Below, piece after piece: positions 1 through 64,000 of a DNA stretch of 64,000 nucleotides. The notes under the pieces are model-generated. The model had not been told where the DNA came from. It made no database searches and saw only the letters and a list, made by a program, of their open reading frames with translations. A program made the translations under genes and the position numbers. Location of the stretch: NCBI GenBank assembly GCA_007751475.1, contig CP036434.1, positions 4,717,524-4,781,523 on the forward strand, read 5' to 3'. The DNA is from Saltatorellus ferox. GTDB lineage: Bacteria > Planctomycetota > UBA1135 > GCA-002686595. Numbering within the stretch: position 1 is the stretch's first letter; each line of letters begins with the position of its first letter.

Positions 1-589
1 GGATGTGATTGACAGGATCCCCCTTCTGGTTGCGAAGGTGGCTCAGGTAGTTGCCCATGATCGGGCTCCTGGCGACGGCGCTCATCAAATCCCGGAAGCT
101 CCCGAGCGCACCGCGCGTGAGCACGTCGTAGTACTCCGCGAGCCCGATCGCGAAGTTCTGGAGGGCTCCCGAGCGATCGGAGACCACGAAGATCTCCGAC
201 AGGGCGAAGGCCATGCGCTGACGCAGCTGATCTTCGCCTCGAACCGCGTTGCGCCACCAGAGTTCCTGGCGCTGGTTCTGATAGATGCTCTCGCCAGCCG
301 CCTCGCGCGCCTCCAGCGCAGGACGCTGGAGCGAAGGCGCCACGCGCCTCTGATGGTCGAGGTACGCGTTGAATCCCGCGTACTGGAGCCCTGTCATATC
401 GTCGGCGGTCACCCCGAAGGTCGCCGCCTCCAGGAAGCGAGCCGCGTCCATCTCATCGGCGGGAAGATCCGTCCCGGGTCCCGCCTGGATCCACCAGGCC
501 GCCTCGGGAACATCGTCCTCTCCTCCGGCGCTGCAGCCCGCCGCCACGGCGAGCCCCGCGGCCCAGCCGAGCTCCTTCACCGTCGGCAT
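1..589 (-). CDS. DUF1800 family lipoprotein (cut by window edge)
   Basis: Reading leftward from an ATG at 589 gives an open frame that runs off the window edge (about 196 residues visible). The N-terminus is a lipoprotein signal ending in a lipobox, VAAGC, with the acceptor Cys at residue 19. Downstream are features of the DUF1800 family: RFLEAATFG near residue 50, RMAFALSEIFVVS in the middle, and MGNYLSHLRNQKGDP near the edge, matching the family's MGxYL...N.K signature. DUF1800 proteins are common in planctomycetes and are often encoded next to DUF1501 proteins; their biochemical role is unknown. The partner would lie to the left, outside the window. The 282 bases to the next gene on the right form a divergent gap in which I see nothing distinctive. 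Confidence 0.85.
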   Translation of the reverse strand, partial: MPTVKELGWAAGLAVAAGCSAGGEDDVPEAAWWIQAGPGTDLPADEMDAARFLEAATFGVTADDMTGLQYAGFNAYLDHQRRVAPSLQRPALEAREAAGESIYQNQRQELWWRNAVRGEDQLRQRMAFALSEIFVVSDRSGALQNFAIGLAEYYDVLTRGALGSFRDLMSAVARSPIMGNYLSHLRNQKGDPVNHI

Positions 590-871
590 CCCACCGGAAC
601 CGCTCTCCACGACACTCTCTTCCACGACCGCCCCTTGGTCAGCTGCGGCACGGAAACGTCGCGCCTGCACCAGCGCGCCCGCCCCACTCCCGTACCCTCG
701 CGTGGTTCATCGGGAGGAGAGGATCCGCGGCTGAAGAACCGATGCCACGCTTCCCTGCGAATGCCCAGATCAGGACCGAGGCTGCGGCGATGGGCCCCGT
801 CGCCCCAAGTAGAAGAGACCTATCATCAACGGCAGAAAAGTGCGGCTGTGGAGGACCTCCGAAGGCGAACG

Positions 872-1891
872 ATGGATAGCCTCTCCGCCATGGAGTTCGG
901 CCGGCTTCCCAGCGTCGATGACGTCGACTTCCGCATGCCGGAGGACCCCGCGTGGAACGAGCGTCTCCTCGCGAATCTTCGCGCGGGTCGTCATCCGTCC
1001 GTTGCTCCCGGCCCCGATCTCAGACTCGATCTCAGACTCGATCTCAGACTCGATCTCAGGCTCGATCTCAGGCTGGGCATGGCGAGCTGGTCGGACCCTG
1101 GCCTCGTCGATCGGCTCGGGGGATCACGGGACTCCGCGCTCTCCTTTCACGGACGCGCCGTTCCCTCGAACGAGCTGAACACCACGTTCTACGGGTACAC
1201 GAAAGAGCGCTTCGAGAGCTGGCGAGCCTCGGTGCCCGATGGCTTTCGGTTCTGCCCCAAGCTGCCCCGGACCATCACGCACGACCTCATGCTCGAGGAA
1301 GCTGATCACGAGATGGAGCGCTTCGTGCTCGCCACCGAGGCGCTCGGACCCTCGCGCGGACTGACCTGGTTTGCGCTGCCGCCGTATGTTCCGGCCACGC
1401 AGCAGCCGCGGCTGCTCTCGTTCCTCCGCACCTGGAGCCCCCGACTGCCACTCGCCGTCGAGGTCAGGCATGAGTCGTGGTTCGAACGGCACGTGTTCGA
1501 GGCTCTCGTGGTCCAGCTTCGCGATCTCGGCGTCACGCTGATCGTGACGGATACGGCCGGTCGCAGGGACGCGCTTCACATGCACCTTACGGGAGCCTCC
1601 ACGATGATCCGCTTCGTCGCCAACGCGCTCCACGCGAGCGACTACGAGCGTCTCGATGCCTGGGCCGAACGGCTGCAGCTCTGGGCGGAACTGGGCCTCC
1701 AGCAAGCGTACTTCTTCTTTCATCAGAAGAAGGAAGCCGAGACCGTCGACCTCGCTGACCACCTCGAGCGGGCCCTCGTGGCGGCGGCTTACCCCCGGTT
1801 GCCGGCGCCGCTGGCGCTCTGGCGGGCCGCGACGGGCTATCGTCCGCCCGCGAGGCAGCGCGGCCTTTTCGAAGCGGATGGCTTCGCTTAG
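872..1891 (+). CDS. DUF72 (YecE-like) family protein
   Basis: The 339-residue product carries a DUF72 domain, a TIM-barrel-like family of unknown function. Visible landmarks are NTTFYGYTKERFESW (usual N-terminal strand and helix), VEVRHESWF near residue 195 (the family's VEvRhxSW motif) and a Y-F-F-F-H stretch near the end where the family has its fNNh-like motif. The frame is open far upstream, but family similarity begins only around residue 70; ATG codons at 872 and 890 are the plausible starts. Residues 49-68 are a low-complexity (LRLD)n run encoded by a 12-bp tandem repeat, unusual for this family, so the true N-terminus is uncertain and the repeat may be a lineage-specific extension. 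Confidence 0.8.
   Translation: MDSLSAMEFGRLPSVDDVDFRMPEDPAWNERLLANLRAGRHPSVAPGPDLRLDLRLDLRLDLRLDLRLGMASWSDPGLVDRLGGSRDSALSFHGRAVPSNELNTTFYGYTKERFESWRASVPDGFRFCPKLPRTITHDLMLEEADHEMERFVLATEALGPSRGLTWFALPPYVPATQQPRLLSFLRTWSPRLPLAVEVRHESWFERHVFEALVVQLRDLGVTLIVTDTAGRRDALHMHLTGASTMIRFVANALHASDYERLDAWAERLQLWAELGLQQAYFFFHQKKEAETVDLADHLERALVAAAYPRLPAPLALWRAATGYRPPARQRGLFEADGFA
1016..1075. repeat. 12-bp tandem repeat, five copies
   Basis: Five consecutive copies of GATCTCAGACTC, the last two with A to G and the final base C to G. It lies inside the reading frame of the DUF72 gene and encodes a repeated Leu-Arg-Leu-Asp unit, so copy-number change would stay in frame. Confidence 0.95.
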
Positions 1892-1943
1892 ACTGCGCGA
1901 GCCTCCCCGGCTCGCCCCTCCGCTCCGCCTCGCCACACAACGC

Positions 1944-3338
1944 ATGCTTGCCCTCGCCCTCGCCCTGTTTCTCGTTCCGTCGGCCTACCCACAGGAGCCG
2001 GACGCTCCTGAAGCCGCGGAGAGCGCGGACCGCCTCGTCGCGAAGATCCCCAAGAACTTCGCGCACGTCCACATGGCCGAACAGGTCGACGGTCCGGCGC
2101 AGCTCGAATACCTCCCGTTCACCTTCTCCCCGGACGGCTCGCGCGTGGCCTTCCTGGCCGCGAAGAAGGATCGCGTCTACGGATTCCTCGACGGCGAGGA
2201 CATCGGCTGGGGGGACATGGGACGCAAGCCCGTCTTCAGCGAGAACGGCGAGCACATCATCATGGCGCTCGGCAAGTCCGCCAAGAACCGCTCGGAGAGC
2301 TGGGTCGTCTACGTGGACGGAGACGACGCCACGAAGGAAGACTGGGTCGGGCCGCTCACCATCGCCAACGACGGTGAGGCCATCGCCTACTGGTCGAAGC
2401 CCGGTTTCCGCCTCGACACCTCCGGCGATCCGATCCTCAACCGTGCGACGATGATCCTCGGAAAACGCAAGTCCAAGCGCTTCCGCCGCCACGAGAGCGA
2501 GACCTACGCCTGGGCCAACACGGAGATCGCGCCGCTCCTGAACGAGGACGGCTCCCGCGCGATCGGGACCGCCTACGACGACCTGCGGCGCGGCCTCGTG
2601 CTGTCCATTGGCGATTCGAAGGACGAGGTCCTTCACTCCGTCGACGGCTGGTACACCCAGACCGCCTACTCCAACGACCTCAAGCGAGTCGCGACCGTCA
2701 GGCGGGTGATCGAGGAGAACGTGAAGGGCTACGTGCCCCCGAAGACCATCACGTTTCCGCGCTATGTGATTCAGGTCGACGGGCAAGACATCCAGGTCAA
2801 CGCGGACGCGTCGGCACTCCCTGAGTTCTCGCGCAACGGCGAGCACTACTCTTTCGTGTATCTCCGGGACAAGCAGTTCGGCCTCGGCATCGACGGGCAG
2901 CTGCTGCCGCCTTCGGAGAACCTCATCCTCGATGCCAAGCCCGATTCGGCGGGCGGACGCATCGCCTGGATCGAGCATCGCGACGGCGACCTCCTCGAGA
3001 ACCTCTGGCTGAACCGCAACATGCAGCGCTTGGTATACCAGGGCAAGTCGCATCTCTGCGAAGCGTACGTGGGAGAGAAAGACGGCGCGCTCGTGCTGGA
3101 GGAGACGTCCTACAGCGATCCCTACGACAAGATCTACGGGATCCACTTCTCACCGGATGAACAGCGAGTCGCCTTCCTCGCCCTGGAGGAGCAGTCGTAC
3201 TTCGTGGTGTGCAGGGGCCAGAAGATCGGCCCCTTCGAGGAAATCGATCAAATCCGCTGGGTCGACAATGACACCGTGGCCGTCGGAACGCGCGAGGGCG
3301 ATGAGTTCTGGTGGCGGTCGATGAAGCTCGACGATTGA
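1944..3338 (+). CDS. secreted beta-propeller-like protein
   Basis: The 464-residue product starts with a short hydrophobic signal peptide (MLALALALFLVPSAYPQ) with likely cleavage before Glu18; that signal fixes the ATG at 1944 although the frame is open further upstream. The body contains repeated blocks of the type FSPDGSRVAFLA, FSENGEHIIMAL, LNEDGSRAIG, FSRNGEHYSFV and FSPDEQRVAFLA, typical of TolB/WD40-like beta-propeller blades. No catalytic motif is visible. It is expected to act in the periplasm or outside the cell, as a binding or scaffold protein. It follows the DUF72 gene by 52 bases on the same strand. The exact function is unknown. Confidence 0.8.
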   Translation: MLALALALFLVPSAYPQEPDAPEAAESADRLVAKIPKNFAHVHMAEQVDGPAQLEYLPFTFSPDGSRVAFLAAKKDRVYGFLDGEDIGWGDMGRKPVFSENGEHIIMALGKSAKNRSESWVVYVDGDDATKEDWVGPLTIANDGEAIAYWSKPGFRLDTSGDPILNRATMILGKRKSKRFRRHESETYAWANTEIAPLLNEDGSRAIGTAYDDLRRGLVLSIGDSKDEVLHSVDGWYTQTAYSNDLKRVATVRRVIEENVKGYVPPKTITFPRYVIQVDGQDIQVNADASALPEFSRNGEHYSFVYLRDKQFGLGIDGQLLPPSENLILDAKPDSAGGRIAWIEHRDGDLLENLWLNRNMQRLVYQGKSHLCEAYVGEKDGALVLEETSYSDPYDKIYGIHFSPDEQRVAFLALEEQSYFVVCRGQKIGPFEEIDQIRWVDNDTVAVGTREGDEFWWRSMKLDD

Positions 3339-3366
3339 CGCGCCTCCCCGGAGCGAGTCAGGCGTT

Positions 3367-3930
3367 TCAGAGCGAGCCGAGCGTAGCGCGGGCCCAGTCC
3401 GGGGTCTCCCGCTGGTAGCGCTCGGCCGCGGGGATTCTTCGGCGGAAGTACAGCGCCATGCCTCCCTGGTAGAGCAGCGTCACGAGCAGCAGTGACCCGA
3501 AGAGAATCCCGTGAACCGCGTCCACGAGACCGTCGAGGTCGCCGCCCGAGGCCCGCGCCAGCCGCGGGTCGAGGGACAGCGCGGTCGTCTCGGGCGTGAG
3601 GACGAAGAGGCGAGCGAGGCAGTAGATCGCGAGGCCGATCATGAGCCAGAACTCGTTCCTCGACATGTCGCTCGCCGCCTGCGGGCTTCCGCGCTCCAGC
3701 TTCGGCGCCTCGCGGCGCTGGAGAACGCCGACCACGGTCACGAGGGCTCCCTCGGCCAGGTGGATCCAGTCGAGACCTGGAGCGGCCATCACGGTGGTCA
3801 AGGCCCCGAAGACGACGTAGCCGAGCCCGTTGGCCCGCCCGATGGCCGCCGCGCGCGCCAGAGGCTTCTTGAGCGCGGCGCCTTGCTGAAGGACTCGGGT
3901 TTCGTCCGGGCTGAGGGGTGATTTCGTCAA
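3367..3930 (-). CDS. membrane protein of unknown function
   Basis: The 187-residue product has four hydrophobic segments consistent with membrane helices: around residues 35-52 (GLGYVVFGALTTVMAAPG), 55-70, 93-111 (EFWLMIGLAIYCLARLFVL) and 140-158 (HGILFGSLLLVTLLYQGG), with a basic cytoplasmic stretch after the last (YFRRR). I do not recognise a named family. It converges with the beta-propeller gene, separated by 28 bases, and lies 84 bases downstream of the secreted protein gene on its own strand. Confidence 0.65.
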   Translation of the reverse strand: MTKSPLSPDETRVLQQGAALKKPLARAAAIGRANGLGYVVFGALTTVMAAPGLDWIHLAEGALVTVVGVLQRREAPKLERGSPQAASDMSRNEFWLMIGLAIYCLARLFVLTPETTALSLDPRLARASGGDLDGLVDAVHGILFGSLLLVTLLYQGGMALYFRRRIPAAERYQRETPDWARATLGSL

Positions 3931-4014
3931 GGGCGGCGGGGAACGTCTCCGTTCGCTCCAGGGTCGCCTCTGAACGCCCCAGCCGTCGGCACTATTCCGC
4001 GGAATCGGTGCGCA

Positions 4015-5811
4015 TCAGTCCTGGCGCACGGCCAGCTCCACGTGGGCACCGTCTCGGTTCCCGACGAGGATCGTCCAGTTCCCGTCAGCGTCCGCCTGAA
4101 CCAGGCCGCGCTCGTCGATGACGAGGTGCCCCGCGTGAACGGCCAGGAGCCCTCGACCGGCGACTTCGTTGACGGAGCCTTCATCGATGGAGAGATCGGT
4201 GGAGAGCTGCCCCTTCAGCTGGTAGGCAAGCTGCCCACCCGGCACCCGCACCATCTTCATCGTCAAGACAAGCCCCTCGAAGTGCGTGAGTATCCATGGC
4301 ATCTGGACGCGCGCGCGCTGAGCAACCTCCGTGGAAAGCTGCTTGGCCAGGAGAAGCTCCCTGCCGGAGACGATCGCGCCGACTCCGCCATTCTGGATCG
4401 TCAGGCTCCCGAGGTGCGAATCGGATCCCGCATGGTCTCGACCGCTGAGCGCCACCTGCAGGTTCGCATGCGTGCGCGTCGCTTCGGCGGCCGCGAACCT
4501 CGCTACGGCCTCCTCTGCCTCCGGCTCGTAGAGCACCATCGTCGCTCCGCCGAAGTCCAGCTCGTCCTGAATGTTCACCGTCTCCAGGAGCCGACCAAAC
4601 ATCGAGCGGGATCTCTCCTCGAACTGCACCTCAAGAAGCGTCGAACTGCCGCTGAGTACTTCACGGGCGTCCACCTCCAGGGTTCTGGGGAACTCCACGT
4701 TCTCCCAGTTGACACCTATCACAGTCGGGCGGATCCATCCGCGGGGAGCGACCAGCCAACAGCTCGAATTCAGGTTTGGCCGCGCCCCGACCAGCGTTGC
4801 GCTCCCCCCCATAGAGCTCGGATCCAGGCTGATGACGACGAAGAACGTGTCCCCATCCGCCGCCCCAACGGAGAGGATCAGAACCTGGTCGGCCTTGAGA
4901 TGTGCCTCACCGGCCACGGCTCCACCCGTGACGCCGAAGGTCTCGGTCCAGCGCGCGGAATCATCCGTATGGGTACGACCCGCTTCGCTCGTCAAGATCA
5001 ACTCGGCGCTGACGCTATCGCCCACATCGCGATCGTGGCGAGCCGACTCCATGGCCAGGTACGAAAGCTGCACGCCTTCGCCCACGCGATAGCCCGAGAG
5101 CGTCACTTCAGAGCCCACGGCCGCTTCGCCGACCTGGGCCTCGAGGCCCGCTGTTCCCTCGGCGACCTGCGCATCGACGCGGGAGACCACGCTGTGAGAC
5201 TCGAGATCGGCAACCACCTGAATCCTGCCTCCCGGGAGCGACACGGTACGCACCCCCTCGCCGCTCGGTCCGGCACTGAGTACATGCTCCGCTGTCCAGC
5301 GTTCCAGAAGCGCTCGCGGAATCACCCCACCACGCCGAAGCTCGGGCGGGAGGTCGCCTCGTCCGACGAAGCGAGATATCTGAAGCCGCGGTCCGACGAG
5401 AAACTGCTTTGCGAGAGTCGACTGAAGCTGCTCGAACTCGGCGACCGTTTCGGCCGGGGCTTCCAAGTAGAGCATGTCGTCCTCCGAAAGCTCTACTGTC
5501 TGAACGTCTGCCTCGCCGCTCGTCAGGAAGGTGGAGACCAGGAGCTCGGACGGGGAGTCACTCTCGACCCTATCGCCGTCATACCACGAGGATGTTCCTG
5601 GACCCATCATCCCCCGTGTGAGCGGGAGCATTCGCACAGGCCTTGCCATCAGGGCTCCGTTGAGCGCCGTGAGCTGGAAAGCACTCAGGTCGAACGTACG
5701 GCTCACGAGCTGCGAATCTCCTTCGCTCTGTGCCGGCAGGACGGTGACCGGATCCGTGGTGGCAGCGGCGAGGAGCAGGGAAGTGATCAGGGTCGAAGGG
5801 AACATCATCAT
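4015..5811 (-). CDS. large secreted protein of unknown function
   Basis: The 598-residue product begins with a signal peptide (MMMFPSTLITSLLLAAATT). Codon use is consistent with its neighbours and the frame is open throughout, so it is a real gene, but I see no domain I can name. The text is rich in beta-forming segments, with only one Cys in the mature part and no obvious active site. It sits 52 bases downstream of the anti-sigma gene on the same strand, so it may belong to the sigma/anti-sigma transcription unit and could be a target or a sensor of that system; this is inference from position only. Confidence 0.7.
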   Translation of the reverse strand: MMMFPSTLITSLLLAAATTDPVTVLPAQSEGDSQLVSRTFDLSAFQLTALNGALMARPVRMLPLTRGMMGPGTSSWYDGDRVESDSPSELLVSTFLTSGEADVQTVELSEDDMLYLEAPAETVAEFEQLQSTLAKQFLVGPRLQISRFVGRGDLPPELRRGGVIPRALLERWTAEHVLSAGPSGEGVRTVSLPGGRIQVVADLESHSVVSRVDAQVAEGTAGLEAQVGEAAVGSEVTLSGYRVGEGVQLSYLAMESARHDRDVGDSVSAELILTSEAGRTHTDDSARWTETFGVTGGAVAGEAHLKADQVLILSVGAADGDTFFVVISLDPSSMGGSATLVGARPNLNSSCWLVAPRGWIRPTVIGVNWENVEFPRTLEVDAREVLSGSSTLLEVQFEERSRSMFGRLLETVNIQDELDFGGATMVLYEPEAEEAVARFAAAEATRTHANLQVALSGRDHAGSDSHLGSLTIQNGGVGAIVSGRELLLAKQLSTEVAQRARVQMPWILTHFEGLVLTMKMVRVPGGQLAYQLKGQLSTDLSIDEGSVNEVAGRGLLAVHAGHLVIDERGLVQADADGNWTILVGNRDGAHVELAVRQD

Positions 5812-5863
5812 GGTCAGTGCGTGCGGGCCTTGGGAAGTCGTGAGCTGGAGGATGGAGAAAGGG

Positions 5864-7684
5864 CTAGAGCGACCGGTTACTGGAGCGGGAACGCGCTTTC
5901 TCGATCGCGCGTGTCACCCGCAGATGGCGGACGGATCCAGTGCTCTTCCGCGCAAGCGCGCGCAGGATGTCCGGATCGGCCTCCGGCGGGAGTTCCCCGA
6001 GCCGGTCGCACGCCATCCAGGAGGCGGCCGCCAGCGGCGCTTCCCCGGATGCCGTGAGTTCACGGAGTCGCGCTCGAGTGGACGCGTCGAGCAGCGTCCC
6101 CCACTCGACGTCGGCGTCAGCGTCGAACGCGAGCGAGAGCGCGCGCGTCCTGTCAGCCTCCGTCAGCTCCGGTTCGAGACCAGCCAGGACGAGCACCCTG
6201 CGCGCATCGGGGCAGGCCTCCAGAATGAGAGCCAGGGACGAGATCACCGTCGCCGCCGGGTCCTGCACGGCACCGTGCGATTCGAGCATGAGATCGAGCA
6301 GCGCGTAGGGCTGGGCTGTAGCAAGACTCGACCAGGCGAGGTCTTCGATTTCGGACGACAAGTGCCCGGCGCATGACGCGACGAGAAGCGCGGCAGCGGG
6401 CGCCCTTCCGGGAAGCGACGCGAGCGTCGCCGCGGCGGAGCGCTCACCGCACTCTAGCGCCTGGATCACGAAGTCGAGCCCGGGTGCGTGGTGCGCTGCT
6501 TCGATGGCCAGCAGCTTCCGCAGTGTTTGGTCTCCCGCCCTACCGCTACGCTGGCCGCTGGGCTGGTTCCTGGGCTGGTTCCTGGTGGGCTGACCGCGAA
6601 GGACCGCTGCAAGCGCCCGATCGCGTTCCGAAGTCGTCAGCCACGCGTTCATCCACTCTTCGCGCCCGTCCGCCAGGAAGAGATCGAGCAACCGGGCCGC
6701 TGCCCCCTCACCGGAAGCTGCGATGAGCTCCGCGGCCACCGCGGGGTGCCTCGTCGGATCGAGCGGTGAGGGCAGGGGGTCCTCACCAGCCTCGCTCCGG
6801 AACTTCAGCGCGCGCACCGCGAGAAGCCGAAGCTCCTCGTCATCCGGTGAGTCCGAGGCAGCAAGATCCCACAGGCAGACAAGCCCGCTCGGACCCCGCT
6901 CGGCGAGCGCGAGCGCGCCCGCGAGACCGGTGGTCGAGAGCGTGCGCAGCAGCAGCCGACGATCCCTGAGGTCCGCGCGCGGCCCGAGCAAGCGCGCGGC
7001 AACCGGGTGCAGCTCGACCCGGTCGACGTTCGTGAGGACGGCGCGCGCGCCGCGCTGGGCTGCGTCGAAACCAAAGCGTTCGGTGATCGGCGCGAGGCCG
7101 ACTCGGGTGCGCAGGTCCGCCTCCGGCCGGATCGAGTCAGCGGTGAGTCCGCGAAGCGCGGCTTCGAGAGCCGCGAGGTCGACCGGGGCCGGGTCGGGCA
7201 AGGTCTGCTCGACCGCCGCTTGCCGGACCGCCACAGGCACTTCGGTCCTGGCTGAGATCGCGTCGGGGATGTCGGTCGAGGACGAAGGCTCCAAGGCTCG
7301 CTTCTCGGGCCGCATGAGCAGCAGCAGCGCTGCAGCGGCAGCGACTGTCGCGGCAGTGACCGTCGCGGCAGTGACCAGCCGCCATGTCCAGGAACGCTTT
7401 CCGATGGACTCTCGCGTCGGCGGCGACCCCGACTCCATGGCGTCGATCCGTCCGAAGACATCGCGAACGAAGGCCTCCTCGGCCTCCGCATGGGGTTCTG
7501 CCTCCGGCGACGAGTCGATCCACCGGCGGACCCCTTGTGACGCGCGGAGCTCTACCGCGCAGACGGAACAGGTCTCCGCGTGAGCTTCGACAGCGTGACG
7601 CGTCTCCATGGAAGCCAGGCCATCGAAGATCTCGTCGAGCGGGCCACGGTAGGCGCGGCATCCTCGCAGACGTGCAGCGGTCAT
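5864..7684 (-). CDS. anti-sigma factor: zinc-binding domain, membrane helix, large outer domain
   Basis: The 606-residue product starts with a zinc-finger anti-sigma (ZAS) signature, H35-x3-C39-x2-C42 (HAETCSVC), followed by one membrane helix at about residues 102-124, which is an Ala/Val/Leu run made partly of TAATV repeats. The remaining 480 residues would lie in the periplasm and are helical, leucine- and alanine-rich, with a repeating pattern suggestive of HEAT-like repeats. The ATG overlaps the stop of the upstream ECF sigma gene by 4 bases, the usual arrangement of a cognate sigma/anti-sigma pair. The likely role is to hold the sigma factor inactive at the membrane until the outer domain senses a signal. 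The size of the outer domain is far above that of a minimal anti-sigma factor. Confidence 0.85.
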   Translation of the reverse strand: MTAARLRGCRAYRGPLDEIFDGLASMETRHAVEAHAETCSVCAVELRASQGVRRWIDSSPEAEPHAEAEEAFVRDVFGRIDAMESGSPPTRESIGKRSWTWRLVTAATVTAATVAAAAALLLLMRPEKRALEPSSSTDIPDAISARTEVPVAVRQAAVEQTLPDPAPVDLAALEAALRGLTADSIRPEADLRTRVGLAPITERFGFDAAQRGARAVLTNVDRVELHPVAARLLGPRADLRDRRLLLRTLSTTGLAGALALAERGPSGLVCLWDLAASDSPDDEELRLLAVRALKFRSEAGEDPLPSPLDPTRHPAVAAELIAASGEGAAARLLDLFLADGREEWMNAWLTTSERDRALAAVLRGQPTRNQPRNQPSGQRSGRAGDQTLRKLLAIEAAHHAPGLDFVIQALECGERSAAATLASLPGRAPAAALLVASCAGHLSSEIEDLAWSSLATAQPYALLDLMLESHGAVQDPAATVISSLALILEACPDARRVLVLAGLEPELTEADRTRALSLAFDADADVEWGTLLDASTRARLRELTASGEAPLAAASWMACDRLGELPPEADPDILRALARKSTGSVRHLRVTRAIEKARSRSSNRSL

Positions 7685-8364
7685 CGAATCTCCTCCTCTC
7701 CGTCCAGTTCCAGCGCGGGCCCGAGGATCCGGCGCAGCGCGCGCCGCCCTTGCATGACGTGAGTGCGAACGGTGTTCGCACGAAGCCCCGTGATCTCGGC
7801 GATGGCGGCGTAGTCGAGCCCTTCGAAGGTGCGAAGGACGAGCGCGGTCCTCAGGCGCTCCGGCAAAGCGGCGAGCGCGGCGTTCAGGAGCTGCTGGGTT
7901 TCGCGCTCGCTGACCACGGCGTCGGGCTCATCGGACCTGCGAGCGGCGATGCGGTAGGCGAGCTGCATCGCAACTGCCGCAGCCTCACGCCGGGGCGCGC
8001 GCGACTTCTTGCGCTGGAGGTCGCGAACGATGTGCACGGAGATCCCGACGAGCCAGGCGCCGAGCCGCTCGGCGGCGACCTCCGCGCTCCCGTGCCCCTC
8101 GGCGAAGCGTCCGAGCTGGCCCCAGGCCCGGACGAAGGTCTCCTGGGCGACGTCCTCGGCATCCTCATGGTTGCCGATGAGCCGCAGCGCAATCCGCTGA
8201 ACCTCCGGGCGAAAGATTCGTATGAGCGAGGCAAAAGCGCCACGGTCCCCGCCACAGGCCCCGCCGACGATCCGGGCGAGCGCGCCCTCAGCTCCTTCCG
8301 GATCATCCGCCCCAGGCGTATTCGCTCCGCGGCGCTCCTGCATCCTGACTACCTGAGGGTCCAT
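7681..8364 (-). CDS. ECF-type RNA polymerase sigma factor
   Basis: The 227-residue product has the two conserved regions of extracytoplasmic-function sigma factors: region 2 around residues 43-82 (LIGNHEDAEDVAQETFVRAW) and region 4 around 165-210 (LPERLRTALVLRTFEGLDY, then a helix-turn-helix AAIAEITGLRANTVRTHV). A basic linker (QRKKSRAPRREA) joins them. It overlaps the anti-sigma gene downstream by 4 bases (ATGA), implying translational coupling and stoichiometric production. Family knowledge says region 2 binds the -10 element and region 4 the -35 element. Confidence 0.93.
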   Translation of the reverse strand: MDPQVVRMQERRGANTPGADDPEGAEGALARIVGGACGGDRGAFASLIRIFRPEVQRIALRLIGNHEDAEDVAQETFVRAWGQLGRFAEGHGSAEVAAERLGAWLVGISVHIVRDLQRKKSRAPRREAAAVAMQLAYRIAARRSDEPDAVVSERETQQLLNAALAALPERLRTALVLRTFEGLDYAAIAEITGLRANTVRTHVMQGRRALRRILGPALELDGEEEIR

Positions 8365-8483
8365 CGGTAGCCAAGCCTAGTTGGCGGGTGCGAGCGCGGT
8401 ACGGAGAACACACCAGCAGGTCGCGGGGCGCGGCGCGCTGTTGATGGAATTCCCCGGGATTCTGCCCGGATCCACCGAGCGGC

Positions 8484-11057
8484 CTACAGCCTGAGTCGAT
8501 TGAGCTTCCCGCGCTCGAGCCGAACGGGCTCCGTTCTAAGCTCCCGATATCCAGCCCGAAGGATCAGTTCGACGGTGCTCTGTGGCACGAACAGAAGCGG
8601 GAATTCGCTCCCCGCTTCCCTCCGGAGATTCTCCGAGTAAGTGCTGTGGTTTGCCACGCGCGACAGCAGGGTCAAATCCTTCCCGCCCCCATCGCGCGCC
8701 CCGATAGCCGTGACCGCCTCGTCCGCCACCGAGAGGATCACCTCACAAAGGGGATCCACTTCGATCCGCTTCGCCTCCCCTGGCTCGAAGCTGGCAATGG
8801 AGTATGAGGCGGCGTGGTTGCTGCTCATCTCATCCGTCGTCACGGCGACCTCGACGCCTTGCGCAGGAAGCGAAGGGAAGAAGAAGTGTCCCTCCGCATC
8901 CGTGGTCATGGAGAGCCCCACGACGTCCGGGCGACCGGTAGCAAACCCTCCGGCGTCAAGTACGATCGAGATGGCCGCCCGAGCCCCCGCCACGGGCTCT
9001 CCTCGACGATCGACCACGACCCCCTCGGCGGAGCGCACGTTTGGCTCCACAGGAAGCGTGATCGTCCACGGGTCCGCCTCCGCAGGGTCGACAACCACAT
9101 CGTGAACCATGAGTGGCTCGAACGAATAAAAGCGAAGTGTGTAGGGCCGATCCCGAAGGAAGATGAGCTCGAACCGGCCTTCTCGATCCGTTCGTCCCCC
9201 CAAGCTAGATTCGATGCGCTCGAGCGTGGCCGAAGAACTTCCCTTCGGTGTTCCGTCGAAGAGCGCCATGGAGATCAAGCGTGCGGGTGAACCATCCGGG
9301 TGCAGAAGCGTGCCCTGGACGGCCCCCATGGCATCGGGGACCTCAATGCGGACCTCTGCGCCGACCTCCTCCAGCACCGAACGCAGCCTGGCTCCCTCCA
9401 CCGCTCCAAAGCGCCCGCTCTCGTCTTGGGTGGTGATTCGTGGAGACTCGTCCGCTCCGATGTCCGGGATTCCGACCTCGAACCTCCCGTCGTCATCTGC
9501 CTCCGCCTCGTGGTACTTGAAGCGCACCGTGGCCCGTGCACATGCGGTACCGTCGACATGCTCGACTCGACCGCGCAAGATCCCTTCTTGGACGCTCTTC
9601 TCGCGTCGCACGACGAGCACGACGCCCAGGTCGCTGCTTACCGGGGTCTCCACCCGGGCCGAGTGAGCTCGTCCCGAATAAGCGTTGACCATGGCGAGCG
9701 CGTCGGCAGGTACGAACCCCAGATCGAACGAACCGTCCGATCCAGCAGTCACGCTGCGCCCCTCGGTTCGGAATCCGGCGTGCCTGATCGCCTCCGTGAG
9801 CCGAAGGCACAGCGCAGGCTCACTGACGTAGCGAACCTGAGCCCCGGCCACGGCGTCTCCGTTGCTGTCCACCACGCGGCCCGCGAGACGGACCGCAGGC
9901 GCCATGAGGTAGTCGCAGGAGTCCTGGACCGGTTGGCGCACGCCTATCGGTGCAAACGGGCGCGCGTCGATCGTCCACTCGCCTTCGGAAAGACCTCCCC
10001 TGTAGCGGCGCGTGAAGCTGAGGTGGCCCTCATCGTCGGTCCAACCGTGCTCTTGGCTCTCCGTGACGAGCTCCTCTGGCCGGCTGTCCTCTACCCGGCT
10101 CCAACGGACCTCTGCACTACGAATCGGCTCGCCATCGAGTCCCAGGAGCGTCACCGTATCATCGGACGCAACTTGGACGGCTACCTGGCCAGACTGTGCC
10201 AGCGCGCTGGACTCCCCGTGGGCTCCCGCATCCTTTGTCTCCGCAGGAGCGACACGAGTGGTCACGAACCCCGAGGTGGGAGTTCCCAGCAGAAGCTCCG
10301 GCGTAACCGTCGAGGGCTCGAGCTCTGCACCGCTCAGGGACGACGGCTCCACCGCATCTTCGTGTTGATCGAGGTACCAGGCCGTTCCCGCGAGGGCCAT
10401 GAGGATGGTCGCGGCGGCACCGACGAAGAGGGCGCCGCCACCCAGCTTCGAGCCAGATTTGACGGCCGCGCCTGCTGCGCCACTCACCGCAGACTTCGCC
10501 ATGACCGCGCGCACTTCAGGCCGACACAGTGGGAGCAGAGCCAGAGCCCACGCGCCGCCTTCGCCGTACCTCGCTCCAAGGCGGACTTTTAGCTGAGCGA
10601 GCCCGCGCTCGATTCGCTTCTTCACGGTGGGAACGGGCGCCCCGGTCTCCTCCGAGATCGCGCTTGGAGAAAGCCCGCGCAGGTGGCGCGCCAGTACCGC
10701 GTCTCGGTACGGATCGGCCAGCTCCATGATCGCCTCCAGCAGGGCACGCTGCCTCTCCGCCGCGATGACGGATTCTGCTGTCGACGCGCTTGCCTCGTAT
10801 GTGGCGATAGCTCTTTCGCGTGCCGCCGCGTTCGCTCGCGAGCGGACACGCTGGCGCGCCAGGTTCTTGACGGTCGCGCGGAGCCAGCCGCCGGGGTTCT
10901 CCCGAACGGCAGGGCCGTCCGAGAGGGCCGCGAGAACGGCTTCCTGGACGAGGTCATCCGCGCTCGCGGCGTCGGCGACGAGGCTACCGGCGAGCCGCCG
11001 GAGTGCAGCGGTCTCAGCCAGCAGCGTCTCGAAGGAGATTCTTGGGTTCGAGGTCAT
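8484..11057 (-). CDS. ECF sigma factor fused to membrane helix and carboxypeptidase-regulatory-like domains
   Basis: The ATG at 11057 gives 857 residues. Residues 20-60 form sigma region 2 (ASADDLVQEAVLAAL), residues 112-160 form region 4 with the helix-turn-helix LSPSAISEETGAPVPTVKKR. A hydrophobic helix follows at about 207-229 (ALFVGAAATILMALAGTAWYL), and the remaining 620 residues are beta-rich, with several repeats like AGRVVDSNGDAVAGAQV, GVVVDRRGEPVAGARA and DGSFDLGFVP that match the carboxypeptidase regulatory-like / Ig-like fold. The sigma part would be cytoplasmic and the rest outside, so sensing and transcription control are joined in one chain. The open frame continues upstream to 11276, but that extension is repeat DNA; translation should begin at 11057. 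No separate anti-sigma gene is adjacent. Confidence 0.88.
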   Translation of the reverse strand: MTSNPRISFETLLAETAALRRLAGSLVADAASADDLVQEAVLAALSDGPAVRENPGGWLRATVKNLARQRVRSRANAAARERAIATYEASASTAESVIAAERQRALLEAIMELADPYRDAVLARHLRGLSPSAISEETGAPVPTVKKRIERGLAQLKVRLGARYGEGGAWALALLPLCRPEVRAVMAKSAVSGAAGAAVKSGSKLGGGALFVGAAATILMALAGTAWYLDQHEDAVEPSSLSGAELEPSTVTPELLLGTPTSGFVTTRVAPAETKDAGAHGESSALAQSGQVAVQVASDDTVTLLGLDGEPIRSAEVRWSRVEDSRPEELVTESQEHGWTDDEGHLSFTRRYRGGLSEGEWTIDARPFAPIGVRQPVQDSCDYLMAPAVRLAGRVVDSNGDAVAGAQVRYVSEPALCLRLTEAIRHAGFRTEGRSVTAGSDGSFDLGFVPADALAMVNAYSGRAHSARVETPVSSDLGVVLVVRREKSVQEGILRGRVEHVDGTACARATVRFKYHEAEADDDGRFEVGIPDIGADESPRITTQDESGRFGAVEGARLRSVLEEVGAEVRIEVPDAMGAVQGTLLHPDGSPARLISMALFDGTPKGSSSATLERIESSLGGRTDREGRFELIFLRDRPYTLRFYSFEPLMVHDVVVDPAEADPWTITLPVEPNVRSAEGVVVDRRGEPVAGARAAISIVLDAGGFATGRPDVVGLSMTTDAEGHFFFPSLPAQGVEVAVTTDEMSSNHAASYSIASFEPGEAKRIEVDPLCEVILSVADEAVTAIGARDGGGKDLTLLSRVANHSTYSENLRREAGSEFPLLFVPQSTVELILRAGYRELRTEPVRLERGKLNRLRL

Positions 11058-11179
11058 GGTGCCAGGTAGTGGCAGTGCCGCTCGGATCGACGACCGGCTT
11101 TCCTCGAAGAATAACTTCACGGTCGCCTGGCCTGTCGCGAACCTTGGTAACGGGGTCGCGAGCTGCGTCGAAGGGTCTT

Positions 11180-11274
11180 GGCGGTACCGAACCTGGCGGT
11201 ACCGAACCCGACCCAATGGCGGTACCGAACCCGACCCAAAGCCGCCACGTTTCGGATCATCGGGCGGTACCGCC
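11180..11274. repeat. palindromic intergenic repeat, locus A (incomplete)
   Basis: Three head-to-tail copies of GGCGGTACCGAACC begin at 11180, 11195 and 11218 (steps of 15 and 23 bases). The third continues into CGACCCAAAGCCGCCACGTTTCGG, but the mirror-image right arm seen in other copies is missing and replaced by a 12-bp perfect palindrome GGCGGTACCGCC at 11263-11274. It lies between two minus-strand genes. Confidence 0.93.
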
Positions 11275-11280
11275 AAAGTC

Positions 11281-12720
11281 CTACTCGTCCGCGAAGGGAA
11301 CGCGGACTACCACTGTGTGGCCCTTGTGGCGGGGGTCGGTGAGGCCTTGGATGGTCCACAGGTCGAGGCCGTTGTCGCCGTCGATGCAGCAAGCGCTGTA
11401 GTCCAGGGGCGTCTTGCTCCGGTTGACGCCTTCGCCCTCCCCTGTGGCGCCGATGGCGCGGAGCGTGCCGGGCACGTCATCGCCCCGGCGCCACGCAACG
11501 CGGGTGCCGATGAACATCTCGGGACTCGTTTCTTGGAAGCTAACGAGCACGTCGAGGCGTTCGTTCACCGCCAGTGTGGGTTGGATGTAGCTAGAGGTGT
11601 CGCTGGCGATGAGGCCCCTCTGGAAGATGGATCCATCCAGGCGGACCTGGTACCACTGGACCGCGGCGCGGCCCTCATGGTGGATCGCGTTTGCGAACCA
11701 GATGAAGCCGCCTTGGAGCACGACGTTCTTGGGGTGACGACTGCCCGAGGGGGTCTTCTGCTCGATGCCCTTCTGGGGCGAATCGGGGAGAGAGCCTGTA
11801 AGCTCGAGGCCGTGGAGGGACGCGCCGAGCTGGCGCCAGCGGGGCCCGCCGGCCCCATCCGCCTCCACCATGTTGATGATGAAGTGCCTGTCCGTGATGC
11901 GGAGAAAGTAAAGCGGATCCACCGGATCCTGGCTCAGCACGGGGTGGCCCAGCAAGCCGTCGAAGTGATAGGCGCGCGTGGGCTGGCCCGCTTTCATATC
12001 AGGGGTCGAGAGCACGAGGGTGCTGTCGAGAACCTCACGGGTCTCAGGCACCGTAGGGGTCTTGGGCGGCTCGGGGAACCAGATGTCACACCGTTCTGTC
12101 CCAGGTAGCGTGTGCCCTGTCCAACGCTGGCTGGCTGCTACCGCGCCACCGATCACGCCGCCTGGCCCGCTCACGGCGTAGGAATTCCAAGGGCCCCGCG
12201 GGTCATCCGTCTCGGAGACCATGATGTTGTTGTTCTTGAAGTTCGAGTCCCCCCAGTGCCACCAAACATCCATGACGAAGGCCCTCGCCTGGCGCTGGAA
12301 GCAGACCCTGGGGTCGACGCCGTACTTGAGGGCCCTCCCTCTGACGCCGCCGACGTTCTCTCCACTCTTGTCGTAGACGAGCAGCCCGCTCCTCGTCAGC
12401 GCCAGCACATACCCACCGCCGACGGCCACCTGCCGGTCCGCGTCACCCTTTCGGCGCGTGGCAATTTCGAACGCGGATAGCCCGTCGATATCGCGGACCA
12501 AAACCCGCTCCTTCCACCTCGGCGCCGCGCTTCTGCTGGCCGCCGCGTCCTTGTGATCACGGAGCTCGACGGGAACCGGCGTCACCATCTCGCTGCGAGC
12601 TGGCGCCCTCCAATCGAACTCCGCCGTCTTGGGGCGCTCTGTCTGCGCCGAGAGAGCAAGCAACGGGAGCAAGACGGCCATGGGAGTCAGGAACAGCGCG
12701 CGCGTGGGTAGGTTCTTCAT
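11281..12720 (-). CDS. secreted protein of unknown function
   Basis: The ATG at 12720 gives 479 residues with a clear signal peptide (MKNLPTRALFLTPMAVLLPL, cleaved near ALSAQ). The frame is open upstream through repeat DNA, but the signal peptide fixes the start. The mature part has WWHWGDSNFKNNNIMVSETD, DPRGPWNSYAV and several blocks of the form ...VLSTPD, FLRITDRHFIINMV, WTIQGLTDP, which suggest a six- or seven-bladed propeller fold, but I cannot assign a family with confidence. Repeats of the palindromic family lie directly on both sides (11180-11274 and 12782-12893). Confidence 0.75.
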   Translation of the reverse strand: MKNLPTRALFLTPMAVLLPLLALSAQTERPKTAEFDWRAPARSEMVTPVPVELRDHKDAAASRSAAPRWKERVLVRDIDGLSAFEIATRRKGDADRQVAVGGGYVLALTRSGLLVYDKSGENVGGVRGRALKYGVDPRVCFQRQARAFVMDVWWHWGDSNFKNNNIMVSETDDPRGPWNSYAVSGPGGVIGGAVAASQRWTGHTLPGTERCDIWFPEPPKTPTVPETREVLDSTLVLSTPDMKAGQPTRAYHFDGLLGHPVLSQDPVDPLYFLRITDRHFIINMVEADGAGGPRWRQLGASLHGLELTGSLPDSPQKGIEQKTPSGSRHPKNVVLQGGFIWFANAIHHEGRAAVQWYQVRLDGSIFQRGLIASDTSSYIQPTLAVNERLDVLVSFQETSPEMFIGTRVAWRRGDDVPGTLRAIGATGEGEGVNRSKTPLDYSACCIDGDNGLDLWTIQGLTDPRHKGHTVVVRVPFADE

Positions 12721-12781
12721 GTCCAAAAACCAGCACGTCGCGGTCGCACTTTCGGCGACACGCATTCCCCCGTAGTCAAGT

Positions 12782-12893
12782 GGCGTTGCCGAACGTGGCG
12801 GTACCGAACCCGACCCAAAGCCGCCACGTTTCCGATCGTACGTTCCTCGTTCGATCCGAAACGTGGCGGCTTTGGGTCGGGTTCGGTACCGCC
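12782..12893. repeat. palindromic intergenic repeat, locus B (42-bp stem)
   Basis: Two inverted arms, 12797-12838 and 12852-12893, match at 41 of 42 positions around a 13-base centre (TACGTTCCTCGTT). A degenerate 15-base copy of the arm start (GGCGTTGCCGAAC...) precedes it at 12782. It lies between divergently transcribed genes, so it is not simply a transcription terminator. Confidence 0.95.
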
Positions 12894-13052
12894 AAGCAAA
12901 CAGCGGTTCTCGGATGGGGCCCCTTCGGTGGAACGGGGCGGGTTCGGCACTGCCCGGAAATTTCAGTAGCGGTTCGGGCGGACTGCGGATGGAGATAGAT
13001 ACCCGCGGCCGTTGGCGCGCGGTCTCCATCCACTGCTCCACCACACCACGCC

Positions 13053-14354
13053 ATGAACGGACTCTTCAAGCTCGTGATCGCCCTCGGAACCTTCACATGC
13101 CTCCCTGATGCTCTCGCGCAGCGACTCCTCATCCCCGATAGCGCCAACGGTGCCATCATGGAATTCGATCCGTTCTCGGGTCAGCTGATCCGACCCATCG
13201 CCGTCGATCTCGACGCGGTGACCGGCGGCGCTGCGCGAGTCCCCATCGAGGTCATGGAAGCGCCGAATGGGGAGCTCTGGGTCAGTGATATGGTCGCGGA
13301 CACCGTTTTCCGCCTCACAGGAGACGGAAGCCAGTGGGTAGGTACGGCGGGCGGGCCGCTCGATCAATGCCGCGGCCTGGCGCCGCTTGGACCAGGGGCT
13401 CTCGTGGCGAACTCAGGCTCCAGCGGCGGAGCCCCCGGAGATTCACTGGCACAGGTCGACGCAGCGGGAAAACTGATCACGTCGGCAGCGATCGGCGACC
13501 CCTTCGACGTCGTGCCGTTCACCTTCCAGGGCGTTCCCGGGTTCCTGGTCTCCGATATTTCCGGCGATGACCTCGTGTTCGCGGAGGGAGCGGACCTCCA
13601 GAACCAGTCCCTCTTCCACGGCTCCAATGGCGTCAGCGGCGTCGACACCCCCAACCAGATTCACGTCTCCGCGAGCGGTCGCGTGTTCGTGGCTGGAGCG
13701 TCGACTCCCGTGGGGATCTACGAGTACGACGCGAGCGGCGCCGAGATCGCCTACATCGACACGAGCAGCGTCGGAGGAGTCCGTGGCGTATACCTCCTTG
13801 GCAACGGCAACCTTCTCTTCTCGACCGGTTCTGGCGTTCACGTCTACGAGACTTCGACGGCGCTGATCACCACGCTGCTCCAAGGGGTCTCCGGTCGCTC
13901 GATCACTCTCTACTCCCGCGACCTCTGTGCGTGCGACAACTACTGCACGGCCAACGTCAACAGCACGGGGACCGTGGCGACGATCTCGGTCACCGGATCG
14001 GGCCGGGTCACTGACAACGATCTACTGCTGACCACCTCGAGCGTCCCCACCTTCTCCTTCGGCTTCTTCATCACGAGCCGTTTCCAGGGCTTCGTCGCCA
14101 CCCCCAGCGGAAGCGCCGGGAATCTGTGCTTGGCAGGCAGCATCGGCCGCTACGTGGGCCCGGGACAGACTCAAAACTCAGGTGCCTCGGGCGCTTTTTC
14201 ACTGGATCTGGATCTGACACGAACGCCCCAGCCCAACGGCCTCGTTGCGATCACCCCGGGCCAGACCTGGCACTTCCAGGCCTGGTTCCGGGACGCTGTC
14301 GGTGGCCTGCCCACCTCCAACTTCACGGACGGCGTCCGCGTGGTGTTCTTCTAG
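13053..14354 (+). CDS. secreted propeller-like protein with planctomycete C-terminal domain
   Basis: The 433-residue product has a signal peptide (MNGLFKLVIALGTFTCLPDALAQ). The next 270 residues contain NHL/SMP-30-like propeller blades (IMEFDPFSGQL, APNGELWVSDMVADTVFRL, VSASGRVFVAG). The last ~135 residues are the domain shared with other secreted proteins of this window: Cys-rich start (CDNYCTANVNSTG), FSFGFFITS, GNLCLAGSIGRYVGPGQTQN, TWHFQAWFRD, and a final TSNF...VVFF strand. Such a repeated C-terminal module suggests a sorting or anchoring role; that is inference. Palindromic repeats flank the gene on both sides. Confidence 0.85.
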   Translation: MNGLFKLVIALGTFTCLPDALAQRLLIPDSANGAIMEFDPFSGQLIRPIAVDLDAVTGGAARVPIEVMEAPNGELWVSDMVADTVFRLTGDGSQWVGTAGGPLDQCRGLAPLGPGALVANSGSSGGAPGDSLAQVDAAGKLITSAAIGDPFDVVPFTFQGVPGFLVSDISGDDLVFAEGADLQNQSLFHGSNGVSGVDTPNQIHVSASGRVFVAGASTPVGIYEYDASGAEIAYIDTSSVGGVRGVYLLGNGNLLFSTGSGVHVYETSTALITTLLQGVSGRSITLYSRDLCACDNYCTANVNSTGTVATISVTGSGRVTDNDLLLTTSSVPTFSFGFFITSRFQGFVATPSGSAGNLCLAGSIGRYVGPGQTQNSGASGAFSLDLDLTRTPQPNGLVAITPGQTWHFQAWFRDAVGGLPTSNFTDGVRVVFF

Positions 14355-14400
14355 ATCCTATGGGGCAGGCCTGGATCGTTCACGGACGAACTGGATGCGT

Positions 14401-14535
14401 GGCGGTACCGAACCCGGCGGTACCGAACCCGACCCAACGGCGGTACCGAACCCGACCCAAAGCCGCCACGTTTCCGATCGTACGCTCCTCGTTCGATCCG
14501 AAACGTGGCGGCTTTGGGTCGGGTTCGGTACCGCC
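14401..14535. repeat. palindromic intergenic repeat, locus C (three left units plus full hairpin)
   Basis: Partial arm copies begin at 14401 and 14416, then a complete hairpin follows: arm 14439-14480, centre TACGCTCCTCGTT, arm 14494-14535, with 41 of 42 bases paired. The hairpin is identical to locus B except one base of the loop, and the 15- and 23-base steps of the left copies equal those at locus A. It lies between converging genes. Confidence 0.95.
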
Positions 14536-14609
14536 ATGATCACCTGGCACGAAAGCGCGGGACCACCCCAAGGCGGCCCCGCGCTGCTACTGCCGGGGAT
14601 CGGCCGGGA

Positions 14610-16814
14610 TCAGTCTGCCGAAAGGACGACGTCGTCGATGTAGGCGTGCTCGTTGTTGCGGTTCGCGTTCAAAGAAAAGCGGAGCCGCAGGTTCGGGTTG
14701 TTGTCCGCTCCGGAGCCCAACGAGAAGGTGGGCGTGCCCCAACCGCCGCTGTGCGTCTCGACGGCCCGCCAGACGCTGCCGTCGTACCACTCGACCGTCA
14801 GGCGCTCGCCACCATCGAGTCGCCGCGTGCGTCGCGCGTAACTCAGCGTGACGCCCGTGCGACCAGCGGTGCTCACCGCGACCTCGATTGAACTCCCGCG
14901 GCGAAGGCGTGCTCCGTAGGTCCCCGTGAAGGCGGACTGGGCACTGACGTCAGCGTTGCCGACCGGCATCCAGGCGTTCGTGGCGAAGGAACCACTCTCG
15001 AACCCGTCGCCGAGGATGTCGCCGCCGCTCGGGGCCGAGACGGTGATGTAGTTCGTCAGGGTCTGGGTATCCGAGCCGTCCGAGTTCGAGACCGTCAGGC
15101 TGACGGTGTAGCTTCCCACGCTGGTGTAGATGTGGCCCGGTTCCTGGGCTGTCGAGGTGCTTCCGTCACCGAAATCCCATGACCATGAGTTCGGGTTGTT
15201 CGTGGACTGATCGGTGAAACTGACGTTGAGTGGTGTCGTTCCCGAGGTCGGCGTAGCGACGAAGTCTGCCACCGGAGGCTGGGGGGCGTCAGGGTTCACG
15301 ACGACATAGTCGGTTCGCGTGAGCGTGTCGGTGCCGTCGGCATTCGTGACCGTCAGGCTAACGCTGTAGGTCCCGGCAGTGGTGTAGGTGTAGCTCGGGT
15401 TCTGGGACGCTGAATTGTTGCCGTCTCCAAAGCTCCAGTTCCAAGACGCGGGGCCATTCTGCGACGAATCGCTGAAGGTCACGGTCAGCGGAACGGTGCC
15501 CGAGGTGGGCGCGCCGCTGAAGTCCGCGACGGGCGGCGTCGATCCGCCGCCGTTGACGAGGTTCAGGGAGCCAAGGCTGTCGAGGCGGCCGTATCCAAAG
15601 GTGTTGTCCACGCCGGCGGAGCCGAGGTCCGTGGCGCCCTGCTTCATGATCGACTCGACCTGGCCGGGGGTCAGGTTCGGATCGGCAGACCAGATAAGGC
15701 CGGCGAGGCCTGCTGCGATGGGACAAGCGAAGCTGGTCCCTGTCGCGTACACGTAGGAAGAGTTCGAGGTGCTGGACGTTGTCGCCACAGCGTCGCCCGG
15801 GGCCATGAAGTCCACGAACTGGCCGTAGGCGGAGAAGGAAGCGCGCGTCTCGTTCTCCGAGGTCGCACCCACAACCATCAGATCGTCGTTGTCGCGGTTG
15901 CCGAACGTGAGGTTCCGGTTGTCGTTACCCGCCGCCCAGAACAGGAGGCCGCCGAGAGACCGGATGTAGGAAGCCGTGGTCAGATTCGAGTTCGTGTCGG
16001 CGCCGGAGTAGCTCACGCTGGCGATCTTGTCGCCGGCCTCGATCGAGGTCCGCGCAGCGTGCTGCAGGACGCTAAGCGACGCGCTACCGGTCGACACGTT
16101 CGAAACGCGCATCATGCGGTGGCTCAGGTTCCACCCGATGCCACTGACCCCGACGCCGTTGTTGCCATTGGCTGCGGCACTGCCTGTGCATTGCGTGCCA
16201 TGGGGGTGGACGGGTAGGACGCTCCCCCCCTGGGACTCCCACTGCTGATCGACGGCGTTGTAGCCCTCTAGCCGGTGAAGCTGCAGGTCATCGTGAGTCG
16301 TCAGAACGCCCGTGTCGCAGATCCCGATCGAGACCGTGGGGCTCCCGGTCTCTTGGTCCCAAGCGTCGCAGGAGCGCATCGCGGTGTGCTGCCACGAGAG
16401 TCCCAGGAACTGGTCGTCCGAGCATTGAATCGGATAAAGCAGCCAGTCGGGCTCGACGTACTGGAACGCCCCGGTCGCGAGCAGCGTCGCGGCCACTTCC
16501 GTTTCGCTCGATCCGGCCGGCACTTCGAAAACGTACTCATCGGTCTGCGGCACGTAGCTGTCGACTTCGTAGAGCGTCATCTCGAGCCGCGCCGTGGCCA
16601 GGCTCTGTCCAATGGCATCGGAGCTGAGCCCTCGTGCCTCGAGGGCCGTGGCCTGCAGCGGTCTCGCGATCATGCGCCCGGTGAACTCGCGTTGTCCGGG
16701 GCTTGCGACGAATTCAGGGGCTGACTGGTCTTGCGCTTCCTGGACGGGAGATTGGCCTTGGGCCAAACCCACCATCGCGAGGGCAAAGAGGAGGGCTGTG
16801 GGTCGAGTTGTCAT
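14610..16814 (-). CDS. secreted S8 (subtilisin) peptidase with two PKD domains
   Basis: The ATG at 16814 starts a signal peptide (MTTRPTALLFALAMVGLAQG). The catalytic triad of the subtilisin family is visible: Asp167 in GICDTGV, His205 in HPHGTQC and Ser361 in GTSFACP, with the oxyanion Asn297 in AAGNDN. Residues 30-130 form a prodomain-like stretch. Two PKD domains follow at roughly 415-500 and 505-590, each with the W.FGDG signature (WNWSFGDG, WSWDFGDG). The last ~110 residues form a MAM/jelly-roll-like module (FESGSF...YIDDVVLS). The enzyme should be exported and degrade extracellular protein; PKD domains usually bind polymers or matrix. Total length 734 residues. Confidence 0.94.
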   Translation of the reverse strand: MTTRPTALLFALAMVGLAQGQSPVQEAQDQSAPEFVASPGQREFTGRMIARPLQATALEARGLSSDAIGQSLATARLEMTLYEVDSYVPQTDEYVFEVPAGSSETEVAATLLATGAFQYVEPDWLLYPIQCSDDQFLGLSWQHTAMRSCDAWDQETGSPTVSIGICDTGVLTTHDDLQLHRLEGYNAVDQQWESQGGSVLPVHPHGTQCTGSAAANGNNGVGVSGIGWNLSHRMMRVSNVSTGSASLSVLQHAARTSIEAGDKIASVSYSGADTNSNLTTASYIRSLGGLLFWAAGNDNRNLTFGNRDNDDLMVVGATSENETRASFSAYGQFVDFMAPGDAVATTSSTSNSSYVYATGTSFACPIAAGLAGLIWSADPNLTPGQVESIMKQGATDLGSAGVDNTFGYGRLDSLGSLNLVNGGGSTPPVADFSGAPTSGTVPLTVTFSDSSQNGPASWNWSFGDGNNSASQNPSYTYTTAGTYSVSLTVTNADGTDTLTRTDYVVVNPDAPQPPVADFVATPTSGTTPLNVSFTDQSTNNPNSWSWDFGDGSTSTAQEPGHIYTSVGSYTVSLTVSNSDGSDTQTLTNYITVSAPSGGDILGDGFESGSFATNAWMPVGNADVSAQSAFTGTYGARLRRGSSIEVAVSTAGRTGVTLSYARRTRRLDGGERLTVEWYDGSVWRAVETHSGGWGTPTFSLGSGADNNPNLRLRFSLNANRNNEHAYIDDVVLSAD

Positions 16815-16941
16815 GTGGGATCGAGAAGGCGACAAAGAATGCTCGGGCCTGGTGCCCGGAGGAGCGTGAGAGAAAGAGTCTCACGGAGTCGCCTTCATGT
16901 CCAGGATCGAAATCACCAGGCCACGCCAGGACGGAAAAACG

Positions 16942-16959
16942 CCTGGCGGTACCGCCAGG
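16942..16959. repeat. 18-bp perfect palindrome, locus D of the repeat family
   Basis: CCTGGCGGTACCGCCAGG is a perfect palindrome whose core is the GGCGGTACCGCC tip found at locus A and formed by joining the outer ends of the long hairpins. It sits in the 167-base gap between two minus-strand genes, next to a small hairpin at 16865-16885. Confidence 0.8.
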
Positions 16960-16981
16960 TTCGAAACGGGTTCGCGGTTCC

Positions 16982-18502
16982 TCAGAGTCGAATCCGGATC
17001 GACAGTTCGTTGGTGAAGGCGAATCCCTGCGGGGCGGCCGAGGATGGCGTGAGTGCTTGCAGCACCCAGATCTCTCCCACGAGGCTCAGGTCGTTCGGGA
17101 TCGCGACGCTCCAGGACGCCACTCCCGTGCCGGGAGCAGGGAGAATCCGGGCCACGCGCATGGCCAGGCCGGGCTCGACCCGCAGAAGGCCATAGGGCGT
17201 CATCTGCACGGCACCGGTACTGAAGCGCGGCTGCAGGATGCCGAAGCCCGATCCGACAGGCTCACCGAGCGTCGTGAGGACGAGAGTCGTACCGATCTGT
17301 GCCTCGAGCGGACCGACGAGCGTTTCCAGCTGGAGCGCCCCCATGTCGCGGCCCCCCACCGTATCGAGGTTCCCGTCCGTCGGATTCGGGTCCTGCGCGG
17401 TCGACGGGAGCGCATCCACGGCGGGGCTCGAGCGCCGAAGGTTGTAGTCCCCGCCCGCGGCGTGCACGAAGGTCGGCAGCGGCCCCGGCACCAGCAGCCC
17501 GGCCCCCGCGACCGCGGACGAATCCACGAGTGAGTCTTCGACCATCAGGCCGCCCTGCCCGGACGAATCGAACGCCCCGGAGTTCTGAACGAAGACGCTG
17601 CGTCGCACGACGGAGGAAGGATCGAAGGCACCCTGAAGAGAGAACGCCGCGGTGTTTCCCGTCAATGTGGCGTGGTCGACCGTGAACCGCGGCACATGGC
17701 TTCCAGCGCTTCCCGTGACAAGAACTCCAGCAACGAATCCTGTGATGACCGAAGAGGTCACGCGAACCTCCGAAGGCGAACTACCCGCGCTCATCGCCAC
17801 GGCGTGATCACCGCCGGCGATCTCTCCCTGGTCGACGGTCAGCAACCGGATGCCCGAACATTCGATGGCGTTGGCCACCGTGTCACTGAATTCCATGTCG
17901 TACAGGCTGATCCAGCGGTCCCCGGTTGCCTGGACGCCGCGGAAGCAACGGAGTACCTCGCCACTCGACCACTGAACGTCGATGGGGAAAGCGAAAACCA
18001 GTGACGCGGCGTCGAGTCCGAGGTCGCAGTCCTCCACGGAGCAGCCGATCAAGTAGCGCACGAAGAAATCCGGGCTTCCATCGCCGATCAAGATCCCTGT
18101 CTCGGCATCTCGAACCGTGAGGCCACGGATCCCCTTGTTCGGCGCCACAGGATCTTCGCCGTCGACGACGACGGCCACGGGCGTGCGGTCCCCGTCGATG
18201 ATCACCCGAGACCCGGCCACGCCGGGAGTCAGCGTCACGTTGGAGGCGAAGTGGATCGGAAAGACCTCCCCCAGAGCTGCGTTGTGCACGCCGGGTGAAG
18301 CAACGATCTGGTAGCGGTCGAAGCTGGTGGCGGTGGCCGCCGCGATGAAGCCAGTGGCACGCGTGAGGGTGCGGAAAGGGGCGACCTCGGTTCCTGGGTT
18401 GGTGTCGTCGCCCAGGCTGGCGTCGACGTACACGCGGGACTGGCACCAGGCGGAAGGTAGGGAAGCGAGCGAAAGGGCAACGGCGAAGAGGGAAGCTCTC
18501 AT
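16982..18502 (-). CDS. secreted right-handed beta-helix protein (DUF1565-like)
   Basis: The 506-residue product has a signal peptide (MRASLFAVALSLASLPSAWC) and then the start typical of DUF1565/parallel beta-helix proteins: VYVDASLGDDTNPGTE..PF.TL. Repeated short strands follow (GLTVRDAETGI, CSVEDCDLGLD, LYDMEFSDTVANAIE, VTSSVITGFVAGVLV), the pattern of a right-handed beta-helix. A DxG-rich segment, SPAVDALPSTAQDPNPTDG, is the usual end of the helix in this family, followed by a ~110-residue beta domain. It lacks the IGRYVGPG module. It lies 72 bases downstream of a second beta-helix gene on the same strand, with a palindromic repeat between them. Confidence 0.85.
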   Translation of the reverse strand: MRASLFAVALSLASLPSAWCQSRVYVDASLGDDTNPGTEVAPFRTLTRATGFIAAATATSFDRYQIVASPGVHNAALGEVFPIHFASNVTLTPGVAGSRVIIDGDRTPVAVVVDGEDPVAPNKGIRGLTVRDAETGILIGDGSPDFFVRYLIGCSVEDCDLGLDAASLVFAFPIDVQWSSGEVLRCFRGVQATGDRWISLYDMEFSDTVANAIECSGIRLLTVDQGEIAGGDHAVAMSAGSSPSEVRVTSSVITGFVAGVLVTGSAGSHVPRFTVDHATLTGNTAAFSLQGAFDPSSVVRRSVFVQNSGAFDSSGQGGLMVEDSLVDSSAVAGAGLLVPGPLPTFVHAAGGDYNLRRSSPAVDALPSTAQDPNPTDGNLDTVGGRDMGALQLETLVGPLEAQIGTTLVLTTLGEPVGSGFGILQPRFSTGAVQMTPYGLLRVEPGLAMRVARILPAPGTGVASWSVAIPNDLSLVGEIWVLQALTPSSAAPQGFAFTNELSIRIRL

Positions 18503-18518
18503 GGTCCGAATGGAGGGT

Positions 18519-18568
18519 GCGGTACCGTCGGAGAAACGTGGCGGGTTTGGGTCGGGTTCGGTACCGCC
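18519..18568. repeat. palindromic intergenic repeat, locus E (right arm)
   Basis: Positions 18533-18568 match the right arm GAAACGTGGCGGCTTTGGGTCGGG... with one substitution (CGGG for CGGC), preceded by a short remnant of the left tip, GCGGTACCG, at 18519. The left arm is otherwise deleted. Confidence 0.88.
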
Positions 18569-18574
18569 GGGAAA

Positions 18575-20392
18575 TCAGAATTGCACGGACAGGCTCGGTG
18601 AGAAGTTCGAGGTCGGTGCCACCGGCCCGCCGTCGCGGTGCCAGAACTGGAAGTACCACTGCTCACCGGGCTGCACCACGTTCGGGCCGGGGAGGTCATC
18701 GAGAAGCGGACGGAAGGAGACGTTCCTGAAGTTCGGCGTCGGCTGGAGTACGTCCCGGTTGAAGCGCAGGACCTGACCTCCCACGCAGATCGCGCCGCTG
18801 CTGCCACCCGCGCCGGGCACGTAGGCGGGCGTCTGGCTCGCGATGAAGTAGCCAAAGGACCCGCTCGGCAGATCTTCGACGTTCAGCACGACGCGGTTAG
18901 CGGCAACCACCGTGGAACCCAGACCGGAGATCGAGGAGGGCACGCCGGTGGTGTTGGGCAGCGCCGTGCACGCCACCGTTCCCAGCGGACCATCGCAGCC
19001 AGGTCCGCAGTAGCTGGGATCGAACGGGTAGGCTCCGGCATCAAGAGGTGTGCCGTCAGGGTCCGTCCCGAAACTCAGGGGCAAGAGGTCGATCCCGGGG
19101 CTTCCGGGCAGGTAGTAGAACGAGTCATCCGCCCAAAGCTGGGCGGTCGCGAGGACGCTGGTGGACGAGGGCAGCGGACGATTCGCGAGGTTGTACTGGA
19201 GGTCCGCGCTGCCGGTAACGAGCGGCAGCTGGTTCGCCGCACTCGTGAGGAAGAGGCAGCCCCGCACGAGAGCCGGGGGCGTGGACGGCAGGCTCCCGAA
19301 CACGACATCGGAGGCACCGGCGCTCGCCGCGTTGTCGATGAAGGTGCAGTGGAGCAAGGTGGGACGCCCTGCGATCGCACCGGCTTCCGTCAGCGGGTCA
19401 TGGGTCGCGCGGTTTCGTGCGAACACGCAGCGCTCGATCAGCGCTGCCCCGCAGCCGACGGCACCCGCGCCGCCGATGCCCATGGTCACGATGGAGCGGG
19501 TTTGGTTGTCGAGGAAGCTGGAGTCGACGAGGGCCAGCGATCCGCCCTGGGCCCAGATGGCTCCCCCGCGAATCGCCGTGCAGTCGTGGAACGAACAGGT
19601 GTCCACGGTGACCGTTCCGGACTGCTGGTAGAGGCCGCCGCCAAAGTAGTCCTCCCGACTCAACCCCGTGACATCGCATTCCCGAAGGGTCAGAGAGGTG
19701 GCTCGCGTATAGATCGTTCCCCCGTGCTCGTAGGCCGAGCCCGACAGGCTCGACCCAACGATCGATACCGTTCCTCCTTCCAGGAACACCACGCCACCAG
19801 CGCCGTAAAGAGCGAAACCGCGCAGGTCACAGTCCTCGATCAGCACGGACCCTGCATCGAGCCACAGAGCACCGCCGTAGTTGTCCGCCGAACAGGTCAC
19901 TTCGACGCTCACGCGCCGAAGCGTCACCGACGTGTCCGTCGAGTAGATGGCACCGCCTTCCCATGCGCGGAGCTGGGCGAAGGAGCAATCCTCCACCACG
20001 AGGCCGTCGCCCGAAGCCTGAATCGCGCCGCCGCGCGGCGGTGGAAAGCCGCCTTGACTCGCCGGTCCTTCGAATCGCAAACCGCGCACGGTCAGCTGAC
20101 TCGAAGGCCCCGCCGTGATCAATGACTCGTACCCGTCCGACTGCAGGACAGGCATGGCGCCCGGCGCCGCCTCGAGGGTGAGTTCCTTGGAGCCGAGGAG
20201 GACCCTCTCCGCCGGGTAGCTGCCGGAAGCCAGCACGAGGGTATCCCCGTCGACGGTGGCCGGCTGGGCGACGGCGTGGTCCACCCGAGAATAAGGATCG
20301 GTCAGCGTCCCCGTACCAGGGCCTGGCGCCGCGGAATCGACGTACCAGGTGGTCTGAGGGGCGGCGAGGAGTGCGAGTGTGAGTGCGAGCAT
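18575..20392 (-). CDS. secreted beta-helix protein with planctomycete C-terminal domain
   Basis: The 605-residue product starts with a short signal peptide (MLALTLALLAAPQ) and the beta-helix opening TWYVDSAAPGPGTGTLTDPY. Many repeated turns follow, each with a GGAI/GGALW type segment (RGGAIQASGDGLVVEDCSF, GGALWLDAGSVLIEDC, GGGLYQQSGTVTVDTCSF). SPGIDLLPL...DPDGTPLDAGAY marks the end of the helix, as in polymorphic outer-membrane-like repeat proteins. The last ~130 residues are a diverged copy of the shared C-terminal domain: FGYFIASQ, GGSSGAICVGG, EQWYFQFWHRD, TSNFSPSLSVQF. It should be exported; ligand unknown. Confidence 0.87.
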   Translation of the reverse strand: MLALTLALLAAPQTTWYVDSAAPGPGTGTLTDPYSRVDHAVAQPATVDGDTLVLASGSYPAERVLLGSKELTLEAAPGAMPVLQSDGYESLITAGPSSQLTVRGLRFEGPASQGGFPPPRGGAIQASGDGLVVEDCSFAQLRAWEGGAIYSTDTSVTLRRVSVEVTCSADNYGGALWLDAGSVLIEDCDLRGFALYGAGGVVFLEGGTVSIVGSSLSGSAYEHGGTIYTRATSLTLRECDVTGLSREDYFGGGLYQQSGTVTVDTCSFHDCTAIRGGAIWAQGGSLALVDSSFLDNQTRSIVTMGIGGAGAVGCGAALIERCVFARNRATHDPLTEAGAIAGRPTLLHCTFIDNAASAGASDVVFGSLPSTPPALVRGCLFLTSAANQLPLVTGSADLQYNLANRPLPSSTSVLATAQLWADDSFYYLPGSPGIDLLPLSFGTDPDGTPLDAGAYPFDPSYCGPGCDGPLGTVACTALPNTTGVPSSISGLGSTVVAANRVVLNVEDLPSGSFGYFIASQTPAYVPGAGGSSGAICVGGQVLRFNRDVLQPTPNFRNVSFRPLLDDLPGPNVVQPGEQWYFQFWHRDGGPVAPTSNFSPSLSVQF

Positions 20393-20495
20393 GATCGTTC
20401 GAGGGGTGATTCAGCCTGAACCTTACGCTCGATCCTCGAAAATAGCCTCCACGGGGCAAGCAGTCCGTTCGGCGCGGGACTGATACCGTACCAGT

Positions 20496-21047
20496 ATGGA
20501 CCCACGCTGCACCTGGTGCCTCGGCGACGAGCTGTACGAGCACTATCACGACCATGAATGGGGCGTCCCCTGCCGCGACGACACCAAGCTGTTCGAGATG
20601 CTCAACCTCGAGGGCGCGCAGGCGGGCCTCAGCTGGATCACCATCCTTCGCAAGCGCGAGAACTACCGCCGCGCGTTTGCCGGCTTCGACAAGCACAAGA
20701 TCGCGCGCTTCGGCGAGACGAAGGTCGAGGCGCTCGCTCAGGACGCCGGCATCGTTCGAAATCGCCAGAAGATCGAGGCCTTCATCCACAACGCCAAGGT
20801 GGCCGTCGACATGGAGAGGAACGGAGAGTCCCTCGTCGACCTCCTGTGGTCCTTCACGGGCGGCGCGCCCCTCGTGAACGCATGGAAGTCCATGGCCGAC
20901 GTGCCGGCGGTGACGCCCGAGTCGACCGCCATGGGCAAGGCCCTCAAGAAGCGCGGCTTCAAGTTCGTCGGGCCCACGACGTGCTATGCGTTCATGCAGG
21001 CCTGCGGCATGGTCAACGACCACATCATCGGCTGCCCGGCGAGGTAG
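20496..21047 (+). CDS. tag: DNA-3-methyladenine glycosylase I
   Basis: The 183-residue product has the usual length of TAG enzymes. The zinc ligands are visible: Cys5 and His18 near the N-terminus (CTWC...YEHYHDHEWGVP) and His/Cys in the C-terminal NDHIIGCP. The catalytic pocket motif FEMLNLEGAQAGLSWITIL with its conserved Glu is intact, as is the RENYRRAF motif after it. The enzyme removes 3-methyladenine from alkylated DNA in base excision repair. It is divergent from the beta-helix gene on its left and ends 7 bases before the convergent metallopeptidase gene on its right. Confidence 0.97.
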   Translation: MDPRCTWCLGDELYEHYHDHEWGVPCRDDTKLFEMLNLEGAQAGLSWITILRKRENYRRAFAGFDKHKIARFGETKVEALAQDAGIVRNRQKIEAFIHNAKVAVDMERNGESLVDLLWSFTGGAPLVNAWKSMADVPAVTPESTAMGKALKKRGFKFVGPTTCYAFMQACGMVNDHIIGCPAR

Positions 21048-21054
21048 GCGCGTT

Positions 21055-22563
21055 CTACTGGTGGTTGCTGCCGCCCTGGCGCAACCACTCCAGGAACTCG
21101 GCCTCGAGTTCCTCGAGGTCCACGTTCTCCAGTGCGGCGTCCAGCGCCGCCCCGCGCGAGCGGTTGACCGCCTGCTCGTAGCCCGCGCCGGAAAGGCCCG
21201 ACAGAGCGAGGCTCTCCGCCTCACGACGCCACCGCGTCCGCAGCGTCTCGAAGTACCGCTTCGGGAGCGACCTCCACTCCGGCCGAATCCTCGCCGCCTC
21301 GGCGGTACGCAGGAAGCGGATCAGCGCGTAGCCCATCGAGTAGTTCACGTTGGCGTCGGCGTAGAACTGCTCCTGCGTCATCGAAAGGAGCGCCTCCAGC
21401 TTCGGCAGGCGCGGACGGACCTCGCGCTGGCGAAGAAAGGCCTCGCGATCGGCGAGCCCCTCGATGTCGCACACCGCACCCGACTGAAAGACCGCGCCCG
21501 CGTAGAACTCACTCGAGCCCTCGTCGTACCAGGAGTGCGGGCTCATCGAGCTGGCGGTGTGGTGCAGAAACTGGTGGCACGCCTCGTGGTAGAGCGTTCG
21601 CATCGTCGGGTGATCGTCCGGCATCGGGTCCGACGCATCGGTGCGCGCGTCGTACAGCACGAGTTCCTGCACCCGCGGATGAAAGTACCCCACCGTGTTC
21701 GGATTGCCGCCGTAGGTCAGGTACTCGCCGCGATCACGGCATACGCGCACGACCGACAGCGCGTCGATCGGACGGTCCGGCGGAAAGTCCTCGGCGAACC
21801 GACGCCGCACCGCCACCAGGTTCTTCGCGATCTGCGCGAGCACCGGCGAATCGGACGGCCCGTGGAAGAGGATCATCGAATGCTCCGTGTCGCGAATCGA
21901 CCAGCCGTCGACGGCCGCCGACGCGATCTCGATACGCTCGTCTCGATGCGGCAGGGACGTCCGGAGGTAGTGCCGCGTCCATTTCTGCCGAGAGGCCTCG
22001 GTCTCCGCCTCCGAGAAGAACCGGAAGCTCATCGCCGTCCGGTCGAAGGCGCGGCTCTCGCGGCGCAACAGGCCCGTCTCGCACTGGCCGACGAAGACGA
22101 TCACGTCCTCGTCGCCGACCCAGGCGTGGACGAACAGCGATTCCTCTTCGCCCTCCGGATTCAGCGTCGCGCCCTCGTAGCGAATCGGATCGCGGCCGTA
22201 GCGGCGCCTGACCGAGCGCACCGACTCCATGCGCGTGGGCTGGAGGACATCGAGCATCCAGCGCCGGACCGCAAGGTCAGCGGTGCTTCTGCCCCCGCTC
22301 CCCAGCGTGATGCGCCACAGAGCGTGCGTCACCGGCGAGCGCCGATCCTTCGGCGCGTCCTTCGGGGCGTAGACCGCGAGGAGGCCCGGCATTTCGGCCG
22401 GCACGGGCCGGGCTTCGAACGAGGTCGGCACCTCGAGGCTGAAGCCGTACTCGGCGTGCTTGTCGGTCCGCTGGCTCGCCAGCGCGACGCCGGAGCTACC
22501 GAAGGCGACCAGAACGAGAAGCAGGAGCAGGAGCCGAACGAGCATGGGTCGGGGAGAAGCCAT
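21055..22563 (-). CDS. putative exported zinc metallopeptidase (DUF1570-like)
   Basis: The 502-residue product has a signal segment (LVRLLLLLLVLVAFGSSG). In the C-terminal half lies a zinc-binding HExxH motif, HEACH, in LYHEACHQFLHH, and a downstream YDEGSSEFYAG that would supply the third zinc-binding Glu of a gluzincin fold. This is the arrangement of DUF1570-type planctomycete proteins. The N-terminal 200 residues are a beta-rich domain with a FVGQCETG motif. It probably acts in the periplasm or on the outside. Substrate unknown. The stop is 7 bases from the end of tag, convergent. Confidence 0.78.
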   Translation of the reverse strand: MASPRPMLVRLLLLLLVLVAFGSSGVALASQRTDKHAEYGFSLEVPTSFEARPVPAEMPGLLAVYAPKDAPKDRRSPVTHALWRITLGSGGRSTADLAVRRWMLDVLQPTRMESVRSVRRRYGRDPIRYEGATLNPEGEEESLFVHAWVGDEDVIVFVGQCETGLLRRESRAFDRTAMSFRFFSEAETEASRQKWTRHYLRTSLPHRDERIEIASAAVDGWSIRDTEHSMILFHGPSDSPVLAQIAKNLVAVRRRFAEDFPPDRPIDALSVVRVCRDRGEYLTYGGNPNTVGYFHPRVQELVLYDARTDASDPMPDDHPTMRTLYHEACHQFLHHTASSMSPHSWYDEGSSEFYAGAVFQSGAVCDIEGLADREAFLRQREVRPRLPKLEALLSMTQEQFYADANVNYSMGYALIRFLRTAEAARIRPEWRSLPKRYFETLRTRWRREAESLALSGLSGAGYEQAVNRSRGAALDAALENVDLEELEAEFLEWLRQGGSNHQ

Positions 22564-22637
22564 GCTCGCAAAATCGACCGCGCGGACGCCTCGACCTGAG
22601 ACTCCACGGAGAAACCCCGGGGCCGGCGGCTTCCATG

Positions 22638-22693
22638 CCTCAGGACAGGAGCCTCAGGTCAGGAGCCTCAGGACCGCAGACTCAGGGCAGGAG
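22638..22693. repeat. 14-bp tandem repeat, four copies, over a stop codon
   Basis: Four 14-base units, CCTCAGGACAGGAG with point changes in each, run from 22638 to 22693. The last unit includes the stop codon (22682-22684) and final codons of the TPR gene on the minus strand. Confidence 0.88.
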
Positions 22694-23380
22694 CCGCAGC
22701 ATCAAGGCCCGGATCCGAAGTGACCAGCTCTGGGACTGCGCGTTCTTGGGAGCGTGCTTCGCCAGCCGCGGGATCTCGTCCAGCGCGGCATTCGCGCCCG
22801 CGCGGTCCCCCGCCGCCTTGAGCAGCTCGGCGCGCAGCAGCGCGCTCAGAGGCGTGGGCCCGTGCTCCCGCTCGAACCGCTGAACGCGATCGAGCGCGTG
22901 ATCGGGAAAGCCCGCCTCCTTCGCGGCCTCCGCCGAAAGCAGCATCGCTGAACCGAACCCATAGTCCACGTCCTCCTCCAGCACCGAGTCGAACGCCGCC
23001 AGCGCCGCCGCCGGATCGTCCTTCGCCTGGAGCCTCGCCATCCCGAGCTTGTGTCGCCACTCCAGCGACGTCGGGTCCCCCACCGCCGCTTCCTCGAACA
23101 GCGGGATCGCCCTGCGCGCGCGCCCCTGGGCGAGGAGCAGCGCTCCCAGCTTCCCCTTGTGATGCGGCGTGTCGACGGCGCCGAGACTCTTCTCGAGATT
23201 CCGTCGCGCCCGGTAGTCGACCGCGTCGGAACCGAGCTTCGCGAAGATCGCCGACAGGAGGATCGCCGTGAACCAGAACCCGAGGAACGGGATCCGGAAG
23301 ATCGCACCGATGATCGGCAGGGTCGCGAGGAAACGCGTGAAGAAGATCACGGCGACGAAGAAGGCAAGGAGTCGAAGCAT
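22682..23380 (-). CDS. membrane-anchored TPR-like protein
   Basis: The ATG at 23380 gives 232 residues. Two hydrophobic helices at the N-terminus (LLAFFVAVIFFTRFLATL and FLGFWFTAILLSAIFAKLG) anchor the protein, and a soluble helical part follows with TPR-like units (KLGALLLAQGRARRAIPLFEE, RLQAKDDPAAALAAFDSVL, AKEAGFPDHALDRVQRFE, ELLKAAGDRAGANAALDEI). The family resembles N-terminally anchored tetratricopeptide proteins that serve as protein-protein adaptors. The open frame runs much further upstream, but that stretch is antisense to lpxB. It is divergent from lpxB, 144 bases apart. Function unknown. Confidence 0.78.
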   Translation of the reverse strand: MLRLLAFFVAVIFFTRFLATLPIIGAIFRIPFLGFWFTAILLSAIFAKLGSDAVDYRARRNLEKSLGAVDTPHHKGKLGALLLAQGRARRAIPLFEEAAVGDPTSLEWRHKLGMARLQAKDDPAAALAAFDSVLEEDVDYGFGSAMLLSAEAAKEAGFPDHALDRVQRFEREHGPTPLSALLRAELLKAAGDRAGANAALDEIPRLAKHAPKNAQSQSWSLRIRALMLRLLP

Positions 23381-23524
23381 GGGGCTGCCACCAGTTATAG
23401 GACCTCCCCGCCGCAACCGACCCACTTGAACCGAACTGAAACGGACGATGGTCGGCGGGATCGAAGCCCCGATCCGATTATCCTCGGTCCCGTGAATTCT
23501 TCGGAGACCCCAGCGCCCACGGGC

Positions 23525-24862
23525 ATGCTGCCCAGGACGGCCGCCAGGCTCGAGCTCGCGCGCGCCATCGGCGGCGGCCTCGTCGCACCGCTGCGCTTCC
23601 TCGCGCACCTGCCCGCGCGCGCCCGCGTCCGGCGCGAAATCGCCGCGGATGTGGCGGCGGGCGCGGGCATTCCCGGCGAGATTCCGGACTTCGAGATTCG
23701 AAAGGATCGGCCGCTCCGGATCTTCCTGTCGGCCGCCGAGGCCTCGGGTGAGATCCACGGCGCGAGCCTCGCCAAGGCGCTCTGGAAGGCCGCCGAGGAC
23801 CGCAGCGCCCCGCGACCCGAGATCATCGCCGTCGGCGGCGAGCGCCTGCGCGCCCTCGGCATCACCACGATCGGCGATCCGGTCGCGCGGGCGGAGACAG
23901 GATTCGACGGCGTGCTCCAGTCGCTCCCCTACTACGTGGGCCTGCTCGAGGACGCCGCGCGCCACGCGCGCGAGACGCGCCCCGACGTCGTCGTCCCGAT
24001 CGATTCGCCCGCTCTCCACGTCCCGCTGGCGCGCATGGTCCGGCGCTACGGGTCTCCGGTGGTCCACGTGGTCGCGCCCCAGTACTGGGGCTGGGCACCG
24101 TGGCGCGTCGGCGCCTACCGCAAGGTCGTCGACCGCGCGCTCACGATCCTCCCCCACGAGCCCGCCTGGTTCGGCCGCCACGACGTCGCCACCGCCCACA
24201 TCGGGCACCCGCTCCTCGACGCGCTCGCCGGAGTCCCGGTGACGGAGCCCGACCCCGCGAGCCGCGTGCTGGCGCTCCTCCCCGGTAGCCGGCGCGGCGT
24301 GATTCGCCGGAACCTCCCCTGGATGATCACGGCCCTCGGTGCCCTTCGGGCCGAACATCCGGACGCCGAGATCCGGATCCTCCAGTCGACGCCCGAGCAC
24401 CGCGAGCTCATCGAGGGCATCCTCGCGGAGACCCAGGGCGGGGACCGCGCGCGGCTCGTGGTCGGCGACCTCCACGGGAATCTGACCGAGGCCCGCGCCG
24501 CCTTCGCCGTCTCCGGAACGATTCTGACCGACGTCCTCCACCACCGGCTCCCGACGGTCGTGGTCTACCGCGTCTCCAAGCGGCTGGAGACATGGATGTA
24601 TCGGAACGTCCTGACCTGCCCCTACTTCGCGTCCACGAACCTGCTCGCGGGCGCAGAGGTGCTCCCCGAGCACTGTTTCCGGGGCCATGGCCCCATGGAG
24701 ACCGTCTCGAAGGAAGTCGCCGCAGCCTTCGGGGACGAAGCTCGGCGCGCCGCCTACGGGGCGGGGATCGCCGAGGCCGCGCGGCGCCTCGGGTCGGCCG
24801 GGGCCATCGAACGGGCCGCGGGACACGTGCTGCAGGTGGCATCCCGGGGCCGAATTGCCTGA
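23525..24862 (+). CDS. lpxB: lipid-A-disaccharide synthase
   Basis: The product matches the LpxB glycosyltransferase fold: LRIFLSAAEASGEIHG at the start of the catalytic region (family: AGExSGD), VVPIDSPALHVPLA, APQYWGWAPWR, LPHEPAWF, LLPGSRRGVIRRNLP (family LPGSRxxEI), and SGTILTDVLHHRLPTVVVY (family SGTatLE). It joins UDP-2,3-diacylglucosamine to lipid X in lipid A synthesis at the cytoplasmic face of the inner membrane. The Glu-for-Asp change in ASGE and loss of the usual LE after SGT are departures from the proteobacterial consensus. A GTG at 23492 would add 11 residues and is an alternative start. Confidence 0.88.
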   Translation: MLPRTAARLELARAIGGGLVAPLRFLAHLPARARVRREIAADVAAGAGIPGEIPDFEIRKDRPLRIFLSAAEASGEIHGASLAKALWKAAEDRSAPRPEIIAVGGERLRALGITTIGDPVARAETGFDGVLQSLPYYVGLLEDAARHARETRPDVVVPIDSPALHVPLARMVRRYGSPVVHVVAPQYWGWAPWRVGAYRKVVDRALTILPHEPAWFGRHDVATAHIGHPLLDALAGVPVTEPDPASRVLALLPGSRRGVIRRNLPWMITALGALRAEHPDAEIRILQSTPEHRELIEGILAETQGGDRARLVVGDLHGNLTEARAAFAVSGTILTDVLHHRLPTVVVYRVSKRLETWMYRNVLTCPYFASTNLLAGAEVLPEHCFRGHGPMETVSKEVAAAFGDEARRAAYGAGIAEAARRLGSAGAIERAAGHVLQVASRGRIA

Positions 24863-24875
24863 AATGGGAGCACCC

Positions 24876-25634
24876 ATGAGTCCCCCACCAGGAGAAGAGC
24901 CCGGCGAGAAGCCCGATCCTCGAAACGAATCGTCAGATTCGGAGAATGGGCCCGCGGAGCCGGAGTACGACCCGGCGCCGATGCAAGCCGAGGCCACCCA
25001 GCTCATGACCGCCGCCCGCATGGGCAGCTCCGACGCCTTCGAGACCCTCTTCCGGAAGGTCCGCGGCAGCGCGTTCCAGGCGGCCCGCTCGCTCGTGGGC
25101 TCCCACGAGGACGCCCAGGACCTGACCCAGGAGGCCTTCATCAAGGCCTACAAGGCGCGCGACAGCTACGACCCGACCCAGCCGTTCCTGCCCTGGTTCC
25201 ACCGCATCCTCCGGAACACCTGCTTCAGCTTTCTCCGCAAGAAAGGACGGCTCCGCGAGCGCTCGATCCATCGCACGGACGCCAGCGGCGAGGACGCCAC
25301 CTGGGACATCGTCGACGAGAACGCGCCGAACCCTTCGGAACGGGCCGAGCATGACGAGCGAACCCACGCGTTCTCCGCGGCCCTCGACAAGCTGAAGGCC
25401 CGCGACCGAGAAATTATCGTGCTTCGGCACTACCAGGACCTGTCCTACAAGGACATCGCCGCCGCGCTCTCGATCCCCGAGGGCACCGTGATGTCGCGGC
25501 TCTTCCACGCCAGGAAGCGGCTCCAGGCGCTGCTCTCCGAGGACGTCGCCCAGGTCGTCGCCAGCGGCACCAGGCCGCGTGAACGCAAGCGCGGCGCCAC
25601 GTCCAAGCCGACACGGGAAGGGCTCGTGTCATGA
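24876..25634 (+). CDS. ECF-type RNA polymerase sigma factor
   Basis: The ATG at 24876 is preceded by a GGGAG ribosome-binding site and is preferred to the ATG at 24864. The 252-residue product has an acidic, disordered N-terminus of about 45 residues, region 2 (LVGSHEDAQDLTQEAFIKAY) and region 4 (LKARDREIIVLRHYQDLSY, then DIAAALSIPEGTVMSRL), and a basic C-terminal tail. It begins 13 bases after lpxB and is followed after 67 bases by a small membrane protein gene that could encode its anti-sigma factor. Promoter targets cannot be read from the sequence. Confidence 0.92.
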   Translation: MSPPPGEEPGEKPDPRNESSDSENGPAEPEYDPAPMQAEATQLMTAARMGSSDAFETLFRKVRGSAFQAARSLVGSHEDAQDLTQEAFIKAYKARDSYDPTQPFLPWFHRILRNTCFSFLRKKGRLRERSIHRTDASGEDATWDIVDENAPNPSERAEHDERTHAFSAALDKLKARDREIIVLRHYQDLSYKDIAAALSIPEGTVMSRLFHARKRLQALLSEDVAQVVASGTRPRERKRGATSKPTREGLVS

Positions 25635-25701
25635 TGACGAAGCCGTCAGCCTCCGAATCACCGAAGAATAGGCGCCCCCGAAGCGCCGTAGCTCCTTCGT
25701 C

Positions 25702-26163
25702 ATGACTGCCCAGAACACAAGCCACGAGGCCGAGCCGACCGAGGATGAACTCCTCGCGATGGCCTACGCCGACTGCGAACTGTCGCCCGAAGAAGCCGTG
25801 AGGTTCGAGGCGCGCATGGAGGTCGAGCCCGCGCTCGTCCACCGCGTCGCCGAACTCCATGCCCTCGACGTGCTGGCGCGGCGCATCGCGCCGCCCGAGC
25901 CCGCCGACCGCGACTGGGCCTCTCTCCAGCTCGAACCTCTCTACCGCGGCACCGTCGGAATCGGCTGGTTCCTTCTGATCGCCGCGACCGCTCTCTCCTT
26001 TGCTCTCGCCGTCTGGGCGGTGGCCACGAACGAAGGCATCAGCTACCTCCACCGAGGCCTGATCCTCTCCTCGCTCCTTGGCTTCACGCTCCTCTTCCTC
26101 AGCGTGCTCTGGCGCCGCATTCGCGCCATGCCGCTGGATCCCTACCGCCACGTCGAGCGCTAA
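25702..26163 (+). CDS. small membrane protein, possible zinc-free anti-sigma factor
   Basis: The 153-residue product starts with an acidic helical domain (TEDELLAMAYADCELSPEEAVRFEARME) of the type seen at the N-terminus of anti-sigma factors without the H-x3-C-x2-C zinc site, followed by two membrane helices at about residues 88-112 (GIGWFLLIAATALSFALAVW) and 120-140 (GLILSSLLGFTLLFLSVLW). Position directly after an ECF sigma gene supports a role as its membrane partner; this is inference. The next gene starts 3 bases after its stop. Confidence 0.72.
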   Translation: MTAQNTSHEAEPTEDELLAMAYADCELSPEEAVRFEARMEVEPALVHRVAELHALDVLARRIAPPEPADRDWASLQLEPLYRGTVGIGWFLLIAATALSFALAVWAVATNEGISYLHRGLILSSLLGFTLLFLSVLWRRIRAMPLDPYRHVER

Positions 26164-26166
26164 AAG

Positions 26167-26493
26167 ATGCTGATCATCACCACGTCCACCGTCCCCGGGA
26201 GCGAGATCACCGAGGCCCTGGGCCTCGTGCGCGGCACCACCGTCCGCGCTCGTCACCTCGGAAGCGACATCATCGGGATGATGAAGGGCATCGTCGGCGG
26301 CGAGGTCCACGAGTACACCAAGGTCGTGGCCGAGGCCCGAGAAGAAGCGATTGACCGGATGAAGGCGGAGGCGTTCGCCCTGGGCGCCGATGCCGTCATC
26401 GGGTTTCGATTTGCGACGAGTGAGGTCGCAAAGAACGCCGCCGAGGTGGTCGCCTATGGAACCGCGATCAAAATGGTGAAGCGGGACAGTTGA
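26167..26493 (+). CDS. YbjQ family (DUF74) protein
   Basis: The 108-residue product has the full length of the YbjQ family and its conserved features: VPGSEITEALGLVRGTTVRA near the start, the EYTKVVAEAREEAIDRM helix, and GADAVIGFRFATSEV. Members are small cytoplasmic proteins forming rings, annotated as heavy-metal-binding domain but without a proven role. It follows the membrane protein gene by 3 bases, so the two are probably cotranscribed with the sigma factor. Confidence 0.92.
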   Translation: MLIITTSTVPGSEITEALGLVRGTTVRARHLGSDIIGMMKGIVGGEVHEYTKVVAEAREEAIDRMKAEAFALGADAVIGFRFATSEVAKNAAEVVAYGTAIKMVKRDS

Positions 26494-26530
26494 CCTCGGC
26501 GAGGCGACCCCGGGTTCTTATGGTAGCGCC

Positions 26531-29026
26531 ATGGAACACGGTGCTTCCCAATCGCTGACCGCCGCTCCGGAGTCTCCCGCCCGGTGGCACCGGCTGGCCC
26601 CTGTCGCGACCATCGCCTGGATGCTCCTTGGAAGCTTCGGACTCGCCGGGGCGCTGGCAGGGTGCCATGGGGAGACGACGCGCACGGAACCGAGCGCGGC
26701 TCCGTTCCGGCGTGTCCTGGTCGAGGCCCAGGGCCCCACGAGGTCGCGGGACGCGGTGGAGCTACTCGGGACGCTCAGGGCGTCAGACTCCCCCCTCCCG
26801 TGGGCCGGCACCGCCAGCGGCGGGGTCCAGCAGGTCGAAGTGTCCGCGCCCTCGGGCTCGAAGGTCGCCGCCACCGAACTGCTCGGTCTCGACGGACTGA
26901 AGTACGTTCGCGGAAAGGTCCCCGAGGCGGCGCGTGCGTTCAACCAGGTCACGATCGAGGTGACGACGCCGGCCGTACCGAAGATCCACGGAGCGCAGAA
27001 CGAGCAGGCCCGGCTCTACCTCTACGCCGGCGGCGAGAAGCTCATGGGTGCCATTCTCTGCGAGCTGGAGCGACACGGGGACATGCAGGTCGCCACGTTC
27101 CGCTCAGCCCTCCTGAGGGGCGAATACGTGGTACCGGACGAGTTCGCGGTCGCCTTCATCGGAAGGCTCGACTCTGCCAAGCTCGCGAGCGTCACGTTCA
27201 GCCGTGTCTCCGACGAGGCCTTCGCGCCTCCCCTCGGCCAGCAGGAGGGCGAAGCGCTTCCGCTGGTGCACGTGGGGACGACGGCGCGTCGGAGCTACGG
27301 GGTGATCGGCAGTCGGCCGCTCCGGACGTCCGTCACCCTGGGCACCGGGGAAGAGTTCAGGGCCTATCTGGCGCTCGTGCCGAAGACCGCCCGGCCGAGC
27401 GAGCAGGCGATGTTCCAGGTCAGCGCTGTCGGACCGACGGGCGAGTGGAAAGGGAAGTTCGAGAGCGTGGGAACCGATCGATGGCGACCGGTGGTCATCG
27501 CCGCGGACCACGTCGGCGCCGGCGCCGTGGAGATCGAGGTCGCTCTCACCTCGACGATCGGAGACGATGCGGCCATCGGAGCGTTCGCCGAGCCCTCGGT
27601 GCGCGCCGCGAAGCCCACGGGCGCGCCGCCCCCGACCGTACTCCTCATCACCTCGGACACCCACCGCGCAGACCACATCGGCGTGGCGAGTGCGGACGGC
27701 CTCGTCTCCACGCCGCACATCGACGCGCTCGCGCGTCGCGGCATCCACTTCCTCGACTGCGTCGCTCCGACGAACGTGACCGCGCCGTCCCATATCGCCC
27801 TGATGACGGGTATGCACGTTCGCGACACCGGGATCCTCACGAATCGCGACGTGTTGAGCGCGGAGGCCAGCACCATCGCGACGCGGTTCCGGGACGCAGG
27901 CTACGAGACCCTGGCCGCAACGAGCGTTTTTCATCTGTCCCAGGCCCAGAGCGGCATTGGACACGGATTCGATCGGATCGATGCGCCGCTGGAGGGCGAC
28001 CGCCCGGGGCCCGAGGCGATCGCGCTGATGGCTGATTGGATCGAGGAAGCGAAGAACGCACCCGTTTTCTGCTGGGTTCACCTCTACGACGCGCACGCGC
28101 CCTATTCCCCTCCAAAGCCCTACGATCGCAAGTACTGGGACGGCGGCGACCCATTCCGCGGCAAGGTGATCGATACCGGGGAGGCGAAGATCCCGAGCTG
28201 GATCCGCGGCCTGAGCGACCGACGCTTCCCCTACTCCCAGTACCGAGCGGAGGTCGACTTCGTGGACGGCGCGCTCGGCGAGCTGCTCGACCTGCCGCGC
28301 GTGCGAAGCGGCGTCACGGCGTTCACGGCCGACCACGGTGAACTCTTCGGCGAGCACGGCATATGGTGGAGCCACTCCGGGCTCTACCCGGGGATCATGC
28401 GGATTCCTCTCGTGATGGCCTGGCCGGGTGCGCCGGCGGGAGCCCGCGTCCGCGCGCCTGTCAACCTGATGGACGTCGGGCGCACGCTCGCCGAGGTGAG
28501 CGGCCTGGGGTCGCCGGACATGCCGGGCAGTGACCTCCGGAGCTTCCTGGAGGCCGAGCCCCCGAAGGAGCCACGTTTCTTCCTCGGTGCCCACCACTTC
28601 CTGGCGGCCATCGAAGCGGACGGCTGGTTCCTGACGATGACGCTGATCGGTCATCAAAGCTCATCCATGGCATTCGCCAGGGAGCCCGGTGAGGTGGAGC
28701 TCTATCATCTCGAGAGCGATCCGAACGGGGAGCACGACGTTCTTCTGGAAGAGCTGGACCGGGCCCGAGTGCTGCGTCGCCGGCTCATTCGATGGCTTGA
28801 GGACGCCCCGCGCGAGCGTCTCAATGGCACCGCCGCGGAAGCCGACGGCGATGCCGCCGATGCGATGCTGGCCGCGCTCGGGTACAGCGGTGGCCAGAGC
28901 GTTGAAGGCGAGGCCTACTGGGACCCACTCACCGCAGACTCGAATTGGGCGACGAATCCGTGGCATTTGATCCTGGACGCCGACGACGTCTCTCGGTCAG
29001 AGGCTGCAGAGTTATTGGCCCGCTGA
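26531..29026 (+). CDS. sulfatase-fold lipoprotein, alkaline phosphatase superfamily
   Basis: The 831-residue product has an N-terminal membrane segment with a lipobox-like LAGALAGC (Cys about residue 42). Residues 45-360 are a beta-rich domain of unknown type. The sulfatase-fold domain begins near residue 365 with VLLITSDTHRADHIG (metal-binding Asp) and runs through ALARRGIHFLDCVAPTNVTAPSHIALMTG and VTAFTADHGELFGEHG. The position of the formylglycine Cys/Ser of true sulfatases is Thr417 in TAPSH, so maturation to formylglycine is not expected; Thr could be the nucleophile, as in related phosphohydrolases of the superfamily. Likely located on the periplasmic face. Substrate unknown. Confidence 0.85.
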   Translation: MEHGASQSLTAAPESPARWHRLAPVATIAWMLLGSFGLAGALAGCHGETTRTEPSAAPFRRVLVEAQGPTRSRDAVELLGTLRASDSPLPWAGTASGGVQQVEVSAPSGSKVAATELLGLDGLKYVRGKVPEAARAFNQVTIEVTTPAVPKIHGAQNEQARLYLYAGGEKLMGAILCELERHGDMQVATFRSALLRGEYVVPDEFAVAFIGRLDSAKLASVTFSRVSDEAFAPPLGQQEGEALPLVHVGTTARRSYGVIGSRPLRTSVTLGTGEEFRAYLALVPKTARPSEQAMFQVSAVGPTGEWKGKFESVGTDRWRPVVIAADHVGAGAVEIEVALTSTIGDDAAIGAFAEPSVRAAKPTGAPPPTVLLITSDTHRADHIGVASADGLVSTPHIDALARRGIHFLDCVAPTNVTAPSHIALMTGMHVRDTGILTNRDVLSAEASTIATRFRDAGYETLAATSVFHLSQAQSGIGHGFDRIDAPLEGDRPGPEAIALMADWIEEAKNAPVFCWVHLYDAHAPYSPPKPYDRKYWDGGDPFRGKVIDTGEAKIPSWIRGLSDRRFPYSQYRAEVDFVDGALGELLDLPRVRSGVTAFTADHGELFGEHGIWWSHSGLYPGIMRIPLVMAWPGAPAGARVRAPVNLMDVGRTLAEVSGLGSPDMPGSDLRSFLEAEPPKEPRFFLGAHHFLAAIEADGWFLTMTLIGHQSSSMAFAREPGEVELYHLESDPNGEHDVLLEELDRARVLRRRLIRWLEDAPRERLNGTAAEADGDAADAMLAALGYSGGQSVEGEAYWDPLTADSNWATNPWHLILDADDVSRSEAAELLAR

Positions 29027-29057
29027 GCGGAACGAAGTTGCATTCCCTTCCGTCCCC

Positions 29058-30023
29058 ATGTCCATGAAGGCTGACTCCTTTTCTGCGCGCTCCCGTCGAT
29101 GGTGGATGAGCGGCGCCGCCCTTCCGCTCTTCGGGTCGCTCCTGCTTCCCGCGGCAACTGCACTCCCCGCGCAGGACAGCCGCGAGGAAGTCCTGGAGGA
29201 GTGCGACGAATGGCTGAAGCGCAACCCGCCGCGGTATCACATCCGCGCCTACGAGGCACTGGCGGCGCTTGGCGATCTTCGCGCGCTCGAGATCCTGAAG
29301 AAGCACTACGCGAAGCCAGGCTTTCCGAGGGGTCAGACGCCGTTCCTGATCGCGTCGGCCGTGGGCGAGAAGGGCGTGGTCACCGGGATCGGCCCGGAGA
29401 TGCTCGAGTGGATGGAGGATTCGGACGAGGCCAACGACGCGTGGCTCTGGAAGAACATCCTTGCGATCCAGATCAAGGCAGAGGGTCCGGAGCGAGCCCT
29501 CGAGATCGCACGGAATGGAAAGGAGATCGCGCTCCGGGGAGCGGCGATCGAGGCCCTCGCCGAGCGGAAGGACGAGTCGCTCTACGAGCTGATCCCGGAG
29601 CTCTGCAAGGCGCTACCCAAGAAGGACGCTGAGAAGATGATCCTGATGGGCGCAATGGTGTCGGCCATGTCGGAGCTCGGGAACAAGAAGACCCAGGTCA
29701 AGGGCGAGTGGCAGCAGGTCGCACTCTCGCTCATCGCGACGATGGAGAACGAACAGACGCCGCGGGCCGCCCAGCTGATGCTCGCGCGCCACCTGGCGTC
29801 CGAGCTGGAGGCTGACCGCCTCGTGCTGGAGCCGGATGCATGGCGAGCGCTCATCGCGGCGAAGTCCCGGGCGGGCGAAGGACAAGAAGAAAAAGAAGAA
29901 GGAAGGCGACGCCGCGGAGTCGGAATACGCGTGGCCGAAGTTCTTCGGCGTGGACGTCACGGGCGATCGTGTCTGCTACCTCATCGACCTGTCGGACTCG
30001 ATGGCGGCCCCCATCCCCGATGA
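29058..30023 (+). CDS. N-terminal part of a frameshifted secreted HEAT-like/vWA protein
   Basis: The frame starts with a signal peptide (MSGAALPLFGSLLLPAATALPA) and about 240 residues of helical, leucine-rich text that resembles HEAT-like repeats (AYEALAALGDLRALEILKKHY, IARNGKEIALRGAAIEALAER). After residue 272 the frame loses this character and ends in Arg-rich nonsense at 30023, while a second frame starting in the overlap continues into a von Willebrand A domain. Removing one base from the G-rich GGGCGGGCG near 29869-29876 would fuse the two into a single 567-residue protein. Either the gene is broken, or the assembly has a one-base error. Confidence 0.75.
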   Translation: MSMKADSFSARSRRWWMSGAALPLFGSLLLPAATALPAQDSREEVLEECDEWLKRNPPRYHIRAYEALAALGDLRALEILKKHYAKPGFPRGQTPFLIASAVGEKGVVTGIGPEMLEWMEDSDEANDAWLWKNILAIQIKAEGPERALEIARNGKEIALRGAAIEALAERKDESLYELIPELCKALPKKDAEKMILMGAMVSAMSELGNKKTQVKGEWQQVALSLIATMENEQTPRAAQLMLARHLASELEADRLVLEPDAWRALIAAKSRAGEGQEEKEEGRRRRGVGIRVAEVLRRGRHGRSCLLPHRPVGLDGGPHPR

Positions 30024-30762
30024 CTGGAAGCCCGCGAACGGACCGACCAGCGGCCCGTCGAAGCGCAAGAAGTGGAAGAAGGGTGAAGTGCCCACGGAAG
30101 CGGACATTCCCTGGTGGTTGATCAAGACGCGCTTCGACCTGGCGCGGGAGCACCTTCGGATTTCCATCATGCGGATGACCGAGGACCAGATGTTCACGGT
30201 CATCGGATTCGGCTCCCGCGCCGACTACCTCGATGGCTGCGACGGGATGGTGAAGGCCACGTCCAGCAACGTGAAGAAGGTGCTGAAGGCACTGGACGAC
30301 ATCGAGATCGGCAAGCCCATGATCGATCGACCGGACGGAACTCTTTGGGGTGACACCAACCTCTTCGAGGGCCTGCAGCTCGCCTACGGCGCCACGAAGA
30401 AAGGCACGGTGGACGACGGCGCCTACGTGGACCCCGACGCCATGGAAGAGGGCGCGGATACGATCCTCGTTCTCTCGGACGGCAACCCTTCCATGGACAG
30501 CTTCGGCATCGAGGACGTTGACTACGGGGACGGAAAGGCTCTGGCTGACTCGGAGACCGATAAGGAAGGCGAGCGGACCATGAAGATGAACTACCTGGGC
30601 CCCTACACCTACTGGCCTTTCCTTCTGGAGGAGGTCAAGCGGCTCAACATGTTCCGCGAGGCCCAGATCCAGGTGATCTCGGTGGGCGACGGCGACCGTG
30701 AGGCCCTTCGGAGACTCGCTGCGATCGGACTCGGTAAGCTGACCGAACTGGGCAAGCACTGA
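29836..30762 (+). CDS. C-terminal part of the frameshifted protein: von Willebrand factor A domain
   Basis: Coding character in this frame begins around 29875, after the Lys-rich AKDKKKKKKEGD stretch. The vWA domain shows the metal-ion-dependent adhesion site: DLSDS in VCYLIDLSDSM, the Thr in GDTNLFEGL, and the Asp in ILVLSDGNPS. The domain ends with QVISVGDGDREALRRLAA. The ATG at 29836 is in the overlap with the preceding frame and encodes Arg-rich text, so independent translation from it is doubtful. The intact protein would be exported and bind a protein ligand through a divalent metal. Confidence 0.8.
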   Translation: MHGERSSRRSPGRAKDKKKKKKEGDAAESEYAWPKFFGVDVTGDRVCYLIDLSDSMAAPIPDDWKPANGPTSGPSKRKKWKKGEVPTEADIPWWLIKTRFDLAREHLRISIMRMTEDQMFTVIGFGSRADYLDGCDGMVKATSSNVKKVLKALDDIEIGKPMIDRPDGTLWGDTNLFEGLQLAYGATKKGTVDDGAYVDPDAMEEGADTILVLSDGNPSMDSFGIEDVDYGDGKALADSETDKEGERTMKMNYLGPYTYWPFLLEEVKRLNMFREAQIQVISVGDGDREALRRLAAIGLGKLTELGKH

Positions 30763-30786
30763 GCCAGGGGCTATGCTGGCCGTCCC

Positions 30787-32562
30787 ATGATTGCTATTCA
30801 TCGGGGCGGCCGCTCGCACGGCTGGCTCACCCTCCTGGCGGCGTGCCTGGCCGCCTTCGTCGCGTTCGCCACCCCGACTCTCGCACAAGAAAGCGAGCCC
30901 GATACCGTGGAGGCCTGGCTGGCGATCGCCAGGGAACACGAAGCCAACGACGACCCCGAGGCGGCGTTCGAGGCCTACGGCAACGCGCTGAAGATCGACC
31001 GAACCCACGAGGAAGCTTGCCTCGGCTACGCGGCGCGGGCCTGGGAGATCGACCGTGGGATCAAGGGCATCCAGGTCCTGAATCGGCTCCTGAGAGAGCA
31101 GCCCGACCACGTCGACGCCCTCGCCTATCGCGGCTTTCTCCACCAGACACGGGATAAAGACGCGCGCGCGATCCGCGACCTCGAGCGGGTCGCGAACGAG
31201 GCATCTGCCAGTTGGACACTCACGTACTACGCGAGAGCCCTTCTGTACGAGGGTGACTTTCCGGAAGCTTCCATCCAGAGCTCGCGCGCTCTCGAGTATG
31301 ACGAACTCGATAGCTACGCCTTCTGGGTGCGTGGCTACGCTGCGTTCCTCACCGGCGACGAGGAGAGCGCGGCCCGGGACTTCGCCCGAGCGGTCGAGCT
31401 GGATCCGGAGTGGGCGGAGGCCCCCTACCAGGCAGTCGATCCCGGGGGGCTCGATCCGGAGGATGAAGCCGTGATCGAGGCCGTTGGAACCCTGCTGAAA
31501 GCGGCGCTCTGCTGGGCGATCCTCTTGGGGCTGATCGGTCTGGTCGTGGGACTCGGCGGATCCAGCTACCTGGTCCCGGCTGCGCGTCGCCAGGAGGCCG
31601 GGATCCAGCCGGCCTATGACGGTCCGCACAAGGAGCTCTTCACCATCTACCTCCAGAACGTCGCCCTGACGCTCTTGACCCTGGGCGTCTACCGCTTCTG
31701 GGCGAAGGTACGCACGCGCCGCTTCCACCTGACCCACACCGTGTTCGCAGACGGGCGCTTCGACTACCACGCGACCGGCCAGGAGAAGTTCGTCGGCTTC
31801 CTCAAGGGCATGGCGATCCTCGTCCCCTTCGGCTACGCGTACTACCGCGCGAGCCAGTGGGTCGACGCGCATCCGACGGAGGTCTTCGCCCAGATCGGCC
31901 TCAACTACGGACTGTTCTTCGGGCTGGTTCTGATTCGGCCGCTGGCCCTCGTCGGCGCCCAGCGGTTCAACCTGGCCCGGACGAGCTGGAACAACCTGCG
32001 CTTCCGGTTCACGGGGACCCTGAAGGGTGCCTATGGGCTCTATCTCCGCGACGCTTTTTTGATCATCTTTTCGCTGGGGATCTACTGGTCCTGGCACCTT
32101 TGCAACGTCAAGCGATTCAAGCTCTCCCACACGAAACTCGGTGAAGAACGCGGCGACTTCACCGGGGACGGCTCGACGCTCTTCGGCATCCAGCTCGTCG
32201 GCTACTTCGCCTCCATCCTGACGCTCGGGCTCTACGTACCCTGGTATCTCGCGGCCCGGCATCGCTTCTGGACGGAGCACACGAAGTTCATGCGCAAACG
32301 CTTCCACTCGACGCTCTCAGGAAAGGCCGTGCTCGCCGTCGGCGGGCCCGGGCTTCTGGCGTCGATCTTCACGCTCGGACTGGCCATACCATGGGCCGTC
32401 ACGCGCTGGCGCAGGATGATCGCCGCGACCACGTTGTACTCGGGACAGATCGACCATGAGACGCTGGCGTCGATCCAAGACCATGAGGCGACGAGCACCC
32501 TCGAGGGAATCGGCGAAGCGGGTGAGCTGTTCGGCGAGATCGGGGACCTCTTCGGAATCTGA
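30787..32562 (+). CDS. TPR domain fused to DUF898 (YjgN-like) membrane domain
   Basis: The 591-residue product has a signal-like N-terminus (GWLTLLAACLAAFVAFATPTLA), then four TPR-like units at about residues 45-215 (DDPEAAFEAYGNALKIDRTHEE, FLHQTRDKDARAIRDLERV, LYEGDFPEASIQSSRALEYD, FLTGDEESAARDFARAVELD), a membrane helix near 235-260, and a DUF898 domain with five or six helices. The DUF898 signatures LLTLGVYRFWAKVRTRRF and LTLGLYVPWYLAARHRFW are present. DUF898 is of unknown function in envelope membranes. It overlaps the M48 gene by one base (TGATG), so the two are translationally coupled. Confidence 0.88.
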   Translation: MIAIHRGGRSHGWLTLLAACLAAFVAFATPTLAQESEPDTVEAWLAIAREHEANDDPEAAFEAYGNALKIDRTHEEACLGYAARAWEIDRGIKGIQVLNRLLREQPDHVDALAYRGFLHQTRDKDARAIRDLERVANEASASWTLTYYARALLYEGDFPEASIQSSRALEYDELDSYAFWVRGYAAFLTGDEESAARDFARAVELDPEWAEAPYQAVDPGGLDPEDEAVIEAVGTLLKAALCWAILLGLIGLVVGLGGSSYLVPAARRQEAGIQPAYDGPHKELFTIYLQNVALTLLTLGVYRFWAKVRTRRFHLTHTVFADGRFDYHATGQEKFVGFLKGMAILVPFGYAYYRASQWVDAHPTEVFAQIGLNYGLFFGLVLIRPLALVGAQRFNLARTSWNNLRFRFTGTLKGAYGLYLRDAFLIIFSLGIYWSWHLCNVKRFKLSHTKLGEERGDFTGDGSTLFGIQLVGYFASILTLGLYVPWYLAARHRFWTEHTKFMRKRFHSTLSGKAVLAVGGPGLLASIFTLGLAIPWAVTRWRRMIAATTLYSGQIDHETLASIQDHEATSTLEGIGEAGELFGEIGDLFGI

Positions 32563-33782
32563 TGGTCGGGCAAGACGACTTATCGGCCGGCTCACTCGAG
32601 CCGATGGAGCGCATGGGGCGGCTTTTGGATGGCCTTCGGGCGGTCCCCGTGGCGACGGGGCGCGTTCGGATCGACGGGGCCGAGCTCCAGCTCCTGGCCG
32701 CCGATGGCGAACGCAGGTCCTGGCCGATCCACGGGGTGATCGACGTCCAGCGGATAGGCACCGAGGTTCACCTGGAGCTCCCTCCGCTCGGCTCGGCGTC
32801 GGGAACGAACCCTCCGACCGCCAAGCTTATCGTCGAGGGCCGTGGATTCCTCGAAGCCGTCGAGGAAGCGCAGGCCCGCTTCGGCAGCTCAGGCCGCGCC
32901 ACGGTCCAGCGGGCGCGCCGGCGACTCGGGCTCGCTGGCTGGGTCCTGATCGCCGCGCTCGTGGTTCCCCTGGCCTACCTGGCTTACACCATCGCCGTCC
33001 CGAGCCTGCATGTGCTGATCTCTCCCGAGAAGGAAGCTGCGCTCGGTGAGCACGTCTTCGAAGCCGCCTCCGAGGAATGGAAGATCCTCCAGAGCGAGGC
33101 GTTCGAGCGCGTCGTGCAGCCGATGGTCGAGGAGCTCCAGGGTCCGAACTCACCCTACGATTTCCGCGTCACCCTGATCGACGACGACCTGATCAACGCG
33201 ATGGCTCTTCCCGGCGGGCGCATCATGGTCTTCAAGGGGCTCATCACCGCCGCCCCCTCCGCGGATGCGCTGGCGGGCGTGCTGGCGCACGAGATGGCCC
33301 ACGTCGAGGAGCGTCACGGTCTCAAGCACATTCTGAGGAGCCTCGGGACGGTTCATTTCGCCTTTGCGGCGGTCGGCGGCGGCATCGATGGCTTCGAGGC
33401 CGCGGAGACGATCGTCGAGCTATCGAGCGGCCTTCTGATCCTGAAACACTCGCGCCACCACGAGCGCGAAGCCGATCGCGTCGCGGTCCGGCGGCTCGTC
33501 GAGGCCGGACGGCGCCCGTCGGGCCTCGTCGAGTTCTTCGAGGTCCTGGAGGAAGAGATGGGCGGCGGCGAATCGAACCTCCAGTGGATGAGCACGCATC
33601 CACTGACGAAGGAGCGGATTGCCGACGTGGAGGCGTTGATCGAAGAAGCCATGCAGAGCCGCGATCCCGATGCCGATGCCCAGGATCGAGATCGAGATCA
33701 GCCGTGGATGTCCGAGGCCGAATGGATCGACTTCCAGCGCCTCTTTCAGTCCGACCGAGGCCGTCACCCTTCTGGCAAATAG
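32562..33782 (+). CDS. M48 family zinc metallopeptidase
   Basis: The 406-residue product has a cytosolic N-terminal domain of about 125 residues, one membrane helix (GWVLIAALVVPLAYLAYTIA) and an M48 peptidase domain. The zinc-binding motif HEMAH, His243 onwards, lies in LAHEMAHVEERHG, and the third ligand Glu is in HHEREADRVAV. The family motif INAMALPGGRIMVFKGLI precedes the zinc site and STHPLTKERI follows it. The usual job of M48 proteins such as HtpX and BepA is membrane or envelope protein quality control. Coupling to a DUF898 gene by one-base overlap suggests the two act together. The C-terminus ends in an acidic DPDADAQDRDRDQ tail. Confidence 0.93.
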   Translation: MVGQDDLSAGSLEPMERMGRLLDGLRAVPVATGRVRIDGAELQLLAADGERRSWPIHGVIDVQRIGTEVHLELPPLGSASGTNPPTAKLIVEGRGFLEAVEEAQARFGSSGRATVQRARRRLGLAGWVLIAALVVPLAYLAYTIAVPSLHVLISPEKEAALGEHVFEAASEEWKILQSEAFERVVQPMVEELQGPNSPYDFRVTLIDDDLINAMALPGGRIMVFKGLITAAPSADALAGVLAHEMAHVEERHGLKHILRSLGTVHFAFAAVGGGIDGFEAAETIVELSSGLLILKHSRHHEREADRVAVRRLVEAGRRPSGLVEFFEVLEEEMGGGESNLQWMSTHPLTKERIADVEALIEEAMQSRDPDADAQDRDRDQPWMSEAEWIDFQRLFQSDRGRHPSGK

Positions 33783-33783
33783 C

Positions 33784-33840
33784 GCGAGCCGCCGCCCCCC
33801 GCGACTCCCTCGAGAAGGAGTTGGGAGAGCGGCGGCTCGC
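33784..33840. terminator. bidirectional terminator-like hairpin
   Basis: Twelve-base perfect arms GCGAGCCGCCGC (33784-33795) and GCGGCGGCTCGC (33829-33840) enclose a smaller internal stem. It lies between the converging ends of the M48 gene and the secreted protein gene. There is no T-run, so termination by this stem alone is not certain. Confidence 0.6.
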
Positions 33841-33882
33841 CGGTCTCAGGAGAAGGCGTCTACCTTCCCTGATGCGCCAGGA

Positions 33883-35163
33883 TCACTGGAACGTGATCGA
33901 GAGGCCGTTGGTGAAGTTGGACGTCGGGCCCGTGGGGCTCGAGTCACGGAACCAACCCTGGAAGTTCCAGGTGTCACCGGAGTTCGTGGCCACCGGACCC
34001 GTCGGCGACGGGATGGCGGTCAGGTCGGCCACGAGAGAGAAGCCGCCGTTGCCGAGCGTGTTCTGGATCTGGCCGGGGCCGACGTAGCGACCGATCGCGC
34101 CGGAAAGGCACAGGTTGCCCGAGCTGCCGCCGGGGTTCATCACGAAGCCCTGGTTCGGGCTGACGATGAAGAATCCGAACGAGTTGTTCGGAAGGCTGCT
34201 GGCCGTCAGCGTGAGGTCGTTGGCCGCTGCGGTGGGTGCACCCGTGGCCGACATCGCACCGGCGACGCCGGTGGAGTTGGCGTTGGCGGAGCAGTAGGAG
34301 GATCCGAGTCCACCGCCGGCGACGACTTCGAAGTTGTCGAACACGACGAACTGGTTGCCATCGCCGACCGACGTGAACACGTCCGCAAGACCGAGGCTGG
34401 CGAGGCCGTCGAAACGGTTCGCGAAGCTGCCCTGGTACGTGAGCGTGCCGTCGAAGTAGAACGAGATGAGCCCGGCAGTGTTGTCCACTTCGATGTCGAC
34501 CGTCGTCCAGATGTTGCCCGGCGAACCGGCCACGGTGGACGGCGGAGCGGGGAAGAGAGCCTGGAAGAACGCGCCGGTGTTGTTGCTGCCGTTGCCGAGG
34601 TAGCTCGGGTGCGTGTTCGGAAGCGTGGTGCTGTCCGTCTCGCCGACGGGGGTGTTGTTGGGGTCACGGAACCAGCGGTAATCCGACCCGGAGTCGCCGT
34701 CGCCGTCGAAGCCGATGAAAGCACCGGAACCGGAGATCGGCGAGAAGATCTGGTTGAACGTGGCGCCGTCGCCGCCCACACCCACGTGCGCGTGCTCGGT
34801 GGTACCCGTGCCGCCCGGCGTGAAGTTGTTCCACACGTCCACGCGCAGGCGGTAGACGTCCGCGGTGATCGCCGTGTTGTGGAAGCACGTGGCGGCGTCC
34901 TGGTTGCCCTGGGTGGTGTTGACCGTCAGGCGCAGACCCTTCGTGTCACCGACCGCGGAGCGCGGCGCCGCGGGGATACCAGCGGCGACATAGTCGAACG
35001 AGAAGTCCTGGGCGCCGTCACCGGCGCTCACCGCGACGGTGTAGTCCGCGCTCGAGTTGGTCTCGAAGTTGTCCGTGATGAGAGTGATCTGAGCCGAGGC
35101 CGTAGCCGCGGCGATCGATCCCGCAGCGGCGAGGATCAATGGACGACGAAGTGATGTTTTCAT
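33883..35163 (-). CDS. secreted protein with planctomycete C-terminal domain
   Basis: The 426-residue product has a signal peptide (MKTSLRRPLILAAAGSIAAATASA). Residues 30-280 form a lectin/jelly-roll-like beta domain (DNFETNSSADYTV, HAHVGVGGDG, FIGFDGDGDSG, WTTVDIEVDNTAGLISFYFDGTL, FVVFDNFEVV), similar to concanavalin-like laminin G domains. The last ~130 residues are the shared module: YCSANANSTG, FGFFIVSPNQGFVMNPGG, GNLCLSGAIGRYVGPGQ, TWNFQGWFRDS, TSNFTNGLSITF. Probably exported and bound to the cell surface; ligand may be a polysaccharide. It stands alone on the minus strand. Confidence 0.88.
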   Translation of the reverse strand: MKTSLRRPLILAAAGSIAAATASAQITLITDNFETNSSADYTVAVSAGDGAQDFSFDYVAAGIPAAPRSAVGDTKGLRLTVNTTQGNQDAATCFHNTAITADVYRLRVDVWNNFTPGGTGTTEHAHVGVGGDGATFNQIFSPISGSGAFIGFDGDGDSGSDYRWFRDPNNTPVGETDSTTLPNTHPSYLGNGSNNTGAFFQALFPAPPSTVAGSPGNIWTTVDIEVDNTAGLISFYFDGTLTYQGSFANRFDGLASLGLADVFTSVGDGNQFVVFDNFEVVAGGGLGSSYCSANANSTGVAGAMSATGAPTAAANDLTLTASSLPNNSFGFFIVSPNQGFVMNPGGSSGNLCLSGAIGRYVGPGQIQNTLGNGGFSLVADLTAIPSPTGPVATNSGDTWNFQGWFRDSSPTGPTSNFTNGLSITFQ

Positions 35164-35520
35164 CTAGTGAAAAGGATGGAAGCAGGAAGAGAGAAGGCTC
35201 TTGCGGCGCGCTCGATGTCGCCGGGGACGTCGCGCGGCCGCATGGGCAGGATGTCCATAGGGTATCGCACTTGAGGGCATCCCCGGCCAGGGATTACAAG
35301 GCTCACACATTCGAGACACTCCCGGAGCGCGGATGGGGACGCCCGCCGCCGGCGAGGCCCATCGCGAGACCAGCTGTGTCTCGATCGTGGACACGCGCCT
35401 CGTCATCTCCCTCACTGGAGGGTTTTCCTTCGGGGACGAAGAAGCGACCTCCGACCAGTGGAGGAGTTCCCTCGCGCGAGTCTTCCCTGGCTGGCGCCGC
35501 CCCTGAACGGCCTTTGCCCC
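35164..35520. other. 357-bp divergent intergenic region
   Basis: This gap lies between the starts of two divergent secreted-protein genes and must hold both promoters. I saw no strong -35/-10 pair, palindrome, tRNA or repeat in it. Confidence 0.5.
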
Positions 35521-37851
35521 ATGACCCGATCGCTTCCCATGGCTCACGTCGCCGCGCTGCTCTGCTCCATCCTGCTCCTGACCGCCTGCTCGGGTGGCTC
35601 CGTGGACGACACGCCAGGTGAGCCACCGCTCGTCGGCGCCGCGCTCGTCGGCGCCACGCAGGACCGCGACTTCGACCCCTCCGGCGCGACCCTCGTCGTG
35701 GAGTTCGACGGCGCCATGAACACCGAGGATATGGAGACGGCGAGTCACTTCGGTGTCACCAGCGGAGCGGTCCTCTCGGCGGTCCAGATCGAACCTTCGA
35801 AGGTGCGGCTGACCTTGAGTGCGCCGGTGCTCCCGGGAGAGACTCTCGTCATCGTCGAGCCAGGTATGCGCGACGCCCAGGGCCGCGCATCGGAAGGCAC
35901 GACGGGACGAGCGATCACCAGCACGGACGTCGACCCGCCGGTGGCAGCGCGCATCGCCGGAGTCACCGTGTCGGGACTCAACAACGACCAGGCCACGGTC
36001 GAGTTCGATGACCTCATGGTCGCCCCGGACGTCGTTCGCGTCGACTCCTGGAACCTGGAGTCCCCGGTGGGAAGTCCCGTTGACCTTTCCCGCGCGATCA
36101 TCGAGTACGACGAAGCAGCGAGGCGCGCGACCATCACCCTCGGAGGCGGCCAGAACCTCACGACCGGCGCGGAGATCAGCGCGGTCCTCACGACGATGCG
36201 AGACGTGGGCGGCAACACGATCGCGTCGACCTCCTTCGGCAGCGATGCGGTGAGCTCGCTCGTGATCGGAGATACGGTCGCGCCGCGGCTGCTCAGCGTC
36301 TTTCCGGGCGAGGCGGCCAACACGCTTCGGTTCGTCTTCGATGAGCCCGTGCAATTCGTGCGAACGACTGATCTGATCTCGTCCACCCCCATCCACGGAA
36401 CGCGCGTCGAGCTGGTTCAGGCGTCCGCCCCGGGCGTCACGCAGCAACCCATCGCCTCATCCTCCGTCATCGACAAGCTCGGAGCCGAGGTCACCTTCAG
36501 CGTCGCTCCCCAGGCTGGGGACCTCGCCACCATCGCGGGCGTCGCCGACCTCGCAGGCAACGTCATGCTCCCGGTTCTGGAAGCGGTGGTCGAAGCGCGC
36601 GACCCGATCGGCCCCGGCCTGTTCGTCGGGAGCACCGAACTCATCGCGTACGAGGGCGAGCGCAACGACGTCTTTCGTATGACGTTCGACAAGCCGCTCC
36701 ACCCGGACGGGCTCTTCCTCGACTACCGCTACGGTCTGCTCGAGTATTTCTTCGTGAACACGCTCGGAGCCAAAGCGAGCTTCGACGGGGACCGAGAGAT
36801 CACGTTTCTGCTGCGCGGCCCCATAGACCACGAGATCCTCGTGAATTCGAGGTACCTGCTCGCCGTGGTTGGAAACAGGAGCCGCCAGGGCGTGCCCATC
36901 GAGACGACGACCTACGAGTACGTGGTGACGCCGACCGGCGACACCACGCCGCCCTCGCTCACCGCTGCCCGCCTGTCCCCCACCAGCCCGAACCTGGTCC
37001 TGGTGGAGTTCAGCGAGGCGCTCGGCGAGGCGGAAGCGGTCGCCCTCACGGGCTACGCGCTCGACGGAGCGGCGCCCACCTCCGCGTCCCTCGTGTCACC
37101 GAGGGTGGTGGCGCTGGACTTTCCCAGCGCGCCCGTGCTCGGGCAGACATTGACCGTCCAGGCATCCGTGCTGCGCGACCGCGCAAGGAACCAGGCGTCG
37201 GCGCTGGCGAGCGTGGCGGTCCAGGGCGCGGACACCGTGCCCCCCTCGATCACGGGCGTCAGCGCCACGGCGAAGCCGGGCACGGAAGCCGACGAGATCG
37301 TCCTTCAGTTCAGTGAACTGATCGACCCTGACTCCGTCCTCGATCCCGCCTCGATCCTCGTGACCGTGGGAAGCTCCACGGCGACGCTCGAAGGGGCCGA
37401 GCTCATCTACCAGAGCTCGGGCAACACGCTGACCGCCGAGCTTCCGGACTCGCTCCTGCTCCCGTTCGGTGAGGCTTTGAACGTCGAGGTCGCGGACCTG
37501 AGGGACGTCGCAGGAAACGTCGCGACGGCGGCGTCCGGCGCCGCCACCGTGGCCGGTGACCATGCCGAGCCGAGCAGCCTCGCAGCCTTCGTCAACTACC
37601 GGGAGAGCACCGCGGGCACCGTCATCGAGGTGACACCGAACGAACCCCTGCGCGCCGCCGCGACGGGCGCCGGTGCCTGGAGCGCCTCCGGTGGGCAGGG
37701 CGTGCTCGAGGTCATGGCCCTCGGCTTCGATCGCTTCCGACTCACCCTGAGCGCACCGCTCGCACCGAACGACACCCTGTCGTTGAACGGCGCCACCGAC
37801 CTCGCGGGGAACACGGCGAGCGGCGCGCTCACCGTCGACCCGGTCGAGTAG
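35521..37851 (+). CDS. secreted lipoprotein with several Ig-like (SwmB/Big_5-type) domains
   Basis: The ATG at 35521 starts a lipoprotein signal with lipobox LLTAC (Cys20 followed by SGG). The frame is open upstream but lacks a signal there. The 776-residue product is a tandem array of Ig-like modules with the signature of the SwmB/Big_5 families: VVEFDGAMNTEDM, ATVEFDDLMVAPDV, LRFVFDEPVQF, FRMTFDKPL, VLVEFSEALGEA, EIVLQFSELIDPDSV, each paired with a DxAGN segment (RDVGGNTI, DLAGNVM, DRARNQA, DVAGNVA, DLAGNTA). Such proteins are usually surface adhesins or fillers between domains. The shared C-terminal module is absent, in line with anchoring by lipid instead. Confidence 0.87.
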   Translation: MTRSLPMAHVAALLCSILLLTACSGGSVDDTPGEPPLVGAALVGATQDRDFDPSGATLVVEFDGAMNTEDMETASHFGVTSGAVLSAVQIEPSKVRLTLSAPVLPGETLVIVEPGMRDAQGRASEGTTGRAITSTDVDPPVAARIAGVTVSGLNNDQATVEFDDLMVAPDVVRVDSWNLESPVGSPVDLSRAIIEYDEAARRATITLGGGQNLTTGAEISAVLTTMRDVGGNTIASTSFGSDAVSSLVIGDTVAPRLLSVFPGEAANTLRFVFDEPVQFVRTTDLISSTPIHGTRVELVQASAPGVTQQPIASSSVIDKLGAEVTFSVAPQAGDLATIAGVADLAGNVMLPVLEAVVEARDPIGPGLFVGSTELIAYEGERNDVFRMTFDKPLHPDGLFLDYRYGLLEYFFVNTLGAKASFDGDREITFLLRGPIDHEILVNSRYLLAVVGNRSRQGVPIETTTYEYVVTPTGDTTPPSLTAARLSPTSPNLVLVEFSEALGEAEAVALTGYALDGAAPTSASLVSPRVVALDFPSAPVLGQTLTVQASVLRDRARNQASALASVAVQGADTVPPSITGVSATAKPGTEADEIVLQFSELIDPDSVLDPASILVTVGSSTATLEGAELIYQSSGNTLTAELPDSLLLPFGEALNVEVADLRDVAGNVATAASGAATVAGDHAEPSSLAAFVNYRESTAGTVIEVTPNEPLRAAATGAGAWSASGGQGVLEVMALGFDRFRLTLSAPLAPNDTLSLNGATDLAGNTASGALTVDPVE

Positions 37852-37884
37852 CCAGCGCCCGCGAACAGAAGCGAGCGCGACGAG

Positions 37885-38550
37885 TCAGTAACGAACGCAG
37901 ATCTTCCCGAGCGGCTTACGCTCCAGATCGGGGACCTCGCAACCATCCGCCGGGTACCCCACCGGGATCAGCAGGAACGCCTTCTCGTTCTCGGGTCTGC
38001 CGAGAGCCTTCGCGAGGAACCCCATCGGGCTCGGCGTATGGGTCAGCGTCGCCAGTCCCGCGTCGTTCAGCGCAGCGAGCAGCATCCCCGCCGCGATGCC
38101 CACGGATTCCTGGGTGTAGTAGTTCTGCCCGCGCTCGCCGTCCTCGTCTATCTCCCAGGCGTGTCGGAACAAGATGATCAGGGCGGGCGCGATCTCCAGG
38201 AACGGCTTCTCGGCGTTCGTGTTGAACGGCCGCAGGTCGTCGAGCCACTCCGCGTTCATCCGGCGCGCGTAGTTCTCGCGCTCCTCTTCCTCGGCCGCCT
38301 CCCGAATCCTCGACTTGATCGCAGGATCGGTGACGAGGGCGAAGGTCCACGGCTGCTTGTGCGCCCCCGAGGGCGCGGTCCCAGCGCTCAGGATGCAGGT
38401 CTCCAGCACGTCGATGGGAACGGGGTCGGGGGAGAAGGCTCTCACGGAGCGGCGGCGATTCGCCACCGAATGGAAGTCGTGGGCGCGCTCGCGCATCTCC
38501 GCCTCGGAAAGGCGCTCGAAGGCGAGCGGGATGAAAGGTGCGTCAGACAT
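37885..38550 (-). CDS. nitroreductase-fold flavoprotein, iodotyrosine deiodinase-like
   Basis: The ATG at 38550 gives 221 residues. FMN-binding motifs of the nitroreductase superfamily are visible: RRRSVRAFS at residues 32-40 and PSGAHKQPWTF at 60-70. From there to the end the text follows animal iodotyrosine deiodinase closely: EEEERENYARRM, FNTNAEKPFLEIAPALIILF, YYTQESVGIAAGMLLAALNDAGL, LIPVGYPADGCEVPDLERKPL. Glu90, Tyr94 and Lys115 keep the spacing of the three residues (Glu157, Tyr161, Lys182 in human) that hold the iodotyrosine zwitterion. Reductive dehalogenation of halotyrosines with FMN is therefore a reasonable prediction. It stands alone, convergent with the preceding gene. Confidence 0.87.
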   Translation of the reverse strand: MSDAPFIPLAFERLSEAEMRERAHDFHSVANRRRSVRAFSPDPVPIDVLETCILSAGTAPSGAHKQPWTFALVTDPAIKSRIREAAEEEERENYARRMNAEWLDDLRPFNTNAEKPFLEIAPALIILFRHAWEIDEDGERGQNYYTQESVGIAAGMLLAALNDAGLATLTHTPSPMGFLAKALGRPENEKAFLLIPVGYPADGCEVPDLERKPLGKICVRY

Positions 38551-38695
38551 TCGAAGAGATGGGGCTGTGGAGCAGCGGGAATTCCCTCCCCCTGCATCTT
38601 CCAGGGAATCCGCGTGAACCCGCAGCAAAACTGTTCGTTCACGCACGGGATCGCCGGTTGGACCTGGCGTGCCCTGGATCTACGCTATTGAAAGC

Positions 38696-40459
38696 ATGCT
38701 GAGACCAACCATCGCCGTTTTCGCGGGCCTTCTGGCCGCGCCTTCCCTGTTCGCCGCTCCCGCTCCGATGCCGCTGTTGCCGCTGCCGGCCCTGGGCGCA
38801 TCGGCCCAGGACGGAACCCTGCCCGACCTCAAGGACGAGGTCGACGTCTCCGTACGCTGGCTCCGGGCCACCCAGAACCCGGAGACGGGCGCCTACGGCG
38901 GAGGCGTCGAGGGAACCGCGTGGACCCTCTACGCCCTGGCGAAGAGCCCCCGAAAGTACACCCGCGTCGACGGCCCCTTCATGACGAAGGCCCTGTCGTT
39001 CCTGGTATCGGCCCAGGCCGAAGACGGCTCGATCGCCGACGAGGGCACGAGCGATGAGGCGCGGCTCCAGCAGACGCGGGCGGCCGCGGCGGCCCTCTCG
39101 GTGCTCGTCAGCCCCGAGACTGCGCCCGCCCTCGGCAAGGCGGCAGTCTGGCTCGCGGACCATGGAGTCGACTCCCCCGAGATGGACGAGATGGCGATTC
39201 CCGACAAGGTCGAGAAGCTCGGGTTCGAGCTGCTCGCGAGGCGGAAACCCGACGGCTCCTACGAGGGCCCGAAAGGCGCCGTGATCGCCACGAGCCGCGC
39301 CATCGTGGCCCTCAGCAGCATCAAGAAGAGGCTCCAGCCTGCGCCCGCCGTCGAGGAGCGCGCCACCGCTCTTCCGAGCTATCACAAGGCCACGCGCGCC
39401 GAGATCGACGCCGCCGTCCTGCGTGGCGCGCGGTTCCTCCTGGCGGCTGGTCCTGGCGCGCGCTGGGGTGCGCCGGGGCAGCCGGACGTCGGCATCACCG
39501 CCCTCGTGGTCAGCGGCCTCCAGGCCGTCCCGGAGCCGCGCCCCGGTGACATCCAGGCAACGATCGACGACGCGCAGGCGTGGATCGCGAGCCACCAGAA
39601 AGAGGACGGCGCCATCCACCAGGGCCAGCTCGCCAACTACGTCACCTCGGCCTCGGTCATGGCGCTCGCGCCGAACCCGAAGTACAAGGAAACCGTCGCC
39701 AAGGCCCGCGACTGGATCATCCGAATCCAGGCCGACGAGGGCGAAGGCTACTCCGAGGGGGACCTCTACTACGGCGGCATCGGCTACGGCAGCGATGAAC
39801 GCCCTGACCTCTCCAACCTGCAAATGGCCCTGGAAGCCCTCGTGGCCGCCGGCGAGACGAAGGAGTCCAAGTCGATCCAGAACGCGCTCAAGTACCTGGA
39901 GCGCTGCCAGAACCGCTCGGAATCGAACGACGTCGCGGTCACTCGCGACGGGATCGTGATCAAGTCGGGTGACGACGGCGGCGGCTACTACGCGCCGGAT
40001 GAGTCCAAGGCTGGCTACGTCGAACTCGGGGACGGCACGAAGATCCCGCGGTCCTATGGATCGATGAGCTATGCGCTCCTCAAGGGCTTCGTCTTTGCAG
40101 GCCTCACGAAGGAAGACCCCCGCGTCGCGGCCGTGTTCCAGTGGCTCTCCGACAACTACACGCTGGACGTGAATCCGGGGTTCCCGGCCTCCGCTGGCCC
40201 GGTCGCTCCGTACCAGGGCCTCTACTACTACTTCCACACGATGGGCAAGGCCCTCGACATCCTCGGCGTGGACGCAATCACGGACGGCGCTGGCGTCGAG
40301 CATGACTGGCGCGCCGAGCTCGCGGGCCGCCTCACCTCCATGCAGGCGAAGGACGGCAGCTGGGTGAACGAGAACGCTCCCCGCTGGTGGGAAGGGAACC
40401 CGCTGCTCGCGACCTCCTACGCGCTAGAAACGCTGGCCGCGACCCGCAAGGCCGAGTAG
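38696..40459 (+). CDS. secreted prenyltransferase/squalene-cyclase-like repeat protein
   Basis: The ATG at 38696 opens a signal peptide (MLRPTIAVFAGLLAAPSLFA). The 587-residue product has repeated alpha-toroid motifs typical of the prenyltransferase/squalene-oxidase repeat fold: VSVRWLRATQNPETGAYGGG, ALSFLVSAQAEDGSIADE, DDAQAWIASHQKEDGAIHQG, ARDWIIRIQADEGEGYSEGD, LTSMQAKDGSWVNENAPRWW. The last matches the QxxDGSW core of the QW motif. Many planctomycetes have such exported proteins, and whether they act on isoprenoids is not known; the signal peptide argues against a cytosolic terpene cyclase. The gene is divergent from the deiodinase-like gene. Confidence 0.83.
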   Translation: MLRPTIAVFAGLLAAPSLFAAPAPMPLLPLPALGASAQDGTLPDLKDEVDVSVRWLRATQNPETGAYGGGVEGTAWTLYALAKSPRKYTRVDGPFMTKALSFLVSAQAEDGSIADEGTSDEARLQQTRAAAAALSVLVSPETAPALGKAAVWLADHGVDSPEMDEMAIPDKVEKLGFELLARRKPDGSYEGPKGAVIATSRAIVALSSIKKRLQPAPAVEERATALPSYHKATRAEIDAAVLRGARFLLAAGPGARWGAPGQPDVGITALVVSGLQAVPEPRPGDIQATIDDAQAWIASHQKEDGAIHQGQLANYVTSASVMALAPNPKYKETVAKARDWIIRIQADEGEGYSEGDLYYGGIGYGSDERPDLSNLQMALEALVAAGETKESKSIQNALKYLERCQNRSESNDVAVTRDGIVIKSGDDGGGYYAPDESKAGYVELGDGTKIPRSYGSMSYALLKGFVFAGLTKEDPRVAAVFQWLSDNYTLDVNPGFPASAGPVAPYQGLYYYFHTMGKALDILGVDAITDGAGVEHDWRAELAGRLTSMQAKDGSWVNENAPRWWEGNPLLATSYALETLAATRKAE

Positions 40460-40504
40460 GCGCCGCGACAGAGGACCGCCAGCGCATGCGATGCCGGCCC
40501 GCGA

Positions 40505-41935
40505 TCAGTCGCGGGTCGGCATCGTCACCATCCGGGTCTCGCGGAGGCGCCGCCGGGCTTCGTCGAGCGGCTCCGCGTACGCCTCGCTGCGCGCGAGGTT
40601 GTTCAGCTCCGACGGATCGTCGGCCAGATCGAACAGCTCTTCCCCGGGTCGCAGCACGAAGGTCGTCATCCGCGCCGCCAGGTCGACGTTTCCGCCGTCC
40701 GCGGCCAGCGCCATCGCTCGCCACGTGTCCGAAGTGCGCATGACGAGGTTCTCGAAGCGCAGACCCTCCGACCAGCTCCGGATGTACTTCCAGTTCCCGA
40801 AGCGGACCGAGCGCGACGGGATGTCGGGGTCGACGCGATGGGTGTCGTGGGTCGCAAAGATGGCGTCTGGCCAGGGGGTGGCGGGCGCCTCGCGCCCACT
40901 CACCAGGTGAGCGAAAGAACGCCCGTCGAACGCGTCCAATGGCGCGGCTTTCCCGCCGAGATCCAGGAAGGTGGGCAGGAGATCGACGAGGGAAACGAAC
41001 GCGTCGCTCGTCGCGCCCGCGGGCACCCCGCTCCCCCACGCGATCAGCGGCATGTGGATCCCCGCCTCGTAGAGCGTGGTCTTCGCGAACGGAAAGGGTG
41101 GCCCGTTGTCGCTCGTGAACATGCCGATCGTCGAAGGGCCGAGATCGCGGGACGCGAGCCGATCGACCACGGCCCCGACGGTCGCGTCCATCCGACGCAG
41201 GCCGTCGTAGAAGCGCGCGATCTCCCCCCTGACCTCCGGCGCGTCGAAGAGCGTCGCCGGGACCCGAACCTTCGCCGGATCATGGGGCTCGACGGAGGAG
41301 TCCCCGTAGGGCGCCCCGTCCGTCGGGAAGGGCCAGTGGCTGTCGCGAAAGTTCACCACGAGCACCCAGGGCCGGCCGTCGTCCTGTGCTAGGAAGGCGT
41401 CCAGTTCCTCGACGTGCCACTCGAGGCTCCGCGCGTCCTCGTCCTCCTTCAGCGAGCGCGCGATGAAGTCGAAGGGGAAGCCCGCGATGGGTTTCGCGCC
41501 GATCTTTCCGATCAGGCCGGTTCGGTAGCCAGCCTCGGCGAACCAGGTCCCCCAGACCTTGACGTCGGGCCGAACCGCCTCGAACCCGGTGGCGCCGTGG
41601 TGAGCGGGCATGAGGCCCGTGTAGATCGACGATCGCGACGGCGTACAGACCGCTGACGGAGCGTAGGCCCGGGTGAATCGGACGCCGCGGGCCGCCAGCG
41701 CATCGAGCCTGGGCGTCTGGACGACCCCCTCACCCCAGCCGTCCGGGTAGCAGCCGAGGGCCGTCCCCTGATCGTCCGAGACGAGCAGCAGCAGGTTGGG
41801 CCGAACCGGCGATCCCTTCGAGCCCGACGTTCCCGGCTCTTCCCCTTTGCATCCGGCGGCCATGCCGACGAACATCAGGGGCCCGACGTACATCAGGGCA
41901 AGGAGTGCCTGACCGATCAGTGATGGGAAGCGCAT
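40505..41935 (-). CDS. sulfatase lipoprotein
   Basis: The ATG at 41935 gives 476 residues with a lipobox (MFVGMAAGC, Cys29). The sulfatase signature is intact: NLLLLVSDDQG (metal-binding Asp pair), AVCTPSRSSIYTG with Cys97 in C-T-P-S-R, the site converted to formylglycine, and GMFTSDNGPPF near residue 280. GKIGAKP fills the position of the GKWH-type motif. The enzyme should hydrolyse sulfate esters, perhaps on algal polysaccharides, at the cell surface or in the periplasm. An anaerobic or FGE-type maturase is needed and is not in the window. An alternative start at 41974 would overlap the divergent M48 gene. Confidence 0.93.
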   Translation of the reverse strand: MRFPSLIGQALLALMYVGPLMFVGMAAGCKGEEPGTSGSKGSPVRPNLLLLVSDDQGTALGCYPDGWGEGVVQTPRLDALAARGVRFTRAYAPSAVCTPSRSSIYTGLMPAHHGATGFEAVRPDVKVWGTWFAEAGYRTGLIGKIGAKPIAGFPFDFIARSLKEDEDARSLEWHVEELDAFLAQDDGRPWVLVVNFRDSHWPFPTDGAPYGDSSVEPHDPAKVRVPATLFDAPEVRGEIARFYDGLRRMDATVGAVVDRLASRDLGPSTIGMFTSDNGPPFPFAKTTLYEAGIHMPLIAWGSGVPAGATSDAFVSLVDLLPTFLDLGGKAAPLDAFDGRSFAHLVSGREAPATPWPDAIFATHDTHRVDPDIPSRSVRFGNWKYIRSWSEGLRFENLVMRTSDTWRAMALAADGGNVDLAARMTTFVLRPGEELFDLADDPSELNNLARSEAYAEPLDEARRRLRETRMVTMPTRD

Positions 41936-41972
41936 CGCCCCAGTGTGCCTCCGACGACGCCAGACCCAAGCC

Positions 41973-43088
41973 ATGCAGGACGAGTTCCAGACCTTTTCGA
42001 CGACGACAGGATTCCTTGTGGAAGGAGGGCAGCGCCGTGACGTGGTCCTTCACCTTGGCGAGAGCGGCCTCCAGGTCGAGGGCGGCCCCCGGATCCTCTG
42101 GCGCAAGGCCCAGGTGAAGCGCGACGACGCGGACCAGGCGCTCCTCATCATCGGGAAGTCCGCCACCGTCGGCTCCACCGACCCCGGCTTCCTCCGCGAG
42201 ATCGAGGGAGCCGCCGGGAACGAGCTGGATCAGCAGCTCGCCAGGCTGGACGGCCTGCCAACGAGCTGGCGCGGCTCCCAGTTCCTGGGCTGCATCGCCT
42301 TCTTCGGGCTGATCGGCTGGGGCTTCATGAGCATGCCGGGCTGCTACCGCGACGCCGTGGACCAGACGGTCGACAGCCTCCCCTACAGCATCGATGTCAG
42401 CCTCGGCGAGCAAGCAGAGGCGACGATGGAGGTCGGCGATACGATCGAGGACGAGGTCGTCGTCGGAGCGATCGAGGAGATGGTCGAGCGCCTCTCCGAT
42501 CACTTCCAGAACACCGACGTCGCCGCCGAGGACGTCGAGTGGCAGATTCGCGTCGTGAAGAGCGACCAGGTCAATGCCTTCGCGCTGCCCGGCGGCTTCA
42601 TCACCGTCTTCACCGGCCTCATCGAGGACGCCGAGTCCCCGGACATGGTCGCGGGCGTGATCGGCCATGAGATGGCCCACGTGCTCCAGCGCCACGGCAT
42701 CCGGCGAGTCGCCAACGAGATCGGCCTCTTCGCGGGCCTCCGACTGATCCTCGGCGATACCGGCGGGGTCCTCGGGCTCGCCGGGGAAGTCATGAAGCAG
42801 GCCGCGGGCAACAACTACAGCCAGCAGAACGAAAGCGAGGCGGACGCACTCGGCACCAAGGCGATGCTCCGCTCAGGCCTCGATCCCGAAGCCCTCGCCG
42901 ACTTCTTCCTGCTCCTCAAGAACAAGTACGGCGACGTGCCCTCGGGCCTCGCCTGGCTCTCGACGCACCCGGGCCATGACACGCGCGTGGAAGCCATCCG
43001 CTCGATCATCGAAGGAATGGAGCAGCCGGCCCCCGAGCCCCTGGACCTCGACTGGGCCGAGGTCCAGTCGAGGCTGGAGAAGCGGTAG
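41973..43088 (+). CDS. M48 family zinc metallopeptidase (second copy)
   Basis: The ATG at 41973 gives 371 residues. A cytosolic N-terminal domain of ~105 residues is followed by one membrane segment (GCIAFFGLIGWGFMSM) and an M48 domain with HEMAH (His232) in GHEMAHVLQRHG and the third ligand Glu in ESEADALG. The family motif VNAFALPGGFITVFTGLI is present upstream of the zinc site, and STHPGHDTR downstream. It resembles the M48 gene at 32562 in layout but is clearly diverged. Family role: protein quality control at the membrane. It is divergent from the sulfatase gene (37 bases) and converges on trpA (17 bases). Confidence 0.93.
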   Translation: MQDEFQTFSTTTGFLVEGGQRRDVVLHLGESGLQVEGGPRILWRKAQVKRDDADQALLIIGKSATVGSTDPGFLREIEGAAGNELDQQLARLDGLPTSWRGSQFLGCIAFFGLIGWGFMSMPGCYRDAVDQTVDSLPYSIDVSLGEQAEATMEVGDTIEDEVVVGAIEEMVERLSDHFQNTDVAAEDVEWQIRVVKSDQVNAFALPGGFITVFTGLIEDAESPDMVAGVIGHEMAHVLQRHGIRRVANEIGLFAGLRLILGDTGGVLGLAGEVMKQAAGNNYSQQNESEADALGTKAMLRSGLDPEALADFFLLLKNKYGDVPSGLAWLSTHPGHDTRVEAIRSIIEGMEQPAPEPLDLDWAEVQSRLEKR

Positions 43089-43105
43089 CCGGCGGACTGA
43101 CTGGC

Positions 43106-43951
43106 CTATAGAACGAGCGAGGCCATGAAGGTCCGCGCTCGCTCCACCGCGCGTGCCGTGGCGTCGCCGCCCCCGCCGGAGCCCGCCTCGTGGATCGCGG
43201 CCACGAGGGCGCTGCCGACGATCGCGAGCTCGGCGTGCTCGCCGACGGCCGCGACCTGCTCCGCCGTGCGGATCCCGAAGCCGACGCCGAGCGGCGTGTC
43301 ACCGCTGAACTTTCGCACGCGCTCCAGGTACGCGGACGAGGTGTGGGAGACGGCCGTATTCGCGCCCGTCACCCCCGTTCGCCCGACGACGTAAAGAAAC
43401 CCGCGAGTCGCCTCGGCCGCGCGGGCCAGGCGTTCATCCGTCGTGGTCGGTGCACAGAACAGGGTGGCGCAGAGCCCGTGATTCTCCGCCAGGGCCGAGA
43501 GCACCGGCGCTTCCTCCAGCGGCAGGTCCGGGATCAGAACCCCGTCGAACCCGGCCTGGCGAAGCGATGCCAGCCTCCGCCCGAGCGCGCCCGCGCTCCC
43601 ACCTGACATCAGCGGGTTCAGGTAGCTGAAAGCCAGGATCGGCACCGTTCCGCCGCCGTCCCGGAACGCGCGAACGGTGCGCTCGATCCCGTCCAGCGTC
43701 GTCCCAGCCGCCAAAGCCCTCGCCGCCGCCTCCTGGAGCGTCGGCCCGTCCGCGATCGGATCACTGAACGGCACGCCAAGCTCCACGCAGGCCGCGCCCG
43801 ACTCCTCGACGGCACGCAGGAGCTCCAGCGTCCGATCGAGCCCGCCGTCCCCCGCCGTCAGGTACGGCGCGATCCGTGTCGCTCCGCTCGCGCGCAGGCC
43901 GGCGGTCATCTCGATCAACCGATTGTCCGTCAAACCCTGGGATGCGCTCAC
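43106..43951 (-). CDS. trpA: tryptophan synthase alpha subunit
   Basis: The 281-residue product carries the alpha-subunit signatures: [35 protein letters not shown] with the catalytic Glu and Asp, [38 protein letters not shown] and [12 protein letters not shown]. It cleaves indole-3-glycerol phosphate to indole and glyceraldehyde 3-phosphate and passes indole to TrpB through the tunnel of the alpha2beta2 complex. It is the last gene of the trp operon; its start overlaps the trpB stop by 4 bases. No clear terminator follows before the convergent M48 gene. Confidence 0.98.
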
Positions 43952-45237
43952 GACCGACCTCCGCGCGCCGCGCGTTCGGCCCTGGCACGAAGAACGCTAT
44001 CCAGGTCCTTGTCCCCGCGACCGGACATGTTGATCAGCACCCGCTCGCCGCGCAGCGCCTCGGCCTGGGCCATGACCCAGGCCACGGCGTGGCTCGATTC
44101 CAGCGCCGGCAGGATGCCCTCCAGCTCCGCCACGGCGGCGAACGCATCGAGCGCTTCGTCATCGGTCGCGCTCTCGTAGCGTGCGCGGCCTCCCACGTGC
44201 AGCGCCGCGTGCTCCGGCCCCACCGCGGGGTAGTCGAGCCCCGCGCTCACGCTGTGGGTTTCGCGCACCTGCCCCACCGCGTCCTGCAGGAGCCACGTGT
44301 GCGCTCCGTGCAGCACGCCTGGCGTGCCGCCCGAGAAGCGCGCCGCGTGTTCGCCCGAGGGCACCCCGTGACCGCCGGCTTCCACGCCGATGAGCTCGAC
44401 TTCCCTGTCGTCCACGAAGCCCCGGAAAATGCCAATCGCGTTCGACCCACCGCCGACGCAGGCGACGACCTTGTCCGGCAGCCCGCCCGTCCGCGCCAGG
44501 ATCTGCTCGCGCGCCTCGCGCCCGATCACGCTCTGGAAGTCGGCGACGATCCGCGGGAAAGGGTGCGGCCCGAGCGCGCTGCCGAGCACGTAGTGCGACC
44601 CGTCCGGATCCTCGACCCACGCCCGCATGGCCTCGTCGACCGCGTCTTTGAGCGTCTGCGACCCCGAGTGCACGAGCTCGATCTTCGCGCCGAGCAGCTC
44701 CATCCGCCGCACGTTCGGCGCCTGCCGCTCCGCGTCGCGCGCCCCCATGTAGACGACGCACTCCAGCCCGAGCCGCGCGGCGGTCGTCGCCGAGGCCACC
44801 CCGTGCTGGCCGGCCCCGGTCTCGGCGATGATCCGGCGCTTGCCGGCCCGCTGGGCCAGCAGGCATTGACCGAGCGTGTTGTTCAGCTTGTGCGCCCCCG
44901 TATGCAGGAGATCTTCACGCTTGAACCAGATCTCTGCGCCCACGCGATCCGAGAGCCTCGGCGCCAGGGTCAGCGGCGTCGCGCGACCCGCGTAGTTCGT
45001 GAAGAGATCATCGAGTTCGGCGCGGAACGCCGGATCCTCCCGCGCGTCGAGCCACAGGGACTCCAGCTCGATGAGGTTGGCCATCAGCGTCTCGGGGGCG
45101 AAGCACCCGCCGAAGCCTGCACCGAGTCCGAAGAGGTCGCTCGCGTCGCCGCTCCCCTTGCCGATGGTCGACGAGGAAAGGAAACGCGGGGAAGTGCGGA
45201 AGGTGCCGGCCCCCGTCATGTGGCTCGTATCAGTCAT
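43948..45237 (-). CDS. trpB: tryptophan synthase beta subunit
   Basis: The 429-residue product has the PLP-binding site [13 protein letters not shown] with the Schiff-base Lys, [21 protein letters not shown] (phosphate-binding glycine-rich loop GGGSNA) and [14 protein letters not shown]. It makes tryptophan from indole and serine. It is of the TrpB1 type that pairs with TrpA. About 35 residues precede the usual N-terminus, so a start at one of the internal Met codons is possible. The called ATG overlaps the trpF stop by 8 bases. Confidence 0.98.
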
Positions 45238-45919
45238 GGTCTTGTGAAGGCGCGTTTCCCTTCGAATAGCGATGTGCGGCGTCGATGAAGGACTTCACGC
45301 GATCGGGGTCCTTGGTGCCCGGCTCGATCTCGAGTCGACTGGAGGCATCGAAGCCCCGATAGAGCCCGATCGAAGGAGCGTGATGAAAAACGCCGGCGTC
45401 CCCGTCGAGGCCGCCAGCGAGAAAGCAGGGAGCCTCGCGGGCGAATTCCGCAGCGTGCTCCGGATCCACGGTTCGCCCCGAGCCGCCCGCGGAGGACGGG
45501 TGGTCGAGCACGAAGGCGTCGGCGATGCCCTTCCAGGCGGCGAGTTCCGCGTCACCGTGCTCGTCGACGCCGATCCTTCGGAGCAGCCCGTACGAGGTGT
45601 TGCGCCAGTCGCCCGGCTCCTCCATCCCGCAGAGCTGCACCGCGTCCAGTCGAGCCTCGTGTACCAGCCGATCCACGCCCGCTCGGTCCGCGTCGACGAT
45701 CACGAGGACCGAGCGCGCTGCGAGCTTCTCGATGATGTGCCCGAGGGCCACGACCTGAAGGTCGCTCAGATGACGGGGCGACTTCGGATAGGAGACGAGA
45801 CCGAGCAGATCTGCTCCGGCCGCCGCCGCCAGCTCCACGTCCCTCTGGCCCGTGAGCCCGCAGACCTTGGCGAGCGGACGCTCCGCCTGCTCGATCAGGC
45901 TCGTGAGAAACCGCGTCAT
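45230..45919 (-). CDS. trpF: phosphoribosylanthranilate isomerase
   Basis: The ATG at 45919 gives 229 residues. TrpF hallmarks are AKVCGLT with the catalytic Cys, [39 protein letters not shown] and [10 protein letters not shown] (family: LAGGLxxxNV). It converts phosphoribosylanthranilate to CdRP by an Amadori rearrangement in the third step of the Trp pathway. The usual NxxxA after the GGL is replaced by DGDAGVF, a modest departure. The start overlaps the trpC stop by 4 bases. Confidence 0.94.
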
Positions 45920-46722
45920 GGCTGCCCCTCCCCGACGAAGGCTCGCCACTGGCGAAGGGTCGCCGCAGGATCCCCGGACTTCATGAGCGCCTCTCCGACG
46001 AGGACGGCGTCGGCGCCCGCGCGCCGCATGCGCAGCGCGGACTCCGCCGCGTGGATTCCGCTCTCGGCGACGCGCACGATGCCGGGCGGCACGAGCGGGA
46101 GCAGGCGCTCGGTCACGCCGAGATCGACCTCGAAGGTGCGCAGGTCCCGCGCGTTCACCCCGAGGCAGTCCGGATCGACGCGCAGGCCGCGTTCGAGTTC
46201 CTCCTCGTCGTGGACCTCCAGCAGCACCGCGAGCCCCAGCTCGCGCGCGGCCGCCCGCATGTCCCGCAGTTGCGCGTCGTCGAGGCAGACGGCCAGGAGC
46301 AGCACCGCGTCCGCGCCCATGGCCACGGTCTCCACGACCATGTCGACGTCGAGCAGGAAGTCTTTCCGCAGGCGCGGCAGACCGGCCTTCGCCGCCGCGA
46401 TGAGGTCGTCCGGATGGCCACGAAAGTGGTCCTGCTCCGTCAAGATCGAGAGCGCTGCCGCGCCGCCCCGGGCATACGCTTCGGCGCGCGCCCCCAGATC
46501 GACCTCCGAAGTCAGCTCCCCCACCGAGGGAGAGCGGCGCTTGCACTCGGCGATGAAGGAGAGTTCGCCCGGCGTCCCGAGAGCGCGCACGAAGCGCGTA
46601 CCGCGCACCGGATCGGGATCGGCGACCGGCGCACCACCGCGGGCCCTGCGGCGTTCGATGGCGTGGGCGGCCACGGACTCCAGGATCGGGTCGAGTCGCG
46701 TACCTGTCTTCTGAATCTTCAT
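45916..46722 (-). CDS. trpC: indole-3-glycerol phosphate synthase
   Basis: The ATG at 46722 gives 268 residues. The (beta/alpha)8 signatures are present: SFIAECKRRSPSVGEL with the catalytic Lys, ALSILTEQDHFRG, LRKDFLLDVDMVVE, LLEVHDEEEL, LGVNARDLRTFEVD and VAESGIHA. It closes the indole ring, forming indole-3-glycerol phosphate from CdRP. It is a separate protein and not fused to TrpF as in enterobacteria. The start overlaps the trpD stop by 4 bases. Confidence 0.98.
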   Translation of the reverse strand: MKIQKTGTRLDPILESVAAHAIERRRARGGAPVADPDPVRGTRFVRALGTPGELSFIAECKRRSPSVGELTSEVDLGARAEAYARGGAAALSILTEQDHFRGHPDDLIAAAKAGLPRLRKDFLLDVDMVVETVAMGADAVLLLAVCLDDAQLRDMRAAARELGLAVLLEVHDEEELERGLRVDPDCLGVNARDLRTFEVDLGVTERLLPLVPPGIVRVAESGIHAAESALRMRRAGADAVLVGEALMKSGDPAATLRQWRAFVGEGQP

Positions 46723-47783
46723 GACGCCTGGGCTCCTTCGCGGGTGACGCGCACCCAGCCGTCGAGGGTAGCGAGCGCGCGGCCTCGATCGATCGCTTCC
46801 TTCGCGAGACGAACTCCGCTCGCCGCGTTCTCGGCGACGCCTGCGACAACGAGCGCGGCGGCTGCGTTCAGACAGGTCGCGTCGCGCAGCGGTCCCTTCG
46901 CGCCTCCGAGGAGATCCCGCATGAGGCGCGCATTGTGAGCTGCATCGCCTCCGGCGAGCGCCGACACCGGGACATGGGTCAAACCGAGCGGCTCGGGCGC
47001 GAAATCGTGCGCAACGGCTCCGCCGAGCGCCAGGACCCGATTGCCTGGCCCGAGGCTCAGCTCGTCCGTGCCGCCGTCGCCGTGAACCACGTAGGCCGCG
47101 TCCACGCCGAGCGATTCCAGCGCGCCAGCGACCTTCACCTGCAGCTCCGGCGAAGCCACGCCGAGGACCTGCCTGCGCACGCCGCCGGGGTTGCACAGCG
47201 GCCCGACGAGGTTGAACACCGTTCGGATCCCCAGCGCCTTCCGAACCGGCGCGGCGTGACGCATCGCCGGGTGAAAGCGCGGTGCGAAGAGGAACGTGAA
47301 CCCGGTCTCGTCGAGCGCTCGACGCGCGACGTCGTCGTGGACGTCGAGCCGGCCGCCGAGCGCTTCCAGCACGTCGGCCGAGCCGGACTTCGAGGAGACG
47401 CTGCGGTTGCCGTGCTTCACGACGCGGGCGCCGGCGGCGGCGGCCACGAAGGCGGACGCCGTCGACAGGTTGAAGGTGCCGAGTCCGTCGCCGCCGGTGC
47501 CGCAGGTATCGATCGCGTCCCGGGCGTCGTGCTCGAACGGCGCCATGTGCGTGCGCAGAGCGGCGGCGACGCCCGCGATCTCCTCGGCGGTCTCGCCGCG
47601 CTGGCTCAGGCTGACGAGGAAGCCGCCGAGGAGGACGGGATCCATCTCGCCTTCCAAAACTCCTTCCAGGAGTCCCTGGATCTCCGCGCGACCCGGCCGT
47701 TCTCCGGCCAGGACACGCGCGAGGGCCGAGCGCAGCGCGTCGCTCACGGCGTTCGATCCTGCCATGGAATCGGCGGAACTCAT
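46719..47783 (-). CDS. trpD: anthranilate phosphoribosyltransferase
   Basis: The ATG at 47783 gives 354 residues. The family landmarks are all visible: DTCGTGGDGLGTFNLSTASA (PRPP-binding GTGGD loop), KHGNRSVSSKSGSADVLEA, FAPRFHPAMRHAAPVRKALG, TVFNLVGPLCNP, and VVHGDGGTDELS. It transfers phosphoribose from PRPP to anthranilate. The 4-base ATGA overlap with trpG decides the start. It is not fused to TrpG. Confidence 0.98.
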   Translation of the reverse strand: MSSADSMAGSNAVSDALRSALARVLAGERPGRAEIQGLLEGVLEGEMDPVLLGGFLVSLSQRGETAEEIAGVAAALRTHMAPFEHDARDAIDTCGTGGDGLGTFNLSTASAFVAAAAGARVVKHGNRSVSSKSGSADVLEALGGRLDVHDDVARRALDETGFTFLFAPRFHPAMRHAAPVRKALGIRTVFNLVGPLCNPGGVRRQVLGVASPELQVKVAGALESLGVDAAYVVHGDGGTDELSLGPGNRVLALGGAVAHDFAPEPLGLTHVPVSALAGGDAAHNARLMRDLLGGAKGPLRDATCLNAAAALVVAGVAENAASGVRLAKEAIDRGRALATLDGWVRVTREGAQAS

Positions 47784-48427
47784 GACGCCACCCCCGCGGT
47801 ACGTTCCATGCCGCCGCGAATGACGGGCGCCGCGGCGGCCGCGTCGACGCGGAGTTCCAGCCCCGCGAGTTCGACGAAGCGCGCGAGAAGCTCCGACCCC
47901 CTCGGCGTCAGGATCGACTCCGGGTGAAACTGAACGCCGAAGCGCGGGAGCGTGTTGTGCTCCACGGCCATCACCGCGCCGTCGCTCGTCTCGGCCGCGA
48001 TCCGAAGGCTCGCCGGAAGCGAAGCGCGAACGGCGCGCAGGCTGTGGTAGCGGCCGCACGTCATCGGCGACTCGACGGAAGAGAAGAGGCCGGTGCGTCC
48101 GTGCGTCACGGAGCTCGACTTTCCGTGGACGGGCACCGCGTCGACCTCCAGCTCACCGCCCTCGGATTCGACGAGCGCCTGGTGGCCGAGACAAACGCCG
48201 AGTACCGGCATGCGGTCCGGGAGAGCGCGCAGCAGCTCGAGCACGATGCCGGCGCCCTTGGGGCGACCAGGCCCGGGGCTGATCACGACGGCGTCCGGCG
48301 CGAGGGCCAGCGCCTCTGCGACCGTGATCTCGTCGTTGCGCACGACGCGGACTTCGGAGCCGAAGATCGAGAGCGCCTGGTAGAGATTGAAGGCGAACGA
48401 ATCGTAGTTATCGATCAGGAGGATCAT
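47780..48427 (-). CDS. trpG: anthranilate synthase, glutamine amidotransferase subunit
   Basis: The ATG at 48427 gives 215 residues. The class I amidotransferase triad is seen: Cys in VLGVCLGHQAL, His in GVQFHPESIL and the Glu three residues after it. IDNYDSFAFNLYQ, SPGPGRPKGAG and GRYHSLRA complete the signature. It supplies ammonia to TrpE. A short C-terminal extension of Ala-rich text follows the usual end. Start overlaps the trpE stop by 4 bases. Confidence 0.98.
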   Translation of the reverse strand: MILLIDNYDSFAFNLYQALSIFGSEVRVVRNDEITVAEALALAPDAVVISPGPGRPKGAGIVLELLRALPDRMPVLGVCLGHQALVESEGGELEVDAVPVHGKSSSVTHGRTGLFSSVESPMTCGRYHSLRAVRASLPASLRIAAETSDGAVMAVEHNTLPRFGVQFHPESILTPRGSELLARFVELAGLELRVDAAAAAPVIRGGMERTAGVAS

Positions 48428-49941
48428 CGGACGGGAGCCTCCGCGGGCTCGGGCTGGAAGGCCGGGGAGGTCGCCATGCGGGCGGCTTCGAAGAGCGCAC
48501 TCGCCTTGTGGAGGGTTTCCTCGAACTCCTTGTCGGGATCGGAGTCGAAGACGATGCCCGCGCCCGCCTGGAAGTGGAGCTTGCCGCCGTGGCAGACGAT
48601 CGTGCGGATGGCGATGGCGACGTCGAGCTGGCCGGCGCGATCGAGGTAGCCGAAGGCACCCGCGTAGGCGCCACGCTCGCGGCCCTCGAGCTCGGCGACG
48701 AGCGACATGGCCCGGACCTTCGGAGCCCCGCTCACGGTGCCCGCCGGGAAGGCGGCCGCCAGTGCGTCGAGCGCGTCGAGGCCAGGCGCCAGCTCGGCGC
48801 CCACGCGGCTCACGAGGTGCTGGACGCGCGGAAACTTCACGAGCTGGCGGTACTGCTCGACCTCGACCGTTCCGATGCGTGCGACGCGCCCGGCGTCGTT
48901 GCGCGCGAGGTCGACGAGCATGTCGTGCTCGGCGCACTCCTTGACGTCCGCGAGAAGCTCTGCGCCGAGGCGCTCGTCCTCGGCCGTGGTCGCGCCGCGC
49001 TTGCGGGTGCCAGCGATCGGGACCACCTCGAGGTGGCCGTCCTGGACGGAGACCAGTCGCTCCGGGGACGAGCCGACGAGCGTCAGGCCATCCGCTTCGA
49101 AGTAGAACATGTGCGGAGCGGGGTTCACCAGGCGCAGCACGCGGTAGAGCGTGAAGGGGTCGCCCTCGTAGCGCTGCTCGAAGCGCTGTGACAGAACGGC
49201 CTGGAAGATCTCTCCCTGGCCGATCGCTTCCTTGAGCCGATCCACTCCCCGAAGGAAGTCCGAGCGTTCGGTGAGGCTTCGCGGCTCCTGGTCGAGCAGG
49301 CGAAAGCCCCGGTCGATCGACCCGGAGAGTTCGTTCGAAGCGCCCATGTCGGCGGCGATCCTTGCGGCGCGACCCTCGGCCTCTGCGCGGTCAGCTGCGC
49401 CGCGCGGAGCGGCGCAAAGAACGGTGCACGTCTGGGCCGAGTGATCGAAGGCGACCACATCAGGATAGTGATCGAACAGAGCCTCGGGCAGGTCGAAGTC
49501 GCGCTGCTCGGGCCGGGGGACGCGCGGCTCCAGGGTGGCGGCCCACTCGTAGCTGAAGAGGCCGAGCCAGCCGCCCTGGAACGGGGGAAGGTCCGGGTGA
49601 CCCGCGGCGGGCTGATCGCGCCGGCGACGGGCCGACGCCTCACGCAGGGCCTCGTGGGGCGGAAGATCGAGCGTTTCCCCGCGGCCGCTCGCGTCCGTCA
49701 GCATGGCCGACGTCGATCCGGCCCGAAGGGACCCGTCGGGGTCGACGGCCACGAAGCTGTAGCGCGCGAGGCGCTCTGGCCCCTCGACCGACTCGAGCAG
49801 CGCGGCGTGGTGTCCCGTGGCGCGAAGCCGCTCGAAGGTCTGAACGGGCGTCGTCCGATCCGCGGGATAGACCGCCCAGACGAGGCGATGCTCATCGGCG
49901 TCCAGGGCGGTCGAAGTTCGGATGGGTCGGCTGAAGTTCAT
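48424..49941 (-). CDS. trpE: anthranilate synthase component I
   Basis: The 505-residue product shows the chorismate-binding domain: GEIFQAVLSQRFEQ, SPERLVSVQDGHLEVVPIAGT, GADAELLADVKECAEH-type segment (LLADVKECAEHDMLVDLARND), GRVARIGTVEVEQY and AGTVSGAPKVRAM, then AYAGAFGYLD. The N-terminal part has the Trp feedback site LLESVEGPERLARYSF (family LLES). It forms anthranilate from chorismate. It is the first enzyme gene of the operon, lying 39 bases after a hairpin terminator and 118 bases after the leader peptide, so expression is likely under attenuation control. Confidence 0.98.
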   Translation of the reverse strand: MNFSRPIRTSTALDADEHRLVWAVYPADRTTPVQTFERLRATGHHAALLESVEGPERLARYSFVAVDPDGSLRAGSTSAMLTDASGRGETLDLPPHEALREASARRRRDQPAAGHPDLPPFQGGWLGLFSYEWAATLEPRVPRPEQRDFDLPEALFDHYPDVVAFDHSAQTCTVLCAAPRGAADRAEAEGRAARIAADMGASNELSGSIDRGFRLLDQEPRSLTERSDFLRGVDRLKEAIGQGEIFQAVLSQRFEQRYEGDPFTLYRVLRLVNPAPHMFYFEADGLTLVGSSPERLVSVQDGHLEVVPIAGTRKRGATTAEDERLGAELLADVKECAEHDMLVDLARNDAGRVARIGTVEVEQYRQLVKFPRVQHLVSRVGAELAPGLDALDALAAAFPAGTVSGAPKVRAMSLVAELEGRERGAYAGAFGYLDRAGQLDVAIAIRTIVCHGGKLHFQAGAGIVFDSDPDKEFEETLHKASALFEAARMATSPAFQPEPAEAPVR

Positions 49942-49972
49942 GGGATCGGAGCCTGCGTGCGGGAGTCGGTGT

Positions 49973-50015
49973 CAAAGCAGCGGACCCGGAAGAGGAGCAT
50001 CTCTTCCGGGTCCGC
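49973..50015 (-). terminator. trp attenuator: terminator hairpin before trpE
   Basis: A perfect 15-bp inverted repeat (GCGGACCCGGAAGAG and its complement) at 49980-49994 and 50001-50015 encloses a 6-base loop. On the minus strand it is followed by TGCTTTG, a weak T-run. A smaller 6-bp hairpin (CCGAGC/GCTCGG) lies at 50030-50046, between this and the leader peptide stop. Confidence 0.85.
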
Positions 50016-50058
50016 AGGTGTTCGGTGGGCCGAGCGTCTGGCTCGGTCTTCGGAGGCG

Positions 50059-50172
50059 TCAGGCGCGCGCAGGCATGGCGCGCCGGAGCCCCCGGGAACA
50101 CCCGGGACCCTTGGGCCACCATCGCCAGGACCAGCTTCCGCCGATCGCGTTGAGTTGTGCGCTGTGCTGCAT
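50059..50172 (-). CDS. trpL: trp operon leader peptide
   Basis: A 37-codon frame starts with ATG at 50172, eight or so bases after AAGGTGAGG, a good ribosome-binding site. Its product has Trp at residues 14, 16, 18 and 19 (GSWSWRWWPKG), four of six consecutive codons, in a chain otherwise low in Trp. It ends 43 bases before a 15-bp terminator hairpin and 118 bases before trpE. In this design, ribosome stalling at scarce Trp-tRNA lets an antiterminator form; the bases after the Trp codons (GGGTCC, CCGGGT) can pair with the left arm of the terminator (GGACCC, ACCCGG). The function is regulatory and the peptide itself is probably not important. Confidence 0.9.
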   Translation of the reverse strand: MQHSAQLNAIGGSWSWRWWPKGPGCSRGLRRAMPARA

Positions 50173-50370
50173 GTCGGGCCTCACCTTAGGCGGAGGGAGG
50201 CGGGTTCTGGAAGGGCCTTTCTGGAGAGAAATGGATCGACGTGCCCCGGGATGCGCCAGTCTCGGTCCCCAAACGGGTGTCGGTCCCCAAAGAAAGACGG
50301 AAGCAGGCGCTGCGCGGCGAGCCGTCATGCGTGCGCGGTAGACTCTCCGCGCCACCGAGCCCGACCTCCC

Positions 50371-52332
50371 ATGCCTGATTCCCAAGCCCCCCCCGATCTG
50401 CCGAAGCCCGCTGGCCGAGCCGGTCCCGCTGGCCGGCGCGGTCGCCTCAGCCTCGCACTGCTGCTGCTCGTCGTCGCCCTCGGATTCCGACTCGTCGGGA
50501 TCGACCACGGGTTGCCTCACTTCGGTGAGCCAGATACCTACCTCGTGAACCAGGCCGACTCGATGATCGAGGGCGGCATCACGAACCGCGAGCGCGCGGG
50601 ATGGAAGTATCCGCACCTCGTGGGGACGATCCTGGCGCTGGTTCCGCCGGAGCCCATCGAGCGCCTCGCGCCCGGTGCGACGCTGCAGGAGCATCAGGAG
50701 CTGGCGACGCGGCTGCGCAAGCGCGGGCGCGTGGTGGTGGCCGTCATGTCGAGCCTCGCTGCGCCCGCGACCTACCTCATCGCTGCGCGCTTCCTCGGCG
50801 CGCGTTTCGCATTCCTCGCGGGGCTGCTCGTGGCATCGAGCCTGCTCCATATCTGCTTCTCGGTGCAGGCGCGCCCCCACGGCCCCGTCTCCGCCATGGC
50901 CACGATCGCGCTCCTCTGCGCGATCCGCTGGCGCGAGAAGCCTTCGTTCGGGCGGGCGGCCGTCCTCGGCCTCGGCGTCGCCGGTTCGCTCTGCACGCTG
51001 CACTCCGGGGCGGCGGCGCTCGCCCCCGCTGGAGCAGCCCTGCTCGGGCTCCTTCGTACCGGAGCTCCCAGGGCCAAGGTGCTGCTCGGGACGCTCCTGG
51101 CGCTCACGATCATCGCCGTCTCTGCGGGTTGGTTCTACATCCGCGCGGAGAACGGCTACGGTCTCAATCCGAATCGAACCGCAGGAGCGATCGCCAAGCG
51201 CGGCGGTGGTCTCGGCGACGCGGAACTCGACAAGATCGCGCAGACCGGCCGCTCCCTGACAGAGGTCTACAAGGACAAGAAGGTCATCGTCTTCAGCGGT
51301 CACGTCGTGCCGCTGTCCTTCTTCAACGGCTACGGGTTCGTGGTCGCCGCGGAGACGCTCGCGACCTACGACCCGATCATCCTCTTCTTCGTCGCGATCG
51401 GTGTGCTCGGCATCCTGGCCATGGCGCTTCGGCGGCGAGCCGCCCGAGGTGAAAGAAGCACCGAGAAGAACTGCGTCAAGAACGCCGCTAGCGCCGCGTG
51501 GATCACCGCTGCCTACGGTGTCCCGACGCTGCTCGTCTACGGGATCTACCAGGCGAGCACCGACCGCTTCTACCTCGCCCTCGTGCCGGTGACCTGCATC
51601 CTCGCGGCCTACGGGATGTCATGGCTCTGGGCGCGCAGGATTCCGCGGGTCCTCACGGGCTTCGTCCTCGCGACCAGCGTGTTCGGTATGGTGCTGGGCG
51701 CCGCCGCAGCAGCGCGCCTGCGCGTGCTCCCTGACACCTATGAACTGGCAGCGGAGGCGATCGAGCAGCTCAGCGGTGACCAGGACCGGCTCGTCTACAT
51801 GGCCGAGGTCATTGGCATCCCGCTGATGACGAAGCGCGAGCTGTTCCAGAAGGACGCCATGTGGTCGCGCGGTCCGTGGGACACGTACCAGTGGCACATC
51901 GCCTACGAGAATCCTTACATGCTCATCGGCGAGACGAGTCGCTCGTCGCGCGAGCACGCCGCGCCCTACGGGGAAGCGGCGGACCGACTCGGGAAGCGAA
52001 TCATGCCAGCCCACGCGGCGACGCGGCTCAAGCTCTACCACTCGGAAGATCGCGCTGCGACCGCGGCCGAGGCTCTGTCGGAAGTGGACCCCGATATCGT
52101 CCTCGTTGGAACCTCGATGGCACCGGGCAAGGGCCCCCTCGGACCCACGGCCATCCGCGATGCCTGGAAAGAAGCCGTGCGAGCCGATGGGCGCTGGAAG
52201 CTCAACCGCACGATCCACAACTCCCGGCGCGCCGATGACTATCCGCTTGGCTACAAGCTGGGCTTCGTGGACGTTCTCACGAACTACGCCCGCGGCCCGG
52301 AGATCGAAGTCTGGACGCGGATCGATTCCTGA
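50371..52332 (+). CDS. GT39/ArnT-like membrane glycosyltransferase
   Basis: The ATG at 50371 gives 653 residues. After a basic N-terminus come about ten hydrophobic helices (LSLALLLLVVALGFRLVG, YLIAARFLGARFAFLAGLLV, VLLGTLLALTIIAVSAGWF, IILFFVAIGVLGILAMAL, IPRVLTGFVLATSVFGMVLG) in the pattern of the PMT/GT39 superfamily. The first outer loop has LPHFGEPDTYLVNQAD, where the family has its acidic DE motif. The C-terminal 200 residues form a soluble domain outside the membrane. Enzymes of this group move a sugar from a polyprenyl phosphate to protein or lipid. Substrate not predictable here. It is divergent from the trp operon. Confidence 0.78.
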   Translation: MPDSQAPPDLPKPAGRAGPAGRRGRLSLALLLLVVALGFRLVGIDHGLPHFGEPDTYLVNQADSMIEGGITNRERAGWKYPHLVGTILALVPPEPIERLAPGATLQEHQELATRLRKRGRVVVAVMSSLAAPATYLIAARFLGARFAFLAGLLVASSLLHICFSVQARPHGPVSAMATIALLCAIRWREKPSFGRAAVLGLGVAGSLCTLHSGAAALAPAGAALLGLLRTGAPRAKVLLGTLLALTIIAVSAGWFYIRAENGYGLNPNRTAGAIAKRGGGLGDAELDKIAQTGRSLTEVYKDKKVIVFSGHVVPLSFFNGYGFVVAAETLATYDPIILFFVAIGVLGILAMALRRRAARGERSTEKNCVKNAASAAWITAAYGVPTLLVYGIYQASTDRFYLALVPVTCILAAYGMSWLWARRIPRVLTGFVLATSVFGMVLGAAAAARLRVLPDTYELAAEAIEQLSGDQDRLVYMAEVIGIPLMTKRELFQKDAMWSRGPWDTYQWHIAYENPYMLIGETSRSSREHAAPYGEAADRLGKRIMPAHAATRLKLYHSEDRAATAAEALSEVDPDIVLVGTSMAPGKGPLGPTAIRDAWKEAVRADGRWKLNRTIHNSRRADDYPLGYKLGFVDVLTNYARGPEIEVWTRIDS

Positions 52333-52339
52333 ACGGTAT

Positions 52340-52545
52340 CCACCGTCCGGCGATCGAGTTCGTCGTCGCGGAGCAGCCATGGGACCATTCCATCGGGACG
52401 GACCTCGAAGCGCTCGAGGCTGATCGCGGGCTCGCCTGCGTAGCGGCGAAGCGACTTCTGCCTGCGCGCGCTGGCCCTTGCGAACGAGCGCGCGCAAAGA
52501 GAACCCGTTGGCGTTCACCACCAGCGGAGGCGGCACGCATGGGTC
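52340..52545 (-). pseudogene. remnant of an IS91-type transposase
   Basis: Two minus-strand frames together resemble the C-terminal region of IS91 transposases: VNANGFSLRALVRKGQ in one frame, then LRRYAGEPAISLERFEVRPD with GMVPW in the next (family: GFSLHA.V...., LERLCRY.ARP....ERL...DG.V.Y.L). A frameshift separates them and the rest of the gene is absent. No terminal ends or intact transposase are present, so this is a decayed fragment. The similarity is by eye and is moderate. Confidence 0.45.
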
Positions 52546-52596
52546 GCGGTACGTCACCGTCGCCGGCGAACCGACGTCGACCCAGGGCTATCGACT

Positions 52597-53244
52597 TCAG
52601 GGCGTCCGCGTGAGGGTCTCGACGATCATCGCCTTGATGTCATCGAACTCCTCGCTGGTCGAGCCTACGTCATCCGTCGAGTCCTGAAGGACGATCCACC
52701 GCTTGCTCGAGGTGTCGCCGTCGATCGGAAAGATCTCGACCAAGAGCGAGAACATGTCAGCAACGACGGTCAAGCGGGTTCCCTCGACAGCCTCGCCCTC
52801 AAGAACTATTTCGATCTCGCTGGATTCGACCTCTCCCAGGCTGCTATACGCGCTGACCTGTTCTGCGGTGAACTCCTCGACCGAGGGCGCGATGGGAAAC
52901 TCGAACACCATCACCACGGCGTCGTTGCCGTCGAGGGTCCAGATCTTGGAAAAGAGGTCTTTCTCATACTCGAAAGACATCATCCGCGGGTACTCGAAGC
53001 GCAGCCCAGCGGCCTGGACGATGCGAGTGTCAGCCTCCTCGAGGGAGAGCGTGTGCTTCCTGTCGCCCATGAGCAGCTCCAGGGGCTCTCCGGCGATCAT
53101 CGAGTGCGTGTCGCCGTCGATGGTGAGCACGAAGCGCGTCGGCGGTTCCGAGGTGTGGTCGGACTGGAAGAAGGTCGGAGCGGCGAACGCCAGCGCCATG
53201 CCGGCGATGGGAAGGAGGCGCGTCGTGGAGGGCGTGGTGAACAT
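52597..53244 (-). CDS. exported protein of unknown function
   Basis: The 215-residue product has a signal peptide (LLPIAGMALAFAAPTFFQ). The mature part is acidic, with FVLTIDGDTHSMIAGEPLE at its start and beta-strand-rich text such as AVVMVFEFPIAPSVEEF and RWIVLQDSTDD near the end. I do not recognise a family. It stands between decayed sequences on both sides, with coding character (third-position GC, no stops) intact. Confidence 0.65.
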   Translation of the reverse strand: MFTTPSTTRLLPIAGMALAFAAPTFFQSDHTSEPPTRFVLTIDGDTHSMIAGEPLELLMGDRKHTLSLEEADTRIVQAAGLRFEYPRMMSFEYEKDLFSKIWTLDGNDAVVMVFEFPIAPSVEEFTAEQVSAYSSLGEVESSEIEIVLEGEAVEGTRLTVVADMFSLLVEIFPIDGDTSSKRWIVLQDSTDDVGSTSEEFDDIKAMIVETLTRTP

Positions 53245-53335
53245 GGGAGTAGTCTACACTTCGGGCTCTTCAGCAGAATCTGTGGGCCTGGAAAGCTCCA
53301 GTCCTGCGACGGACCAGGAGCTCAGCGCCTGGAGT

Positions 53336-53823
53336 TCAGTCCGCTGGACTCCGTAATTCCTGCTGATGCGACCAAAGAAGCGGAGGAGCCGGGAGGATCG
53401 AGGGGGCGCGGCTCCCCTGTGAGGGATGGAGCAATGGAAGTGCGCGAGCTCGCGCGCCGAAAGACTCTTCCCAGAGGACGTCACCTCCGTCGACCGGGTC
53501 GTCGACGGAACAGAACGTCGAGTGACGACCCATCGTGTGGATCAAGCCGACCGTCCGGAGGACAACGATCTCATCGCGGCGATCACCGTCGAGGTCGCCC
53601 ACCGCCAGCGAGCCCTCGATGGACTGATGGCTCGCAAAAGGCCCGATCCGGCGCAACCGCTGCCAAACGGCAACGCCTTGCAATCGGACGTCGACCCGGT
53701 AGAGCTCGGACTGCGTCGACCTGGCCGCGCGAGGGATCGAAGTCGGATTGGAGCGCTCCTTGCCGACGCACGAAGAACGCCCTGGGCCAGGATCGAAAGG
53801 GGGATTAGAGTGGGACGTATCAT
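53336..53823 (-). pseudogene. degraded FG-GAP/VCBS-like gene fragment
   Basis: The minus-strand frame open from about 53826 to 53336 contains SLAVGDLDGDRRDEIVVL, a textbook FG-GAP/VCBS repeat (DxDGDxxDEI), preceded by ELYRVDVRLQGVAVWQRL. There is no good start codon or signal peptide in the same frame; an ATG with a signal-like start (MIRPTLIPLSILAQGVL) at 53823 is in another frame. It looks like one or two repeats left from a larger secreted propeller protein. The rest of 53245-54039 shows no gene I can support. Confidence 0.4.
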
Positions 53824-54039
53824 GGGGGCTCCAGGATCACGGCCCCCTCTTCCGGTGGACTTGGAGGGTCCGGGGTAGGTCTGCAGAGAAACGATCACTG
53901 ACCCCAGCGGTCCCACACAGGAAAGCCCGATTCCTGGCTCGTCAAAAAAGTTGGAGAGTTCCCTGTGGTTTCCCACGACGCTTCGCGCGTCCCCCACGCG
54001 GGCTCTTGCCTTCCCGCCCCCCGTGCCCCCCCTCCCCCC

Positions 54040-54576
54040 ATGCCCGACGCCCCCTCGACCTCCAGCGAGCCTCCCGACGAACTCATGCAGCTCGTCTACG
54101 GAGAGCTGCGGCAACTGGCGTCGGCCTACCTTGCGCGTGAGCGCTCCGACCACACCCTCCAGCCCACCGCGCTGGTGCACGAGGCCTTCGTCAAGCTGTC
54201 CCCCCAGAAGAAGCGCTGGGAGAACCGCTCCCAGTTCATCGGCGTCGCCGCCGTCGCCATGCGACGCATCCTCGTGGACTACGCCCGGAAGCACCGTAGC
54301 GAGAAGCGCGGCGGTGGCGCGCGCCGGGTTGAGCTCGATCTCGCCACCATGGAAACGACCGAAGGCGCCATCGATCTCGTGCGCATGGACGAGGCCCTGA
54401 CCGGACTGGCCAAACTCTCTGCCCGCCAGGCCCAGGTGGTCGAGCTCCGCTTCTTCGGCGGACTCACCAACGATGAGATCGCCGAGGTCCTGGCCGTTTC
54501 CTACCGTACCGTCGAGAACGACTGGCGCTTCGCGCGCGCCTGGCTGAAGGAGCAGCTCGGCGAGGGTCCCGGGTGA
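54040..54576 (+). CDS. ECF-like sigma factor of the TIGR02999 type
   Basis: The ATG at 54040 gives 178 residues. It has the signature of the sigma subfamily found beside serine/threonine kinases in planctomycetes and acidobacteria: LVYGELRQLASAYLARER at the start, HTLQPTALVHEAFVKL, FIGVAAVAMRRILVDYAR, and the region 4 LRFFGGLTNDEIAEVLAVS with YRTVENDWRFARAWL. The stop overlaps the start of the kinase gene by 4 bases, so the pair is coupled. Region 4 binding sites cannot be read here. A GTG at 53965 would extend it by 25 Pro-rich residues and is less likely. Confidence 0.93.
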   Translation: MPDAPSTSSEPPDELMQLVYGELRQLASAYLARERSDHTLQPTALVHEAFVKLSPQKKRWENRSQFIGVAAVAMRRILVDYARKHRSEKRGGGARRVELDLATMETTEGAIDLVRMDEALTGLAKLSARQAQVVELRFFGGLTNDEIAEVLAVSYRTVENDWRFARAWLKEQLGEGPG

Positions 54577-57437
54577 GCACCATGGACGAGCAACAGCACG
54601 AGCGTCTCAGCGCTCTCTTCGTAGAAGCGAGCGCCCTGAAAGACGACGAGCGCGAGGCGTTCCTGCAGCGGAGCGCCGGTGAGGATGAGGAGCTACTCGC
54701 TGCGCTCCGCCGCCTGCTCGCGCACGACGGTGATCCGACGGGCGCCATCGACCGCCCGGTGGTCCTTGCGCTGAACCAGGCCGTGAGCGCCGCCATGGAC
54801 ACGGCCGCCGATACCGAGGGCGAAGTGCCAGCGATCCCTTTGCCGGAGCGCATCGGCGCCTATCGAATCGTGGGGCTCCTGGGCCGCGGCGGCATGGGCG
54901 TCGTCTACCTGGCCGAGCAGGACACGCCCCACCGCCGCGTTGCGCTGAAGGTGCTGCGCCCGGACGTCGTGACGCCCGACATGCTCCGCCGCTTCGAGCA
55001 CGAAACCCACGTGCTGGCGCGCCTCAATCACCCCGGCATCGCGCAGATCTACGAGGCAGGTACCGCCATGACCGGCGCGGGAGAGCAGCCCTTCCTCGCC
55101 ATGGAACTCGTTCCAGGCGTCTCGGTCACCAGCTACGTCGAGGAGCATCGCCTGAACATCGACGCGCGCCTCAAGCTCGTGGCCGCCATCGCCGATGCCG
55201 TTCACCATGCCCACCAGCGAGGCGTGGTGCACCGTGACCTCAAGCCCGCCAACGTGCTCGTCGATCAGGCCGGGCACCCCAAAGTCCTGGACTTCGGAGT
55301 CGCCACGACCCTCGACGCAAGCAGCCACGTCTCGACGATGCACACGAGCATCGGCGAGGTCGTCGGCACGCTCTCCTACATGAGCCCGGAGCAGGTGAAC
55401 GGCCGCTCCAGCGAAGTGGACGCGCGCTCCGACGTCTACGCGCTTGGCGTGCTCGCGCACGAGCTCCTGGTGGGCGTGCCGCCCTTCGACCTGCGCGGCA
55501 AGCTGATCCACGAGGCCGCGCGTATCGTCACGGAGGACGAGCCTTCGACGCTTGGAGCGCGAAACGCGGCGCTGCGCGGTGACGTCGAATGGATCGTCGG
55601 CAAGGCGCTCGAGAAAGAGCCCTTCAGGCGCTACGCCTCGGCGGATGCCTTCGCCTCGGATGTGCGGCGGCATCTGGCGCATGAACCGGTCACCGCGCGG
55701 GCTCCCGGCGTGCTGTATCAGGCGGGCAAGTTTGCGCGGCGCCACCGCGCATTCGTGGGCGGTCTCGTCGCGACGCTTCTGGCACTCGTCGCGGGCCTGA
55801 TCGTCAGCACCCGTCTCTACTTCGAGTCAGTTCGTCGCGGCGAAGAGCTGCTCCGAGCGCTCGCCAAGGAGAAGGCCGCTCTGGAGGAGTCCGAATCCGT
55901 CACCACGTTCATGAGCGACGTGCTGGAAGCCGCGTCGCCCGAAAGAGAGGACAGCGAGCTCACCGTGCGAGAGCTCCTGGACCGGGCAGCGCCAGGTATC
56001 GAACAAGACTTCGCAGGCTCGGCCCGGGTGGCAGCGCGCCTGCACGCCACGGTGGCGACCTCCTACGAGGCGCTCGGAGTCCTCGAAACCGCGCTCTACC
56101 ATGCGGATCGCGCGTTCGCCCTGATGGCGACAGGCGAAGAGTTCAGTACGGGGCAGATCGGAAGGGTGCGGCAGCTCCACGGAGGCCTCCTGACGAGGGC
56201 AGGTCGGTTCGACGAGGCTGACGTCACCCTGAAGGCCGGGCTGGAGGTCGAGGAGGATCCCGAGCAGCGTGCGCGCTTTTTGGTTGCGCTGGCACGCACG
56301 GAGAAGGGCCGCGGGCAGATGAACGACGCCATGGCGTACCTGGACGAGGCCATGGAGATCGTTCGCCGCCACGATCTCGACGAAGCCTCGGAGATGCAGG
56401 TCCGCAGCCAGCTCGCCATCGTGCAGGCTCGAATGGGCAGGCTCACCGAGGCCCGCGACCATTTCGAGGACATCCTCCACTTCAACGTCACGAAGTGGGG
56501 CAGCGACCATCCCATCGCGCTGGAGTCCCGCCACAATCTCGCGACCGCACTCTCCATGCTCGGCGAGCACGAGCGCGTGCTGGACCTCGACCTCGAGATC
56601 CTGGCCTCGCGCAGACGCAGGCTAGGCGACGATCATCCCTCCACGATCACGACGATTCACTCGATCGGGGAAGGCCTTGCGCAGATGGAGCGCTTTGACG
56701 AGGCTCTCCCCTACCTGAAGGATGCCGTCGATGCCCGGAAGGCCGCGCTTGGCGCGACTCACCTGGAAACGCTGGTCTCGATCGGCGGACTGGCGCGCTG
56801 CCTTGGTCATCTCGGCCGGCACGCCGAGGCGCGGGCGCTCTACGACGACGCCCTGGAGACCGCTATCGGATCCATTGGCGAAGCCCACTGGGTGACCGTG
56901 ATGCTGCTGGACAACAGCGGCGCCACACTGGCGGCCCTCGGAGAATTCGACGAGGCGGTCGATCGCCACCGGCGCGCCGCCGAGACAGCCAAGCTCAGCC
57001 TCGGTCCCGTGAACCGGATGACGCTGATTGCGCTGACGCAGCTGGGCAGCACGCTGGACGAAGCGCTCCGGCCTGCGGACGCAATCGAAGTCTGCGAGGA
57101 GGCGCTCGCCATGGCGGCCGAGCCGGCGGTCAAAGGGCAGGTCTCCATGGCCAGCACCACGGAGCGATTGATGCAGCTGTACCTGAAGGCCAATCCGGAG
57201 TCTCTGCGCGATTTCGAGCGCGCGGCAGAGCTGGGCGAAGCGCTCAAAGCTCGGTCCGAGCTCAACCCGCCAGGCTGGGTGCTGCTCGCCAACGCCTACG
57301 CCGAGCTCAACCGCCTGCCCGAAGCGATCGAGGCGGCCGAGCGGGCGACCGAGACGTACGCGACAGACCATGTCGACCGACCCGGCGTCTTGGCGTACAT
57401 CGAAAGACTCCGCTCCATTCAGTCCAAGTCGCGCTGA
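54573..57437 (+). CDS. membrane serine/threonine protein kinase with TPR sensor domain
   Basis: The GTG at 54573 (or ATG at 54582) gives 954 residues. The kinase domain spans about 90-370 and shows all key motifs: LLGRGGMGVVYLAE (ATP loop), VALKVLRPD (Lys), VVHRDLKPANVL (catalytic loop), VLDFGV (DFG), YMSPEQ (APE). A membrane helix follows at ~395-415 (FVGGLVATLLALVAGLIVS), then a coiled segment and about 500 residues of tetratricopeptide repeats, such as ARLHATVATSYEALGVLETA and ALPYLKDAVDARKAALGATH. The N-terminal ~75 residues form a small helical domain. Coupled to a sigma gene, it may phosphorylate regulators in response to outer signals. Confidence 0.95.
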   Translation: MSTMDEQQHERLSALFVEASALKDDEREAFLQRSAGEDEELLAALRRLLAHDGDPTGAIDRPVVLALNQAVSAAMDTAADTEGEVPAIPLPERIGAYRIVGLLGRGGMGVVYLAEQDTPHRRVALKVLRPDVVTPDMLRRFEHETHVLARLNHPGIAQIYEAGTAMTGAGEQPFLAMELVPGVSVTSYVEEHRLNIDARLKLVAAIADAVHHAHQRGVVHRDLKPANVLVDQAGHPKVLDFGVATTLDASSHVSTMHTSIGEVVGTLSYMSPEQVNGRSSEVDARSDVYALGVLAHELLVGVPPFDLRGKLIHEAARIVTEDEPSTLGARNAALRGDVEWIVGKALEKEPFRRYASADAFASDVRRHLAHEPVTARAPGVLYQAGKFARRHRAFVGGLVATLLALVAGLIVSTRLYFESVRRGEELLRALAKEKAALEESESVTTFMSDVLEAASPEREDSELTVRELLDRAAPGIEQDFAGSARVAARLHATVATSYEALGVLETALYHADRAFALMATGEEFSTGQIGRVRQLHGGLLTRAGRFDEADVTLKAGLEVEEDPEQRARFLVALARTEKGRGQMNDAMAYLDEAMEIVRRHDLDEASEMQVRSQLAIVQARMGRLTEARDHFEDILHFNVTKWGSDHPIALESRHNLATALSMLGEHERVLDLDLEILASRRRRLGDDHPSTITTIHSIGEGLAQMERFDEALPYLKDAVDARKAALGATHLETLVSIGGLARCLGHLGRHAEARALYDDALETAIGSIGEAHWVTVMLLDNSGATLAALGEFDEAVDRHRRAAETAKLSLGPVNRMTLIALTQLGSTLDEALRPADAIEVCEEALAMAAEPAVKGQVSMASTTERLMQLYLKANPESLRDFERAAELGEALKARSELNPPGWVLLANAYAELNRLPEAIEAAERATETYATDHVDRPGVLAYIERLRSIQSKSR

Positions 57438-57451
57438 CTGTTCCTGAAGAC

Positions 57452-57467
57452 GGCGGGCCTTCCCGCC
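57452..57467 (+). terminator. small hairpin after the kinase gene
   Basis: GGCGGG and CCCGCC form a 6-bp stem around CCTT, 14 bases after the kinase stop codon, followed by TATTCCCGCC. Weak candidate terminator. The gap to 57681 holds a short in-frame coding-like remnant (YDEVVAAAHRIVEELP) that I cannot identify. Confidence 0.35.
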
Positions 57468-57681
57468 TATTCCCGCCTACGACGAGGTGGTCGCGGCGGC
57501 GCACAGGATCGTCGAAGAACTGCCACACGATGCGCGCCTGGCTCTCCTCGAGCGTGAACCGAGCAGGCCATCAAGACCGGCAGGCTGGCGGCGGCCTGGG
57601 CAGGAGGGTTGAAGGAGGTACAACCGGCGCACCCTCTCAGGACCTGATTGGCCGAGGGCGAGCGGCGGAGCGGTAGCAGGA

Positions 57682-58047
57682 CTACTCCCCAACGACGGCC
57701 CCGTACCCTGCGTTGACCAGCGCGGCGATCAACTCAGCGGGAGTGGTATCCGCCGCGTCGTAGTCGACCACCAGGCGGCCCGTCTGGAAGTTGAGCTCGC
57801 TCCCCTCCACACCCCTCACACGCTCCAGAGCTCGGTCAACACGGACCGAGCACCAGAGGCCTCAGTGAAGTCCATCGACCTCCAGGACGATGCGCGCCGG
57901 CTTCTCCGGCGGCGCCTCGTATCGCGATAGACCCAACGCGGTCGCCAGCGCCGCGGCCACTGCCATTGTGATCCAGAACGGACGGCTGGCGCGTGACTGG
58001 GCTTGGTACCCGCGCTTCCTGCGCTCAACTGAGTATGGGTGGTTCAC
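57682..58047 (-). CDS. membrane-anchored HMA-domain protein, predicted selenoprotein (Sec62)
   Basis: A GTG at 58047, overlapping the stop of the LarA-like gene by 4 bases (GTGA), opens a frame with a membrane helix at residues 24-41 (FWITMAVAAALATALGL) and the first strand of an HMA domain, ARIVLEVDGLH. The next codon is TGA at 57864-57862. The same frame continues for 59 codons to TAG at 57682 and encodes the rest of a perfect HMA fold: GLWCSVRVDRALERVRGVEG, LNFQTGRLVVDYDA, TTPAELIAALVNAGYGAVV. The TGA falls at the first Cys of the metal-binding GMxCxxC loop (here GLH-U-GLWC). A SECIS-like hairpin starts right after it. The protein is 121 residues with Sec. If read as stop, only a 61-residue anchor is made. 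Confidence 0.8.
57823..57858 (-). promoter_or_regulatory. SECIS-like hairpin after in-frame TGA
   Basis: On the minus strand, counting the U of UGA as 1, bases 7-21 pair with 28-42: eight perfect pairs next to the loop (GCUCGGUC/GACCGAGC), one U-U mismatch, then six more pairs including two G-U. The apical loop is CGUGUU, starting 18 bases after UGA, with G23-U24 in it. This fits the bacterial SECIS rules (loop G in the first two positions, UGA-loop distance 16-37), and the G23-U24 position is that of the well-known fdhF element. Confidence 0.75.
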
Positions 58048-59369
58048 TTCAAGAGCAGGGGGTACGCAGCCGCGTCGCGGCTGTGACCGGGCGCGAAGGG
58101 GATCACATACGGCCCCTCCGGGATCACGGCGATCATGGGGTCGCCCTGGCGTGCGATGCTGTCCGATATCGCCGTCTCGAGCGAGTCCGCCAGCGTCACT
58201 CCGGTCAAGGCGCGCTCTTTCTCGGACAGCCCGGTACTATAGAGCGTGATCCGCGCGCGTGATTGTGGCCGCGTCTGCATCTGGGTTTGCCATTCGTCGA
58301 TCGACGCGTGGCTCTTGGCGGCAATCGCATCGAGGAACGCGTCCATGCCGCCCGCGATATAGCGCCGCTGGGCCTCGGCGAACTCTGGCGATCCCAGGCC
58401 CTCGGAGCACTCCGAGGCGATGATCAAGTCGCCTCCCTCCTCGAGGATATCGAGCGGCCCCACCATGCCCTTGATCGTCTGATAGTAGGTCGCATCCAGT
58501 GGATACCCGGCTGCGCTGGTGAGCACGGTTCGAAAGCGGCGCGGGAGCCGGACCTCCGCGTAGTCCCGGACAAACTCCACCGCCAGCAGATGGCTCTCGA
58601 TGATCTCTCCGAAGCTCACGAAGGCGAGGCGACGGCGATCGTCGATCACCGTGTTCAGAGCGAGCGCGCCACCTAGCATCTTGACGATGGCGATCAGCTC
58701 CTCGTGGAGCGGGTTGCCCTCCAGCCGGCAATTCGTCGCTGCTGGGTCGGACATGAACCGGTGATTGTGGAAGGTGGTGATCGTTTCGGCGTGGGCGATC
58801 CCCGGTGCGATCACCTTGCGGCCGCCGGAGTAGCCCGCCATCAGGTGCGGCTCCACGAGGCCCGTCGCTATGCGTACGTCTGCCTCGACGAAGCGTCGAT
58901 CGAGGCGGACCACGGTCCCGCGCGGCGTGGTGCCCACTCGCACATGGCCCGCGTCGTCGCGAGCGAAGTGATTCACGACCGACACCTGATCCAGCACCCA
59001 GGGGTCACCGATGAGCTCGGCGAGTTCATCTCCTTCGTTGGGCCGGTGCAGGCCGGTCGCCACGAGCACGGTGATGCCTTGGCGTGGAACTCCCGCGCCG
59101 AGGAGGCGTTCGATCAACGGACGCAGGAACAGGCCGTTAGGGACAGGACGGGTGATGTCACAGACGAGAATGCAGGCGGTCTTCGCTGCACTCGCCAGCG
59201 CTTCCATCCCGGGCGCACCGACGGGGCGATCGAGGGCGCCCTCGATCAGCGCGACGGGATCCTCGGGGATCGGCATGCTCGGCTTCTCGACGAGCGTCGG
59301 CTGGCAGCCTTCTGGAAGGGTGATGCGGAGGGGCTGACGGCCGTAGAGGAGTTGAACTTCAGCTGGCAT
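58044..59369 (-). CDS. LarA-family (DUF2088) nickel-pincer racemase-like protein
   Basis: The 441-residue product follows lactate racemase LarA in its key elements: ILVCDITRPVPN (family DxTRP), VATGLHRP, FARDDAGHV, GLVEPHLMAGYSGGRK with the Lys that tethers the nickel pincer cofactor, and FHNHRFM. LarA homologues racemise or epimerise alpha-hydroxy acids; substrate identity varies widely among homologues, so lactate is not certain. The cofactor is made by LarB, LarC and LarE, none of which is in the window. The stop overlaps the GTG start of the HMA protein gene by 4 bases, so the two are coupled. Confidence 0.9.
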   Translation of the reverse strand: MPAEVQLLYGRQPLRITLPEGCQPTLVEKPSMPIPEDPVALIEGALDRPVGAPGMEALASAAKTACILVCDITRPVPNGLFLRPLIERLLGAGVPRQGITVLVATGLHRPNEGDELAELIGDPWVLDQVSVVNHFARDDAGHVRVGTTPRGTVVRLDRRFVEADVRIATGLVEPHLMAGYSGGRKVIAPGIAHAETITTFHNHRFMSDPAATNCRLEGNPLHEELIAIVKMLGGALALNTVIDDRRRLAFVSFGEIIESHLLAVEFVRDYAEVRLPRRFRTVLTSAAGYPLDATYYQTIKGMVGPLDILEEGGDLIIASECSEGLGSPEFAEAQRRYIAGGMDAFLDAIAAKSHASIDEWQTQMQTRPQSRARITLYSTGLSEKERALTGVTLADSLETAISDSIARQGDPMIAVIPEGPYVIPFAPGHSRDAAAYPLLLK

Positions 59370-59765
59370 GGATGAGCGCCGGGATAATCGAGGACGTGCA
59401 GGTGGCCTCTAGACCACTGAGCTGTCGCCTGGTCGTCGGGTGAGACCCTCCCACCCTGCCAGAATGAGGTCGTCGCGGTGGAACGGTGCCACTGATGGCT
59501 GCCGCTGGCCATCCATACCCGGAGAATCCCCCGAAGACACAGCTTCAGGGGAGGCCCCTCTTCGCCCCACGCCACGCACTGGGATCCACCGGTGCTTTGG
59601 CCGCCGTGCATCTTCTTGCCCGAACGCGCCGGGAGGCAGAAGGCAGGCGCCCTACGCGAGTTCATCCGCGCGGCAAGCGCTCTTGAAGGTGTTCGAAGCT
59701 CTCTTCGGCGACCACCCGTTGCGCCAGCACGGCCCCGAGGCACGCCATGCGTCGTGAACGCCGAG
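59370..59765. other. 396-bp gap with a possible DUF2267-like remnant
   Basis: No complete gene is visible. On the minus strand 59662-59748 encodes a 28-residue frame (AVLAQRVVAEESFEHLQERL) resembling the DUF2267 motif AVL..L..R....EA..L..QLP, which suggests a decayed stress-protein fragment. This similarity is short and uncertain. The region must also hold the promoter of the LarA-like gene. Confidence 0.35.
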
Positions 59766-60200
59766 TCAGACGATCTCGTCGAGTCGGCTGATGGCGTCGT
59801 GGGTCCTCAACTGGGCCGGCAACAACCTGGTCGCCACCATCTCGCGCGCAGCGGTTCCAAGGTCCGTGAGGTCTCGCTCATAGTCCTTCAGGCCGTGCTC
59901 CTCGCCTTGCTTCAACGCGGCGACCGCGGCCGACGTCCCGAATACCTTCGCGCCGCCCTCCACCGCCTTGGCGAAAGCACCCCAGACACCGCTGCCGTCC
60001 GAGGGCTGGCCACCCAATCCGGTGATTTCCTGGCGGAGAAGCTGAACGCGCTCGGCGTGGTCATCGCGACAACCCGTGAGCGTGGCGATGATCGCCACGT
60101 CGTCCGCGCTCTCGATTGCCTGGTCGAAGGTCTCCACGGCTGAAATCTCGCCGCGTAGAAATGAGTTGAGCTGTTCGATGTCCTGTGCGGTCGTGGTCAT
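59766..60200 (-). CDS. DUF2383 four-helix protein
   Basis: The 144-residue product is the length of PA2169-like DUF2383 proteins and has their layout: IEQLNSFLRGEISAVETFDQ, then helices with DDHAERVQLLRQEITGLGGQ, and the terminal RLLPAQLRTHDAISRL. The fold is a ferritin-like four-helix bundle, often found in stress loci with catalases and DUF892 proteins, as here. Biochemical role unknown. It stands 160 bases from katE, on the same strand. Confidence 0.87.
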   Translation of the reverse strand: MTTTAQDIEQLNSFLRGEISAVETFDQAIESADDVAIIATLTGCRDDHAERVQLLRQEITGLGGQPSDGSGVWGAFAKAVEGGAKVFGTSAAVAALKQGEEHGLKDYERDLTDLGTAAREMVATRLLPAQLRTHDAISRLDEIV

Positions 60201-60360
60201 GACTGTCGAGGCGACTGGCCCCGCTGGGTGGTGGAGGAAAAACTGGACGTGGAAGTGAGCGCAGCGCTTTGGAGACGCTGTCGGTCATGCGCTCCACCAC
60301 AAGGAATGCGTCTCACCCCCACGTCAACAGTGCCTTAATTTCGGTTTAGCCGATCCAGGA

Positions 60361-62490
60361 TCACCGGACGGCTGGCTCCCGGTCCCAGCAACGATGCTGG
60401 CTCGCCTCCTCGACGAACGTCTTCACCGCCTTGTTCGACAGCTCGACCAGGCCGTCGTCCTCGGCGGCAAACCGCTCAATATTGGCTCGCTCGAGGATCG
60501 TGACGATCTCCGGCGTGTAACCGATGACCTTGAGATGCGCGAAGGCGTCGCGAACCCAGTCCACCGAAGCGGAGAGCGATAGAAGTTCTTCGACCTCGTC
60601 CGGTCCCGGGATCAGCACCACGGCATCGAAGACAGCGGACGGAGCGCCCGCGAGGAAGTGGTCGACCTCGAGGCTCGTGCCGTCATCGAGCGCCACAGGA
60701 GCGGGGCGCACGGCGACCGTCGCGAGCTGGCCCCCGGCCGCCTTCACGGCCTTTTTGAGGGCCCTGAAGAGCCGTGAGGGCGCTCCGTCGGTCACGAGCA
60801 CGCCTACCTTTTTCCCGCCGAGATCACCCTTGACCGCTCGGTACTGCGATAGGGCCGGTGACGGCTCTATATCCCTGGGCTCCACCGCCGGCCTGGCGGG
60901 CCTGATCTTCCCCTCGAGGCCGAGCTTCTCCGCAACCGACTTCGCGAGGTCCGGGTCCACCACCATGAGGTGCCCGACCATGCGCTCGCGAATCTCCTGC
61001 CTCTGCACCTTTCCGAGCTCGAAGGAGAAGCCGCCGATGATGTGACGTTGCTCGGGTTCGGTCATCGAATGCCAGAATTGACGCGCCTGGGTGTAGTGAT
61101 CCGCGAAGCTTTCCGGACGAATGCGAAGCTTCTGGCCGAACTCTTCCGCGGGGTAGCTCTGGAAGCCGCGCTTGGGGTCCTCGCGAGGTCCGCCGTCGTC
61201 GAGACTGTTGGGCTCATAGGCGACTCGAGTGGCCTGGGCCCCCGTCTGCATGTGCCCGTCTCGCTGGAAGTTGCCGACCGGACACCGCGGCTTGTTGACC
61301 GGGATCTGGTGAAAGTTAGGGCTTCCCAGGCGCGAAAGCTGGGTGTCCAGGTAGGAGAAGAGACGACCCTGGAGGAGGGGATCGTTGGAGAGATCGATGC
61401 CAGGAACCACGTGCGATGGGCAGAAGGCGACCTGCTCCGTCTCGGCAAAGAAGTTGTCGACGTTCCGATTCAGCACCATCTTGCCGAGCGGCCGCAGCGG
61501 CACGAGTTCTTCGGGTACCAGCTTGGTGGGATCCAGCACATCGAAGTCGAAGGCGTCAGCCTCTTCCTCGCTGAACGCCTGCACCGACAGCTCCCACTCC
61601 GGGTAATCGCCGTCCTCGATCGCATTCCAGAGATCGCGGCGATGGAAGTCCGGATCGGCGCCTGCGATTGCCAGAGCCTCGTCCCAGATCAGGGAGACGG
61701 CGCCCAGCTTGGGGCGCCAGTGGAACTTCACGAACGTGGACTTCCCGGACTTGTTGATGAGGCGGAACGTGTGCACGCCGAAGCCGTCCATCATCCGGAA
61801 CGACCTTGGAATGGCGCGGTCGCTCATCACCCACATCAGCATGTTCACCGATTCGGGGGTAAGCGAAACGAAGTCCCAGAAGCTGTCGTGGGCTGACTGG
61901 GCCTGTGGGAAGCCGCGATCGGGTGCAGGCTTCACCGAGTGGATCAGGTCCGGGAACTTGATCGCGTCCTGGATGAAGAAGACGGGGATGTTGTTTCCGA
62001 CGAGATCGTAGTTGCCTTCGGTCGTGTAAAACTTGACGGCAAAGCCTCGCACGTCGCGCGCGGTGTCGGGGGATCCCTTGCTCCCCGCGACCGTCGAGAA
62101 GCGAACGAATACATCCGTCTTCACGCCAGGCTGCAAGAAGGCTGCCTTGGTCAGCGGCGCATTTTTTCCGTAGGCCTCGAAGTACCCGTGCGCCGCGTAG
62201 CCGCGAGCGTGCACCGCACGCTCCGGAATGCGCTCATGGTCGAAGTGCGTGATCTTCTCACGCATGAAGGAGTCTTCGATCAACTGCGGCCCGCGGGGCC
62301 CTACCGTCAGGGTGTTCTGATGGTCGGCGATGGGTACGCCTTGGTTCGATGTGAGGACTTCACCCGTGGTGGTCTGGTGGGGCTCACCGCCCTCGCCCAC
62401 TTGCATCTTGGCCGCGGCCTGTCGGCCCGTGCTCCGGGACTTCTTGCTTCTTGCGTTCTCGCGGGTGTTCTTCTTGGGTGCGTTCGCCAT
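60361..62490 (-). CDS. katE: large-subunit catalase (HPII type)
   Basis: The ATG at 62490 gives 709 residues, close to the 753 of HPII. A Lys/Arg-rich N-terminus precedes the catalase core: active-site His in [14 protein letters not shown], Asn in [11 protein letters not shown], and the haem-ligand Tyr in [37 protein letters not shown] completes the core. After residue 550 comes the flavodoxin/DJ-1-like C-terminal domain of large catalases ([29 protein letters not shown]). It breaks down hydrogen peroxide in the cytoplasm. Its neighbours DUF2383 and DUF892 suggest a general stress regulon; a GTG/ATG start farther upstream (62571) adds basic text and is less likely. Confidence 0.96.
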
Positions 62491-62697
62491 GATCGAGGTG
62501 CTGTTCTCCGGGAAGTGACCTACTCGCGCCCCGCCCCGAACGTTCGAGGGCAGGAGCCGGTAGAGCTTCACTCTTCCCTTGGAGTTCAGAGAAACCTAAA
62601 AACGGCGTGGACTGTGGAAGCAGACGTCGCGGGAGCAGCCTGCGGTCGGTGCCCTGCTGCTTCGTCCGCGAGCCAAATCTCTCCTCGCAACGCGATC

Positions 62698-62731
62698 ACC
62701 CGCCTACCGACCTTCCGTCAGGTAGGCGGGT
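62698..62731 (-). terminator. hairpin downstream of the DUF892 gene
   Basis: ACCCGCCTACC (62698-62708) and GGTAGGCGGGT (62721-62731) are 11-bp perfect arms around a 12-base loop, starting 10 bases after the DUF892 stop on the minus strand. No T-run follows, so this is a probable but unproven terminator. Confidence 0.6.
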
Positions 62732-62741
62732 CGGGATCGGA

Positions 62742-63230
62742 TCAGGCGACCGCTGCGTCCTTGTTGATCGAGGAGGCGAGCTTGGTCAACTTCTTGTCGG
62801 TCGACTCCTCTTCGTCGAGGATCGCGCCGATCAACTTCTTGACGTCGGTCAGATCGAGCACCTCCGCCCACTGACACATGGTCCCGTAGGTGGCGATCTC
62901 GTAGTGCTCGACCTTCTGCGCGGCGGCGATCAGGAGAGCGTCCCGAACGCAGCCTGCGTCGTTCTCTTCGATGATTTCTTCACCTTCTTCGATGAGGCCC
63001 TTGATGGCCTCGCAGGTCTTGGCCCTCGGCTTCAGGTCCAGAAGCCCGAACACCTTCTCGAGCTGCTCGACCTGTGTGATGGTCTCTTTCGCATGGCCCT
63101 CGAAGGCTGCGGTCAGTTCATCGTTCTCTGCGGCTTTTGCCATCTTGGGAATGGCCTTGGTGAGCTGTTTCTCAGCGAAGTAGATGTCTCGGAGGAGGTC
63201 AACGAATGCGGAATGAAGATTCTGTGCCAT
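62742..63230 (-). CDS. DUF892 (YciE/YciF-like) ferritin-like protein
   Basis: The 162-residue product has the length and motifs of the family: LLRDIYFAEKQLTKAIPKM near the start, AFEGHAKETITQVEQLEKVF, CEAIKGLIEEGEEIIEE, and QKVEHYEIATYGTMC with the metal-binding Glu and His. DUF892 proteins form diiron four-helix bundles and are induced by osmotic or oxidative stress. Position beside katE and DUF2383 supports a stress role. It is followed by a hairpin and preceded by decayed DNA. Confidence 0.93.
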   Translation of the reverse strand: MAQNLHSAFVDLLRDIYFAEKQLTKAIPKMAKAAENDELTAAFEGHAKETITQVEQLEKVFGLLDLKPRAKTCEAIKGLIEEGEEIIEENDAGCVRDALLIAAAQKVEHYEIATYGTMCQWAEVLDLTDVKKLIGAILDEEESTDKKLTKLASSINKDAAVA

Positions 63231-63310
63231 GCGCGCAGCTCAGCTCCGCCCACTAAAACCTGGCTCCGAGCCGGATGAAATCCAGGTCACCCTGCCACTT
63301 CATCGGCGGG

Positions 63311-63680
63311 TCACTGGAAAATGACCGACAGACCCTTGGTGCCATTCGAGCTGCTCATGCCGCCCAGGCCGTCACGGAACCAGACCTGAGAGTCTCAGGT
63401 GTCGCCGGGCATCGCGGCCACGATGCCGGCGCCAACAAGATCTCTCTCGCCCTGGAACTGCTGAGCGAGCAAGGTGAGAATCAGGGGCTCCGCGGTCACG
63501 GCGGCTGCTCCCGTCGCTGTGGCGATACAGGAGGACGAAGCCGCGTCGTTGCGACTCGTCACAGCCCTGGCCCTGGAGGTCCCCGAAGATCGGGAGGCCG
63601 GCCGTCGGGACCTCACCATGGAGCATGGCCGGATCCTCCTCGCCGCCAAAACTGCCGAAGAAGTATCGCTCCAACCACAC
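63311..63680 (-). pseudogene. decayed C-terminal fragment of a secreted protein
   Basis: Reading leftward from 63680, one frame has GLPIFGDLQGQGCDESQRRG and FVLLYRHSDGSS; after a frameshift, another has ILTLLAQQFQGERDLVGAG and IVAAMPGDT, then an in-frame TGA at 63395-63397, then DSQVWFRDGLGGMSSSNGTK and GLSVIFQ and a stop at 63311. PGDT-(W)-xxQ-xWFRD...SN matches the end of the shared secreted C-terminal module, with TGA where the module has Trp (TGG). At least one frameshift and one nonsense change mark it as dead. The 170 bases after 63830 show no feature. Confidence 0.6.
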
Positions 63681-64000
63681 CGACCCCCGCGGAGACGAAT
63701 CGACGCCATGACGAGCACAACGCTCGCCCTCGGGATCGCCGTTCTCGCGCTGACGGACGCTGCGAAGAGCGCGACCGACCAGAGCTCTTGGCGGCCATGG
63801 ACGGCGACCAGATCGCCCCCAATCCGTAGCCGCGTCCAGGCCGGCGCGAAGGGCGGCTTAAGGAGCACGAAGAGGGGCCGGTCAGGAATCCCCATCGACT
63901 GCCCCAATATGAGCACAGTCCCTATACGAACTTCGTTTAGGCAAAATGCGGGAAGATCCGGGAGGGGCCGCCTTGGCGCTCTGCGCCACAGCCCAATAAG

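Follow-up and report, generated by a model that had tools for sequence, protein, structure and literature searches.

A predicted selenocysteine-containing, membrane-anchored heavy-metal-associated protein in Saltatorellus ferox and its planctomycete relatives

The window (the whole 64,000-nucleotide stretch of Saltatorellus ferox DNA that was analyzed) contains a short minus-strand gene whose frame is crossed by a single TGA. The initial annotation had read this TGA as selenocysteine (Sec) standing at the first metal-binding Cys of a heavy-metal-associated (HMA) domain, with the following stop 60 codons further on. Both observations held: the TGA is residue 62 of a 121-codon frame, and reading on from it reaches no stop for 60 codons. 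The features of the locus are as follows (window coordinates):

58044–59369, minus strand: LarA-family (lactate-racemase) homologue, the upstream gene, given for context only
57682–58047, minus strand: putative Sec-HMA coding sequence, 121 residues, GTG start at 58047, TAG stop at 57684–57682
57922–57984, minus strand: N-terminal membrane helix, residues 22–42 (predicted helix, pLDDT about 73–75)
57691–57897, minus strand: HMA domain, beta-alpha-beta-beta-alpha-beta, residues 51–119 (profile match and predicted model)
57862–57864, minus strand: in-frame TGA, predicted Sec62 and first metal ligand (Cys-form homologues have a Cys codon here)
57853–57855, minus strand: Trp65, directly before Cys66, invariant in alignment A3
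57850–57852, minus strand: Cys66, putative second metal ligand, invariant in A3
57823–57858, minus strand: predicted SECIS hairpin, 14 bp plus one U-U mismatch
57838–57843, minus strand: hairpin loop CGUGUU, nucleotides (nt) 22–27 counted from the U of UGA

The gene adjoins the LarA homologue, its GTG start overlapping the TGA stop of that gene (GTGA). The LarA assignment comes from matches to PF09861 (184.8 bits) and PF21113 (60.7 bits), with NF033504 at 335.1 bits, below its cut-off of 460. Since TGA terminates neighboring genes such as this one, we rejected a genome-wide use of TGA as a sense codon. Past the TGA the frame keeps the composition of a gene: third-position GC content (GC3) in the 54 codons 3' of TGA62 is 0.81, compared with 0.82 in three genes of the same window. 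Purifying selection over this part was visible but weak, with pN 0.303 and pS 0.492 between the window gene and its homologue in genome G006, and 0.332 and 0.431 for G022; TGA62 is kept in both, at protein identities to the window protein of 49% and 43%, respectively. Elsewhere in the window, a DUF2383 protein, a long catalase and a DUF892 protein lie beyond the LarA homologue on the minus strand (59766–63230), and on the plus strand (53965–57437) the gene for an ECF sigma factor (PF07638) overlaps by 4 bases that of the TPR-repeat protein kinase directly after it.

One HMA domain runs across the TGA, as had been claimed: PF00403 matches residues 54–115 with 44.9 bits (gathering cut-off 24.8). 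An AlphaFold model, computed from 14 window and locus sequences with Sec entered as Cys, had a mean pLDDT of 84.6, with 94–98 for residues 51–120 taken in blocks of ten, and both the model and its PDB matches have the HMA fold. The closest PDB match was oxidized MerP (1osd; E = 1.8e-7, TM-score 0.93 normalized on MerP), and the family profile run against PDB sequences found MerP, CopZ and copper-ATPase domains among its matches. Inspected by eye, the sequence has a basic RRKR segment N-terminal to the hydrophobic helix, and a hydrophobic N-terminal stretch recurs in every row of A3. The metal loop is UxxxC in place of the usual HMA CxxC, with the PF00403 score still above the cut-off; alignment to solved HMA domains shows that the extra loop residue is the Trp. 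Residues 62, 65 and 66 are the sole invariant columns of A3 (14 rows, Sec written as C), so that the three residues between Sec and Cys, already remarked on in the initial annotation, are conserved across the clade and are no local oddity. The only other HMA domain above cut-off in the same genome is in a P-type ATPase-like 901-residue frame containing GVHCAACVWLVE.

We compared 54 homologous stretches: the window protein and 53 from other genomes, drawn from the matches listed and comprising those with an internal TGA (all but G049, which lies outside the 54 rows and also has a TGA at ligand 1) plus Cys-form and CxxC controls. Their loops are 28 UxxxC, seven UxxxU, four UxxC, seven CxxxC and eight CxxC. 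Among these 54 stretches there are 52 TGAs, of which 39 are at ligand 1, seven at ligand 2, and six within three residues of a stretch end, as expected of natural stops; all 46 internal TGAs thus fall on the two ligand positions, and the sole TAA or TAG is the terminal stop of the window gene itself. Other sense codons at residue 62, or further stops in the frame, had been named as signs against a selenoprotein. In all rows read, residue 62 is a TGA or a Cys codon, and no other internal stop occurs.

A family-profile search of the window's order, which covers the same 154 genomes as the class-level search, matched 14 of them at E = 1e-14 or better, and 11 of these 14 carry [U/C]-x-x-W-[C/U] (hereafter Trp-type). 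Five are in Sec form (G000, which is the window genome, G006, G022, G021 and G010, the last with both ligands Sec) and six in Cys form (G053, G071, G113, G105, G153 and G111); the matches in G027 and G081 are other HMA proteins. Outside the order, the matches listed include Trp-type Sec forms in G187, G197, G169 and G303 (Sec at both ligands) and Cys forms in G296 and G322. A larger set of relatives has no Trp and the loop U-x-x-x-C or U-x-x-x-U, many of them lipoprotein-like by eye. One scan of genome contigs gave three loci with a pattern that back-translates Cys and probably cannot match TGA. The proteins at two Trp-type loci, L097 (G169) and L090 (G322), have roughly 100 residues of additional C-terminal sequence past the HMA domain.

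In a tree of 60 rows, built on only 67 columns and with 29 of 57 inner branches unresolved, the 16 Trp-type rows all fall to the same side of a branch whose support of 90/89 does not earn the tool's star. At least three changes between Sec and Cys are needed to account for the well-supported branches, where, for example, G021 (Sec) and G053 (Cys) are sister branches (support 99/94), and G001 and G004 (both Sec) group with G002 (Cys; support 100/98). G071 is absent from the tree because its motif lies outside the pattern used, and G117 is not among the rows read. In the genus to which the window belongs, one lipoprotein-like HMA protein has Sec at L120 (G001) and L117 (G004) and Cys at L131 (G002), at the same residue.

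A search for sel genes had been proposed as a check, and the window genome (7.7 Mb, one contig) does encode SelA (453.5 bits), SelB (318.7), SelD (327) and tRNA-Sec (70.9), all above their cut-offs. Its selD has one in-frame TGA, in ...CAGUAAK, which we take to be SelD's usual Sec site. The selA gene and the TGA-bearing selD are about 1.4 kb apart (L138; G000 C1:4976314-4980077), with selB and tRNA-Sec elsewhere in the genome. All nine Trp-type Sec-form genomes have SelA above cut-off and tRNA-Sec; across all Sec-form genomes the figure is 35 of 38 for each, and across Cys-form genomes seven of 10 for SelA and nine of 10 for tRNA-Sec. As most Cys-form genomes also carry the machinery, this co-occurrence does not discriminate between the forms. 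SelA above cut-off was missing in six of the 48 genomes and tRNA-Sec in four; neither was found in the Sec-form relative G433, whose genome is 79% complete.

The predicted fold just downstream of TGA62 contains the hairpin that the initial annotation had described, with its 14 base pairs, one mismatch and CGUGUU loop. The stem pairs nt 7–21 with 28–42 (U of UGA = 1) and leaves three spacer bases after the TGA, so the earlier statement that it starts 6 bases past the TGA was incorrect; the G-U at positions 23–24 was placed rightly, within a loop spanning nt 22–27. The bacterial SECIS (bSECIS) model has the apical loop about 16–37 nt from the UGA, a range that includes the loop seen here. The folding energy is only modestly unusual (z = -1.5; equal stability was reached by 18 of 200 dinucleotide-shuffled sequences and by 14 of 300 synonymous recodings), and we therefore used a score that rewards structure at the appropriate distance from the TGA. 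The window's value was reached at none of 2065 codon positions in three genes of the window and by 38 of 2000 synonymous recodings, in line with the earlier view that such a hairpin exceeds chance. Three of the 1434 TGA triplets in the window reach this score, and TGA62 alone among them is flanked by open frames of at least 40 codons upstream and at least 50 downstream.

Relatives show the same tendency in part. Over the 54 rows, the mean hairpin z was -0.86 for 39 Sec codons versus +0.07 for 15 Cys codons (one-sided p = 0.0054), where the Cys codons include eight CxxC proteins and the codon usage of three window genes, rough for other genomes, was applied to all rows. The number of recodings (per 2000) reaching the score was 554 in G006, 43 in G022, 76 in G021, 149 in G197, 1851 in G187, 715 in G169, 53 in G303 and 4 in G010 for Trp-type Sec rows, and 432 in G296, 1818 in G322, 1461 in G053, 770 in G113 and 818 in G153 for Cys rows; most Sec rows therefore stand out, although not all. 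A loop starting at nt 22 with CG[U/G]GU is common to the window, G006, G022 and G197; G169 has such a loop at the same position as one of several hairpins, and G021 has AGGU one base later. Pair 16-33 of the hairpin changes on both sides (U-A, G-C, C-G). The eight inner pairs of the window hairpin are kept in full in the window, G006 and G021, and to the extent of seven in G022, G197 and G169, five in G303 and four in G187 and G010; five Cys rows keep 6, 5, 5, 2 and 2. Part of this pairing stems from conserved Val-Arg-Val-Asp codons.

In the UxxxU genes we observed a second hairpin, taken as the best one within nt 34–48. Six of the seven (L092 in G303, L121 in G010, L100 in G173, L105 in G154, L116 in G159 and L124 in G204; the exception is G103) have a UGGA[A/G/U] or GGAU loop that starts at nt 38–39 from the first UGA and some 26 nt past the second, and this may be a SECIS serving the second Sec codon. 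Only in G204 does it outrank all other hairpins, with a tie in G159; its loop sits on conserved Leu-Glu codons; and the single-Sec genes of G169 and G187 also show a hairpin of this type.

The frame, the predicted fold, the TGA at a ligand column, the exchange of Sec and Cys among homologues, the hairpin and the Sec machinery all come from computation. Together, the machinery, the restriction of all 46 internal TGAs to the ligands, the occurrence of a TGA or Cys codon at the column in question, and the hairpin make it very likely that the gene encodes a selenoprotein. UGA62 would be decoded as Sec by ribosomes aided by SelB, tRNA-Sec and the adjoining downstream hairpin. The resulting protein would be a type-II membrane protein with its basic N-terminus inside, one helix, and the HMA domain outside; judged from that N-terminus and the single helix, the domain would face the periplasm.

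As Sec62 and Cys66 stand where MerP has its two Cys ligands, a two-coordinate soft-metal site at these residues is, going by the family, the natural reading. The MerP-like domain would bind a soft metal (Hg2+, Cu+ or Ag+) between them, and such a membrane-tethered trap would pass the metal to a membrane transporter or efflux pump, both the metal and the partner that receives it being surmised. A selenolate is expected to bind soft metals more tightly than a Cys thiolate and to stay deprotonated at lower pH, and from these two properties we derive a metal trap tethered to the membrane in the periplasm. The neighborhood of one Cys homologue points the same way: in G053 it lies, on the same strand, behind genes for an RND adaptor-like protein (67.4 bits, cut-off 94.9), an RND pump of the CusA/CzcA type (695 bits, cut-off 701.45) and a lipoprotein-like protein without a family match. 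This is the single metal link by neighborhood among 13 homologous loci; the window's gene itself follows the LarA homologue. No conserved operon was seen in these 13 loci, where neighboring ORFs were picked by script and family scans cover four neighbor proteins (G053 and G169), so a shared partner could have been missed. Given a selenoprotein, the fold and this pump-associated homologue make a metal-trap role likely. For the explanation as a whole, a selenoprotein acting as a periplasmic soft-metal trap, which we consider the best, we estimate a probability of roughly two in three.

The strongest alternative is a redox selenoprotein, in which a Sec62-Cys66 selenenylsulfide would act on exported proteins or peroxides and metal binding would be an ancestral function since lost. 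Most prokaryotic selenoproteins are thought to function in redox reactions, according to the abstract of PMC9312934; the closest fold is MerP in its oxidized form, and the same strand in G169 carries an MsrA (methionine sulfoxide reductase A) gene (156.2 bits, cut-off 108.1) whose start is about 0.2 kb downstream. However, the entire domain is HMA/MerP in sequence and predicted fold, the Sec-HMA relatives in the catalog entries cited below are named for metal handling, and one Cys homologue follows the CusA-type pump gene. On balance, we regard a redox role as unlikely. It is considerably harder to credit a dual product, in which low selenium would yield a metal-free membrane peptide ending at UGA62 and plentiful selenium the metal-binding form, so that the protein would depend on, or report, the selenium supply. 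Selenium-dependent output is a general property of UGA recoding, and the truncated form would retain the predicted membrane helix, both of which favor this idea. Finally, a true stop, whether in a decaying HMA pseudogene or in a gene for a 61-residue membrane peptide only, is highly improbable and was rejected: ordinary genes here do end in TGA, as the LarA homologue does, and the selection signal downstream is weak, but TGAs are confined to ligand columns and relatives have Cys in place of Sec, quite apart from the gene-like GC3 past the TGA, its retention in the diverged homologues of G006 and G022, and the Sec machinery of the genome.

Returning to the selenoprotein with a metal-trap role, we compared it with known systems. 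That related Sec-HMA proteins might already be catalogued had been anticipated, and passages or tables of PMC13188914, PMC9312934 and PMC2398784 do list such proteins. They include NF041115 (UxxU), given as a "putative mercuric reductase" (PMC13188914, PMC9312934); a Sec E1-E2 cation-transporting ATPase with UxxC, tabulated in PMC13188914; a Sec mercuric transport protein, among the selenoproteins in passages of PMC13188914 and PMC9312934; and a Sec "Mercuric transport protein MerP" from ocean metagenomes, in a table of PMC2398784. No description of a UxxxC or Trp-type Sec-HMA protein was found in the open-licence literature.

In an NCBIfam scan the window protein fell below every cut-off, and none of ten relatives scanned reached the cut-off of any family listed for them. 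The top match of the window protein was NF041115 (UxxU_metal_bind; 43.7 bits, cut-off 95), likewise a small HMA domain with Sec at metal ligands. The window protein departs from it in its three spacer residues, its single Sec, the Trp preceding the second ligand and its membrane anchor. Removing one loop residue raised the NF041115 score in three of three proteins (58.2 to 63.5, 60.4 to 66.4, and 43.7 to 49.7 for the window protein), which is why this model seems to expect a two-residue spacing. MerP (TIGR02052; 42.4 bits, cut-off 92.55) shares the fold, the single HMA domain and two soft-metal ligands; MerP is CxxC and soluble, whereas the window protein is UxxxC and membrane-anchored, and no mer family was found among six window neighbors scanned. 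NF045683 (MerT_CopZ_Se), a MerT/CopZ fusion-like selenoprotein, resembles it, by name, in joining a membrane part to an HMA-like Sec part behind it; the window protein aligns with the final 75 positions of this model (36.3 bits, cut-off 375) and, unlike it, has no MerT part. The Sec E1-E2 ATPase, as it appears in the table entry, similarly places Sec in a metal-transport protein, within U-x-x-C, whereas the window encodes a separate small protein with three residues between the ligands. Judged from its sequence, then, what sets the window protein apart from known Sec-HMA proteins is the three-residue spacing, the Trp before the second ligand, the membrane anchor, and a score below every NCBIfam cut-off.

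The window protein very probably belongs to a little-described planctomycete group of Sec metal-binding proteins. The chances are evenly balanced for a broader proposal: that exported Sec-HMA proteins whose U-x-x-x-(C/U) loop is one residue longer than usual for HMA form a large, so far undescribed group in Planctomycetota. The group would occur in two forms (membrane-anchored with Trp before the second ligand, and small and lipoprotein-like without Trp), would include members with Sec at both ligands, would have switched between Sec and Cys several times, and would serve periplasmic, selenol-based capture of soft metals. The best-known role of selenocysteine is in redox catalysis; in these exported proteins it would act as a metal ligand. 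The scaffold occurs naturally in Sec, Cys and double-Sec versions, a ready comparison for the role of selenium in metal binding. If this is right, annotation that treats TGA as a stop would truncate such genes, and their products would score low against a curated model built on two-residue spacing. Finally, we noted a different architecture at L125 (G231 C94:30244-30465, minus strand), an 854-residue frame with the HMA motif GMTUGGC near its start that is, by its sequence, likely a P-type ATPase with Sec in the HMA domain.
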